Assembly: GCA_030522415.1 (NCBI GenBank)
Contig: CM060107.1
Coordinates: forward strand, 51,774,307-51,838,306
DNA: 64,000 nucleotides
Reading direction: 5' to 3'
DNA from: Channallabes apus
Taxonomy: Eukaryota; Chordata; Actinopteri; Siluriformes; Clariidae
The notes under the pieces are model-generated. The model was not told the origin of the DNA. It made no database searches and was given only the letters and a program-made list of their open reading frames with translations. Positions within the stretch are counted from its first letter, which is position 1, and every line of letters begins with the position of its first letter. The translations under genes were made by a program, and so were the position numbers. Below are positions 1-64,000 of the stretch, piece after piece.

Positions 1-850
1 CAGTTTCTGTAAGGTGTGTATTAATGACTGCTGGGATCAGGAGGATAAGAGTGGAGTTTATAGATGTCCTCAGTGCAGAGACACTTTCACTCCAAGGCCT
101 GTTCTACGCAGAAACAACATGCTGGCTGAAGTGGTGGAGAAACTGAAGAAGAAGAAGACTGAAGTCCAAGCTGCTTCTCCTGCTCACTGTTACGCTGGAC
201 CTGGAGATGTGGAGTGTGATTTCTGCACCGGGAGAAAACACAAAGCCGTCAAGTCCTGTCTGATGTGTCTGGCCTCCTTTTGTGAAACTCATCTGAAACC
301 TCACTATGAAGTTCCTGCTTTGAAAAAGCACAGTTTAGTGGAAGCTTCTGGAAGTCTAGAAGAGAAGATCTGCTCTGAGCATGATAAAGTGCTGGAGATC
401 TACTGTCGTACTGACCGACGCTTCATCTGTTATCTGTGTGTGACGGATGAACACAGAAGCCACGACACTGTCTCAGTTAAAGCTTACAGAACTGAAAAAC
501 AGGTGAGAAACTGTCCTTTTACACTTTAATAAGGTTCTCCATAGAACCCGAGTGAACTTTAACCCTTTATCTGAAGTTAATATTCATACACTGAACTCAT
601 AACCTCATGATGCATAAAGAGTGAAATGTGTTTTATTTGTCCTCAGAGTGAGTTAAAGGAGGAGCAGATGAAATCCCAGCAGAGAATCCAGGAGAAGCAG
701 AAGAAGGTGGAGGAGCTGAAACAGGCTGTGAACACTATAAAGGTGAGCAGTGAGCAGAGACAGAGCTGCTCCTAGAAACACACACAACATGGACAACATG
801 GAGACATTTAGAGTCGCAGTAAGAGAGGGAATGATAGATGAGCTTTAAAT

Positions 851-907
<57 letters not shown>

Positions 908-1589
908 CAGCTGAGTGCACAGACAGCAGTGGAGGACAGTGAGAGGATCTTTACTGAGCTGATCAGCTCCATGGAGAAAAAGCGCTCGGAGGTGACGGAG
1001 CTGATCAGAGATCAGGAGAAGACTGAACTGAGTCGAGCTGAACGACTCCTGGAGCAACTGGAGCAGGAGATTGCTGATCTTCAGAGGAGACTCACTGAGC
1101 TGGAGCAGCTTTCACACACACACGATCACATCCAGTTCCTCCAGGTAACACACACACACACACACACACACACCTGTCTGTATAGTCACATGTATATTTC
1201 TCCTCCTTTCTCCTTCTCCATGATGTTTTTCTTTCTCTCTGTAGAGTCTCCAGTCTCTCAGTGTCTCTTCTGGACGTGAGGACTCACCCAGCATCACTGT
1301 CAATCAACATCTCTCATTTGATGGAGTGAGGAAATCTCTCTCTGATCTGAAAAAGAGACTCGAGGAATTCTGCCAGGAGGAGTTCATCAAAATCCCTCGA
1401 CATGGTGAGAGAAATTGTCCTGCTCTGAAATCTTTACTTTCACAAACTGTAGGACTTTAAACTGTTTCTGTCTTTTACAGCAGCTGATTTTTCCGTCTCC
1501 ATTTTGTTTCTGTGTCTCCACAGCTGCAGCAGTTCAGATGATTTTACCCTCAGAACCAAAGAGCAGAGAAGATTTTCTACACTGTACGT

Positions 1590-1650
<61 letters not shown>

Positions 1651-2229
1651 ATCCTGTGATTAATATCTAACATGTTGACATTTTTCATGTGTTTAGATTT
1701 CTGTGATCTGACTCTGGATCCCAACACAGTAAATTATAACCTCATTCTGTCTGAGAAGAACAGAGCGGTGACGTGCAGTGAGAGAGAGCAGACGTACTCT
1801 GATCATCCAGAGAGATTTGACTCCTACAGTCAGGTGTTGAGTAAGGAGAGTGTGTGTGGACGCTGTTACTGGGAGGTGGAGTGGAGCAGTGAGGACTATG
1901 TGTTCATATCAGTCTCATATAAAGACATCAGCAGGAAAGGACGGGGTGCTGAGCGTTGGTTTGGAGGCAACAATCAGTCCTGGAGTCTGAGGTGTTCTTC
2001 TTCTTCTCTCTGTTTCTGTCACAACAACATTAAGACTGATCTCAGAGCTCCATCATCCTCCAGAATAGGAGTGTATGTGGATCACAGTGCAGGAACTCTG
2101 TCCTTCTACAGGGTCTCTGACACGATGAAGCTCCTCCACAGAGTCCACACCACATTCACTCAGCCTCTGTACGCTGGATTCTGGCTGCCTTATAATGGAT
2201 CAACTGTGAGATTTTGTGATCCAGAATAA
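1..2229 (+). CDS. ftr: finTRIM (ftr) copy 1, 5'-truncated by window edge
   Basis: TRIM-family E3 ubiquitin ligase-type protein of the fish finTRIM group. Exons by GT/AG junctions and by alignment with the two complete copies: 1-502, 647-742, 911-1144, 1245-1404, 1524-1583, 1697-2229. The 96-234-short-60-SPRY exon pattern is classic for TRIMs. The window starts inside the RING finger, so about 40 N-terminal residues including the first RING cysteines lie outside. Visible parts are the RING C-terminal half (CPQC), B-box 1 (CDFC...CETH), B-box 2 (CSEH...CYLC...H), a coiled coil in exons 2-4, and the PRY-SPRY in exon 6 from the LDPNT motif to the FCDPE end. All visible exons stay in frame. finTRIMs are cytoplasmic, and several are virus or interferon induced (family knowledge). 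The SPRY differs from the other copies in loops, which suggests a different ligand. The family call is firm; the orthologue is unknown. Confidence 0.93.
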
Positions 2230-3080
2230 AATGCTCCTGGTTTCTTCTTTTCATATGAAACTTACTGAAATAAAGGTTTAATATGAAATGTTCACTAATA
2301 CTGTTCTCTTCTGTCCTCTGTCTTGTTGGACATTTGGATGTTGTAATTGTGACTATTATAAAATAAAACAACATGTGTGTAAGCAGAGTGTGTGTCCACA
2401 GTAGCAGTGGATGTGTGTGTGCAGTTTGCTGCAGTGGTTTGGACATTTACACATTTCTGTTTATTGTGGGATTTTTGGAATTGGCATGAGTGTTCTGAAG
2501 ATTCTCAGTGCGTCCAGGATGGATTATAAAATGTTACAGATCCCTAACTAGTGCACTACATGCTGTTATAACACACATAATCACCAGAGGAGGCTGTAAA
2601 AAAGTGTAAAATATCACTGCTGAGGGAGAAACACTGAGTTTACACAGGGTCTTTACTGTAATCTTCACATCATATATTAGCTTTATATTTTACAGTTAGC
2701 ACAACAGAACATTTAATTAACTCGTCTCTTCACTCAGAGCCGTAATAATTAGTGACGTCAACTATTTTGTGCAGAGAGAGAACTAATACATGGTGTATAC
2801 TGTCCTAATACTTTTGGCTAAATTCTTTATATCACAGTAAAATGACTAGAATATCTGAGGGTATATAATTAGTGTAACTCACTGCAGGTGCACTTACCGG
2901 TCCGCTGACCTCCGACCTCTCGGTGAAGCACTTTCTCCTGCAGGTGTGTTCTGTCTTCTAACTAGGCGTCATTTGGAGCCAGAGTTCCAGGATGTACGAG
3001 CGGAAACTTGGAAAAAGTTGTGAACTTCTGGTACGAGAACGACGTCTGAAGAAGAAGAAGAAATAAAGAAAAGAAAGAAA
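2230..3080. other. ftr 3' flank, non-coding, shared with copy 3
   Basis: No gene is visible. The stretch is nearly identical to 59373-60318 and, up to about position 2717, to 49642-50127. Relative to copy 3 it lacks a short segment with a (CT)n run (after ACTTTTGGC, near 2818), consistent with deletion through a short GGC microhomology. Confidence 0.6.
2269..2274 (+). promoter_or_regulatory. Poly(A) signal of ftr copy 1
   Basis: AATAAA lies 40 bases past the SPRY stop codon. It is conserved at 49681-49686 and 59412-59417 after the other two copies. Another AATAAA overlaps the stop codon itself. Confidence 0.6.
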
Positions 3081-3434
3081 ATGTGTAACTGCCTGAGAAC
3101 ATGGAGCTCGTATGCGTGCGAGTATCTGGTGACCAGCGAAATGCAGAAACTGGTGGTTAAAGTCATCGAAAACAGAGTCGACGAGGCTTTAAAGTTTAAA
3201 ACCCGTTTCAGTTGTGTACCTGATGAGGTGAAGAGATTGGAAGAGATTCTGTATATTATTAGATCTGTAACTGGTTCTACACACTGGGACGAGCTCGTGC
3301 AAGCAACATTACACAGAAACCAGAATTCCCCAGTCATTACCTTTTGTAAGATTGTTGATGTTTTCAGTGAAACAATTAATATGCATCATATGTTTACAGT
3401 TTATGTACTGTTTGTTGATATTACTGTTAATTAA
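3081..3434 (+). CDS. Unrecognised 117-aa ORF downstream of ftr copy 1
   Basis: An open frame with ATG at 3081, preceded by a purine-rich GAAGAAGAAG stretch and ending in an A-run. The predicted product is mostly helical, with a charged centre (VIENRVDEALKFK, DEVKRLEEILYII) and a hydrophobic C-terminus. No domain is recognised. The same frame is kept in the duplicate at 60319-60696 with a few substitutions, and in that copy the C-terminus runs on to a different end. No introns are evident. It may be a small gene, a first exon, or a chance ORF carried by the duplication. Since the two copies are nearly identical, conservation of the frame is weak evidence for coding. Confidence 0.3.
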   Translation: MCNCLRTWSSYACEYLVTSEMQKLVVKVIENRVDEALKFKTRFSCVPDEVKRLEEILYIIRSVTGSTHWDELVQATLHRNQNSPVITFCKIVDVFSETINMHHMFTVYVLFVDITVN

Positions 3435-3632
3435 AAAAAAAAAACAATCATTCTGTAGATATTGTTATAGTCGGTTTTTACAGGTTTTTGTAGTTTTAAA
3501 TGGTGGAAAAGCGAAATGGTGAAATCAGCAGCAGTTGTGTGAAAGCTTTATGCACGCAGACAAAACTTATAGATGCGTGACTCGCTGCATGACATTATCC
3601 TCATGAGACTGCTCCAATCACATTTGTTTAAA
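3435..3632. other. Non-coding flank before the transposon stack
   Basis: Unique-looking sequence shared with 60697-60878. Nothing recognisable in it. Confidence 0.5.
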
Positions 3633-3757
3633 GTGGGTTTCCTCCGGGTACTACGGTTTCCTCCCACAGTTCAAAGATATGCAGGTTAGGCTAATTGGCG
3701 TTCCTAAATTGCCCGTAGTGTGTGATTGGGTGTGTGAGTGTGTGTATGTGTGTGTGC
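3633..3757 (+). repeat. tRNA-SINE fragment, plus orientation
   Basis: The middle part of the common SINE in this window, from GTGGGTTTCCTCCGGG to its GT-rich stretch. The tRNA-like head is missing, and the sequence breaks off in the GT-rich part exactly where a TAGGGCTGCACGAT hAT end begins. This suggests the hAT jumped into this SINE. The same junction exists at 60879-61003. Confidence 0.65.
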
Positions 3758-3778
3758 TAGGGCTGCACGATATCAGGA
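3758..3778. mobile_element. Left end of outer hAT element, copy 1
   Basis: TAGGGCTGCACGATATC resembles the termini of fish hAT transposons. Only the first 21 bases remain on this side, because a SINE inserted here with target duplication CGATATCAGGA (3768-3778). The rest of the hAT is absent from copy 1, whose homology to copy 3 stops at 13599. In copy 3 the hAT continues after 63024. Confidence 0.55.
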
Positions 3779-4252
3779 ATTCATTCATTCATTTTCTATA
3801 CCGCTTAATCCTGTTGTAAGTGCCATATCGCACTTGTTATGAATTTGTTGTTGTGTTTATTTTATTTTATTTTATTTGCTGTTATTTCATTTGTTCTACC
3901 TTGTTCTATTCAGTAGTAAAGCATTAAGCATTAAGTTTGTTACATAAGCCATAAGCTTTATATTTCTTAGTCATGCATCATAAGTTGACAATCGTAGGTT
4001 GGTCTGTGATTAGGGTTGTTCCGATTCCGATACTGGTATCGGAAATGCTGCCGATACCACAAAAAAATATGTGAAGTAGCAGGGCCACAGAATCAGGCAA
4101 CGGCCCATGAGCTATAAAACACAGCGGGGAGTGTAGCTCGGGGTCTGACTGTTGGGAAGCTGGACTTTGCGACGTGGTGGATTTTATGAGAGACAGTGGC
4201 ACAAGAGCGGGGCGATGTGATGCGCCCCAGAGACTTTAAAAAGGGGGGCGCC

Positions 4253-4622
4253 TGGAAATTAATTGAAGACTCAGGCTTTGGTTTCAGAAGATAACGGCCT
4301 TTATTTATCATGCAATACCGGCCGGGCGAGGCTGCCAGAGTCACACCGATCGCTAGCATTCCTCCCATTATATAGGCATCCTAGACAAAGGAATACATTC
4401 TATAGGCAATGATGTCATTCCAAACATCTGGACCTTGTTAGGCCTATCCGTTCTTGGGGGACTCAACGTATATATCAAATTCCTTGTGCAAGCATATTTT
4501 CCAGACATGTCTAGCTTCGCACGCATACCCCTGATTATTTCCAACTGGGATACCTTCTATTTCTTAAGAGTAATTAAAGTATAAGTAAAATCACATAAAA
4601 TCTAAACAAACTTTCTTCCACA
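4253..4622 (-). repeat. ERV 3' LTR
   Basis: 370 bp. On the minus strand it starts TGTGGAAGAAAG and ends AATTTCCA. It carries a TATATAA box (4368-4374) and an AATAAA signal (4300-4305) about 65 bases downstream, giving a U3-R-U5 order with a short R. Confidence 0.92.
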
Positions 4623-4624
4623 CA

Positions 4625-4634
4625 TCCCCCCTCT
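4625..4634 (-). other. ERV polypurine tract
   Basis: AGAGGGGGGA on the minus strand, three bases upstream of the 3' LTR. This is the expected place for the plus-strand primer of reverse transcription. Confidence 0.8.
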
Positions 4635-5197
4635 GGGGCTGACAAGTCCCATAATAAATGTTATCTGGAGTGCAAATCCATGTGCCAGCCCTTCTTACAC
4701 TAATCTAGTGATTCAATTAAATCACTGGACTTTTATCAATGACCGACCCATGGATTCGCCCTCTAGTGGAGAATCGGCCAAACCTCTCCTTCCACCCTTG
4801 ACTAGGAATAGGAGTAAAAGACTCGACCTCCATGACATCGTACGTCCCATTACTCAATGACATGACATGAACATGTACTTAATACAGTGATTTTCTAGGA
4901 TTACATCAATAGGATAATCATATAACCTACAATGGAACATACAATTACACAATAACATAACATGAATATGTAATTAATATAATGATTTTTCCTAGGATTA
5001 CACTAACCTAAATAACCTGGACATCTTATACAGTCTAAAATGAAGCATGCATAATACAATACAATGTTTAAAGCATATATAATGTTGAACAGCTGGGTCA
5101 TAATGTAAGAACTTCAACCCAGATACTTTGCGTATCGTAGAGGGTCGCCTTTGGGGAGAGGCTAGGCCAGTGCTTTCACCCAAGGCATGGCTCATCA
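4635..5197. other. ERV region between env and the PPT
   Basis: AT-rich, with no convincing reading frame. It holds the 3' untranslated part of the env message. Confidence 0.6.
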
Positions 5198-6916
5198 TTA
5201 ATCATCTTCTTCGTCCTCGTCCGAGGTGCCTGAATCTCCTCCTGATTCTTGGGAATCACAGTCTGAGCTGTAAATGTCTTTATTATAGGTTAGGGGTATT
5301 TTCTCATCTTGCCACTTTAATACCTCCATTTGTTGAACTGTAGCTTTTATGACCAAGGACTTTAATATAGGAAGTACACAACAAAACAACAATCCTCCTA
5401 TTAATATAGCAAATCCCAAGAACATACCAAATTTAGCAAACCATGCTCCCCAAGCTCCCAGTTTCAGATCTAGCCAGTCCCATATTTTATTATCCCTCCC
5501 AGCATTTTCAGTTACTTCCCGTCTCAGATTTTTAAGTTGATTCATGGCTTTAGTAAAAGTCCCATCAGGCGCTGTATTGTTAGGAATATAAGTACAACAT
5601 TGATCACCAAACAGAATGCACACACCTCCTTTCTCAGCCAATAACCAATTTAGTGCTTGTCTATTTTGCCAGGTCATTGTACTAGTAGCCACTAATTGCT
5701 CTCCTAATGCAGCCAAAGCATCTTCTGTGTAATTAATAAATCTCTGTTGATTATAGTAAATATAATTAATCCATTCAGCATTTTTGTTAGGTGTTATCCA
5801 TATAAAAATTGACTCAAATCCAGATTTTACCTCATCTCTGGCTTTAAATTCATTAGGTATACCTCTGGGTTGTCCTACTGAGTCTATATACACGTTGGGA
5901 TCAGGTTGGTAAGCCCTTTTATCATGCCTTCTGGTTTCATCCAATTGTATTATGTTTGTCTCCTGACGCAGTCTTACTCTAGTACAAATTCCTTTCCATC
6001 CTATCGGTAAGGAGGCCATTAGGCGCTCCTTCCCACAAAGCCAATAAAAATCTGCTACTACTATAGCTTGATCTTTAATTATTTCTATTGAAGGTGGTAT
6101 TATAGTCTGGTTTTCGCAGGATTTTAAGGTGATATGTGTTCCATTTTTTACTCCTTGGGCTAGGAGGCCTGGTGCTCTTAAAGGTACCACAGATTCCCAA
6201 GCAGTCTTTTTGTCTAAAAACCAGGTGGTGGTACAGATTCCAGTAAAGTTTCCTAAATCCAGCATCCCTTCTGGTTTATAAAAACACTCATATTCTTGTT
6301 TATGATCAATGGTGTACCATTTGGGAATTTCTACTTTTCCTGGTTGTACTTTAATGTTTTTATTCATATCCCAATGCCCACACCAATCACCCAAATGTGG
6401 TCTCTCAAAATAGCTGGTATACTTGGAGTTTCCTAAAAATGACAAACATTCAGCAGCGCAATATGGCCTAAATATATCAGTTAAATGACAAAAGTTTCGA
6501 TTGAAGTCAGCACATTTTTGATAGTCATGCGGATTTGGAACTACAGTTACTTTATTTAAGGGTGATTTGGAACATAATAGACAGTTATCCATACCCACCT
6601 CATTTGCTGTAAATGCTGCCCATAGGTACCACTCATTATGTCTGGCGGTGTCCCACAAAGAATCTAAATCATTATCTTTTACTGTACCATTACTCTTATT
6701 CTTAGTATGTCTACGTTGTTTCGATGGGTTAAATCTTTCAATTAAGTTTTGTACATTGGGGGTTATTGTTGTTATATCATTAGGCCTAGTCGATTGCTGT
6801 AAACTTAATTCTTGGGAAGTCTGATTGGAGCTGTGTACAGGTGAGCTGACCACGGCTTGGTGTAATACCTGAAAGATAATGATCATTAGGTCTGCTATCC
6901 ACTTTATTTTCCCCAT
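5198..6916 (-). CDS. env: ERV envelope glycoprotein, intact 572-aa ORF
   Basis: Retroviral Env precursor, complete from ATG at 6916 to a stop. Visible parts: hydrophobic leader (residues about 5-25); SU with a CLLC (CXXC) motif at 112-115 and many cysteines and N-glycosylation sites; a basic cluster RRHDKR at 329-334 as possible cleavage site; TM ectodomain with an immunosuppressive-type segment followed by CX6CC (C433, C440, C441), the hallmark of gamma-type Env with covalent SU-TM linkage; membrane span about 493-520; and an acidic tail ending EDEEDD. The start overlaps the end of the integrase frame (6786-6916) in another frame, as in simple retroviruses. There is no internal stop or frameshift. 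Given the near-identical LTRs, integrity may simply reflect youth and not host use. Confidence 0.93.
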   Translation of the reverse strand: MGKIKWIADLMIIIFQVLHQAVVSSPVHSSNQTSQELSLQQSTRPNDITTITPNVQNLIERFNPSKQRRHTKNKSNGTVKDNDLDSLWDTARHNEWYLWAAFTANEVGMDNCLLCSKSPLNKVTVVPNPHDYQKCADFNRNFCHLTDIFRPYCAAECLSFLGNSKYTSYFERPHLGDWCGHWDMNKNIKVQPGKVEIPKWYTIDHKQEYECFYKPEGMLDLGNFTGICTTTWFLDKKTAWESVVPLRAPGLLAQGVKNGTHITLKSCENQTIIPPSIEIIKDQAIVVADFYWLCGKERLMASLPIGWKGICTRVRLRQETNIIQLDETRRHDKRAYQPDPNVYIDSVGQPRGIPNEFKARDEVKSGFESIFIWITPNKNAEWINYIYYNQQRFINYTEDALAALGEQLVATSTMTWQNRQALNWLLAEKGGVCILFGDQCCTYIPNNTAPDGTFTKAMNQLKNLRREVTENAGRDNKIWDWLDLKLGAWGAWFAKFGMFLGFAILIGGLLFCCVLPILKSLVIKATVQQMEVLKWQDEKIPLTYNKDIYSSDCDSQESGGDSGTSDEDEEDD

Positions 6917-7290
6917 TTTTCTGCTTTATTTCCTCCACCCCTTTCACACAGATTTCAAGACCCTGTAGGTTTTCACTGTCGTTGGGTGGGTCCTCTTCTT
7001 CTGCACCTGTTCCCTTACTTACTTTAGGGACTCTTGTGCAATGGTTTAAATGATACCAGGTGGTTTTGCCTTCCACTTGGACTGCTGTAGGAGTGGCTGC
7101 TACAACATTGTAAGGACCCTCTCTCCTGGGCTCATGCCACTTTCTCCTGGGAGAAAGTGGCATGAAGTGGGATGGGACACGGAGCGTCTTTCTCTTCCTC
7201 CGTCTCCTTGTTCTTTTCCTGCACAAAGATTGCTTTATGTATGGCAGTTAGTTTCTTCATATATGATCTGAGTTCCAGTTGTAATTGTTT
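6786..7290 (-). pseudogene. pol: ERV pol 3' remnant: integrase C-terminal domain
   Basis: The C-terminal GPY/F-type integrase domain is recognisable on the minus strand: a GPYNVV motif, then PTAVQVEG and a W-x-H-x-N-H-C segment, which is the usual end of gamma-like integrases. It reads to a stop at 6786, overlapping env. Upstream integrase (zinc-binding HHCC and the DDE core) is absent. The frame of the preceding RT stub runs into a stop at 7132 and this domain lies in another frame, so a frameshift near 7133-7180 separates them. Confidence 0.8.
7133..7164. repeat. Perfect inverted repeat in pol remnant
   Basis: Two 15-base arms (CATGCCACTTTCTCC) around a 2-base loop. It sits where the RT-stub frame ends and the integrase frame has to be entered, so it probably marks a local rearrangement that caused the frameshift. 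Confidence 0.85.
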
Positions 7291-7545
7291 AACAAGACCT
7301 TCAATTGTGTTTTTTATTCCAGCTTCTGCCTCAGGTCGCAAAGGATATTGTCTTACTCTGGGCAGTTTTACATTTGGTTTAAGCTGTACATGAATTGGGC
7401 TGGCTGATTTAATTAGGCCTACATCTGTATCATGCCGTGACCATAATTCAGATGGGACTTGACTTTCCATTTGCCTATACAACTCATCTTCAGCCGTCTC
7501 AACTACCTCTGATGCTGATGCCATTTGTGTCTGTGACTTGCTGCT

Positions 7546-8037
7546 AACTACAACTTCCTGAGGAGTACCAATTAAACTATTACCACACAAGATCTTGATG
7601 TAGTTCTTATCTGCAGAATGAAAAATCAACGGGTTAATGGTTGACTCCCACTGGACTTCAGTAGCGTCCTTCATCATTGGTCCTAAGTCCTTTGAACTGA
7701 AGTTTTGTCCTACATACAATGTCACATGAGGAACAGAATCAGTTACATTAAACCACGTCTTTACAAAATCACACTCATCTACACTGATAGCTGCTCCTTG
7801 CCTACCTATGATGATGTGTTGTGTAATTAATTCAACCTCGTTCCCTTTTGTCTCTTCCTGCCATTTCCGTTCTAATTCAGTATCCTTAGATTTGTCATAC
7901 ATCATTGTACAGTGAAAAGCCGAACAGGGTAGCTGTGCTTCAGGAATCTGTGCTTTAATGAATTTTCCCCACTTATGAATTATTTGACTGACATCTTTTT
8001 CCAGCTGTCCTATCCAATACACATTTGCATGTGGCTC
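7546..8037 (-). other. Candidate 2H (CNPase/LigT-type) phosphodiesterase domain
   Basis: Lies between protease and RT. First motif FHCTMMYD (His codon 7912-7914), second PHVTLYVG (His codon 7726-7728), 62 residues apart. Members of the 2H superfamily (CNPase, LigT, AKAP7, coronavirus NS2) use two HxT/S motifs, usually about 80 residues apart, to cut 2',3'-cyclic or 2'-5' phosphodiesters. The segment between includes a GRQGAAISVDE stretch comparable in place to the central strands. The assignment rests on motif and context only; the shorter spacing is a caution. Confidence 0.55.
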
Positions 8038-8448
8038 AGACATTACCATTTGATTTTTAATACCTGTCAAGTCGACGTACACCCCTTCTGGAGAACACCA
8101 TATTTGGAGTCCTAATTTACATAATGCATCTCTTCCTAATAAATTAACCGGTGTCTGACTTGAGACTAATACAGATATAGTCACACTTTTATTGTTTGTT
8201 TGTAGACGGACTGGAGCGGTCATAGGGATCAACTGCTTTTTACCCAAGAATCCTACTGTCTTAGCAAATTTTCCAGACATGGGGAGATGAGAGTCATGAC
8301 TTAAATTTAAGCATGTATAAACCGCTCCTGTATCAACTAACATGGGTGTACTTTTACCGTCAACCTCAATATGTAACATGGGTTCTTGTTCTGCACTAGT
8401 TGTCAAAATAGGCAATTGGTTCTCCCCGGTAGGATTCTCTGGGCACCT

Positions 8449-8451
8449 CTA
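8449..8451 (-). promoter_or_regulatory. In-frame UAG between gag and pol (readthrough site)
   Basis: TAG on the minus strand separates the nucleocapsid frame from the protease frame with no frame change (8934 and 8415 differ by a multiple of 3). Gamma- and epsilonretroviruses make Gag-Pol by suppression of exactly such a stop. Any downstream pseudoknot was not verified. Confidence 0.75.
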
Positions 8452-8985
8452 ACACCCCTGACTCGGGGCCCACGGATTAATGGGTTCAACTCTATCTCGA
8501 GGAGGCTGCTGCCACCCGCCCACCGCCGCACCCCTTGGGTTCTGACGGCATGGATGTGAGAGGCAATTTGACCGGTTGTGTCCAGCTTGTCCACACCCCC
8601 AGCACACGCCTGGGGGGAAGTTCGACTGAGGATTTCTTTGTCCTCTAGGTTGTTGACTGGCTCTCCACTCCCTCTGGACTGGCCTTTGTGTGAAAACGTT
8701 AACGACAGGCGCAGGCATCTGGTTTGAGTTTGGAGAAACTGCAGCTGGTGACATCATCGCAGTGGATGCAGCCTGCTGGACTGTGGGTGTTGGATTACTT
8801 AGGGCCCTCACAAACAATTCCTCTGCTTCCTCTGTTCTTAGTGTAGCTTGGACCTTTTTCTTGTTCCTCTTTGTTAGTTCTTCAAGCTGTAATTGAGTCA
8901 ATTTCCTTTGCAACTCTTTTTCTTGGGCTTTCAACTTCTGCTCATTTTTCCTATACTGTTCAACAGCATGTGAGACGTGATCACA
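8449..8985 (-). pseudogene. gag: ERV gag 3' part: nucleocapsid with CCHC knuckle
   Basis: A lysine/glutamine-rich helical stretch (KAQEKELQRKL, then KRNKKK), followed by a proline/asparagine/arginine-rich part and one CCHC zinc knuckle, CWGCGQAGHNRSNC (CX2CX4HX4C), typical of nucleocapsid. It ends at the UAG. It is in a different frame from the capsid ORF. The two join near 8955-8985, where continuing residues (HAVEQYRKNEQK) are readable only after a one-base shift. This is a frameshift mutation and not a programmed site, because both halves belong to Gag. Confidence 0.85.
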
Positions 8986-10325
8986 TCTTCCAGTTTACTT
9001 TTCACTGGTTGAGGCATAGCATTTACTATGGTTTGTCTGAACAGCGTAGACAACAGTGCATCTCCCTCAGGATCACTTTCAGTCTCTTGCTTCCATTTCT
9101 TTAACTGCTTCTGAATGTACAGCGTTGGATTCTCTGTGTCTTCTAACTGTTCACCTTTTAATGCTTTTGGGTCAACCCTCGTGGGATACTCTGCACGCAA
9201 GGCATGCCACACAGACGGACGATAAGCATCAAAAACAGTTCCATCCATATGATATGTATCTACGGCCTCACTCAGGTCAGAAGAATGGAGGACTTCTTCC
9301 AGTTTTCCTACCCCCACAATCCTTGCCAGTAAAGCTTTAATGTCTCCCACCGACAAAAGTTTGCCAGATGTTTCTTCCTCTAAACATCGTATCCATTTAC
9401 TCGCACCTTCCAGGATGCTTGGCAAGCGGTTGACAAGCCCCTCGAGATCTTGCGTTGCCCATGGAAGGTATTGTCCCCGAGCACCTTTAATTAAAATTGG
9501 GAATTGTGGAGCTAGGTGTCTAAGTTTACCAGTGTTCCTTCCCTGTTTCCAACTGCCCATGTTAAATGACAGATCCTCCTCCTCCTCCTCTTCATCTTTT
9601 TCACTGCACAATGGTCTATGTCCAGTCCTTAATGTTGTACCTATCTGACTTCTTACTGGTGTTTTAACACTCCTGTCTATCTTCCCTCCACTCGCCTGCA
9701 TCTTTTCCTGTTCCTCTATCGTATCTTCCTTCCCATACACCCTTTTCACCCTCTGTAGATCTGCCCTTACTTCCTTGTAACAATCTAATGGTGTGCTTTC
9801 CTCTCTATCCTCTTTCCTACCTTGCCTCTTTCTCAACTTCACACCCGACTCTTCATAATCTTCTTCTAATTCTACAGGACCTTCCAATTTCATCTCACCA
9901 GAAACTCCCACCATGCCCTTAAGCATCGGAAAATGACCCTCAGTTTGTACATACGGAGGTGGTGTAACCACAGCTTCTATATCGCTACTACGGGCCTCGT
10001 TTCCTGACTTTTTAGACTTTCGTCTTACTTGCTTTTTCTGTCTTATCAATTCCTCCCCTTCTTGCTTAAACAAAGCTAGGACTTCCCTCTCCTGCTGTCT
10101 TTTTAACTCTCTCTGAACACGCTTTTTCTCTCTTGCTGCCGCTTTGTAATTTTTTATCAAGGTGTCCATCTCAGAACACAGTGCTAGATCAAATGTCCCC
10201 TCCTTTGGCCATTTTGTAATCATATCTTTAGTTCTCTTTTGCCATTTATTTGAGATCTTATTTATGAGTTCTGCACACAACGGATGCTTTAGCACTAAAG
10301 TCTCCACTGGAGAGGCTGCCATCAT
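8931..10325 (-). pseudogene. gag: ERV gag 5' part: matrix and capsid
   Basis: Starts at ATG 10325. The N-terminal part is helical matrix-like, followed by a long lysine/arginine/glutamate-rich coiled segment and a hydrophilic linker. A capsid-like region follows from about residue 275 (FPILIKG, then W-rich helices, YRPSVWHALRAEYPTR and a C-terminal helical domain up to VKSKLEDVI). It terminates early at 8931 because of the frameshift described for the nucleocapsid part. Only distant capsid resemblance is visible, but position, length and the following CCHC make gag secure. No PPxY late motif is obvious except PPPY near residue 122. Confidence 0.85.
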
Positions 10326-10937
10326 GCTGTAGCCTATGTCACCACTTAGATATTTTCTTATTTATTTATTTATTTATTTATTTTATGCCTGTGTACTTAC
10401 TTAATGGCTAAATTTACTTACAACAATATACACTCTTTTAGAATAACAGAAGTATCCACCTCCACTTACCAAGGCTCATCAATGATAGTCACTCCTTAAT
10501 CTACACCACTTCACTATTTTCAAATTAACATTTGCCAAAAAGCACAGTATTTTTATTACACAGTGAACACTTTCATCAATTACCGATTAATACCATTTAT
10601 AGAATCCAACCACATACACCACTCGACACTATTTATTTATTTCTTTATTCATAGGCATAGCATTCAGACTTCATCCCAATTTTCCTAGAAAATTGGGCTT
10701 ATTCTCTTCATACTTGTCCCCCTTGCTAATGAGGGCTCATTTCATCCACTCACACATGTCCCTTTATTGATTATTATTTATGTATTTAATTATTAGGCTA
10801 GCTATTACTTAAATAGGGCTCATTCAGACACACGTCTCTGGTCTAGCAGCAAGCTGCCCCCCCTCTGAGGGTTGCACACACAATTCCCTCGGGAGGTCCA
10901 GCCTGCTCACAGCACACAGAGCTTATCTCATTCAACC

Positions 10938-11000
<63 letters not shown>

Positions 11001-11870
11001 TAGGCGAACACAGAGCTCTCACACATTCAGACAGAAACAGATAGACACAAAATCACTTAGACACAAACAATTGCAATTGCGTTCAACTTAAATCAACTTA
11101 ATGGCACAAATCGTGCTCCCCATACGAAGAGATATTAATTACCCCTGTCACTCATATCAATAAAACATAAGGGGTGATTTCTTATGATGTACAGTTGTAC
11201 ATTCCACATACGAAGAGATATCAATTAAAAAACCACCAACCTCATACCATATAACATTTACGGTGGCTACAAAAATTGCTTATGACATACAACAGTACGT
11301 TCCTCATACAATGGGTATTTTTTTTTTATTAATTGCTGGGTAACCTTACACAAGCAATATAACTAATTAAGCGCAATTCCTTATTAACTTCTTGCGTAAC
11401 TAATTAAGCGCAATTCCTTATTAACTCTGCACTACTCATGCCATCCAATCAAGGCCCACTTGACAATGAGTACAAATTAATACCGAGATTATCTACTTTT
11501 TTCCTGTCCTGTTATCTATCAAAGCCCACTTAACAAAACAAATAGACACTCAAATGCGCTTCCTCATACCGTCTGTTACTGTTGCCATCAATCAATGCCC
11601 ACTTGACAACACCCAGACCAATGCAATTCTTATTTTATCAATTTACTATCAGTACAACAGTTAGTAAGTTTGATGCATGCATTCTTTTCTGAAAACAAAG
11701 CCCATTTTAAATTACTTGAGTTGGAGAGGTCTTTATCAGTGTCCTTACCACCATGCGGTTTCCCAGCAAACAACACAAACTAAGTATATAAGCAAAAGTT
11801 GCTTACCTTTTTTAGGTGGCCACCTGTTTGTGCTGCTCGCCCAGGAAGCCACACCTTTGCCCCTTCTCCA
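10326..11870. other. ERV 5' leader, non-coding
   Basis: About 1.5 kb between PBS and gag, unusually long. It contains a (TTTA)n run near 10360, a (CT)n/(CA)n microsatellite at 10944-11000, a 37-bp-period tandem pair (11360 and 11397) and a recurring 20-base motif (see findings). No ORF of note. Confidence 0.6.
10944..11000. repeat. (CT)n-(CA)n microsatellite in ERV leader
   Basis: About 21 CT units followed by CA units. Confidence 0.95.
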
Positions 11871-11888
11871 CCCTTGCTCGCAGCGCCA
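11871..11888 (-). other. ERV primer-binding site, probably tRNA-Ser type
   Basis: On the minus strand TGGCGCTGCGAGCAAGGG begins 8 bases after the 5' LTR. It matches the 3' end of a vertebrate serine tRNA (CGA-type) better than any other tRNA I can recall, with about 14 of 18 matching. This is from memory, so the tRNA identity is tentative. Confidence 0.55.
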
Positions 11889-11896
11889 AGATGTCG

Positions 11897-12266
11897 TGGA
11901 AATTAATTGAAGACTCAGGCTTTGGTTTCAGAAGATAACGGCCTTTATTTATCATGCAATACCGGCCGGGCGAGGCTGCCAGAGTCACACCGATCGCTAG
12001 CATTCCCCCCATTATATAGGCATCCTAGACAAAGGAATACATTCTATAGGCAATGATGTCATTCCAAACATCTGGACCTTGTTAGGCCTATCCGTTCTTG
12101 GGGGACTCAACGTATATATCAAATTCCTTGTGCAAGCATATTTTCCAGACATGTCTAGCTTCGCACGCATACCCCTGATTATTTCCAACTGGGATACCTT
12201 CTATTTCTTAAGAGTAATTAAAGTATAAGTAAAATCACATAAAATCTAAACAAACTTTCTTCCACA
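11897..12266 (-). repeat. ERV 5' LTR
   Basis: 370 bp, colinear with the 3' LTR and different at one base (12007 C, versus 4363 T). TATATAA box at 12012-12018 on the minus strand, the presumed proviral promoter. Confidence 0.92.
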
Positions 12267-12532
12267 CGCCTTAGATCTCCGCGAGAGGAGCGCGTGAACG
12301 AGCCGCGAGCTCCCGCAGCACCTTCACTTCCGCGTCGAGCCTGCCTTCGCATCCCTGCCGCCGAAGGTGAAAAGACCGCATAGACCGCATTTAACCCTTT
12401 CCTTACCCATTTTTCTAAATAAATTACCCTTTTTCCTGTAAGACCTCGCCTCGTGTCCGTGTTTCATGGTGTCGCCCGTGCACTTAGGGTCGAACCCGTT
12501 ACACAGGGCTAGTAGTATTTTACTTAAAAAAG

Positions 12533-12536
<4 letters not shown>

Positions 12537-12584
<48 letters not shown>

Positions 12585-12599
12585 TTTTATATTATGTAT

Positions 12600-12662
<63 letters not shown>

Positions 12663-12700
12663 TATATGTATATATACACATACATAATATACACACACAC
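12537..12700. repeat. (TA)n palindromic tracts in hAT MITE
   Basis: Two long TA runs separated by short T-rich and GTATG spacers, able to fold back. The same structure is at 61967-62112 with different run lengths. Confidence 0.95.
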
Positions 12701-13597
12701 ACTGTACAGATACACACCCAGGTATCGGATCGGTACTCGGTATCGGCCGATACCCTGAGCCCAAGTATCGGAATCGGTATCGGGAAAAAATGGTATCGGA
12801 ACATCTCTATCTGTGATGTCATTCTACTATTACATGCATTTGTGTGACTGTCATATGTTAGAGAGCAGTCTAGATGCGGAAGGCTAAGGAAACACAAGCT
12901 TTTGACCGTAAGCCCGGTAAGCTAAGAATGTGAAATACAGCAACTAGGTTGTTGTAACCGTAAGCTAACGTAAGTGGATATATACAGCAAGAGTGTTGTT
13001 ATATTCGTGAGCTAAGACTGTAATTTACAAGATACAGCAAACAGGTTGTTGTAAAAGTCAGAGATTTGCAAGATGCAGCAACTGGTGTCTGTAATCACAG
13101 TGGATTTACTCAAGACGACTGTATGAAGTGTTGATTCTTTGATGCTGACAAAATAAACTACAAGAGACAAAGAGATTGGACTTCTGTCGTGTGAGTGAAA
13201 CTTTAAACCAAAGCTACGCGTCAAAACTGGTGAAATAATATGACCGCATCTACACCTGTGTTCAGGGTCGCGGGGGACCTGGAGCCTATCCCAGGAGACT
13301 TCGGGCACTAGGCGGGGTACACCCTGGACAGGGTGCCAATGCATCGCAGGGCACACACACATACACACACTCATACACCCAATCACACACTACGGGCAAT
13401 TTAGGAACGCCAATTAGCCTAACCTGCATATCTTTGGACTGTGGGAGGAAACCGGAGTACCCGGAGGAAACCCACCAAGCACGGGGAGAACATGCAAACT
13501 CCATGCACACAGAGACGGGAATCGAGCCTGGCCGGGGAATCGAACCCAGACCCTGGAGGTGCAAGGCGACAGTGCTAACCACTACACAACCGCGCCG

Positions 13598-13599
<2 letters not shown>

Positions 13600-13637
<38 letters not shown>

Positions 13638-13755
13638 TTCTTAAAACATCGTGTTCACCCATGCACTGAAAAAAAGAACTTGTAAGATTTACTTGATAAA
13701 ATCCTCATAACAATTTGGACACAGATTTTAAGTAAATTTTATTGCTCCAATATAA
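13600..13755. other. End of copy 1/copy 3 homology
   Basis: After the SINE head (13599) a (TA)n run replaces the CGATATCAGGA flank found in copy 3, so the duplication breakpoint or a later rearrangement lies here. From about 13664, CACTGAAAAAAAG starts AT-rich sequence of possible transposon origin. Confidence 0.55.
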
Positions 13756-14609
13756 GGCTGAATCCCATTTCTACCCCTTCCCCCTACCCTTCCATTTGAC
13801 GCGTTCACGTGCAGGGGTAGAGGTGTCTCATTTCTCTTTTGGTTGGAGGTGTAGGGGGAGGGGGGAAGGGCCAGATAGCCCTCCAAACGAAGATTTTTCA
13901 GGACCTCACTTCAAACGAAGGGCTAAGCGAAGTTTTCAACATGGCTGCTCACTCGAGCAAACAGACCCATAAATGTTGTCATTTTTGCCATTAATAAAGA
14001 TTTTTATGACAAGTTTTCATTATATGTATATTACCTTTAGTCTTGTGTTTGTGTTTATGGTGATGTTCTGTAAAGAAACGTTTGCAAAAAAAATCGCTAA
14101 AGTTTGCTAGCGGATAGCACGTATTGCACAATATTACAAATATATATTTTTATGTCACATACACTTTACTGCATGCTACAAACAAATATGAAAGTTCAGT
14201 AGCACGGCATTTTGCCGAGCATTTGATAACGCATTGTTTGTTTTGCTTACGGCCATACACTATTGTTTTGCTTACACTATTCTTACAACGTGACCACAGT
14301 TTTGTAATTTATATTCTGTATATGGACGGCTGAGGAAACCCGAAGACTCATCCGTGTTCGTGGTGAAAATGAGCAACTTTTTTAAAAATCGAAATACGGC
14401 GCAAAAAACCTTTGGGAGTGAGTAATCTCTCTTATTGGAATGTGTGATAAACATCGGCGCATGTCCTCTGACGTAACATTAGGAACCAGCGACAACGTAT
14501 GATGACGTATAACAGTGTTGTCCCATTTCTTAGGGGAAATATTTATACCCTTCCCCTTTCCACTTCGTTTCAAGGGACAAGGGGAAGAAAATAGAATTGT
14601 GATTCAGCC
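13756..14609. mobile_element. Harbinger-like MITE, 854 bp
   Basis: Terminal inverted repeats start GGCTGAATCCCATTTCTA on the left and (reverse complement) GGCTGAATCACAATTCTA on the right, flanked by TAA at 13753-13755 and 14610-14612. A 3-bp TAA/TTA duplication is characteristic of PIF/Harbinger. No transposase is encoded. Confidence 0.72.
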
Positions 14610-14612
14610 TAA

Positions 14613-15347
14613 GTAAAACTCACCCGTAATTGTCAGGTAAAATTTACTTAAATAAATTAACAATAAAAGAAATCAAGTAAAAGTTACATAATTATATTTA
14701 ATGCACAAATTAGATTTATTTAAAATAATCAAGTAAAGTTAATTCATTATTGTATCAGCAGGAACCTTAATTTTATGAAATTACTATCATTTTGTTTTGT
14801 GAGATTTTTCCATTAACTTGGTTTTATCAATTTATATTACTCCCTATAATAATGTAAACATTGCTAATTTATGTTTTGGAAAGAAACTTAAGTAATTATT
14901 TCATCTATATCTTTCATAAATCACACAACTAAAATATAATTAAACAGTTTATTCACCAACATTACCAAATATTTGTGACATTCACAGTCTAGATCCAAGT
15001 TGTCTTTTTAATAAAAGTGCATTCAGCTAAATTTTGCATCCATAGAAAAAACTGCACGGCACCAGGGCCTGAAATACTTGTTTTAAACAAAATTGTGTAA
15101 AATAATAATAAATAAAATACAGCATTCATTTAGAAATAAAATACAGCAGAAAATACATTAAACAAACTGTAGAATAAACGTTAAAACTTAATAGCCCTCG
15201 GAAGCAGTGAAGTTGCAACATTCAAATCAGCACTCTGGACTAGTGCACTTAAAAGTATGCCATTGAAACCTTAATGCATGAAAACATTTTAAGCTGAACA
15301 TGTAAACACAACATGTAAAGACTTGTAGTCAAGCCAAATCAAATGTT
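14613..15347. other. AT-rich non-coding stretch
   Basis: Nothing recognisable as a gene. It continues the AT-rich element interrupted by the MITE (AAGTAAATTTTATT before, AAGTAAAACTCACC after). Confidence 0.4.
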
Positions 15348-15593
15348 TTAAGATAACTTCATCTTTAAAGCTTGCACTTTTGGTGATAGCTTAATCCCAT
15401 CAAGTTCTAGAAGAACTTTCTGAAAATAGCTCAAATGTGTAGCGCAGTGCTCGGAGCTATTGCCACATTCTTGCAAAATTTCCTCTCCTTCAAGGATTAT
15501 GGATACACCAACCGGTTCTTCCCCTTCAAGAGCACAGACGACAAGGATTTTAAGAAGGTGCATACTGGCATCACTTCGTCTGTCCCCCTGCAT
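15348..15593 (-). pseudogene. Remnant of a multicopy fish transposon-associated ORF
   Basis: An 81-aa frame beginning MQGDRRSDASMHLLKIL and ending FQKVLLELDGIKLSPKVQALK. I recognise these two blocks as the start and end of a hypothetical protein found in many copies in fish genomes; the middle is deleted here. Function unknown. Its surroundings (AT-rich, duplicated blocks) fit a decayed mobile element. Confidence 0.45.
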
Positions 15594-16290
15594 AAAATTT
15601 ACAAGAAAATAAATAATTTATTTTGAGAAACAACAACAAAAAAAAAATCTGAATTGCTTCAACCTGTGCTGACTTCATTTCACAGAGAAAAAAAAATAAT
15701 ACAAATAATTGATAATAAAAAATGACCATCACTTCATATACTTCAGATTGTTCAACTTGGGTTAAATTGCTTTAGCAATAATCTTGCATCACTAAAACAT
15801 TGTAAAACATGGCATGAGATGGCTACACTCCATAGATTACTCTGCACCTTTACAGTGTCAGGAAATCCTATGATGAATGCTGAGTTTGTATTTAAAGGGT
15901 TAGTCCAAACATGAAAATTCATTCAATAATAACTCATATTTATATATTCATTTGCATTCATATGCTTCTGTCCAATACAACAAACACTATATTCAAGGTA
16001 TTAATAAATTGTATAATTAATAAGAAAACAATGCTTTACCAGGCAATCATCAAAGAGATCCTCTTCAGATTCACGTCTCATCTTTACGCTTTGTTTCTGT
16101 GAAAATATTTACATTGTATCATTACATAATCTTTTATTCGTACAACTACATTTAGGCATTTCTTCATCTTTTGTAAGTTTGCCTTTATACAAAGCAAATT
16201 ACAAAAGAGGAAGGCATCAAGCATGTCAAGCAGTGCTACTAACACAACGTTTCTGACACCGTTAGAAAAATACAAGATAGATCAGCGAGG
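15594..16290. other. AT-rich non-coding stretch
   Basis: No supported feature. Confidence 0.4.
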
Positions 16291-17418
16291 GATTAAGGAA
16301 AAAGTGAGAAGCAAGAATCATATGTGGAAAGATTAAGCATGCAGGGTCACAGGCTTATTTTTATTGTCTGCAATGCGATTTAGACAAATTAGAGCTGCTG
16401 TCAATACTGTATGAACATATGTACAGTACAGGTTCTTTACTCGTAACTCATTAATAAAGTTCGGCTTCAGAAAAAAAACGTTTATTGCTAGTGCTCTTTT
16501 ACCATTTAATGCTTTAACACACACGACTCAGTTTGTTCAGAAATGGCATCTAACTGGCGAGCCTTTGTCTGAACACGCCGTTTTCACGAGGTGTGGGGGG
16601 TAAGAAATACACATCTCGGTTTATTAATCCACGTGCTCGGTTCGTTATTTATTTATTTATTTATTTATTTACCACAGGACTCCTGGGGGGCTCCGTAGGT
16701 TCAGGTTTTTACACGAAAACGGTGTTTTGTGAACGTTTTGTACTTTATGATTTTTAAATATGACCGTTAGATCCGTTGGTCAGGAAACTCCTGAAGTCAG
16801 ATGCAGACACACTTTCAGTCACAAACTGCTGTGAAAAAAATAGAGATAGATATTCAATTAAAATTCATGATACTTAATTTAGCAAATGAACAATATTTAT
16901 ACTTTGTTCCTCTCGCTTCACAACTCATGAGAACAGACCGAAACCAGAACCGAACCGGAGATTAAGGAAAAAGTGAGAAGCAAGAATCATGTGTGTAAAG
17001 ATTAAGCATGCAGGATCACAGGATGACTCGACTTATTTTTATTGTCTGCAATGCGATTTAGACAAATTAGAGCTGCTGTCAATACTGTATGAACATATGT
17101 ACAGGTTCTTTACAGTTGAAATTTAACTTGAAACTTATTAATAAAATTCGGATTCAGACAAAAACTTTTATTGCTAGTGCTCTTTTACCATTTAATGCTT
17201 TAACACACACGACTCAGTTTGTTCAGAAATGGCATCTAACTGGCGAGGCTTTGTCTGAACACGCCGTTTTCACGAGGTGTGGGGGGTAAGAAATACACAT
17301 CTCGGTTTATTAATCCGCGCGCTCGGTTCGTTATTATTTTATTTATTTATTTATTTACCACAGGACCCATGGGGGCTTCGTAGGTTCAGGTTTTTACACG
17401 AAAACGGTGTTTTGTGAA
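16291..17418. repeat. Direct duplication of a ~450-bp block
   Basis: 16291-16733 and 16960-17418 are closely similar (start GATTAAGGAAAAAGTGAGAAGC, end GAAAACGGTGTTTTGTGAA), each with a TTTA run and an ACCACAGGAC..GGGG segment. The spacer is about 225 bp. No coding content seen. Confidence 0.85.
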
Positions 17419-18022
17419 TCTCCACACTATTAAAAACTGAAATTGCTAATTGTACGTCCTGAGATTAAGATGAACATTAATTGGGAGTAATGAAAGCGAG
17501 AATCACGTCCAAAAAAGAAAGCTAAACTTACCTCGAACATGACAAACTCCAGCTGCAGCCACACCGTGTTGTAACCTCCGTGATGATTCCCAACCGACTG
17601 ATCCATAGCGCGGGCACAGCGTCTCCAAACACGCATGCGCAGTTTAATTTGCACACATTTTCGGCTTCAGTAGACACACAATACTTCAGACTGAAACACG
17701 ACTGCCCCCTACAGGTAATGAAGGGCATGTTCACAGCTTCCCGCACGCAGCCGCGCAAAGCCGCGGCAAGTCATGGGATCCCTTTTCTCGAAACGCGCAT
17801 TTTTAATGGCGACATCTGTATGTGAAATGGACTGTTAAATGTGTGCTAATATGTTATGAAATTTGATATGCAAATATAAACACCTGAGATAAATATACAT
17901 TTACAAGATTTACAACGTTTAGAAGGTTAAGAATGTTTGATTTAATGGCTTTGTCAAAAAAACAAAAACAAAAACACAAATTGTAATTGTCAGTCTCCAT
18001 GCCTGTCAATTAAGGGCTGGAA
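17419..18022. other. Non-coding; GC-richer patch 17570-17790
   Basis: A short CpG-containing patch (around CGCGGGCACAGCG, CGCATGCGCAG and CCGCGCAAAGCCGCGG) between AT-rich flanks. It could be an old promoter of the mobile element ending here; no gene found. Confidence 0.3.
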
Positions 18023-18640
18023 TGTAAGAGCCATATCGTACTTGTTATGAATTTGTTGTTGTGTTTATTTTATTTGTTATTATTTCATTTATTCTACCTT
18101 GGTCTATTCATTAGTAAAGAATTAAGCATTAAGTTTGTTACATAAGCCATAAGCTTTAAATTTCTTTGTTATGCATCCATTTTGACAATCGTGAGTTGGT
18201 CTGTGATGTCATTCCACTATGACATGTATTTGTATGACTATCGCATGATAGAAAATTCAGTTTAGATGCGGAAGGCTACGGAAACACAAGCTTTTGACCG
18301 TAAGCTCCCGTAAGTAGATATATACAACAAGAGTGTTGTTATATACGTAAGCTTAGAATGTAAGATACAGCAACTAGGTTGTTGTAACCGTGAGCTACCC
18401 GTAAGCAGATATATACAACAAAAGTGTTGTTAGATGCGTGAGCTGAACGCAATCAGATAGATATAACATACTGTAGGTTGTTGTAAAAGTCAGAAATTTA
18501 CAAGATACAGCAACAGGTGTTGTAACCACAGTGGATTTACTCAAGACGACTGTATGAAGTGTTGAATCTTTGATGCTGAAAATAAAATACCAAGACAAAG
18601 AAATCATCGGACTTCAGTTCTTGTGAGATCAAACAATTAA
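18023..18640. mobile_element. Diverged solo LTR, relative of the nested LTR
   Basis: Begins TGTAAGAGCCATATCG and follows the LTR at 61061-62686 through its polyadenylation-like AATAAAAT near the end, but lacks the inserted hAT. It thereby documents the hAT empty site (GTCTGTGATGTC at 18199-18210). The 3' end has drifted or been lost; no clear target duplication. Confidence 0.65.
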
Positions 18641-19084
18641 CAAAAACATGTACATTTGTTTGTGCATTATTTGTGTATGTTTGTGCTCTTTTTTTTAAAG
18701 ATATTTTTTTCTTTCTTTTTTTTTTAAACCCCTTTAACACCCCCCCCCCCACACACACACCATATTTTCCATATAGCTTCCAATACTTCCCCTTACCAAT
18801 CCAAGTCATGTTATAGCCTAATACACTACTACAGTATGTCTCTGTCTCTGATTTACCATCAATAGCAATGACAGCACTTTAGTGATGTGTGGAACATTAC
18901 TGTCAAATACAGTACATGCCATCTATGCAATACTGCAACACTTCTCTTTATGTGTGTTCTGAACGTTAGGCAACATTCACATGATGTGATTAAATTGGTT
19001 GATCTTTACACCTCAGTCACGACGGGCCATGTGAGCCTGTCTCTTACTCTGTAACAATTGTGACTGGAATTTTGGGGGGCTTCG
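18641..19084. other. Non-coding
   Basis: Poly-C/poly-T stretch near 18690-18760; otherwise nothing supported. Confidence 0.4.
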
Positions 19085-20380
19085 TTAACCCTCATGTTCT
19101 GTCTGTTTGTGGCTCCCACTCATAATGTTCCTGGGCACTTTTGACTGGATCATTTTATTTCATTATAAATCTACAATAATACAAATATTATCATCCAGTG
19201 TTGTATTAGATCTTTTTATCAACTTGAGCGCTTGTGAACATTACAAGTTTTGAACTTGTATTTGCTGTTTATGTCCTACAGGCCTCATTTAACTGAGCTC
19301 AAACCACTCATTGTTTTAGGGAAAAAAGTATTATATATTATTTTGACTATAACAAATACTAAGATGAAACCTATTTCACTATTTATCATATGGTACTTCA
19401 CTGAAATGTTTACCAAAGTCACTTTAAAAAAAAAAAAGTTTCGTACAATTTAAAAAATTGTGGTATAAAATAACAACTTTTGTGTTTCCGGTCAAAACTG
19501 TCAGATATGATTTATTTATTTAAAACAAAATCCCAAATATACACAGGGAAAACTTAACTATATTACAAATATAATGCTTGACCCATACACTGCATAAACA
19601 TATTTATTATTTAAAAGTAGCCCTGCTGTTATTCCTAAGACTCCAGCACACTGCCCCTAATTTTTTTCAGGAACACTGATCAGCCGATTTGCCTGTGTAA
19701 ACTTGCATGTTCCAAGCATAACATGTCTTCACATCACATGCTGCCCATATTTTATACCACAGTAAGATTGTTTGTTTGGTATATACTGTTTAAATGGCAC
19801 CATCTCCTAAAACCGATGAGTTGCTCATCAACAGTGATGTCAGGACCTGGTTTGTAAATGAGAGACAGGCGCTCCAACCACTTCTGCTAAACTTCTCAGC
19901 CTGTCTCGTTAACTTTAGACTGTACTTGTGTGGTGGTCAACAAAGCGAATCACACATGACAGGATATGGAATGTCTGTACAGACACTGTAGCGTGAAAAA
20001 TTGCTTACAATTGTGTTCACACCTTATATGCTGGATGCAAATTCATTGCGGGATACAGTATGTAGACACAACACAAAATATACACACCCACATAGACTTC
20101 AATATTACCTGGGTTTACCTCTTTCCTGGTGTTTCCCTAAACTCTTCTACCCTTTAGGTTTGTCCTGTTCACGGCAACAATGGAGTCCGTGAATAAAAGT
20201 TGGAAACAGGAATCGATGACATTCACTCTTTTTTTGGACAGTAAGAAGACCACAACCTCAGCTGGGTCTTTTTCCTCATCAGTGTCAGAGGCTTACTCCT
20301 CTGGTTATACTCTGTGTTATCCTCAGCCTCTGACTCTTCCTCCTCTAAACCCTCCTCACTGTTAACCTGATCACTGTCAA
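19085..20380 (-). pseudogene. piggyBac-type transposase remnant with one TTAA end
   Basis: The left end is TTAA followed by CCCTCATGTT (19085-19098), a piggyBac-style terminus. On the minus strand, broken frames read as piggyBac transposase: YKPGPDITVDEQLIGFR (about 19800-19870) and KIWAACDVK / YAWNMQVYTGK (about 19690-19765), plus an acidic N-terminal stretch (GLEEEESEAED) near 20330-20355. Stops and frameshifts throughout, so dead. The right end is not found. A second fragment of the same family is at 52452-52796. Confidence 0.7.
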
Positions 20381-20597
20381 TGTTAAATATAATTCCACAG
20401 CTTCATGTGCAGTATATCTCCTGGTCATTGTGCTGCCACAAACTAAACTGTGAGAAAGGCATCAAAAACCTGTACATATCAGAGCTGCAAGAATGTTCCA
20501 TGAATGTTGACAATGTTGCAGTTTTGTTTTTCAGCAAATGCGGTAAAAATTGTTGTTGATTCCTGTGCAGGTTGCCATGGATGCCAAAAAGCAGCAT

Positions 20598-20598
<1 letters not shown>

Positions 20599-20632
<34 letters not shown>
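20599..20632. repeat. (GT)n microsatellite
   Basis: About 17 GT units. Confidence 0.95.
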
Positions 20633-20634
<2 letters not shown>

Positions 20635-20662
20635 TGTTCAAAGGCAGCTTCATGTTTAGGTT

Positions 20663-20945
20663 TGAGAAAGGAGTGTGGAAACGTGATTGAACTCTGCTTT
20701 ATACACCAATTGAAGTCTTACCCAATCATTTCCAATGACCAATAATTTATGATTGGGAACACCATGTATTAACATTAGTTAAATACATGCTCCTAAACCT
20801 TGTGGAAAGACTTCACAGAAGAGTTGAAGCTGTTTTAGCTGCAAAGGGCCAACATCATATTAAACCCTATGGATTTAGAAGTGGATGTTACTCAAGTTCA
20901 TATGTATATGAAGGCAGGAGAGCAAATACTTTTGGCAATACAATG
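20663..20945 (+). mobile_element. Tc1/mariner 3' end remnant
   Basis: Plus-strand sequence resembling the C-terminus and 3' terminus of a fish Tc1-like element (CTTGTGGAAAGACTTCACAG, GCTGCAAAGGGCCAACATC, ending AAATACTTTTGGCAATA). The rest of the element is absent. Confidence 0.6.
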
Positions 20946-22034
20946 TGTGTATATGTACTGTAGATCAGTTGTTTTGGCCTATTCATTGACAAAATTAAAT
21001 TTAACTTGATGCACCATAATCCTAGGTGTCTTTTGCGTTCATAGGGAGCATTAAGTGATTTTTACATGCATACAGTACATCAGACACTGTTTTGCCGAAT
21101 AGAGGAACTTTCTTTTATTAGGTTGTTCAGAAACAGGAAGCTCGGGCAGAACTTGAGAGGTGCACGATGGCTCTGTTTGTCCTCAAGGAAGACAAGGGCT
21201 GTCTTCAGCCACCACAGGAAATCGGGGTTCATATTAAGATTTAAGTTGTCAGAAAACAGAATTGGATTACAATCTACATAAATGAACTTTTTTGGCTTAG
21301 AGAAGTAAATTTTTGATTTCAGAAAAAGCCTACTGTTCTTTCCTATAATTCATAAAATTAAGTTTGTACTGAATCCTACTTTTAACTTGAGAAAAATGAA
21401 AAAGATTACTATAATTTACTCCTATTTCTTTATACTACATGAACGTATTTTGTTTCTTTTAAGGTAAAAACTAAACTTACAAACTTAAATTTTAGGTTTT
21501 TCTAAAGTGATATAATCAAGTTGTTACTAAGTAGAAAATAAGTTTTACTGGCCTAAGGCCTATTGTAATAACTTTTGTTTTTGATTTGTATGGATAATTT
21601 TTTTTTTATTTGCGGAAACTTTACAAATATACTCATATTTAATCAAAATTAAACCTTAAATAAAATTATTACATTTTATTTGAGAGAAAATGTAAAAAAA
21701 TTTAGTTGCAACAAATTGCAGAATTTTGATCCAAAGTATCATTTCAGTGCATAAAACACAATAAAAAAAATTCTAATTTATTTTGTGTTCAAATGCCATG
21801 TGTGAACAAAGTCATTGAACCTCATGAGAAATGGATAAAAATTACTACACTTTTTTAGCGAGGAAACATGGTCAGAACAAGCATGAGCATTAAAAATATT
21901 TTAATGTTTAATATCTTTTTTATATTTCTGTGGCGATCTGGACTAAATGGAAAGAGCAAAAATTTTCTTAATGTCTTTATAAAGAAAATTGAATATGAAA
22001 TATTATATAAAACATATAAATTGGCAGATGAATC
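20946..22034. other. AT-rich non-coding stretch
   Basis: Very AT-rich with short homopolymers. AAGTAAATTT-type motifs recall 13690-13740. No gene supported. Confidence 0.4.
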
Positions 22035-22077
22035 GCTGTGGCGACCCCTGAAAGGGAACAGCCGAAAGACAAAGATA
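22035..22077 (+). repeat. Tail fragment of second SINE family
   Basis: GCTGTGGCGACCCCTGAAAG plus AGCCGAAAGACAAAGA is the 3' tail motif of the SINE found inverted at 22338-22560. Confidence 0.6.
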
Positions 22078-22337
22078 TAAAACATATAAATATAATATAA
22101 AAAAGATTTACAAACAAATGACTGAAACAATGCACTGTAAAAGTTTTGAGGTAATAAGATTCTTTTTTAAAGTAGATAATCTTAGATGTTTTAAATTAAG
22201 TATACTGTACTTAATGCGTAAGGACAGATGAACTCAAATTAACTAAAACTTTTTTATCAATAATAAAAAAAATTACATGCTTGTTATATATTTTTAAGTA
22301 TTCAATACTTAAAATTGTTAATTCCCTAAAACATTTT

Positions 22338-22560
22338 GTTAGTCTTTTGACTGCTCCTGGGAAGGGGTCGCCACAGCGGATACTTGGTCTGCACATTCAA
22401 GCTTGGCACAGGTTTTACACCAGATGCCATTCCTGACGCAACCCTCCCATTTTATCCAGGCTTGGGATCGGTACTGCATCCAGTGGCTAGGATTCGGGCA
22501 CTGGCTGGGAATCGAACCCGGTCCTTTCGCATAGCAGGCGAGACACCTACCACTGAAATT
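22338..22560 (-). mobile_element. tRNA-derived SINE, second family
   Basis: Reverse complement starts TCAGTGGTAGGTGTCTCGCC (A-box region), then GGGTTCGATTCCC (B box), a body, and the tail CTGTGGCGACCCCTTCCC. This is a tRNA head plus a LINE-like tail, distinct from the (ATTC)n-tailed SINE. Confidence 0.7.
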
Positions 22561-22782
22561 CATACCTTAAACATTAGATATAAAAACTTTTCAACTTCAT
22601 ATGCAAAAGCAAATGTTTTACTTTGCAATAGGAATTCAACATTTTAATCAAATTACATCTTCATGCATGAACATCTTGCCATTAGCTTTAAAAGAAAGTG
22701 ATACAATATATTTAACCAGCAAAAATATACAACAGAACAGTTTTCTGCATGTTTTTTTTTGAATGTTTGAAAGAGTGTGTAC

Positions 22783-22872
22783 CTTTCTTTCTGGTTCTCC
22801 AATAAACCACAGCTACAGTGATGTGCAGAAAGATCACAGTCACCACAGCGAAGGGGACAAAGGGAAGAGACC
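22783..22872 (-). CDS. Transmembrane exon of Ig receptor
   Basis: 90-nt exon between CTCTCCAG and GTACAC. It encodes a hydrophobic helix followed by basic residues. The paralogous exon is at 38002-38109. Confidence 0.65.
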
Positions 22873-25800
22873 CTGGAGAGTTTTTATTAATATCAGTATT
22901 AGATTGGAAAATTATAGATTAGAAAATTACTTTAACAGAAGGAATTATATAGGAGATGAGAGAACATTGCATCCTGTATGTCACAGTGAATCAATGCATT
23001 AAATTTGAAGATTTTTCAAAGAAACCGCTAATGTGTTTATGCCCAATCACTCTCACTCACTCATCTTCTATACCGCTTTATTCTGCATTCAGGGTCGCAG
23101 GGACCTGGAGCATATCCCAGGATGCTTAGGGCACGAGGCAGGGTATACCCTGGACAGGATGCCAATCCATCGCAGTGCACACACACATACAGTACACACA
23201 CTCACACACTACAGGAAATTTGGGAACGCCAATTAGCCTAACCTGCATGTCTTTGGACTGTGGGAGAGTACACGGAGGAAACCCACCAAGAACCAGGAGA
23301 ACATGCAAAGTCCATGAACACAGAGACGAGAACAGTACTAACCACTACACCATATATTTATTGCTGAATAATCTCTGCGATTTTATATATGAAGTTTTAG
23401 TACTGTATCTAAAAATCTGGATCATAAATAGAGTGTAAATATAATTTTAAAAGAGAAGTTTGAGAAGAACAACAACAACAACAAAAACATGAATAATTAA
23501 ACCATTAATGAAAGAAATGCAGTGAATTGATCATTACCTTTTCCAGGTTTTTCCGAGTGCGGATTTGTTTTGTCATTCACCACCAGAATTGGTTTTGTAG
23601 AAAAACCTGTTTTCAAAATGTGAAATTTTTTAAGAACTGTGTTTTGCTCCAAGCTGATGCGTCAGCCTGCACTCACTATCGTACTATAACTGTGTGTTAC
23701 AGTGGTGTGTAGTACCTCGTTTGGAACTTTTCATTTTTGGTCTTGATGTTAATTGTCTTTTTGTGGCTTCTGCAAAAATATTTAATCTTTTGTGAATAAA
23801 TCCGGGCATCAAAGTTACAGCAGCTCAGAAGACATTCAGATAATCCACAACCACAGACATAAACACAAACAAACAATATTCCATGTACTTCAATAGACAC
23901 TAGAGCCAGCTTCACATGCTTCATATACATGAGATCAGTTTAACTTTTACTCTGACTTTTACCTTTTACTACTTTTAATCTGTCATGAGATTATCACTGA
24001 AGTAGCATTGTGTATAAAAATTAATCATTTACCATCAGCTATGAGTCTGATGTCTCTGTATTTACGCTCTTTAACACTACACCTGTAATCTCCTCCATCC
24101 TCTACAGTCAGGTGTGATATGAGCAGAGAGAGATTTCCTGAAGAGTGATCATTAACCAGCTGATATCTGTCTTTGTACTGATCACTCTCAGGAGATATCT
24201 CTACATATTTTTCTGTTATGTATTTCTCCCATGTGAATGTCCCAGGTGTGGTGTGGAGGTCAGTGCAGGAGCAGGGCAGCAGTACTGAGTCTCCTGTGTA
24301 TGCAGTGATGGTTTTCAGGTCTCCTCTTCCTTCCAGCCTGCAGCCTGTAGGGACACACCAGTTAATTAAGTCAGTATCTGAGGTGTAGTAATCATTTATG
24401 CATATTTACAAAGTTTGCCTGAAAGGTTCACAAATTCCCCATAACACTGTGACCTGTGTCATGAGAGTTACGCAATTATGTGTAAAAAAGCAATGATTAC
24501 GTTAGATTTACACTAGTTTCACACACACACACACACACACACACTATTCTTTTCACAGGTAAAGTCCAGGGCTCGGTTTCTCGAAAGCTTCTTATCGCTA
24601 AGTAGTTCTTAAGTTGTAACTTAACTTCTCTCTTAACGTTATGGCGCATTTCCCATAACGTTTGTACGCTCAGTATTTCCTGTTTAATAATTTTATTCTA
24701 TTTTATATCAGTACTAATAGAGTGAATTTTAATTAGCCTATTTCATAATGTGACTAATGCCTTAAAATTGGCAATCACTTTTAATACTGAACAGGTGGCA
24801 AACAATTTGGCAGTTGGTTGATGTGCTAAACTGAAGACGGCGCCGTTCGCGGAGCCGTGTGGTTCATGTAAATCTTTCGTTTTATGTGTGTTTCCATCTT
24901 TCTGCGTGAAAAATTAAACATGTTTAATTTTTTTGGTGGTCCTCGCGGGAAGCTTGCGGACCATGCAGAACTTCAAAGAATGTTAGCGGAACGTCGGTGG
25001 GCAATCGCGGCAGGTCACGGTGTCTAACATCACATCTCACCATGAGTCAAACCACATACTGTAGGTGAGATAGGGGCACCGTGAGTTGCCTCGAGTGACC
25101 GCACGACGTTCTGCGAAGATCTGCAAGGTCTGCGAGCTTCCACATGTTAAACATGTTTAATTGTTTTGAGTGGTAAGATGGAAACGGCAGCAAAACTCGC
25201 GCTGAATCATGATGAACCATACTTATGGCCACCACGCGAAACCACGTAGGTGAGATAGGGGTATTAACCCTCCACTCTGTCAACTCATCGTATACATTCC
25301 ATAAGTGCGCTATACAACCCCAACCACTGACATGCTTCACGTTGTTTCTGAAGCTGGTGAAGAGTGTTATCAGCTGTTTGTCCATCAACTATGATTGTAT
25401 ACCCGGTTCGTTTCACCGTCACTACAGGGTACATGAAAATATTAGCGACAGTTTGGTGACTTAATTTATATATTTGTCTATTATGGCAAGCTAACCCATG
25501 TCAAAAAAAAGAATTTACTGCAATGTTTAATTTGCATAGAAAGTGCCGTCTTTCTTAACGCTGTTATGCAAAAGGATTCAAAAATCGATTCCTGCGCAAC
25601 CGATGTCAGCTAATTCAGGACCTCCACTTCAGGACACAGCACCTTGTAACGTCAGATGTAAAACTCAGCGACTTAAGAAGACTCCTAAGGGACAGTTCAG
25701 GAAACACAATTAGAAAAGTAATCAACTTATGTAAGATATATCTTAAGAGTCTTCTTAGAGCGCTTAGAGTGTGCGTTATTGGGAAACCGGGCCCAGATTA

Positions 25801-26911
25801 ATTTGCTTTACAGAAAATTGCTTTACAGCAAATTAATGCAATTGTTAAAATAGCTATACAAATAAAATTTAATTAAGTTGAATATTCAATTCAATTCAAT
25901 TTTATTTGTATAGAGCCTTTAACAGTTGACATATGCCGTCACAGATGCTTTTATTGAAAGTGCAGGTGAAGGTTAACCACAATAGTTTGGCAGTACCGGG
26001 ATTTGAACTCATACAAATGATGTGTCATGGTTTCCTCAGATTTTTCTCTTATTTCTATAGAATACATCAGGCAGCAGTCTTACAGGTATTCACCTGGGCC
26101 ATGTTATGTGTGATCAGCTTATTTATAGTGTGTGTTGTACTTCATCGTCTTGTGTCTGATTATACTGTTATAACTGTTTTCCTGTTACACTATCGAGGTG
26201 TTTCACTCTTTGTTTTAGTCATCGTGTGTGGGCATGAGTATACACGTTTAGCCTGTAGCCCAGCTACAGCTAAAAAAAAAAGTCTGCCCTTACTTTAACC
26301 CTCTCATTTTTTCATGACAACATACTCAAAACTTTAACTACTGAGCTGCCTAACACATTTTTCTTATTCTACTGTAGCTTACACAGATTTATACGAGGGG
26401 TGATCAAGTCAAACCAAAACTTGTGATGAAATGTCCCATGAATGAAGATTTAAAAATGATTGACATTTACAGTAGACTTCAAGCACAGTACAGTGATGAG
26501 ACTTTTAGCTGCAGTAAAACATGTGAATAGTGCAAATATTTAAAAGAATTATAAAATACATTTCAGGTTGACAACAGTGTATCATGAGAGCTTGTTTAAA
26601 TAAAACAAATGTAACAAACTTAATCCAATACAGTTTAACCTTGAATTGCGAGCATAATTCGTTCTGGAAATATGCTTATATTCCAAAGAACTTGTACTGT
26701 ATATAAAAGTGTACTTTCCTGTAATAAAAATTGGAAACTCTGATTATTCATTCCTCAACCCAAAAGTATTAACATAAAAATGATTAATACAAAATCTAAA
26801 GTTAAAATTCAAACAAATTAACCTGGACTTCACCTTTGAAAAGAATCATGACTGGTGTGAGGAAGAGTAGAGGAGGAAGACGAGGGGGATTATTGTGTAG
26901 GACGACACACA

Positions 26912-26943
<32 letters not shown>

Positions 26944-29900
26944 TACACATGTGACTTTAACAAGAAATCTCTGTAATGACAATTGCTATTGCAAGGATGA
27001 CGCGGAAATATGACGTTGTCATTAAAAACAGATTGATTTCCCACACTGCTACAGCCTTTTTCACTTTTTTCTCTACAAGGCCATTGTTGGTGTACAGTTA
27101 CTAAAGAACAGTCACTACACTTGAACACAAAACGCTTTATATGCAAAATGCCTCACATGCACACACACATGGTAACAATGCTATAGTAAACATTACATGT
27201 GCGCATGGATGTTGATTATACTATACAAGTGATGCATGCACAATGAGACTGAACATGGAAGACAATTACCCACAATCCTGCAATCACAAATAGAGAGTAG
27301 AACAATTGGTTTAGTTGCGATCACATGACTCTCGTCAGAAAAAGCGCATGCATACTACTCGTATTTCAAGACCTCGCTCATTTATCAAGTTAAAGTTTAT
27401 TAAACATTTTTGCTCATTTTGCAAAACACTTGAATACCAAGTTATTCACAATTCAGTGTTTTACTGCACGTTTACAATGTTACACAAAGAGGAACCTTTC
27501 CATTCTAACACCTACAGTACCTACAATAATTAATATCCCACTGTACATTGCATTGTCTGATATTTTACTGTAAAGCAAGGCTCATAATACTGCGTTTTTC
27601 TATAGAATGAATACCGTATTTGCTATGAGTGGCGATCTTGGGATATTAAATGGCCACCAAGTTCGTTATGTTTTGTGAATGGGAGCCGATGTGGGGCTTA
27701 AGAGGGGAGATTGTGGAGAGTGTTTTCAACATTTCTTTCGTCTATTCTTTCCTCGTTTATTTTCCAACACAACTTAAGTTTTTGTTGTTTCACTCACTCA
27801 CTCTCACTTATATCGCTTTATCCTGTATTCAGGGTCGAAGGGGCCTGGAGCCTATCCCATGAGACTTATGGACAATGCAGGGTACACCCTGGACAGGGTG
27901 CCAATCCATTGCAGACTCTTTTTCTCTTTTCCTGTTTAACACAACTTTTGTCTCTTCTTTTCAGCACATTATTTTTGCTTTTCTTTTTTTTAACACACTC
28001 TTTTCTTTTTTTCTTTTCACACATGCTTTGTCCCTATACCTGAGGGTCTCACTCCATACATGGTGCTAGCTAAACGTTTATTACTGAACTAATATTGTGT
28101 AAAAAAAAACATTAGTAATTTACCTGCAACACTGAGTCTGAAATCTTTTTTACTACCATTAACACTACACCTGTAATCTCCTCCATCCTCTACAGTCAGG
28201 TGTGATACGAGCAGAGAGAGATTTCCTGAAGAGTGATCATTAACCAGCTGAAATCTGTCTTTGTACTGCGCACTTTTAGGAGATATCTCTACCCAGTCAT
28301 TTCCATTGTTTATTGTGTATTTCCTCCATGTGACTGTCACAGGTGTGGTGCGGAGGTCAGTGCAGGAGCAGGGCAGCAGTACTGAGTCTCCTTTGTATGC
28401 AGTGATGGGTTTTGTCTCTCAGCTCCTTCCAGTCTGCAGCCTGTAGGAACACACACATTAACAGACATCAGCTTTTGCAGCAACAGTAGAGAACCACACT
28501 CAACCAGTACTGTTCAAAACTTCTCAAACTCAAAATTTTTATAAAGGGTATTTATTTGAATGTGAAATTATGAAAAGATAACATGCTTGTAATGAAGAGG
28601 GTCTTGCATGGTGCAGAACCACAGGAACACATAGATCTGCTTTAAATCTGCTCAAATTTTATATATATATATAATACAGTTACAAGGGACATATTTGTTT
28701 GTTTGTTTTTACACCTTGTCCTGATATGTTCACAAATAAATAATACAGATGCACGCCTTTAATGCTTTAAATGCTTTTCATTCAGACCTTTTATGAATTT
28801 ATTCTATTTTTCCATGGACCGATCCATCTAGCAGGGACAGCGGCTCATTGTCTTTTACACTGACAGTGTACGCTTGATCACATGGTGCTATAGTCAGTCC
28901 AAGGAAGTAACTTTCTCCTCCTTTATAAAATCATTTTGTGCAATCGCTCCCCAATTTCTTTTCATTTCTCATGTCCAAATACACAGATATAAGAGGAAAA
29001 ATTGTGCAAAAAAAAGATGTGAGAAAGCTTAAAAGTTTGGAGGCAGATGCTGGCAAAGCTTTCAGACATGTTTACTGTAGAGGCTGCTGCAGTCTCCTCT
29101 TCCTCATCCACAGTGCCAAAGTTCATGCAGCATCATCAAGTGATTTATTGTTCTTTTGGCAGAGAATTTTGCTTCTTTGCTTCAAAATTAATTTGTAGAA
29201 TTAACTTAAATGATTATAACTTATAAAATAATAAAGTTAATCTTTGCTAGATGTCTCATGTTACACTGAAGTTAGTACTGGACTGTTATTACTCTTGTTA
29301 ACTCCATGGTATGTCTTTAAATATGAAACCAGATGTTATGTCAATATTTTTTTCTCAAAATATTCAGAAGCAAGCTGTGATATATATTGTACTTAAAGTG
29401 TTTGATTTAAATAAAACCTTATAACTGTGATGCTGTGTAAGGGTTAGCCCATAGAGGGCGCCAAATGCCCAGACTCTGTTTGTATTTTTGGTTGTAGTTT
29501 GTTTGATGGGAACTTCATTTCCCACAAGGCACCTCGGTCAGGTGATGAGAGCACTCACTTTTTTTTCACAAGTTTACTTGGTGCTCTGGGACAAGAGCTT
29601 TTTTGTTTCAGTTTTGACTTTAAGACAACACTAATAAAAGAACATCTTTCAAACTGTCACCTTGCCTCTGCATTTATGCCACGCCCACACAGACAGCCAG
29701 TTCATGACATGCTGCTGTGTTTATTTTTATTCTCACCCTACATTAGTGGGGGGGGGGGGGGGGCACCTCTCCACACTATGCCCCCTAATGTCTGGCTGAG
29801 GAGTTCATGCTTCCATTGTATCATGTATCATATAATATAAAATATAGCCATACAGTGAAACCTTGGATTGTGAGCATAAAACTTTCCGGAAGCATGCTTT

Positions 29901-30199
29901 TATATCAAAGCAACAAGTAAATTAAAGCAAATTTCCACCATAAGAAATAAAGGAAATGTCAACAATTCATTCCTCAGTCCAAAAATACTCATATAATAAT
30001 AATTAATACAAAATATGAAGTAAAAATTAAACAAATTAATCTGCACTGTATAGCTAATAAAAAAAATCATGGCTGTAGTGATTGGAAGTAGACAGTAGAG
30101 GGTCCCTCTCCTCTCTACTTCCAATCACTACAGCCATATGATGGATATGGGGGGGGGGGGGGGCTTTTGTGTAGGACAAGTTTCACACACACATCCGCA

Positions 30200-30253
<54 letters not shown>

Positions 30254-30309
30254 CAAGTTTACCAATAGAGACTCTCACTCATGCAATCGAGCGCGCATGC
30301 GCACGCACG

Positions 30310-30351
<42 letters not shown>

Positions 30352-30444
30352 TGGACACACATACAGTACACCCACTACAGTAGCTTGCAAACAGAACCAG
30401 AGAGAGGAGAGGGAAGGGAAGGGGGCTACTGTGTAGGACGACAT

Positions 30445-30502
<58 letters not shown>

Positions 30503-31201
30503 CAGTTTACCAAATAAAGACTCTCACTCACAATCATTGTTATAGTAAACAGTACACACACGCACAGACGTTGACTATAGTAAAAAACTTTTTGATTCTA
30601 AATAGTGTCTAATTTTAGCAACATCAGATCCAAGTGATGTAACTCATGACATGAAGTTGTATGAGAAAACACACCTGCATTCCTGTTACATTGGCCCTGA
30701 TCATAATGAACACACTCTATACTGTAGATGACCTACTGCAAATTTGTCAGTTTATCATATTCCTGTGTTGACAGGAAGATCTATCAGTGAATGATGGAAT
30801 TTAACTATGATTTAACTAGAGCTAAATGTAACATTTATGATAAATTTAACCTAAATTTAAAGAAGTAAAAAAGACGATACAAAGATCTAAAAGCCACAAC
30901 CTGTCGAGTCTGTTTTTATCTTGTGTTACTCTGCAGCACTGAAACTCTGCATACCACCAAAGTTGAGTGGCGAGAGACACAGGACGAAGGAGACATGAAC
31001 TCAGGACATAGACAGGGATTAATAAAGCTCTGGCACAAAGTTCTCGTTTAATTATGTTGTAAACAGGTTTGATAAATATCAGTAAATCAATAACACATGC
31101 TCATGCTTTAAAGCTATTTGATGGTAAATTCTTACATACTGTAAACTGTTTCCTGGTATATTACTACATAGACATATAGAGAGACATATAGATACTAAAG
31201 A

Positions 31202-31233
<32 letters not shown>

Positions 31234-31380
31234 CTCACCTTCAGTGACATGAAGCTGTATGAGGAGGAGAAGAAAACACACCTGCATTCTTACTGACGAC
31301 CCAAACACACACATTAATCCAGAGAGAGAATTAGAGCTAAACACACACTGACCAACTGCTGCACCGAGTCTCATCATAAT
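22783..31380 (-). CDS. V-set Ig receptor gene (CD300/pIgR-like), multi-exon
   Basis: Type I membrane immunoglobulin receptor assembled from exons with consensus splice sites on the minus strand: signal peptide 31239-31380 (hydrophobic CFLLLLIQLHVTEG), V-set domain 24033-24344, short exons 23716-23769 and 23538-23606 (Ser/Pro/Lys-rich stalk), and a transmembrane exon 22783-22872 (FVPFAVVTVIFLHITVAVVY followed by WRTRKK). The V domain has LLPCSC and DGGDYRCS, the paired cysteines of a V-set fold. The cytoplasmic exons must lie further left but I could not identify them, so activating or inhibitory type is unknown. A second V exon (28124-28440) lies between signal and this V exon and is frameshifted. 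The linkage of exons is inferred from order and strand. Confidence 0.6.
23051..23350 (-). mobile_element. tRNA-SINE, head-truncated
   Basis: Minus-oriented copy from the tail (CTTCTATACCGCTTTATTC) to CACTACAC. The tRNA-like head is shortened and the middle has small deletions. Confidence 0.8.
24033..24344 (-). CDS. V-set immunoglobulin exon, intact
   Basis: 312 nt (104 codons), phase 1 at both ends, open throughout. It starts after CTACAG and ends before GTAAAT. Residues in order: ITAYTGDSVLLPCSC (first Cys), W in FTWEK, and NLSLLISHLTVEDGGDYRCS (second Cys with the D-x-G-x-Y-x-C signature). The extra C-S-C pair near the first cysteine is typical of CD300/pIgR-type domains. This is the only fully open V exon in the cluster. 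Confidence 0.8.
24569..25794. mobile_element. Non-autonomous DNA transposon with GGGCYCGGTTTC ends
   Basis: The left end GGGCTCGGTTTCTCGAAAGC and the inverted right end GGGCCCGGTTTCCCAATAAC form terminal inverted repeats of a 1.2 kb element. Inside are two copies of an AAACCAC...GGTGAGATAGGGG block (25043-25077 and 25237-25260) and AAACATGTTTAA motifs. No transposase. It resembles fish Harbinger-type MITEs; no clear target duplication seen. Confidence 0.5.
25795..28123. other. Non-coding, repeat-derived
   Basis: Contains a (TTCAA)n-TTTTATTTGTATAGAG motif common in fish repeats (25886-25920), a (CA)n tract (26906-26950), and a dispersed repeat starting AACCTTGAATTGCGAGCATAA at 26638 whose relative starts at 29854. 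Also a partial SINE (listed separately). No gene supported. Confidence 0.4.
27793..27917 (-). mobile_element. tRNA-SINE 3' fragment
   Basis: Tail and adjoining body only (TATCGCTTTATCCTGTATTC through GGTGCCAATCCATTGCAG). Confidence 0.75.
28124..28440 (-). pseudogene. V-set immunoglobulin exon with frameshift
   Basis: Paralogue of the V exon at 24033-24344 with preserved splice sites (CTACAG before, GTAAAT after) but 317 nt long, so out of phase by two. Around 28405-28420 an extra C and nearby indels shift the frame between the CRLEG start and the ITAYKGDSVLLPC part. Downstream of the shift the domain is complete (WRKYTINN, LTVEDGGDYRCSV). It is probably a dead exon unless the start is reached differently. 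A sequencing error is the alternative. Confidence 0.65.
28441..30650. other. Non-coding, repeat-rich
   Basis: Holds a poly-G run (29747-29763), the second copy of the AACCTTGGATTGTGAGCATAA repeat (29854 onward), a short inverted repeat (GTAGTGATTGGAAGTAGA around 30076 with its reverse at 30112-30135) and three (CA)n tracts. No gene supported. Confidence 0.45.
30200..30500. repeat. Cluster of (CA)n microsatellites
   Basis: CA runs at about 30200-30251, 30312-30349 and 30459-30498, with GCGCACGC interruptions. Confidence 0.95.
31239..31380 (-). CDS. Signal-peptide exon of Ig receptor
   Basis: The minus strand encodes a hydrophobic leader (MQVCFLLLLIQLHVTEG) followed directly by the donor GTGAGT. 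An upstream in-frame ATG would give a longer N-terminus. Paralogous leader exons at 32186-32335 (broken) and about 30655-30725 (fragment) share the flank AATGAACACACTCTA. Confidence 0.6.
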
Positions 31381-32185
31381 GAACACACTCTACACATCAC
31401 ACACTGCAAGTTTATCAGATTAAATCTTCCACAGATTCTTAAGAAGCATCAAAACAGGAAGCACAAAATTCACAATAAAATTGCTGACCAACAGAAATGA
31501 CAAGTTGCACAGCATACTGTAACTAAGACCAGGTTCTAAAGCATAATAAATTATAATAAAACTTCTAATGACTGTAAGCTGTAAATTGTTATTTATTTTA
31601 TATACCGCACTCCAACATCCACACCCTTATATTTAACACAGTAAGGTTAAATTTAACAGCACTTTATGCACTTTATACATTAACACACAGCATTTGTGCA
31701 GAGCTGAAGAGGCACCACTGACCTGGTGCATGATAAACACAATTACCTAATCCCTGTACAAACTCCTGAAACATTTTGAGGGCAAACTCCCTCTTAACCT
31801 CTAAAAATTGAAAATAACCCAAACTGATGTTAAATCTGTGTGTCTCAGCTAAAGTGTACAATGAGACAGCTTTGCTGGTATGCCATGACAGTGTAAACCT
31901 TTCCCTCTTTCTCTCTCATCAGGTTAGGAATTACTCCTGTATTAGTCTGAACGCTATAGATTAGAGGATTAATAGACTTTCACTTCAGTGTGCCTCAAGA
32001 GAGGAAACATCTACAAAAAGGAAAGTTAAGAAGAAACTGAAAACCCCAGAGGAAACCTAAGCAGAGACAGGAGATCAGGGGAGACGTCGCACAGACAGTA
32101 ACACCAGCTGAAGATCAAAGCAGAGACCTGTAAGGCCTGGAGTACTGAATATTTATTACTCAATATATGAAAAGGGAAATGCTGA
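31381..32185. other. Non-coding spacer between leader exons
   Basis: No supported gene. Confidence 0.4.
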
Positions 32186-32335
32186 CATGACGCTGTATGA
32201 GGAGGAAAAAACAACACACACCTGCATTCTTACTGACGACCCAAACACACACATTAATCCAAAGAGGGACTTAGAGCTAAACACACACTGACCAACTGCT
32301 GCACCGAGTCTCATCATAATGAACACACTCTACAC
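32186..32335 (-). pseudogene. Second leader exon, degenerate
   Basis: Duplicate of 31239-31380 (same CATTCTTACTGACGACCCAA block). An AACA insertion in the leader shifts the frame out of the hydrophobic segment, and no matching donor follows. Confidence 0.6.
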
Positions 32336-32870
32336 ATCACACACTGCAAGAATAGCACATTTCATTCACACATTCAGAGGAAGTGCAACCACAGGATTTA
32401 CAAAAATTACAACAGAAATGTAACGTCTGTCATGCACATTGCACAACGAAACTAAGTTTATGCTCTAAAAACTAATACATTATAATACATTTTCTAATGC
32501 TAAGAAACAGTGATGCAACATTTAATGTAGTGTGTGATTAAGTTCAATACAACTGCAAAAACCGTGTGTCATTTATTGTACAGTACTTAATATGGGGTGC
32601 ATTCTGTATAGTAGAGGGTGGAGGCAGGGCCAGAGGGGTGGCCACAGTGGTGCCTGAAAGAGGAATGAGACACCATTTCAAAAAAGAGACACCATTTCTA
32701 CAAGCTTGGAGAGACATTTAATGTAAAATCATGAAATCAAGAGAATAAGACCCCCATATGTCACCATGCAGAACCTGTGGATTTTACACGCTTGAGTGGT
32801 TTTATTAATCAGATGAATAATTTATCACAGGCGGGGATGCTGAAGTTGTGAGGTAGCATGTCATGAGGGT
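32336..32870. other. Non-coding
   Basis: No supported feature. Confidence 0.4.
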
Positions 32871-32879
32871 AATCTGAGG

Positions 32880-34571
32880 GTACAGTCTTATATACAGTGT
32901 ACATTACTGCACCGTGTGTGAGGCTACAGGCTTATATACAGTGTACATTACTGCACCGTGTGTGACACTACAGGCTTATATACAGTATACATTACTGCAC
33001 CTTGTGTGAGGCTACAGGCTTATATACAGTGTACATTACTGCACCTTGTGTGTGACTACAGGCTTATATACAGTGTACATTACTGCACCTTGTGTGAGAC
33101 TACAGGCTTATATACAGTGTACATTACTGCACCGTGTGTGAGACTACAGGCTTATATACAGTATACATTACTGCACCTTGTGTGAGACTACAGGCTTATA
33201 TACAGTATACATTACTGCACCTTGTGTGAGACTACAGGCTTATATACAGTGTACATTACTGCACCTTGTGTGAGACTACAGGCTTATATACAGTGTACAT
33301 TACTGCACCGTGTGTGAGACTACAGGCTTATATACAGTGTACATTACTGCACCTTGTGTGAGACTACAGGCTTATATACAGTGTACATTACTGCACCGTG
33401 TGTGAGACTACAGGCTTATATACAGTATACATTACTGCACCTTGTGTGAGACTACAGGCTTATATACAGTATACATTACTGCACCTTGTGTGAGGCTACA
33501 GGCTTATATACAGTGTACATTACTGCACCGTGTGTGAGACTACAGGCTTATATACAGTGTACATTACTGCACCTTGTGTGAGACTACAGGCTTATATACA
33601 GTGTACATTACTGCACCTTGTGTGAGGCTACAGGCTTATATACAGTGTACATTACTGCACCTTGTGTGAGACTACAGGCTTATATACAGTGTACATTACT
33701 GCACCTTGTGTGAGACTACAGGCTTATATACAGTATACATTACTGCACCTTGTGTGACACTACAGGCTTATATACAGTATACATTACTGCACCGTGTGTG
33801 TGACTACAGGCTTATATACAGTGTACATTACTGCACCTTGTGTGACACTACAGGCTTATATACAGTGTACATTACTGCACCTTGTGTGAGACTACAGGCT
33901 TATATACAGTATACATTACTGCACCGTGTGTGAGACTACAGGCTTATATACAGTGTACATTACTGCACCTTGTGTGAGGCTACAGGCTTATATACAGTAT
34001 ACATTACTGCACTGTGTGTGAGGCTACAGGCTTATATACAGTGTACATTACTGCACCGTGTGTGAGACTACAGGCTTATATACAGTGTACATTACTGCAC
34101 CTTGTGTGACACTACAGGCTTATATACAGTGTACATTACTGCACCTTGTGTGTGACTACAGGCTTATATACAGTGTACATTACTGCACCTTGTGTGAGGC
34201 TACAGGCTTATATACAGTGTACATTACTGCACTGTGTGTGAGGCTACAGGCTTATATACAGTGTACATTACTGCACCGTGTGTGAGACTACAGGCTTATA
34301 TACAGTGTACATTACTGCACCTTGTGTGAGACTACAGGCTTATATACAGTGTACATTACTGCACCTTGTGTGACACTACAGGCTTATATACAGTGTACAT
34401 TACTGCACCTTGTGTGTGACTACAGGCTTATATACAGTGTACATTACTGCACCTTGTGTGACTACAGGCTTATATACAGTGTACATTACTGCACCTTGTG
34501 TGAGGCTACAGGCTTATATACAGTATACATTACTGCACCGTGTGTGAGGCTACAGGCTTATATACAGTATT
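32880..34571. repeat. Minisatellite, 44-bp unit, about 38 copies
   Basis: The unit reads AGGCTTATATACAGTGTACA then TTACTGCACCTTGTGTGAGACTAC, with a few recurrent variants: CACCG/CACCT, CAGTG/CAGTA, and GAGAC/GAGGC/GACAC/GTGAC. One 42-bp unit lies near 34450. All six frames stay open over short spans merely because of periodicity (three units equal 44 codons), so the predicted MCETTGLYTV-type peptides are not genes. Confidence 0.95.
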
Positions 34572-34774
34572 TTAGCATCATTAATGTTTTTCTGCTAACT
34601 GAAGCATGCTGCCTTGGAGATGATATTAATGATCTCTGTATCAGTTCGAACAACATATTCCATAATATTTATGAATACATTAATCCCATATGTTCAGCAG
34701 TTAAAACAGAGGTTTTTACTCCTTAAACTGTAAAACAAACACCTCTACATTTACTTGTAGTGTACTTCACTGCG

Positions 34775-34970
34775 ATCATGGGGAAGACTGCTGACCTAAC
34801 AAGTTGTCCAGAAGATGATCATCTACATACACCTTCCAGAAGGAGTGTAAGCCTTCTAAGGTCAAACACTACCACCAACTATTTCGCTGACCATGATGTT
34901 GCTTGATTGGTCCGTCATCTCACCTGACCAGACATTTCATTGAAAGATGAGTTGAAATCTGGGATAAATT
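34775..34970 (+). mobile_element. Tc1-like transposase remnant
   Basis: ATGGGGAAGACTGCTGACCT and the following bases match the start of a Tc1-type transposase (MGKTADLT, then frameshifted). Then a piece like GCTTGATTGGTCCGTCATCTCACCTGACCA from its catalytic half. Internally deleted. Confidence 0.45.
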
Positions 34971-34971
34971 C

Positions 34972-36150
34972 ACAAGCATAATGCTTCAAATGTGATTTCA
35001 AAAGTGTTTAACAGCTTAATGCAGTGGGTTACATACAGTAAAAACACCAACTATTTAAAAACATGTAGGCTTATGAATACTGTAGTAGCAACTTACAGTA
35101 TATCTATGTACTTAGAATTGAATGTTCAAGAATAAGAGTATCATAAATTGCCGAATAATTAAAATACACGTGAACAATGAGTGTGACATTTGAAATAAAG
35201 TTTATCTTAAAAAAATTGAATATCAGGCAAAAAGGCAAAAAACAAACACACTCACAAGGGAAACACCTAGAAAGAAAAAGACCACAAGGGGAAAATAATA
35301 CACCACAAGGGGGAAACCATGCTCCAGAAAGGCAAAGCATCTCTCCCGTGTCAACTTTCTTTCTCGGTTAAGTTGCAAGCTAAACGCTAAAGCAAGGCAC
35401 TAAGGGATTTTGCTCTCTAAGCTCTATAAGTTTTACTAATATGGCTCCAGGTGTGTAGGTATGGATATGCTCTTTTAATCAGGTGTGTTGATTTGTCATT
35501 GTGGTTAAGTGCGTGCATCTTCTGTTGATGTTCTTCTACTGCAGATTCACTGTTTCATCTCCATCATGTGTGCTGTAATGAACTCTATCAGGACCTGGAG
35601 AGAAAAATACACACCTGTGTAAAACCGGCCTGCCATGTAAGCAGAAATGTTCAAACACCATGTCAGTTTGTTTGTGCATCATTTGTGCAGGTTTGTGCTG
35701 TAATTTTTTCAAGATATTAAGAGTTTTTTTTTTCATTATATAACATACATATGAAATAAAATTTAAACTCTCTTTCTTTATATCCCGCTCCCTGCCAAGC
35801 TACAGTCCCACCATGATCACCTCTGCACTCCATTTCCTTCCACCGCCTTATTCTCCTCCCTGCACACCTCAGTAATCACCTCTCATCTCTATTTCAACCA
35901 CGCTCTGACTATGCCTCAGTGCCAGATTATTTCATGCCTTTGAAGCCAATATTGCAGCGTTCTTCTATGTTTTTGCTTTCACAATCTCAAACCACATTTT
36001 TTATTATTTTTTTTTACCAATTTGGATTCTACTGTACCTCTCATGTCTTGGATTCTCACGCTCTCAGACATTTTGTTATCGACCTTTGGAATTGTTTAGC
36101 AACCATGAATTTGTATCACAGACTATCTCAGACTATCTCAGACTAGTGCT
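34972..36150. other. Non-coding
   Basis: No convincing gene. 35760-35930 is C/T-rich and may be the leader or LTR part of the gypsy remnant that follows. Confidence 0.4.
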
Positions 36151-36159
36151 TTTTCACTA

Positions 36160-36725
36160 TGAATGATCTTTGCAAACCAGCCACTAACCTGAGCGAGTTC
36201 CTTTCGCCCACCCCAGCTTTCATTGCGGAGTTCACTCCTCTCTCATCGACTCTCAGCGCTTCCACCTTCTCGCAAGACTCATGCTTCCCACTTCTGCATT
36301 CCTACCAGGCTTATGCTGCACACAGAGCCCGGGCCACAAATGGATCCAGCACACACAGTTCGCTGAGAGGGCCACTAGAGAGCAGGGGAGTCCTCCTACA
36401 GTAGGCATCCACCCACAGGAAATCAGGCAGATCACCAATACGCTCAAAACCATCACAGAAACTCTGGTGTCACTTACCACCCAGCTACAACGAGCACCCC
36501 GGCAAACTCTCCCCAGGCTTCCCTTCCAGTACACACCATTGGTCATGAACCATGCCTCCCTGCCCCACTTACTTATGATGGGAATCCATCTGCCCTTAGT
36601 TTCTTTCTGCCTCAGTGCTCCCTGTGTGTCCTCTGCAGGCTGAACCATTTCCCATCAAATGATCCAAGGTCACATATCATTACTCTCCTCTCAGGAAAGG
36701 CAAGCGAGTGGGGAACAGCATTATT
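36160..36725 (+). pseudogene. Gypsy-type gag remnant
   Basis: Plus-strand frames resemble the N-terminal and capsid part of a fish gypsy Gag: a helical stretch IRQITNTLKTITETLVSLTT (36430-36490), and after a frameshift HIITLLSGKASEWGTALFQ (about 36674-36730), close to the LLSG-x-A-x-x-W capsid motif. Truncated after this; no nucleocapsid or pol follows. Confidence 0.55.
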
Positions 36726-36730
36726 TCAGA

Positions 36731-36866
36731 CTTGTTGCTTCATGTACAAAGCATTTACAGATGAAATAAGTAATAAGTAATAAATAACTTCTGCATTCCT
36801 ACAAAGCTCACGCTGCACACAGAGCTCCCGTGCCGGCTCTCTGCACTACCACGTCCCAGCCAGGCT

Positions 36867-36926
<60 letters not shown>

Positions 36927-37354
36927 CCTCCCAATGCTGAACAGCAATCTCGCCAGCGTCAAGTGCATTACCAAGGCCCCTACATTATCTGCCAAACCTA
37001 TTTCAAGCTTCACCTAAACTAAATATCAGCACAATAAACTGCGAGGAGCTTCTTCCGACCCTTCACCTGCACTTGGATCCATCATGACCTCTCAGAGCCC
37101 TAACAGAGGCTATTCTGGATAGTTTTGGATTATATGGGTGAGGTTGATGGGGGGCTGAATGAAAACAAATCTTTATAACTTTTTCAAACTGATTAAGACA
37201 TTTATTTTCACTAGATAAATGAACTCACACTGTTTTGTACACAGGTAATAGTAAAGCAGGTTCTTGGGGTTGAGTTGGAGTCTGAGTTTGAGAAGCAGTC
37301 ACAGTAATTTGTTAGAAACTGGCTGTTACTGTTTTGTGAACCTTTTAATTTATT
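36731..37354. other. Non-coding with (CA)n at 36871-36925
   Basis: Starts with a partial repeat of 36280-36320 (CTTCTGCATTCCTAC...GCTGCACACAGAGC). No gene. Confidence 0.5.
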
Positions 37355-37367
37355 AAGTAGTTAATTA

Positions 37368-37723
37368 TTCATTCATTCATTCATTCATCTTCTATACCGC
37401 TTAATCCTGTGTTCAGGGTCGCGGGGACCTGGAGCCTATCACAGGAGACTTCGGGCACTAGGCGGGGTACACCCTGGACAGGGTGCCAATCCATCGCAGG
37501 GCACACACACACACACACACACAATCCAATCACACACTACGGGCAATTTAGATAACATGCATATCTTTGGACTGTGGGAGGAAACCGGAGTACCCGGAGG
37601 AAACCCACCAAGCACGGGGAGAACATGCAAACTCCATGCACACAGAGACGGGAATCGAGCCTGGCCGGGGAATCGAACCCAGGTGCAAGGCGACAGTGCT
37701 AACCACTACACCACCGCGCCGCC
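37368..37723 (-). mobile_element. Complete tRNA-SINE with 13-bp target duplication
   Basis: Best-preserved copy in the window. AAGTAGTTAATTA flanks it at 37355-37367 and 37724-37736. Reverse complement runs from GGCGGCGCGGTGGTGTAGTG (A box) through a B box to TTCTATACCGC and an (ATTC)n-type tail. The B-box area has a small deletion. Confidence 0.88.
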
Positions 37724-37870
37724 AAGTAGTTAATTAAATGAAATTTATTTATTAATTAGTGTATAGCATATTTGAGAATAACTGAAACTAAATTAACCTT
37801 TATATAATTTTATAAACTAATTTTATACACACTATAAACATACAGTATGTTTCTATCAGTTTATAATCAC

Positions 37871-37872
<2 letters not shown>

Positions 37873-37942
<70 letters not shown>
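37873..37942. repeat. (GT)n microsatellite
   Basis: About 35 GT units with one TTTG interruption. Confidence 0.95.
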
Positions 37943-37948
<6 letters not shown>

Positions 37949-38001
37949 TCATTACAGTTTGATGAGAAGAGCTTGAATGTTTGAATACATGTGTACTGTA
38001 C

Positions 38002-38109
38002 CTTTCTTTTTGGTGCTGCAATAGAAGACAGTTACGATGATGTGCAGAAAGATCACAGTCACCACAGCGAAGGGGACGAAGGGGACGAAGGGGACGAAGG
38101 GGAGAGACT
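38002..38109 (-). CDS. Transmembrane exon of second Ig receptor
   Basis: Paralogue of the exon at 22783-22872, between CTCTGCAG and GTACAG. It is 18 nt longer because a 9-bp unit (GGGACGAAG) is present three times, giving VPFVPFVPF before the helix AVVTVIFLHIIVTVFY. The frame is kept. It belongs to a gene whose V exon at 38844 is truncated, so it may be part of a pseudogene. Confidence 0.5.
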
Positions 38110-38843
38110 CTGCAGAGACTTTATTAATATCAGTAATTAAAAATTACTTTTCAATTTTCACAATTTTCCATTTTATTACACATTTACACTTGCTTTAAGA
38201 GAATATTACATTACAGTTTGGTATGTGAGTGGAGCAGTTTATTACATTTGAAGGTTTTTTCAAAGAAACAGCTAATGTGCAAATTACTGTACTTGTACAT
38301 TAATCAATATTTAATATGTATTGCAGGATAAAATCTGTGATTTTATATATGAAGTTTTACTATCTAGAAATCAGGATCATAAATGGAGTGTAAATATGAT
38401 TTTAAAAGAGAAGTTTGAGATTTAAGGAAAAATGTCATTTTCGCCTGGGAAATGTTCACTAAAACTGTTAATAAAGTTAATGAAGTTAATTGATCGTTAC
38501 ATTTCCAGATGTTTCAGAGTGTGAATTTATTTTGTCTTATTTTGTCTTAGCTCAGAAAACAGATAATCCATAACCATAGAAACTGAAATAGATGAACGGC
38601 AGGACATGATACAGAAACACTTCACATCTGTTTTTAAAAATAATTTCTGCTTTTGGCAGCAAAACTGAATAAATGTACTAAATAGCATTTTATTATACAA
38701 TAAAAGTAGAATACAAATATTCCACTTTGATAGACATCCAGCTTCACATGCTTTATACACATGAGATCAGTTTACCTTTTACTCTGACTTAGAGGTCTTT
38801 AAATGTCATGAGATTATCACTGAAGTTGCATTGTGTCATTTAC

Positions 38844-38967
38844 CTTTAACAGTGAGGCTGACGTCTCTGTATTCACCACCTTTAACACTACACCTGTAAT
38901 CTCCTCCATCCTCTACAGTCAGGTGTGATATGAGCAGAGAGAGATTTCCTGAAGAGTGATCATTAAC
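38844..38967 (-). pseudogene. Truncated V-set immunoglobulin exon
   Basis: Only the second half of the V domain remains (VNDHSSGNLSLLISHLTVED, GGDYRCSVKG) with its donor GTAAAT. Upstream of 38967 the homology ends abruptly in unrelated sequence (AACACTGTCAAGG...), so the first cysteine and the exon acceptor are lost. Confidence 0.7.
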
Positions 38968-39153
38968 CCTCTTAACTCTTTCTGCAGAGCAGCACACATT
39001 ATCATGCACAAACACTGTCAAGGAAACAGTAATTATGTTAGCAGGTCTACAGCACACAGGCATAGTCCACTGATTTCCTCGAATTATGTTTCTACTGAGA
39101 CAGGCAAAATGTTTACATGCTTGTGATGCAGCTCATATCAGGAAATATATATA

Positions 39154-39672
39154 CAGTGGCTTGCAAAAGTATTCGGCCCCCTTGAACTTTTCCACATTTT
39201 GTCACATTACAGCCACAAACATGAATCAATTTTATTGGAATTCCACGTGAAAGACCAATACAAAGTGGTGTACACGTGAGAAGTGGAACGAAAATCATAC
39301 ATGATTCCAAACATTTTTTGCAAATAAATAACTGCAAAGTGGGTTGTGCGTAATTATTCAGCCCCCTTTGGTCTGAGTGCAGTCAGTTGGCCATAGACAT
39401 TGCCTGATGAGTGCTAATGACTAAATCGAGTGCACCTGTGTGTAATCTAATGTCAGTACAAATACAGCTGCTCTGTGACGGCCTCAGAGGTTGTCTAAGA
39501 GGATATTGGGAGCAACAACACCATGACGTCCAAAGAACACACCAGACAGGTCAGGGATAAAGTTATTGAGAAATTTAAAGCAGGCTTAGGCCACAAAAAG
39601 ATTTCCAACGCCTTGAACATCCCACGGAGCCACTGTTCAAGCCATCATTCAGAAATGGAAGGAGTATGGCAC
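39154..39672 (+). mobile_element. 5' half of a Tc1-like transposon
   Basis: Begins after TA with CAGTGGCTTGCAAAAGTATT (a fish Tc1-type terminal repeat). The transposase start is at 39523: MTSKEHTRQVRDKV, KISNALNIPR, then a one-base shift before the Q-x-x-I-x-K-W-K-E-Y-G part. The helix-turn-helix region is visible; the catalytic DDE part is missing. The end runs into a poly-T stretch. Confidence 0.75.
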
Positions 39673-41494
39673 TTTTTTTTTTTTTTAATCATCATTGACC
39701 TATGCCATGTTGCCAGCATGGATCTGTGCCGCTTGTGTTTATGGGATAAGAAGTAATAAATAATAATACAAATTTTATTGCCAAAACTATAAAGTATTAA
39801 TTATATCAAAAACCACTGCCATGAACAGACTGTAACTTCAACACCCTTAAACATAACACAGGAAGTGTAAACTTAGCAGTATAGCATTAAACACAGACAT
39901 GATAATGTCTATTGCGCAGGAGAACTGAATCTATGTTCTAAAATATTATGAATCATCTAATGGCAATAAACCATTGGTAATAGACTATTTTTTATTATTT
40001 ATATATTTATTTGCATCACAAAACAAAGCCTTGTGATTTTTCTTCTTGGAAAATATGTCTTTATTGTATCTTACAGGATGTCCCATGAAGCAGAGATGTT
40101 CAGCTGCAGTCTACAGCATCACTGATCTGACTCCATCTAGTGGCTTCCTATGGTAAGTGCATCACAAGAAGAAAGCTTATAGAATATTTTTTATATCCCA
40201 ATGCGCATGTAATAGATTTTTTCATATTATTTTAAAATGTTCTTTTAATGTATGTTTCATTTAAAAATAAATGACAACATTACAAATGGTTGTACTATTT
40301 CACTTTGAAACTGCGTGTGTGTGTGTGTGTGTGTCATTATTTAATTACTTAATTGAGGTAGCTATTTTAAAATTTCAGTATTCTGCACATTTAAACATTT
40401 TACACACACTTCTGCATTTCACACACTTCAGTATTCAGTAGACTTAAATTAAATTAAAACTTTATGCAATTCTGCATTCCGTATACAGTATGTATTCTTT
40501 ATACTTTAGTACCCCTTACACTTTGGTATTACATAAATTTCTTATTTCTTTGCGTCTTTGTTCAGTTGTTTATTCATTTATTCATGCATGCATCAATTCA
40601 CCTACCTACCTACCTACCCTGATGTTAATTTGTCTATATTGCATACATTATTGACTATGTGTATGACATCTTGTGTGTATATATACAGTAGATGAGACAA
40701 ATATATAAGATATAACTGTTTTGATATATGTATATTAACAATAAATTGACAGCACATCACTCATCGGCATCGCTTGGCCATTTTTAGGGGGGTTTTAGCT
40801 GCCCTAACATTTGTACTCAGCCCCCCTAAAAATTCTCCATAAACTTCACACAAATTGCTGGTCCCCCATCATCGTAACCCATTAAATTTGATATGAAAGT
40901 GTCGGCAGACTTCGGCTCCTCACCGTGTTTCAGCGGGTCTTCAATTCACCATCACCGAGGGAGGATTAAGTCAAGCTGTGTGTTTTTTCGATAAATTGTT
41001 ATATCTGCATCAGTGCAGTCCTTTCTCATAAATACAGTTTACAAAATGTCATGAGGGATTAATCAGTTAAATCTTCACTGTGTTCACCCTCATCACACCA
41101 GCTGTTTCCTCTAGTGAACATGAAGCCCTTAATGCAGACTCTATGACCCTATGGTTACATTTTTCTGATTGTACCTGCACATAGAAAAAGGTTTATACGG
41201 TAAACAGCATGTGTGATCAAGAAGACTCATTTTAGTACTGATTCTGAACAAACCAAATATGTGTTAAACATCTATGGGGGCTGAGCCCCCCTTAACTGAA
41301 AATCCTAGAAACGCCCCTGTTTATACTGTAGCACATATCATACACAATGGTAATTCAAATAGCTTTACATTAAGAAAGTAAAACTATCATAAAAATTAAT
41401 CACAACAGTAAAAACAAGGAATAAAAAAAAAAGGTTTAAAATTGTATTTAAAATTAAGACACTTAGAACAGAATGGATATTGATTATACAAAAC
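39673..41494. other. Non-coding; degenerate repeat near 40780-41320
   Basis: No gene. TTTTTAGGGGGGTTTTAGCT (40782) and GGGGGCTGAGCCCCCCTTAA...ACGCCCCTG (41276-41319) look like internal parts of a DNA-repeat family, but ends are unclear. A short (GT)n lies at 40314-40334. Confidence 0.35.
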
Positions 41495-41815
41495 GTCTCG
41501 GGTTACATTTCTGTAACCCTGTTCCCTGAAAGGCGGGAACGAGATGCTGCGTGAAAACGCTATGGGAACCAGTTTGACGCGTTGCCGGTCGTTGAAGCAT
41601 GCTGTGAAAACACGCCAAAGTTTTTGGCTATATATAACCTCGACAGGTGACGTCATCTGATTAGATAGATAGATAGATTAAAACAGGTGAGCCGGCAACA
41701 ACCTCAGATTAATTTGTCTGAACAGCCGTCCGGTCACGTGGTAGTGCGGCATTGTGATGCAGCATCTCGTTCCTGCCTTTCAGGGAACAGGGTTACAGAA
41801 ATGTAACCCGAGACG
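41495..41815. repeat. Local inverted repeat at left end of DIRS element
   Basis: 41495-41550 (GTCTCGGGTTACATTTCTGT ... GAGATGCTGC) is inverted at 41758-41815 with few mismatches. The arms are about 55 bp and the loop about 205 bp. Confidence 0.85.
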
Positions 41816-42956
41816 TTCCCTTTCAAGGCTACATTCGATGTTGCGTGAAAACGCTATGGGAACGAGAATACCAACGCCGCCGCACTACAGGTGTCTGGAC
41901 CCCAAGGTTGTGTAGCGTGTGGCACAAAGCCGAGAAGGTCTCAGAACCATGCCTGGGCAGCTAACTCGGGGCTTTGCCTGAGCCCGGAGTAGCATGAACA
42001 TCCAGATTATAATGTAACGTAAATGTAATGTGTGCGGGGAGGAGCAACCCTCCGTGTCACACAATTTGCTGCAGGGGAATACCTCTTGCTGGTGCAAAAG
42101 GAGGCGATCTCCCTGGTTGAATGAGCCCTGCTTCCTAGAGGCGAAGTGAACCCACGCGCCTCATAGGAGAGGGCAATATGCATCTCACCCAGTGTAGTGG
42201 TGGCCGCTCCAGTGGCCCCAAGACATGTAAATGCTGCTCTGACCTACACCACCGGCTGATGCGTTAGACGTACTGTAAATCTGAAGAGCACCTGCTGGAC
42301 ACAGTAAGTGAAGTCTCTCCTGCTCCGAAGCTGTAAAGGCGGAGGATGGAATGCTTCAAAACAACAGGGTGATGTTTATGGACTTAGGCCGATAGCTCAG
42401 TGAGGATGCAGTTACGTGCGTCCTGAGAGTACTTGGGCACAGGCCCGAGGACAACTTTCCTGCAGGGACTCCAGCACTGAAACAATTCAGGAGTGGACTG
42501 GGTCTACCTGCTTTGCACACACAATTGCTGCAGGGGAATACCTCTTGCTAGTGCAATAGATGAGGCGATCCCCCAGGTTGAATGAACCCTGATTCCTAGA
42601 GGCGAAGTGAGCCCACGCGCCTCATAGGAGAGGGCAATGGCATCTCTCACCCAGTATAGTGGTGCTCTGATTTACGCCACTGGCTCATGCGGTGGACGTA
42701 CTGTAAATCTGAAGAGCACATACTGGACAGTAAGTGAAGTTTCTCCTGCTCGTTACAAATGGAACTTTTCGGGAAGATAGTTCAGTGAGGACGCGGATAA
42801 GTACATCTTGAGAGTACTATGGCACAAGCCTGAGGACAAGCTTTTCCTGCCGAAACTCCAGCACTGAAACGTTTCGGCAGTGGACTGGGTCTGCCTGCTT
42901 ATCACACACTTGCTGCAGGGGAATACCTCTTGCTGGTGCAATAAACGAGGCGATCC

Positions 42957-43801
42957 TAGATCCAGAGTCAGGGAGTAGCAAAGGGGACATTTGCTGATCT
43001 TGCGAGGCAAAGCGGTCCACCTCTGCTACATGAAATCTCACCGAGATTGACTGACCACTTCGGGGTGGGGTTTCCATTCCCCGTGTGTCAGAGATTGACT
43101 GGGCAGTTACAACTGCTCTCACATTCATATGCCCTGGACCGTAAATCGCGCTGAGGGACAGGAACCTGGTGCGCTAGCTATTCAGCGGCGCGAGCACAGT
43201 CCGCCCTGGCGATTAATATATGAGACTTGCCATAGTGATGTCCACCCGCAATGGGACATGGCACTCTCAACCGCTGGAGGAAGTGCTTTAGGGCGAGAAA
43301 TAGAGCCATCATTTCGAGGCAATTGATGTGCCGTACGAGAAGAAGGCCTCTCCACTTTTAAAAAACATTCCATTTGAGGGCATAAGCTCTTGAAGAGGGA
43401 TAATAGATCCAGAGTCAGGGAGTAGCAAAGGGGACATTTGCTGATCTTGCGAGGCAAAGCGGTCCACCTCTGCTGCATGAAATCTCACCGAGATTGACTG
43501 ACCACTTCGGGGTGGGGTTTCCATTCCCTGTGTGTCAGAGATTGACTGGGCAGTTACAACTGCTCTCACATTCATATGCCCTGGACCGTAAATCACGCTG
43601 AGGGACAGGAACCTGGTGCGCTAGCTATTCAGCGGCGCGAGCACAGTCCGCCCTAGCGATTAATATATGAGACTTGCCATAGTGATGTCCACCCACAATG
43701 GGACATGGCACTCTCAACCGCTGGAGGAAGTGCTTTAGGGCGAGAAATAGAGCCATCATTTCGAGGCAATTGATGTGCCGTGCGAGAAGAAGGCCTCTCC
43801 A
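42957..43801. repeat. Tandem duplication inside DIRS element
   Basis: 398 bp at 42957-43354 repeated at 43404-43801 with a 447-bp offset and very few differences. It covers the RNase H remnant, so that region occurs twice. An upstream block with GCAGGGGAATACCTCTTGCT also occurs three times (42071, 42531, 42913). Confidence 0.88.
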
Positions 43802-43859
43802 GCACCCTTGGGCTGGGACGGTCACCTAAGACCGCACCCCCCGCCCGTGAGGGAAGCAT
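43625..43859 (-). pseudogene. DIRS RNase H remnant
   Basis: The minus strand reads ARHINCLEMMALFLALKHFL, the start of the RNase H-like domain of DIRS/tyrosine-recombinase retroelements (conserved N-x-L-E-M-x-A). Broken frames follow. The same text recurs in 43182-43330. Confidence 0.65.
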
Positions 43860-44299
43860 ATGTCGTTAGCATCTGCGACGACAAGACGAACTTAGAGTGG
43901 GACCCAGAGTCAGAACCCGGGGTCTGAACCACATAGGACGGGTACGAAGCACCTGGCGCGTAACCCCTGTTGGGGATTGGCCCTAGAGTGAAATCCCGTC
44001 TTAGCCACAACTGAAATGCTCTCATGGGCAGGCCCAAGGGTCACCGTGGATACGGCTGCCATAAGAGCTAAGATCTCTGAAAGTGATGGTCACTTTCTTG
44101 GTCTAGCTTGATTTCCTTGAGGGTGTTGTTAATGGATTCGACACGAGCGGGAGACAGCTGTGCCCGCTTAGGATCGAATCTCATGTGACACCCAATCCTC
44201 AGAACAGGAAAGAGCACGCTTTCGTGGCGTTGGGTCTCAATCCTAAGAGACAAGATGAGCTAGGACGACATGCTGATGTCGAAGCGCTAGCTAATGAGA

Positions 44300-44568
44300 C
44301 TGGGCCAGCCAGTCGTCTATGTAATTCAAATATGGATGCCCTGGTAGTCGTAAGAGCCAGAACTACATCCATGCATTTTAATATGTGCTGGTGAGAAAGC
44401 TAGACCGACTGAAAGGACCCGATACTGGTAAGCTTGGCCCCCAAAAGCGAACCTCAGGTCTTTCCTGTGTTGTGGGAGTATTTCTATATGAAAGTAAGCG
44501 TCCTTCAATCGATTGTCACAAATCAATCGCTTGGTAGGATAGAGAGCAATCACTTTAACAGTCAACAT
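44300..44568 (-). pseudogene. DIRS reverse transcriptase remnant
   Basis: The minus strand reads RLKDAYFHIEILPQHRKDLR, FAFGGQAYQYRVLSVGLAFS and, after a one-base frameshift near 44328, LNYIDDWLAQSH. The catalytic YIDD codons lie at 44312-44323. This is the RT palm of DIRS-type elements (DAYFHI and FGL-type blocks in order). Inactive. Confidence 0.75.
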
Positions 44569-45142
44569 TGAACTGTATTGTTTATTTTAGATAGCGGTAC
44601 ATCCCGCGAGATCTAAAAATTTGGGCGCAGCCCCCCGTTCCTCTGCCAAGGAATACTGATTATAGTAGTCTGACTCACTGTCTGGTAGGGGAACATGTTC
44701 CATGACCCCATACCCAGCAACTTCTGTCAGGAGATGTGCACCTTCCGGTTTCATGGAAGTGGAGGCCACGCCATTGAAAACACAGAAGGTGAAGTGAGAA
44801 CTGAATCCTGTAGTTCCTCTCTCCAGTGCTTAGTACCCAAGGAGATATACTTGGCAGTAGCTTCCACGCTGCCAGTTTCTCATAAAAGGGCAAAAGTTTC
44901 GGCAGTTTGCTTAAAGGGGGAGGGGGGTGTTAGATGTTCGGCATCCTGAAGCATGGCAGGAAAAACCGAAGAACTAACAGCCTATTGGAGACTGATGTTG
45001 CCCGAAACACCAGTGGTGGCGGAGCAAAACACCGACCTCCTGGGGGTGCCAGGGAGAACACTTATTCATTAAAAAGGAATTCTGGGTGCCTCTCCCTATT
45101 GGGGGGCCACCCCCATTTATTTTATTTTACACACACACACAC

Positions 45143-45175
<33 letters not shown>

Positions 45176-46095
45176 TTTTAAATCAGTCTGACCTCCTGTG
45201 TGCAGTGGAGCACCAAGCTGACCCACTGCCTGAAAAGCTTTTCCCTCTAGGGAAGATAAAAGTCTACATAGCTAGAAAGGAAATATAAGCTTACCAGGGA
45301 GGATGATGTCCCAGGAGAGAGATAGCCTGTGAAGCGTCTCTGCTATCTGGGCGTCATCATACAATCCCGCGTTTCCACATCGACTATATTTAAATAAACA
45401 AACAAGTCGATGGCAGGAAAAACACAGCATGAATACAGCCTACTCCATGAAAGGGTTAACTCATATGAAGAGAGCTAAGAGGGGGTGGGGGGGGGGAGCG
45501 TCATTGAGGCTCCGCCCCCCGGCCACCCGACAGAAGCTGCCGTCTACTGCTTGTTTTTTTTTTTTTTTTTTTTTTTAAGTGCTTAAGGCTATTTTCATCT
45601 CCGGTAAACAAGAGAGGAATCCTCGTGATGACAACGCGGAAGAAAGGAGTTTTCTTACCTCCGTCTGCCGCAGCTCTGTCAGATGCACGAGTTTTAAGCC
45701 AGGAATGCACGGCGGCTCGCAGCTTCTCACGGAATGCGCGGCGCGCGCAGCACTAGTCGAAGCAGTGTAGAGATCGCACTCCGATATGGATTATCACACA
45801 CGGAGGGATTTAAACTCGTCAAATTGGTGAGTTAAACACCTTATTATTTTGCTGGTTTATCACAAGCACGCTTCACAACAAGGCTCTGAAGACAAATGAT
45901 CTGAGGTTGTTGCCGGCTCACCTGTTTTTATAACCTCCACCTACATCTAATCAGATGACGTCACCTGTCGAGGTTATATATAGCCAAAAACTTTGGCGTG
46001 TTTTCACAGCATGCTTCAACGACCGGCAACGCGACAAACTGGTTCCCATAGCGTTTTCACGCAGCATCGAGTGTAGCCTTGAAAGGGAACAATAC

Positions 46096-46949
46096 AGTGG
46101 TGTCAGTTCGGACTAGGCACAGTGCTCATTTAGTAAATGTACAGCTAAACAATATGTTAATTGTGGCCGTTAATGTTAAGTTAATATTATGCCAAGTCGT
46201 CACAAATAAAACACTGCATGGGAAACGGCGTTTGTCGTGTTAGTTGCAGTGCACTATGTAAACAAGATATTGTAAACAAGATAACGTTAACTAGATAAGT
46301 AATAATTTAATCGCTAATATAATATAGCAGATTCATGGAAAATTACATCAGTAATCAGCATTTTTTCCGCAAATAATTTATGAATGAGTCTGGATCAACT
46401 ACATTAAAGAGAATCGCTTTATTTAAAGTGAATAAAATACCCTCCTTACTGGAGTTCAACATTAATTGAGCCGCAGCTACACACCTGACCTGAACTGGGA
46501 AAGCAGGCATTGGGCCAAACCACTGTGAGGAAGCGGAGGGGGAACTCAACTGGTTCTAACTGCATTTTTTGCATTATTTCTACTACTGTGTACCTTGTTT
46601 TTCTGAGAGATTCATATTTTGAGCAGCTTCACTGTCACGGGTCCACTACACACCCATGACTTGCATTCTTGAGGGCGGAGTCCAGACATGTGCAGACATG
46701 ATGTAATCTCTTCACGCTCCCACTAGCCAGGATGATCCATAAGCACAACATTTCCTTCTATAGATACTTTCACAGATTTTTTTTATGGTTTCTGGAATAT
46801 TCTGATGGACAAGATCTGTTGCTAAGAGTGTTGAGAAAGCTTTATTAATTTACTTTATTTTTCTGTTTTCAGGTATATACTGTATTCTCATTTAATCATT
46901 TGTTTGCAGATTTTTATATTAGATTAAAAAAATTTCAATTTATTGTTTT
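46096..46949. other. Unique-looking non-coding spacer
   Basis: No gene or repeat recognised. Confidence 0.4.
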
Positions 46950-46954
46950 AAATG

Positions 46955-47180
46955 TTGACTTTTTGTGAAGCATTTTGTTTTCTGTTTTTAAAAATGAAGA
47001 TAATGATTATGTAATGTGTGTAAGTTGAGCCCAGACTAGTGTATCAGCTCAGGGATTCAGACACAGACTCGAATGTTATATGGTGCAGTTTAGAGTTTTA
47101 TTTTGCCCCAGAAGGAATTGTGTCCAAGAAAGGGTTAATAGAGGAACATTCATGACCTCTGTCCTTGTGCTCCTCCTTTT

Positions 47181-47216
<36 letters not shown>

Positions 47217-47307
47217 ACACAACCAGGAAGTGACGTTTCATTTTTAGAAGAAACGAAACTGACACTCTCTCTCTCTCTCTCTCTAGTTCGGTGTGAGTTT
47301 AGGGAAA
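46955..47307 (+). promoter_or_regulatory. Upstream region / 5' UTR of ftr copy 2
   Basis: Closely matches 56665-56990 upstream of copy 3. Contains (TC)n and (CA)n runs and an IRF-type motif. A (CT)nCTAG just before the start codon could be a splice acceptor for an upstream 5' UTR exon. Confidence 0.5.
47248..47260 (+). promoter_or_regulatory. Candidate IRF element
   Basis: AAGAAACGAAACT contains the IRF core AANNGAAA and resembles half of an ISRE. Conserved at 56925-56937. About 50 bp upstream of the ATG. Confidence 0.4.
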
Positions 47308-48258
47308 ATGGCTGAGGCCAGTATTTCAGTAGATCAGTTTTCAGTGGATCAGTTCATCTGTCCAGTGTGTCTGGATCTCCTGAAGGATCCGGTGTCTCTC
47401 CCCTGTGGTCACAGTTTCTGTAAGGTGTGTATTAATGACTGCTGGGATCAGGAGGATAAGAGTGGAGTTTATAGATGTCCTCAGTGCAGAGACACTTTCA
47501 CTCCAAGGCCTGTTCTACGCAGAAACAACATGCTGGCTGAAGTGGTGGAGAAAATGAAGAAGAAGACTGAAGTCCAAGCTGCTTCTCCTGCTCACTGTTA
47601 CGCTGGACCTGGAGATGTGGAGTGTGATTTCTGCACCGGGAGAAAACACAAAGCCGTCAAGTCCTGTCTGATGTGTCTGGCCTCCTTTTGTGAAACTCAT
47701 CTGAAACCTCACTATGAAGTTCCTGGATTGAAAAAGCACAGTTTAGTGGAAGCTTCTGGAAGTCTAGAAGAGAAGATCTGCTCTGAGCATGATAAAGTGC
47801 TGGAGATCTACTGTCGTACTGACCGACGCTTCATCTGTTATCTGTGTGTGACGGATGAACACAGAAGCCACGACACTGTCTCAGTTAAAGCTTACAGAAC
47901 TGAAAAACAGGTGAGAAACTGTCCTTTTACACTTTAATAAGGTTCTCCATAGAACCCGAGTGAACTTTAACCCTTTATCTGAAGTTAATATTCATACACT
48001 GAACTCATAACCTCATGATGCATAAAGAGTGAAATGTGTTTTATTTGTCCTCAGAGTGAGTTAAAGGAGGAGCAGATGAAATCCCAGCAGAGAATCCAGG
48101 AGAAGCAGAAGAAGGTGGAGGAGCTGAAACAGGCTGTGAACACTATAAAGGTGAGCAGTGAGCAGAGACAGAGCTGCTCCTAGAAACACACACAACATGG
48201 ACAACATGGAGACATTTAGAGTCGCAGTAAGAGAGGGAATGATAGATGAGCTTTAAAT

Positions 48259-48299
<41 letters not shown>

Positions 48300-48541
48300 C
48301 AGCTGAGTGCACAGACAGCAGTGGAGGACAGTGAGAGGATCTTTACTGAGCTGATCAGCTCCATGGAGAAAAAGCGCTCGGAGGTGACGGAGCTGATCAG
48401 AGATCAGGAGAAGACTGAACTGAGTCGAGCTGAACGACTCCTGGAGCAACTGGAGCAGGAGATTGCTGATCTTCAGAGGAGACTCACTGAGCTGGAGCAG
48501 CTTTCACACACACACGATCACATCCAGTTCCTCCAGGTAAC

Positions 48542-48579
<38 letters not shown>

Positions 48580-48993
48580 GTCTGTATAGTCACATGTATA
48601 TTTCTCCTCCTTTCTCCTTCTCCATGATGTTTTTCTTTCTCTCTGTAGAGTCTCCAGTCTCTCAGTGTCTCTTCTGGACGTGAGGACTCACCCAGCATCA
48701 CTGTCAATCAACATCTCTCATTTGATGGAGTGAGGAAATCTCTCTCTGATCTGAAAAAGAGACTCGAGGAATTCTGCCAGGAGGAGTTCATCAAAATCCC
48801 TCGACATGGTGAGAGAAATTGTCCTGCTCTGAAATCTTTACTTTCACAAACTGTAGGACTTTAAACTGTTTCTGTCTTTTACAGCAGCTGATTTTTCCGT
48901 CTCCATTTTGTTTCTGTGTCTCCACAGCTGCAGCAGTTCAGATGATTTTACCCTCAGAACCAAAGAGCAGAGAAGATTTTCTACACTGTACGT

Positions 48994-49056
<63 letters not shown>

Positions 49057-49641
49057 ATCCTGTGATTAATATCTAACATGTTGACATTTTTCATGTGTTT
49101 AGATTTCTGTGATCTGACTCTGGATCCCAACACAGTAAATTATAACCTCATTCTGTCTGAGAAGAACAGAGCGGTGACGTGCAGTGAGAGAAAGCAGACG
49201 TACTCTGATCATCCAGAGAGATTTGACTCCTACAGTCAGGTGTTGAGTAAGGAGAGTGTGTGTGGACGCTGTTACTGGGAGGTGGAGTGGAGCAGTGAGG
49301 GATGGATGTCAATATCAGTCTCATATAAAGACATCAGCAGGAAAGGAGGGGGTGATGAGTGTGTGTTTGGACGCAACAATCAGTCCTGGAGTCTTCGGTG
49401 TTCTTCTTCTTCTTCTTCTCTCTATTTCTATCACAACAACATTAAGACTGATCTCAGAGCTCCATCATCCTCCAGAATAGGAGTGTATGTGGATCACAGT
49501 GCAGGAACTCTGTCCTTCTACAGCGTCTCTGACACGATGAAGCTCCTCCACAGAGTCCACACCACATTCACTCAGCCTCTGTACGCTGGATTCTGGCTCA
49601 GCTCTTCTGGATCAACTGTGAGATTTTGTGATCCAGAATAA
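47308..49641 (+). CDS. ftr: finTRIM (ftr) copy 2, complete (563 aa)
   Basis: Exons 47308-47910, 48055-48150, 48303-48536, 48649-48808, 48928-48987, 49103-49641; all junctions GT/AG and phases agree, total 1692 nt with stop. I start at the ATG at 47308 (MAEASISVDQ), the conserved finTRIM start; the open frame upstream has no other ATG. RING (C3HC4: CPVC, CGHSFC, CPQC) at residues about 18-62, B-box 1 about 108-140, B-box 2 about 152-187, coiled coil about 190-340, PRY-SPRY about 385-563. The N-terminus has a small repeat (SVDQFSVDQF) absent from copy 3. SPRY residues such as GWMS, DECVFGR and LSSSG differ from the other copies. Predicted RING E3 ligase with SPRY target recognition; no defect seen. 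Confidence 0.96.
48262..48297. repeat. (TG)n microsatellite in ftr copy 2 intron 2
   Basis: Corresponding tracts at 854-905 (copy 1) and 57939-58010 (copy 3) differ in length. Introns 3 and 5 carry (CA)n tracts in all copies (for example 1599-1647, 48997-49054, 58728-58785). Confidence 0.95.
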
Positions 49642-50127
49642 AATGCTCCTGGTTTCTTCTTTTCATATGAAACTTACTGAAATAAAGGTTTAATATGAAA
49701 TGTTCACTAATACTGTTCTCTTCTGTCCTCTGTCTTGTTGGACATTTGGATGTTGTAATTGTGACTATTATAAAATAAAACAACATGTGTGTAAGCAGAG
49801 TGTGTGTCCACAGTAGCAGTGGATGTGTGTGTGCAGTTTGCTGCAGTGGTTTGGACATTTACACATTTCTGTTTATTGTGGGATTTTTGGAATTGGCATG
49901 AGTGTTCTGAAGATTCTCAGTGCGTTCAGGATGGATTATAAAATGTTACAGATCCCTAACTAGTGCACTACATGCTGTTATAACACACATAATCACCAGA
50001 GGAGGCTGTAAAAAAGTGTAAAATATCACTGCTGAGGGAGAAACACTGAGTTTACACAGGGTCTTCACTGTAATCTTCACATCATATATTAGCTTTATAT
50101 TTTACAGTTAGCACAACAGAACATTTA
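49642..50127. other. ftr copy 2 3' flank
   Basis: Matches the flanks of copies 1 and 3 until AACATTTAA (50127), where an insertion begins. Poly(A) signal at 49681-49686. Confidence 0.6.
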
Positions 50128-51055
50128 AAACTTCATGGTAAAGGGTTTAAACAATGTTTTCCATGCATGTTCAATTAACCATAATTAATTAATTAACATG
50201 CACCTGTGGAATGGTCGTTAAGACCTTAATAGCTTACAGAAAGTAGGCATTTAAGGTCACAGTTGTAAAAACGCAGGACACTAAAGCGACTGGTCTACCG
50301 ACTGTGAAAAACCCCCAAAGAAAGATACCCAGGGTCGCTGGTCATCTGCGTGAACGTGCATTAGGCATGCTGCAGGGGGGCATGAGGACTGCTGATGTGG
50401 CTATAGGGCAATAAATCAAACTTAATCAGTGTAAAGTTAGTATGATTTGGAAAGTGCTTTAACTCCACCTGTCACAGTTTCATCCTAGTGGAACAATCTG
50501 ACTACATGTGCAGCGCCATGGAAAAGTATTTGCCCCTTCCTGATTTTGTTCTTTGCATATTTGTCACACTTGTATGGGTGGAATTTCACCTAAACACTTT
50601 ATGAGGAAAAGACAAATTGGCCTTTTTGTTTGTGAGATATCATGAATCTTTGGTGATGTGGTGGAACGGGGGCTTCGTGCCCTGGATGTGCATCCCACAA
50701 ATCTCCATCAACTGCAAGACGCTATTCTATCAATATGGGCCAACATTTCTACAGAATGCTTTCAGCACCTTGTTGAATCAATGCCACGTAGAATTAAGGC
50801 AGTTCTGAAAGCGAAAGGGGGTCAAACACCGTATTAGTGTGGGGTTCCTAATAATCCTTTAGGTGACTGTACTGTATGTTCAGTGATACTTCAAGTAATA
50901 TGTTTAAATATCATTGATTTCTGCATTGTGTTATAGTTTGATACCAGTAACTGGTGTTAAAAATTTATCTTGACATTAATGAGTCAATGTATTATGATGT
51001 GAGCTGCTCTGGGCCAGGACGTCCAGGGCCACTTTTTGGTCCCAGTCCACCCCTG
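50128..51055. mobile_element. Insertion in ftr copy 2 flank, DNA-transposon debris
   Basis: About 930 bp present only in copy 2; ftr-flank homology resumes at 51056 (ATATACTGTCCTAATACTTT). It contains GGAAAAGTATTTGCCCCTTC, a typical end motif of fish Tc1-like elements, and stretches resembling broken transposase frames (CCCAAAGAAAGATACCCAGG; GTCAAACACCGTATTAGTGT). Several pieces may be mixed. Confidence 0.5.
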
Positions 51056-51091
51056 GCATATACTGTCCTAATACTTTTGGCCACCACTGTG

Positions 51092-51125
<34 letters not shown>

Positions 51126-51295
51126 ATGTGTGTGTGAGAGACAAACATCAGTTTTGGTCTCTTTAAACTTTGACTAAATTCTTTATATCACAGTAAAATG
51201 ACTAGAATATCTGACGTATATAATTAGAGTAACACACTGCAGGTGCACTATTATTATTATTATTATTATTATAATTTATAGTATTATTATTATTA

Positions 51296-51427
51296 TTCAT
51301 TCATTCATTCATTCATCTTCTACACCGCTTTATCCTGTATTTAGGGTCACGGGGACCTGGAGCCTATCCCAGGAGACTCAGGGCACGAGGCAGGGTACAC
51401 CCTGGACTGCGTGCCAATCCATCGCAG

Positions 51428-51472
<45 letters not shown>

Positions 51473-51690
51473 ATTCACACACTATAGTCAATTTAGGAAC
51501 GCCAATTAGCCTAATCTGCATATCTTTGGACTGTGGGAGGAAACCGGAGTACCCGGAGGAAACCCACCAAGCACGGGGAGAACATGCAAACTCCATGCAC
51601 ACAGAGACGGGAATCGATCCTGGCCGGGAATCGAACCCGGACCCTGGAGGTGCAAGGCGACAGTGCTAACCACTACACCACCGCGCCGCC
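51296..51690 (-). mobile_element. tRNA-SINE, full length
   Basis: (ATTC)n tail at 51296, TTCTACACCGCTTTATCC, body with (CA)n, and a head ending CACCACCGCGCCGCC at 51690. The B box is duplicated (GGAATCGATCC / GGGAATCGAACCC). It sits in ATT-repeat DNA, so the target duplication cannot be told. Confidence 0.88.
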
Positions 51691-52179
51691 ACTATTATTT
51701 TTATTATTATTATTATTTTTTTTTTTTTTTAAAGGGACATCAGCTGACACTCCAGTCACTAATGAAATCCTTGCTTGTCTAAGCACGCTAACCACGGTGA
51801 GATTTTTTCCTTCCCAGTTACAGTGACTACCAAATCTTCAACTGTCAAAACATGTCTGTCTATGCAAACCCAAAACACATTAATCTCATGGAAAGAAAGG
51901 GACGTTATCCATTGGCAAGCTGTCAAACCCGTTGCTACTGTAGCTGTCAAACTATCTGTCAAACTTGTTGCCTCCAAACCAACATATGTTCTCCACCACA
52001 GGACACTCCGGCACCTCAGAACATATCAGCTCCTCCTGACTAAGAACTGGGGGCTCAGCATGTACACAAGTATTCACTACTACAGGACATCTCTTCCTGT
52101 GTAGCTTGTGTTGGAGCCATAATTCCTGCTTGTTGGTAAACTCACGCTTCTACCCACATCCTAAAGACCTTGTCCACAT
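51691..52179. other. Non-coding, probably gypsy-derived
   Basis: No intact frame. It precedes integrase-like text and is likely part of the same decayed element. Confidence 0.35.
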
Positions 52180-52443
52180 ATACTGTAGCAAATGACATCA
52201 TCGACTTCCCTCCCTCACAGAATAACACCTCCATAATGGTCATCATCTATACATCTTGTTCCCCTGCAAAATATCCAGACCACTTTTACAGCATGTTTTA
52301 GATACGACACCATTCCAGAGAATATTGTCAAAATAATTTAGTGTTTCAGGGAGTTTGACACCCAGCTACCAACCTGAAGCCAAAGGTCAAGTAGAACTGG
52401 CAAATCAAAAGGTAGCCTGGCTTCATAGAACAAACTGCATATA
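52180..52443 (+). pseudogene. Gypsy integrase remnant
   Basis: Plus strand in shifting frames: DIIDFPPSQNNTSIMVII, then RYDTIPENIV, then SLTPSYQPEAKGQVELANQK, matching the order of gypsy integrase core blocks (DFV-x-x-LPPS, F-R-x-x-G-I-P-x-D-I-V, G-Y-H-P-Q-x-x-G-Q-x-E-R). Catalytic acidic residues are not all preserved. Confidence 0.65.
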
Positions 52444-52451
52444 AACATCAA

Positions 52452-52796
52452 TTAACCCTCATGTTGTGTTCGTTTGTGGTCACACTTACTTTTGACCGGA
52501 CATTTTATTTCATTATAAATTCACAATAATACATATATTATCACCTAATGTTGAACTAGATAATTTTTTTTTATCAACTTCAGCTCTTTTAAACATTACA
52601 AATTTTGAACTTGTATTTGCTGTGTGTGTCCTGCAGGCCTTATTTACCTGAGCTCATGCCACCTATTTATTAATTTTTTTATATATGAAAACAAAAGCCC
52701 AAATATACACAAGGAAAACTATATTACAAATATAATGCTTGATAATGCTTGACCCCTACACTGTATGAACATGTTTACAATTTTAAAGAAGCCCTA
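52452..52796. mobile_element. piggyBac terminal fragment
   Basis: TTAACCCTCATGTTGTGTTC onward parallels 19085-19600, including ATAATACATATATTATCA and the AATATAATGCTTGACC part, with internal deletions. No transposase text. Confidence 0.65.
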
Positions 52797-52817
52797 ATTA
52801 AAAAAAAAAAAAAAAAA

Positions 52818-52863
52818 CTTGAAGAAGTCTGCCAGGAGGAATTCATAAAAATTCCTGAACATG
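52818..52863 (+). pseudogene. Relic of ftr exon 4 (3' end)
   Basis: Reads LEEVCQEEFIKIPEH followed by a donor GTAAGA, matching the end of ftr exon 4 (LEEFCQEEFIKIPRH, donor GTGAGA) with several substitutions. An A-run precedes it. No other ftr exon is recognisable nearby. Confidence 0.7.
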
Positions 52864-53070
52864 GTAAGAGTAACCGATTCAATACGATAATGTGAAAGAC
52901 TGTGAAAACAATGAAATTGATACATGATAAATCAAATTGAACTAATTAAACAAATATCACACGTGATTTTATAGAGTGCATATTTTGTCAATCATCATAT
53001 TAAGTTTCTGAGGAACAGCTCACTCTGTAAGGAATATAGTTCATATTACCTGAAGGAAATAAATATGATC

Positions 53071-53104
53071 GTGTGTGTGTGTGTGTGTGTGTGTGAGTGA
53101 GTGT

Positions 53105-53180
<76 letters not shown>
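53071..53180. repeat. (GT)n microsatellite
   Basis: Over 50 GT units with GTGAGTGA and GTAT interruptions. It lies at the GT-rich part of a plus-oriented SINE fragment (53181-53225, CCTGCGATGGATTGGCACCC). Confidence 0.95.
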
Positions 53181-53182
<2 letters not shown>

Positions 53183-53225
53183 TGCGATGGATTGGCACCC
53201 TGTCAGCGTGTACCAGGGTGTATGG

Positions 53226-53722
53226 ACTCGGCCTTGTACGTCGATCTTGTATATTGAGAGATCGAACACTGAATGGACTTGGGACGGTTGGTAGAAACTG
53301 CACTGTGAAGGGGCAGCAGATGGCAGAAACAAGTGACGACTAAGGAAATGGAACAAGGAGGTGGGAACAAAACGTAAAAATACAAAAAAGTGGACAGAAT
53401 TCAACATCAAACTCACTCAAGAGCTTCATCATTTGGTGAGTTAAACTAAATGTATTAAAATAAAGTCATAACTTCCCTGACTGGAGATATCAAATATGTA
53501 AATGTTTTAAGAAATTGGAGAAACAGTACACAGGAAGGAAAAACTTAAAAGATAAACGAAATTAGGGGGAAAAAATATTTAAGCTTTTATTTGTTTATTT
53601 TGTTTGTTAAATCAGTTTTCCACACAGCAGATGTCGCCAGCAGGTGGCGGTAAGACACCTACAACCGGGCTGACAATCGCTAAAAACATTAAAAGAAGAC
53701 GACCTTTGACCTAAACCCTCAG
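53226..53722. other. Non-coding
   Basis: Contains CAGCAGGTGGCGGTAAG-type repeat text (53638-53656). No gene. Confidence 0.4.
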
Positions 53723-54133
53723 GCTGCGTTCCAATCCGAAGTGTATTTAATAGGGTGCTCCCTACTCCATGTACAGGGAGAGTCAGTTAAGGGAACTTCC
53801 CTCATCAAAACTCCACCGTTTGGAACACACTGCGAAGTCACCAGCGCAGACGTCACTTCCTCTGTGCGTTACCATGGTAACATAAGCAACCCGGATACCT
53901 GTTGACATTAAATATTTAATATTTATCGAAACAAAACCTTCTGCCAATATAAAACATATTATTGAAACGTGTAGAACTTGTAAATTATTGATTAATAATA
54001 ATCGATTAATGATGTACGGGGATTATTTTTATTTATTTATTCTTTACAGATTGCTAGTTTATGTAATACTAAGGGTTAGGGTTAGTGTAGTGTAGTGTAC
54101 TTCTCAGGGTACTTCAGGCCGACTGGAACGCGC
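53723..54133. mobile_element. Probable MITE, about 410 bp
   Basis: Left GGCTGCGTTCCAATCCGAAG and the inverted right GGCGCGTTCCAGTCGGCC form imperfect terminal repeats. The interior is non-coding. Class uncertain (Harbinger- or Kolobok-like). Confidence 0.45.
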
Positions 54134-54767
54134 CTTCATGTGTCTCAGGGAACCGACACATGTCTCGGAGCGAGGCTTCATTTCGACACGTGGTGTTCAT
54201 CTCCAACAGCATCTTCTTCTGCTTGTTGTTCCTGTCAGTATGAGCACCAGCCTCGACCAGACCGATGATGATGATGATGATGATGAAGATGATGGTGGTT
54301 TGTGTGGTGGATGTTCCTCTGCGTTGTGTTGGTTTTTGTGATGTTAATAAAGGTCACAGGGGATCTCATTTCAGCTCTTCTCTCTCCTCTAAACTTCATG
54401 ATTGATTAGGGAAGAAGAAGCGCTTACGTCACTCAAAAAGCGGAAGGAGACGCAAACAGTTAGCTGTGTATTAATTTGAGGTAGCGTTCTGGTGCGGGTT
54501 ACAAAATGAAAAGGAGCGATAAAAAGAGATGAAGAAACCAGCGAGAGAAAACGACAGAAATTGTCAGTAAAGGCTTATATGTTATGCCTGAGCTGTAGAT
54601 TTTGAAGCTTTTAGTTCTGAAAGTTTAGTTGCACACAGTATAATTATTTATTTCCATATATTATTTATTACCATACAATACCAAGATCCTGAATTTAATA
54701 ACGAACGGTGTTAACTTACAGATCTACATAGCTGAACTTCCAGAGAAGCCAACTGTTAAAATTATCC
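54134..54767. other. Non-coding with (GAT)n at 54264-54296
   Basis: No gene supported. The short open frame over the GAT repeat (poly-Asp) is probably chance. Confidence 0.4.
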
Positions 54768-55758
54768 CTACAGTATATCCCCACTACAACTACAACTCCC
54801 ACTACTCAAGCTTACTTCATCTAAATCAGTAAATATTTCACTAATAAGATTTTTGATACTAATATTAAAGTCATTCTCATTTAACAAAGAGTTGTTCATT
54901 TTCCAGTATCCTCTTAGTTGTGGAATTATTAGAACGATCACCAGATCATTTAGTTTAATCGATATCTGTTTATGATCAGAGAGGGGGGCAAACGAGTATG
55001 AGATATGTTTAACAAAGTGTAAAGCTGATTGAGATATTAGGAACAAATCAATTCTTGATCTAAGAGTTTGGTTGCTATTTGACCAGCTAAATTCTCTTAA
55101 ATCAGGATGAAAAAACGCCAAGGATCCACCAAGCATGAATCAGAGCATAAGGACAAAATCAACTTGTGCGACAGTGAATCCTGGGTCGTCCTAGAAGGAA
55201 ATCTATCCAGATTGACATCTAAGCATTCGTTAAAATCGCCACACAGAATAATATAAAATTCACTATATTTGTTATGTAACCTTTTAACGTTTGTGGAGAT
55301 GTGAGCAAATAAATCCCTATTGCAAGAGTGAGAGTTATATCCATACACATGACATAAAATAAGAAAACCATTTTCTTGTTTGATGATAATAATCAATAAT
55401 CTACCTTCGTCTGATTTGATCATCTCCAGTACTTCCTCTTTAAATTTATGTAAGAGAATAAGATAAGATGAACCTTTATTAGTCCCACAAGTGGGAAATT
55501 TGTTGTCACCCCAATAGCCACCCCAGCTGAATGGTTACTCCCATGACAATAATATATCGAATTACCACATTGATTTTTCCACATTTTAGTGTCTGAATCA
55601 CTCGAATGTGTCTCCTGAACCAGTATAATGTCAGCATCACTTCTTTTGAAAACTAGAAATAAGGCTTTTCTTTTCACACTGTCACGTATACCTCTCACAT
55701 TTAAAGACAAGACAGACAGGGAACCTAAAGAACAAACCATAACAACAGTAGTAAACAA
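54768..55758 (-). pseudogene. LINE (L1/Tx1-type) endonuclease remnant
   Basis: Minus strand, three frames in order: LSLNVRGIRDSVKRKALF and ADIILVQETHS (start of an APE-type endonuclease, catalytic E), VYGYNSHSCNR and CGDFNECLD (D and N), then SRIDLFLIS and SDHKQISI (SDH end). The domain is complete in outline but frame-broken, and the RT is missing beyond 54768. About 65 bp of foreign sequence (55452-55517) interrupt the frame. Confidence 0.8.
55452..55517. repeat. Short repeat inserted in LINE endonuclease
   Basis: GATGAACCTTTATTAGTCCC followed by ACAAGTGGGAAATTTGTTGT is a motif widely seen in fish repeats. It splits AGVAIG from LHKFKEEVLEM in the endonuclease reading. Confidence 0.55.
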
Positions 55759-55978
55759 ATAAGAACTAAAAGCTTAGAAATGTAAGAAAACACACCTACT
55801 GAAGGAGGTGGAAACAACCAAAAGAATTATGACATTATGTAAGATAATAAAAATTAAAGGGCTCCTCATGTTCAGAACTCTATGTGAAAAATAACTGTAT
55901 GATTATAAGGGTGCTAAGGACAACAAACTTGACTACACCGTCAAATTATTAAATTATTATTCTTTTTTCATATACATA

Positions 55979-56532
55979 CACTACCGTTCAAAAGTTTCAG
56001 GACACTTTCTAACTCCATGATGGTTCCTGATGTTTATTTCTTTCTACATTGTAAAGTTTTGCTGAAGGCGTCCAAAAACTGCATGAATCTCCTTTGAACA
56101 GTTGATATTGAGATGTTTCTGCTACTTCTGCTCTGTAAAGACTTCATAACGCCTCTAATCTGAGCTGCTGTTAATTGGTCATTTTTCAGGCTGATAACTT
56201 TAAATGAACTTCTCGTCTGCAGCAGAGGGAGGTTTTGGTCTCATCCTCCTGGGACGGCCTTCATGAGAGACAGTTTCATTATGGTGCTGGACGGATTTTG
56301 CAAATGCACTCGACACAATACTGTTCTTGCAGGAACTATTACAGAAAGGCCGACCTCTGTGTCTTACAATAACAACTAACTGGTGTTTTTCTTGTTGTTA
56401 CGTAATTACCTAATTCCATATGTGTTATTTTATAGTTTTGAAATCCACAGTATTGTTGTTGAATGTAGAAAATAAATCACTAAACAAAAACAAAGACATT
56501 TGCAAGTGATCTAAAACTTTTGAACTGTAGTG
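55979..56532. mobile_element. Tc1/mariner-type MITE with TA target duplication
   Basis: CACTACCGTTCAAAAGTTT and the inverted CACTACAGTTCAAAAGTTT ends, flanked by TA on both sides. 554 bp; no intact transposase, although the text recalls a transposase in reverse. Confidence 0.75.
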
Positions 56533-56664
56533 TATGTGTATGTATGTATACTGTATATATATATTATGGGTGTTTTACTGACCAAATATTAGTAATAATA
56601 TCACTATGGTTATATTACTACGGCAGTATGTATGGACACTGACTGCTCCAATACTTAAATCTTA

Positions 56665-56990
56665 ACTTTTTGTTAAGCATTATGTTTTCTGATTTTAGAG
56701 ATAATGATTATGTAATGTGTGTAAGTTGAGCCCAGACTAGTGTATCAGCTCAGGGATTCAGACACAGACTCGAATGTTATATGGTGCAGTTTAGAGTTTT
56801 ATTTTGCCCCAGAAGGGATTGTGTCCAAGAAAGGGTTAATAGAGGAACATTCATGACCTCTGTCCTTGTGCTCCTCCTTTTTCTCTCTCACACACACACA
56901 CCAGGAAGTGATGTTTCCTTTTGGAAGAAACGAAACTGACAGTCTCTCTCTCTCTCTCTCTCTCTCTAGTTCGGTGTGAGTTTAGGGAAA
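56665..56990 (+). promoter_or_regulatory. Upstream region / 5' UTR of ftr copy 3
   Basis: Homologous to 46955-47307; shares the IRF-type motif (56925-56937) and the (CT)nCTAG before the start. Confidence 0.5.
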
Positions 56991-57935
56991 ATGGCTGAGG
57001 CCAGTATTTCAGTAGATCAGGATCAGTTCATCTGTCCAGTGTGTCTGGATCTCCTGAAGGATCCGGTGTCTCTCCCCTGTGGTCACAGTTTCTGTAATGT
57101 GTGTATTAATGACTGCTGGGATCAGGAGGATAAGAGTGGAGTTTATAGATGTCCTCAGTGCAGAGACACTTTCACTCCAAGGCCTGTTCTACGCAGAAAC
57201 AACATGCTGGCTGAAGTGGTGGAGAAACTGAAGAAGAAGAAGACTGAAGTCCAAGCTGCTTCTCCTGCTCACTGTTACGCTGGACCTGGAGATGTGGAGT
57301 GTGATTTCTGCACCGGGAGAAAACACAAAGCCGTCAAGTCCTGTCTGATGTGTCTGGCCTCCTTTTGTGAAACTCATCTGAAACCTCACTATGAAGTTCC
57401 CCGGTTGAAAAAGCACAGTTTAGTGGAAGCTTCTGGAAATCTAGAAGAGAAGATCTGCTCTGAGCATGATAAAGTGCTGGAGATCTACTGTCGTACTGAC
57501 CGACGCTTCATCTGTTATCTGTGTGTGACGGATGAACACAGAAGCCACGACACTGTCTCAGTTAAAGCTTACAGAACTGAAAAACAGGTGAGAAACTGTC
57601 CTTTTACACTTTAATAAGGTTCTCCATAGAACCCGAGTGAACTTTAACCCTTTATCTGAAGTTAATATTCATACACTGAACTCATAACCTCATGATGCAT
57701 AAAGAGTGAAATGTGTTTTATTTGTCCTCAGAGTGAGTTAAAGGAGGAGCAGATGAAATCCCAGCAGAGAATCCAGGAGAAGCAGAAGAAGGTGGAGGAG
57801 CTGAAACAGGCTGTGAACACTATAAAGGTGAGCAGTGAGCAGAGACAGAGCTGCTCCTAGAAACACACACAACATGGACAACATGGAGACATTTAGAGTC
57901 GCAGTAAGAGAGGGAATTATAGATGAGCTTTAAAT

Positions 57936-58012
<77 letters not shown>

Positions 58013-58254
58013 CAGCTGAGTGCACAGACAGCAGTGGAGGACAGTGAGAGGATCTTTACTGAGCTGATCAGCTTCATGGAGAAAAAGCGCTCGGAGGTGA
58101 CGGAGCTGATCAGAGATCAGGAGAAGACTGAACTGAGTCGAGCTGAACGACTCCTGGAGCAACTGGAGCAGGAGATTGCTGATCTTCAGAGGAGACTCAC
58201 TGAGCTGGAGCAGCTTTCACACACACACGATCACATCCAGTTCCTCCAGGTAAC

Positions 58255-58310
<56 letters not shown>

Positions 58311-58724
58311 GTCTGTATAGTCACATGTATATTTCTCCTCCTTTCTCCTTCTCCATGATGTTTATCTTTCTCTCTGTAGAGTCTCCAGTCTCTCAGTGTC
58401 TCTTCTGGACGTGAGGACTCACCCAGCATCACTGTCAATCAACATCTCTCATTTGATGGAGTGAGGAAATCTCTCTCTGATCTGAAAAAGAGACTCGAGG
58501 AATTCTGCCAGGAGGAGTTCATCAAAATCCCTCGACATGGTGAGAGAAATTGTCCTGCTCTGAAATCTTTACTTTCACAAACTGTAGGACTTTAAACTGT
58601 TTCTGTCTTTTACAGCAGCTGATTTTTCCGTCTCCATTTTGTTTCTGTGTCTCCACAGCTGCAGCAGTTCAGATGATTTTACCCTCAGAACCAAAGAGCA
58701 GAGAAGATTTTCTACACTGTACGT

Positions 58725-58787
<63 letters not shown>

Positions 58788-59372
58788 ATCCTGTGATTAA
58801 TATCTAACATGTTGACATTTTTCATGTGTTTAGATTTCTGTGATCTGACTCTGGATCCCAACACAGTAAATTATTACCTCATTCTGTCTGAGAAGAACAG
58901 AGCGGTGACGTCCAGTAAGAGAAAGCAGACGTACTCTGATCATCCAGAGAGATTTAACCTCTACAGGCAGGTGTTGTGTAAGGAGAGTGTGTGTGGACGC
59001 TGTTACTGGGAGGTGGAGTGGAGCAGTGAGGACTATGTGGACATATCAGTGTCATATAAAGACATCAGCAGGAAAGGACAGGGTGGTGAGTGTGGGTTTG
59101 GACACAACAATCAGTCCTGGAGTCTGGAGTGTTCTTCTTCTTCTTCTTCTCTCTGTTTCTATCACAACTACATTACGACTTATCTCGGAGCTCCATCATC
59201 CTCCAGAATAGGAGTGTATGTGGATCACAGTGCAGGAACTCTGTCCTTCTACAGCGTCTCTGACACGATGAAGCTCCTCCACAGAGTCCACACCACATTC
59301 ACTCAGCCTCTGTACGCTGGATTCCGGCTCGACTATTATGGATCAACTGTGAGATTTTGTGATCCAGAATAA
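56991..59372 (+). CDS. ftr: finTRIM (ftr) copy 3, complete (561 aa)
   Basis: Exons 56991-57587, 57732-57827, 58016-58249, 58380-58539, 58659-58718, 58834-59372; junctions and phases as in copy 2, total 1686 nt. ATG at 56991 (MAEASISVDQDQF). RING, two B-boxes, coiled coil and PRY-SPRY are complete. In the RING, CNVC replaces CKVC without touching a zinc ligand. PRY/SPRY replacements cluster: SSKRKQ, RFNLYRQVLCK, DYVDIS, GGECGFGH, HNYITTYLGA, FRLDYYG. The gene is followed by the same 3' flank and small ORF as copy 1. No defect seen; predicted active RING ligase with altered ligand surface. Confidence 0.96.
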
Positions 59373-59969
59373 AATGCTCCTGGTTTCTTCTTTTCATATG
59401 AAACTTACTGAAATAAAGGTTTAATATGAAATGTTCACTAATACTGTTCTCTTCTGTCCTCTGTCTTGTTGGACATTTGGATGTTGTAATTGTGACTATT
59501 ATAAAATAAAACAACATGTGTGTAACCAGAGTGTGTGTCCACAGTAGCAGTGGATGTGTGTGTGCAGTTTGCTGCAGTGGTTTGGACATTTACACATTTC
59601 TGTTTATTGTGGGATTTTTGGAATTGGCATGAGTGTTCTGAAGATTCTCAGTGCGTTCAGGATGGATTATAAAATGTTACAGATCCCTAACTAGTGCACT
59701 ACATGCTGTTATAACACACATAATCACCAGAGGAGGCTGTAAAAAAGTGTAAAATATCACTGCTGAGGGAGAAACACTGAGTTTACACAGGGTCTTTACT
59801 GTAATCTTCACATCATATATTAGCTTTATATTTTACAGTTAGCACAACAGAACATTTAATTAACTCGTCTCTTCACTCAGAGCCGTAATAATTAGTGACG
59901 TCACCTATTTTGTGCAGAGAGAACTAATACATGGTGTATACTGTCCTAATACTTTCGGCCACCACCGTG

Positions 59970-60004
<35 letters not shown>

Positions 60005-60276
60005 ATTATGTGTGTTAAGGAGACAAACATCAGTTTTGGTCTCTTTAAACTTTGGCTAAATTCTTTATATCACAGTAAAATGACTAGAATATCTGAGGGT
60101 ATATAATTAGTGTAACTCACTGCAGGTGCACTTACCGGTCCGCTGACCTCCGACCTCTCGGTGAAGCACTTTCTCCTGCAGGTGTGTTCTGTCTTCTAAC
60201 TAGGCGTCATTTGGAGCCAGAGTTCCAGGATGTACGAGCGGAAACTTGGAAAAAGTTGTGAACTTCTGGTACGAGA

Positions 60277-60696
60277 ATGACGTCTGAAGAAGAAGAAGAA
60301 ATAAAGAAAAGAAAGAAAATGTGTAACTGCCTGAGAACATGGAGCTCGTATGCGTGCGAGTATCTGGTGACCAGCGAAATGCAGAAACTGGTGGTTAAAG
60401 TCATCGAAAACAGAGTCGACGAGGCTTTAAAGTTTAAAACCCGTTTCAGTTGTGTACCTGATGAGGTGAAGAGATTGGAAGAGATTCTGTATATTATTAG
60501 ATCTGTAACTGGTTCTACACACTGGGACGAGCTCGTGCAAGCAACATTACACATAAACCAGAATTCCCCAGTCATTACCTTTTGTAAGATTGTTGATGTT
60601 TTCAGTGAAACAATTAATATGCATCATATGTTTACACTTTATGTACTGTTTGTTGATATTATAGTTATTTTAGTAAAAAATACAATCATTCTGTAG
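60277..60696 (+). CDS. Unrecognised ORF downstream of ftr copy 3 (139 aa or 125 aa)
   Basis: Duplicate of the ORF at 3081-3434. A C-to-T difference creates an ATG at 60277 that adds MTSEEEEEIKKRKK; the start shared with copy 1 is at 60319. The C-terminus differs because of small changes near 60663. Helical, no recognised domain. Function unknown; may be non-coding. Confidence 0.3.
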   Translation: MTSEEEEEIKKRKKMCNCLRTWSSYACEYLVTSEMQKLVVKVIENRVDEALKFKTRFSCVPDEVKRLEEILYIIRSVTGSTHWDELVQATLHINQNSPVITFCKIVDVFSETINMHHMFTLYVLFVDIIVILVKNTIIL

Positions 60697-60878
60697 ATAT
60701 TGTTATAGTGGGTGATGTAGTTTTTACAGGTTTTTGTAGTTTTAAATGGTGGAAAAGCCAAATGGTGAAATCAGCAGCAGTTGTGTGAAAGCTTTATGCA
60801 CGCTGACAAAACTTATAGATGCGTGACTCGCTGCATGACATTATCCTCATGAGACTGCTCCAATCACATTTGTTTAAA

Positions 60879-61003
60879 GTGGGTTTCCTCCGGGTACTCC
60901 GGTTTCCTCCCACAGTTCAAAGATATGCAGGTTAGGCTAATTGGCGTTCCTAAATTGCCCGTAGTGTGTGATTGGGTGTGTGAGTGTGTGTATGTGTGTG
61001 TGC
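60879..61003 (+). repeat. tRNA-SINE fragment split by outer hAT
   Basis: Same as 3633-3757. The missing half of this SINE may lie beyond the right end of the hAT, outside the window. Confidence 0.65.
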
Positions 61004-61256
61004 TAGGGCTGCACGATATCAGGAATTCATTCATTCATTTTCTATACCGCTTAATCCTGTTGTAAGTGCCATATCGCACTTGTTATGAATTTGTTGTTGT
61101 GTTTATTTTATTTTATTTTATTTGCTGTTATTTCATTTGTTCTACCTTGTTCTATTCAGTAGTAAAGCATTAAGCATTAAGTTTGTTACATAAGCCATGA
61201 GCTTTATATTTCTTAGTCATACATCATAAGTTGACAATCGTAGGTTGGTCTGTGAT

Positions 61257-62241
<985 letters not shown>

Positions 62242-63509
62242 TCTGTGATGTCATTCTACTATTACATGCATTTGTGTGACTGTCATATGTTAGAGAGCAG
62301 TCTAGATGCGGAAGGCTAAGGAAACACATGCTTTTGACCGTAAGCCCGGTAAGCTAAGAATGTGAAATACAGCAACTAGGTTGTTGTAACCGTAAGCTAA
62401 CGTAAGTGGATATACACAGCAAGAGTGTTGTTATATTCGTGAGCTAAGACTGTAATTTACAAGATACAGCAAACAGGTTGTTGTAAAAGTCAGAGATTTG
62501 CAAGATGCAGCAACTGGTGTCTGTAATCACAGTGGATTTACTCAAGACGACTGTATGAAGTGTTGATTCTTTGATGCTGACAAAATAATCTACAAGAGAC
62601 AAAGAGATTGGACTTCTGTCGTGTGAGTGAAACTTTAAACCAAAGCTACGCGTCAAAACTGGTGAAATAATATGACCGCATCTACACCTGTGTTCAGGGT
62701 CGCGGGGGACCTGGAGCCTATCCCAGGAGACTTCGGGCACTAGGCGGGGTACACCCTGGACAGGGTGCCAATCCATCGCAGGGCACACACACACTCACAC
62801 ACCCAATCACACACTACGGGCAATTTGGGAACGCCAATTAGCCTAACCTGCATATCGTTGGACTGTGGGAGGAAACCGGAGTACCCGGAGGAAACCCACC
62901 AAGCACGGGGAGAACATGCAAACTCCATGCACACAGAGACGGGAATCGAGCCTGGCCGAGGAATCGAACCCAGACCCTGGAGGTGCAAGGCGACAGTGCT
63001 AACCACTACACCACCGTGCCGCCCGATATCAGGAGAATATGCGATATTGTTGTTGAATACTGCGATAACGATATTTCTTGCGATATTAGCACCCTCAGCA
63101 GATATTCTGATTTCTGGTTTGCTGTTCCCATAAATCTGCCAACACAATATGAATTACTTTCAAACATTACTTTTTATTTACACGAAACCATACACTCATC
63201 AAGAGTGTCTTAAAACACGAGCATATTTTAAACAAAATAGTTCCTTTGGCTTGCCTGGGTTTTTGTTTTGTTTGTTTTTTTAAATAAAATTTTATATCAT
63301 TAAACAAAAATTAAATGAGAAAATACTATTAAACAAAGTGTGCAGGCCTTAAATAAATTGGTATGTGGTGGAAACACTAACATTGTCAACATCCACATAA
63401 ATAAAATAATTAATATTAACATGTAAACATTACGGAACATTAATATCACGTAAACCTGTTTTGGCACAATGCCATACCATATGTGCTTGACTGTCAAAAC
63501 TATTTAATT

Positions 63510-63865
63510 CCATTTTTTTGCCAGGAAAACTAGCATATTGACTTTCGCAGGTTTTAAACGTGTGTGTTGGCATGTCACAACATTTCCTGATGTACTGAAA
63601 AGTCTCTCTGAAGGTGAACTGCTTGCTGGTATACAGAGATACAGTACTTCCTGGCTAGATTACTCAGGTGTGGAAAGTCGACTTGATGGACTTGCCACCA
63701 AGTGAGAGGGTCCATCTCACTGTCTATGGTGGGACACATCATGTAGTTGTTCAGTTCAAATTCCACAGTGTGCAATTGTTCCAAAGATGATGGAGCTGGG
63801 GATGTCTTGAAGAAACTGCCCAGGGACTTTTTGGCCTTCTTTAAGGTGACATCTGTTGGACCCAT
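63510..63865 (-). pseudogene. hAT transposase C-terminal remnant
   Basis: Minus strand: LNNYMMCPTIDSEMDPLTWW, FPHLSNLARKY (the hAT dimerisation motif with the WW pair), and after frameshifts near 63590-63630 SGNVVTCQHTRLKPAKVNML and FLAK before a stop. The usual CIPATS..SERVFS link is corrupted. Belongs to the outer hAT. Confidence 0.75.
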
Positions 63866-64000
63866 GCCCTGGTGATCTTGATTACTTAGGTCTTGCTCCT
63901 AAAATAGAGAAATAAAGTAAATATTGTAATCAAATTTAGTTATAGTGCATTATTTTGTCACTTACTATTGTCATATTAACATTTACCTTTGGCACAATTG

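What the first reader, a model, noticed from the sequence alone, without database searches (positions are those of the whole stretch)
7546..8037. Possible 2H/CNPase-type phosphodiesterase inside a retroviral pol, between protease and RT
The gag-pol readthrough frame carries about 160 residues between retropepsin and the RT N-terminus that belong to neither. Two H-x-T motifs (HCT and HVT, 62 residues apart) each sit in a hydrophobic strand-like context, the signature of 2H phosphodiesterases. Established: CNPase, LigT and AKAP7 are 2H enzymes, and coronavirus NS2 and rotavirus VP3 use such domains to destroy 2-5A and block RNase L. Retroviruses are known to capture dUTPase in pol, but I know of no described 2H domain there. 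Inference: a fish retrovirus lineage captured a host CNPase-like domain, perhaps against the OAS/RNase L-type response or for RNA processing.
Basis: partly seen in the sequence, partly recalled or inferred. Interest (0 to 1): 0.87.

Follow-up and report, generated by a model that had tools for sequence, protein, structure and literature searches.

The report
CNPase-like enzyme inside fish retrovirus pol
A recently inserted, damaged fish retrovirus carries, between its protease and reverse transcriptase, a conserved domain that looks like a two-histidine (CNPase-like) phosphodiesterase, a kind earlier authors had already reported in fish retroviruses but whose job there appears untested.

The parts
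4253..12266 (-). Provirus, young and defective, flanked by a 4-bp target-site duplication CGCC (4249-4252 and 12267-12270)
   Evidence: LTR pair and flanks read directly
11897..12266 (-). 5' LTR (370 bp)
   Evidence: 1 mismatch in 370 to the other LTR
4253..4622 (-). 3' LTR (370 bp)
8931..10361 (-). Presumed gag ORF, first part (continues in another frame)
   Evidence: ORF and position only; no significant Pfam match
8449..8994 (-). Presumed gag ORF, last part, ending in an in-frame TAG (8449-8451) directly before pol
   Evidence: A pattern scan of 13 loci found the site in 10: TAG in 7 family-1 loci (L002, the window copy, among them), TGA in 3 family-2 loci; no match in L001, L008, L072
7135..8448 (-). 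Remaining pol frame, 438 aa: protease, 2H domain, RT N-terminus, then deletion
8101..8391 (-). Retropepsin
   Evidence: Pfam RVP E 7.7e-13
7573..8043 (-). 2H, CNPase-like phosphodiesterase domain (the finding)
   Evidence: Foldseek, VIA, hhalign, conservation
7906..7914 (-). First H-x-T (HCT)
   Evidence: aligned with HCT of the CNPase profile
7897..7899 (-). Invariant Tyr at H+5, the place of CNPase Phe235
   Evidence: 12 of 12 rows Tyr
7720..7728 (-). Second H-x-T (HVT)
   Evidence: aligned with HVT of the CNPase profile
7288..7446 (-). RT N-terminal remnant
   Evidence: The same residues run on into RT in relatives
7287..7288 (-). Deletion junction: RT N-terminus joined to the integrase C-terminal part
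   Evidence: By comparison with pol of P0006
6789..7247 (-). Integrase C-terminal remnant in another frame
   Evidence: Pfam MLVIN_C E 1.1e-7
5201..6925 (-). env, open 575-aa frame
   Evidence: Pfam TLV_coat E 9.5e-7

Best explanation
The insert is a 2H-superfamily phosphodiesterase domain, nearest to CNPase and the cyclic phosphodiesterase of fungal tRNA ligase, built into pol of epsilon-like fish retroviruses between protease and reverse transcriptase. Shown: place, fold match of models, both histidine motifs in register with CNPase, recurrence in several fish, purifying selection. Inferred: it is made by reading through the gag stop codon, so it enters particles in small amounts with protease, RT and integrase. 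There it opens 2',3'-cyclic phosphates on RNA ends to 2'-phosphates, either tidying nicked genomic or primer RNA or changing RNA ends that host sensors see. The window copy carries the domain intact, but its pol is crippled by a deletion.
Against: No sequence library names it. Both models are of low mean confidence (pLDDT 52.9 and 53.4), and the first motif lies in a stretch under 50 in both; in the window model the second does too. No Foldseek PDB match reaches E 0.001, and TM-scores are 0.46 at best. hhalign probability is 7.8%, 4.3% with the host sequence alone, where only the first motif is aligned. Thr of the second motif is Ala in 3 of 9 outside proteins and in 2 of 37 family-1 pieces. 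CNPase Arg307 has no counterpart. In family 1 the domain is less constrained (dN/dS 0.50 and 0.32) than protease (0.14) or RT (0.23). No activity or substrate was tested.
Confidence: 0.78

Rival explanations
1. The 2H domain cleaves 2-5A and blocks an OAS/RNase L-type response, as coronavirus NS2 and rotavirus VP3 do.
Confidence: 0.12
2. A 2H fold kept as a binding module, no longer catalytic (RNA binding, or a decoy of the host CNPase).
For: Second-motif Thr is Ser or Ala in some lineages; Arg307 not kept.
Against: Both histidines and the first Thr are invariant in 12 rows. In the 57 counted copies the second histidine is lost in 5, all with stop codons, and the first in none.
Confidence: 0.15
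3. Not a separate domain: an extended RT N-terminus or linker with two chance H-x-T motifs.
For: No sequence-family match; low model confidence.
Against: Models of two proteins both pick CNPase out of 350,542 chains; column shuffles do not reach the profile score; histidines conserved at 33% identity.
Confidence: 0.03

Closest known systems
2H domains of fish retroviruses and walleye dermal sarcoma virus (Mazumder 2002, as cited in PMC9503650)
   Same: 2H domain in fish retroviruses. In one search WEHV-1 and WDSV proteins are two of the three viral structures with E <= 0.001
   Different: I saw only a review passage, not the 2002 paper, so the place inside those viruses is not compared. The library labels both proteins 'Envelope polyprotein', which I could not resolve
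CNPase ORF in epsilon-like teleost ERVs (Basta 2009, as cited in PMC4977317)
   Same: Fish epsilon-like ERVs with a CNPase-related sequence
   Different: Called an additional ORF in the review passage; here it is fused in pol between protease and RT. Paper not held
Vertebrate CNPase / goldfish RICH catalytic domain
   Different: 7-12% identity in the structural alignments; no Pfam CNPase match; Arg307 missing; the kinase-like domain beside CNPase (recalled) is not there, as protease precedes directly
Fungal RNA kinase / tRNA ligase CPDase (6u05)
   Different: Part of a tRNA repair enzyme
Coronavirus ns2 2',5'-PDE, phage Acb1
   Different: Much weaker structural match than CNPase

Membership tests
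2H phosphoesterase superfamily | Two H-x-[ST] motifs, each at a strand | tested here: met
   HCT and HVT in the window copy; both histidines and the first Thr invariant in 12 rows, third place of the second motif T/S in 10 of 12 and A in 2 of 12; strands E56-60 and E118-122 in the window model, there of low confidence
2H phosphoesterase superfamily | 2H fold | tested here: met
2H phosphoesterase superfamily | Phosphodiesterase activity depending on both histidines | not testable with these tools
   No assay
CNPase family (Pfam PF05881) | Match to the family profile over its cut-off | tested here: not met
   No match for either family; in this genome PF05881 finds only the host gene on C18
CNPase family (Pfam PF05881) | CNPase is the nearest solved structure | tested here: met
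CNPase family (Pfam PF05881) | Active-site neighbours: aromatic at 235, Arg at 307 | tested here: inconclusive
   Tyr at the place of Phe235 in 12 of 12; Val/Ala at the place of Arg307. Their role in CNPase is recalled; the PDB titles show only that they were mutated
Viral 2',5'-PDE that antagonises RNase L | Cleavage of 2-5A | not testable with these tools
Epsilon-like (class I) fish ERV | RVP, RT, MLV-type integrase C-terminus, TLV-type env, stop codon between gag and pol | tested here: met
   RT domain seen in relatives only. No RT tree was built, so the genus placement is inferred

The most novel reading that the evidence does not exclude
The epsilonretrovirus lineage has a further pol enzyme: an old, catalytically constrained 2H phosphodiesterase packaged in particles, which processes 2',3'-cyclic-phosphate RNA ends during infection (primer, genome or host RNA). 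It would be a retroviral enzyme of RNA-end repair, of which I know no other.
Probability: 0.3. Interest if true: 0.72.

Novelty: new member of a known kind. Interest (0 to 1): 0.4.

Why it matters
Retroviral pol is usually protease, RT, RNase H and integrase, sometimes with dUTPase (recalled). A conserved CNPase-like domain in the middle of pol of fish retroviruses implies an RNA-end chemistry in the retroviral cycle. It has had sequence notice in print, but none of my ten listed paper searches showed biochemistry on it. Open frames in this genome make the isolated domain easy to assay.

Tried and rejected
Led nowhere: Pfam, PHROGs, NCBIfam and PDB sequence searches of the insert; the weak WRKY (E 0.0093), neuropilin, maf and phage RNA ligase (E 0.15; E 5) hits are taken as chance. 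Viral contigs: 3 scans, no relative. A protein search with family 2 found none of 294 candidates at E <= 1. hhalign in global mode gave no useful alignment. OAS1_C found nothing, and the tool warned that nothing rang anywhere, so it is no proof of absence. PF13563, PF10469, PF06479 and PF00077 in this genome did not complete, so a count of pol copies without the domain is missing. Rejected: dUTPase or G-patch (no Pfam match); plain RT linker.

Dropped rows: L060 (a 2-base filler region that I asked for by mistake), L009, L010 and L011 were left out of the motif counts (L009 is the same copy as L029; L010 is broken, L011 open). L001-L008 were not counted apart (L002 is the window copy; L003 and L007 are the copies of L012 and L013, which were counted). 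Of the matches the counts hold 36 and 19 pieces beyond the query copies.

Full report
What is there. The window lies in a genome of 1.16 Gb, taken to be a fish from its relatives and its RICH-like CNPase gene. On the minus strand, 4253-12266 is a provirus: 370-bp LTRs with one mismatch and a 4-bp duplication CGCC, so the insertion is young. The presumed gag is in two frames (8931-10361, 8449-8994). An in-frame TAG at 8449-8451 separates it from pol. Pol opens with a retropepsin, then the insert, then an RT N-terminus that jumps, near 7287/7288, into the C-terminal part of integrase; most of RT, RNase H and integrase is missing. Env is open (575 aa, TLV_coat). So this copy has a whole 2H domain in a broken pol.

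Is the motif pair real? HCT is at residue 179 and HVT at 241 of the frame, 62 apart. One sequence with two H-x-T could be chance, so I looked at relatives. The own-genome search scored 150 of 731 candidates and listed 150 matches, whole and partial, three of them of a second family; by my count of the listing 22 copies have a 1439-aa open pol frame. A search with that second family (33% identical to the window piece) scored 150 of 596 candidates and gave 151 matches, with 79% and 66% subfamilies and many frames of 1559-1597 aa. Protein searches added nine relatives: P0002-P0004 from 99 candidates and P0006-P0011 from 249, among them Sinocyclocheilus grahami and Esox lucius. A third search, with family 2, found none of 294 candidates at E <= 1.

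Motif counts. Family 1: HCT in 35 of 37 pieces (others HYT, HCR); second motif HVT in 30 of 37, HVA in 2, and the second histidine lost in 5, all five in copies with stop codons. Family 2: HCT in 20 of 20, HIS in 19 and HIT in 1. In the nine proteins, HCT is in 8 (P0004 has PCT), the second histidine in 9, and the Thr after it in 6; P0002-P0004 have Ala. In the 12-row alignment 23 of 186 columns are invariant and include H55, C56, T57, Tyr60 and H117. The rows were my choice and leave out broken copies and P0004.

Profile test. The fish's own CNPase/RICH gene is at C18:27014709-27016425. hhalign of the 12-row profile with the host sequence alone aligns only the first motif (E 0.0095, probability 4.3%). 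With a profile of host, goldfish and mouse sequences it aligns HCT with HCT and SVPHVTL with SRAHVTL, E 0.0044, probability 7.8%. None of 300 column shuffles reached the score 25.4 (highest 24.5, mean 13.0); reversed profiles gave 10.7 and 11.0. PDB titles show that CNPase residues H230, T232, H309, T311, F235 and R307 were mutated. The insert keeps the places of H230, T232 and H309, has T/S/A for T311, Tyr for F235 and Val or Ala for R307.

Selection. Nei-Gojobori dN/dS for the domain is 0.137 between two open family-2 subfamily copies, against 0.084 for protease and 0.043 for RT (dS 0.46 to 1.16, so RT is near saturation). In two family-1 pairs it is 0.50 and 0.32 on 23 and 26 changes, against 0.14 for protease and 0.23 for RT; the second pair's RT stretch has an odd dS of 0.38 and may be misaligned. 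So the domain is constrained, but less than the core enzymes. These are three single pairs, without a significance test.

Other viruses. In the viral structure library only three of 79 matches reach E <= 0.001: Q2VF30 (unnamed, 24% identity), Q9WHI8 (walleye epidermal hyperplasia virus 1) and A4GTG3 (walleye dermal sarcoma virus). The last two are labelled envelope polyprotein there, which I cannot reconcile with a pol domain from here; the query model also holds the end of the protease, in a low-confidence stretch.

What is known. [quoted passage not shown] PMC4977317 (passages) says some ray-finned-fish ERVs have additional ORFs for a CNPase or macro domain, citing Basta 2009. Neither cited paper is held. 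Ten searches showed no functional study of it in their listings; that covers only the open library and the rows shown. Term look-ups found no 'CNPase' in PMC8672886, PMC7599744 or PMC6001957; PMC10499221 cites Basta in its reference list.

Verdict. The domain is 2H and CNPase-like, though not a member of Pfam CNPase. It is not new in kind. The most likely chemistry, by nearest structure, is opening of 2',3'-cyclic phosphates; its role for the virus is inferred, and the anti-2-5A idea is possible but second.

Noticed in passing
window 8449-8451; L009 235-237: The stop before pol is TAG in the 7 family-1 loci and TGA in the 3 family-2 loci where a pattern scan of 13 loci found the site.
   Followed up: partly
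G000:C6:1350555-1351118: One family-2 match lies in a 2195-aa open frame, much longer than the 1559-1597 of its kin; not examined.
   Followed up: no
P0008, P0009: Public predicted proteins join the RT N-terminal part to env, an internal loss of pol reminiscent of the window copy.
   Followed up: no
P0002-P0004; L018: Second-motif Thr is Ala in the closest outside relatives and in one open copy here: perhaps a lineage with altered activity.
   Followed up: partly
window 12519-12714 and 13588-13665: AT-rich microsatellites just outside the 5' LTR.
   Followed up: no
BFVD Q9WHI8 and A4GTG3: Both walleye virus hits are labelled envelope polyprotein although the query is a pol domain.
   Followed up: no
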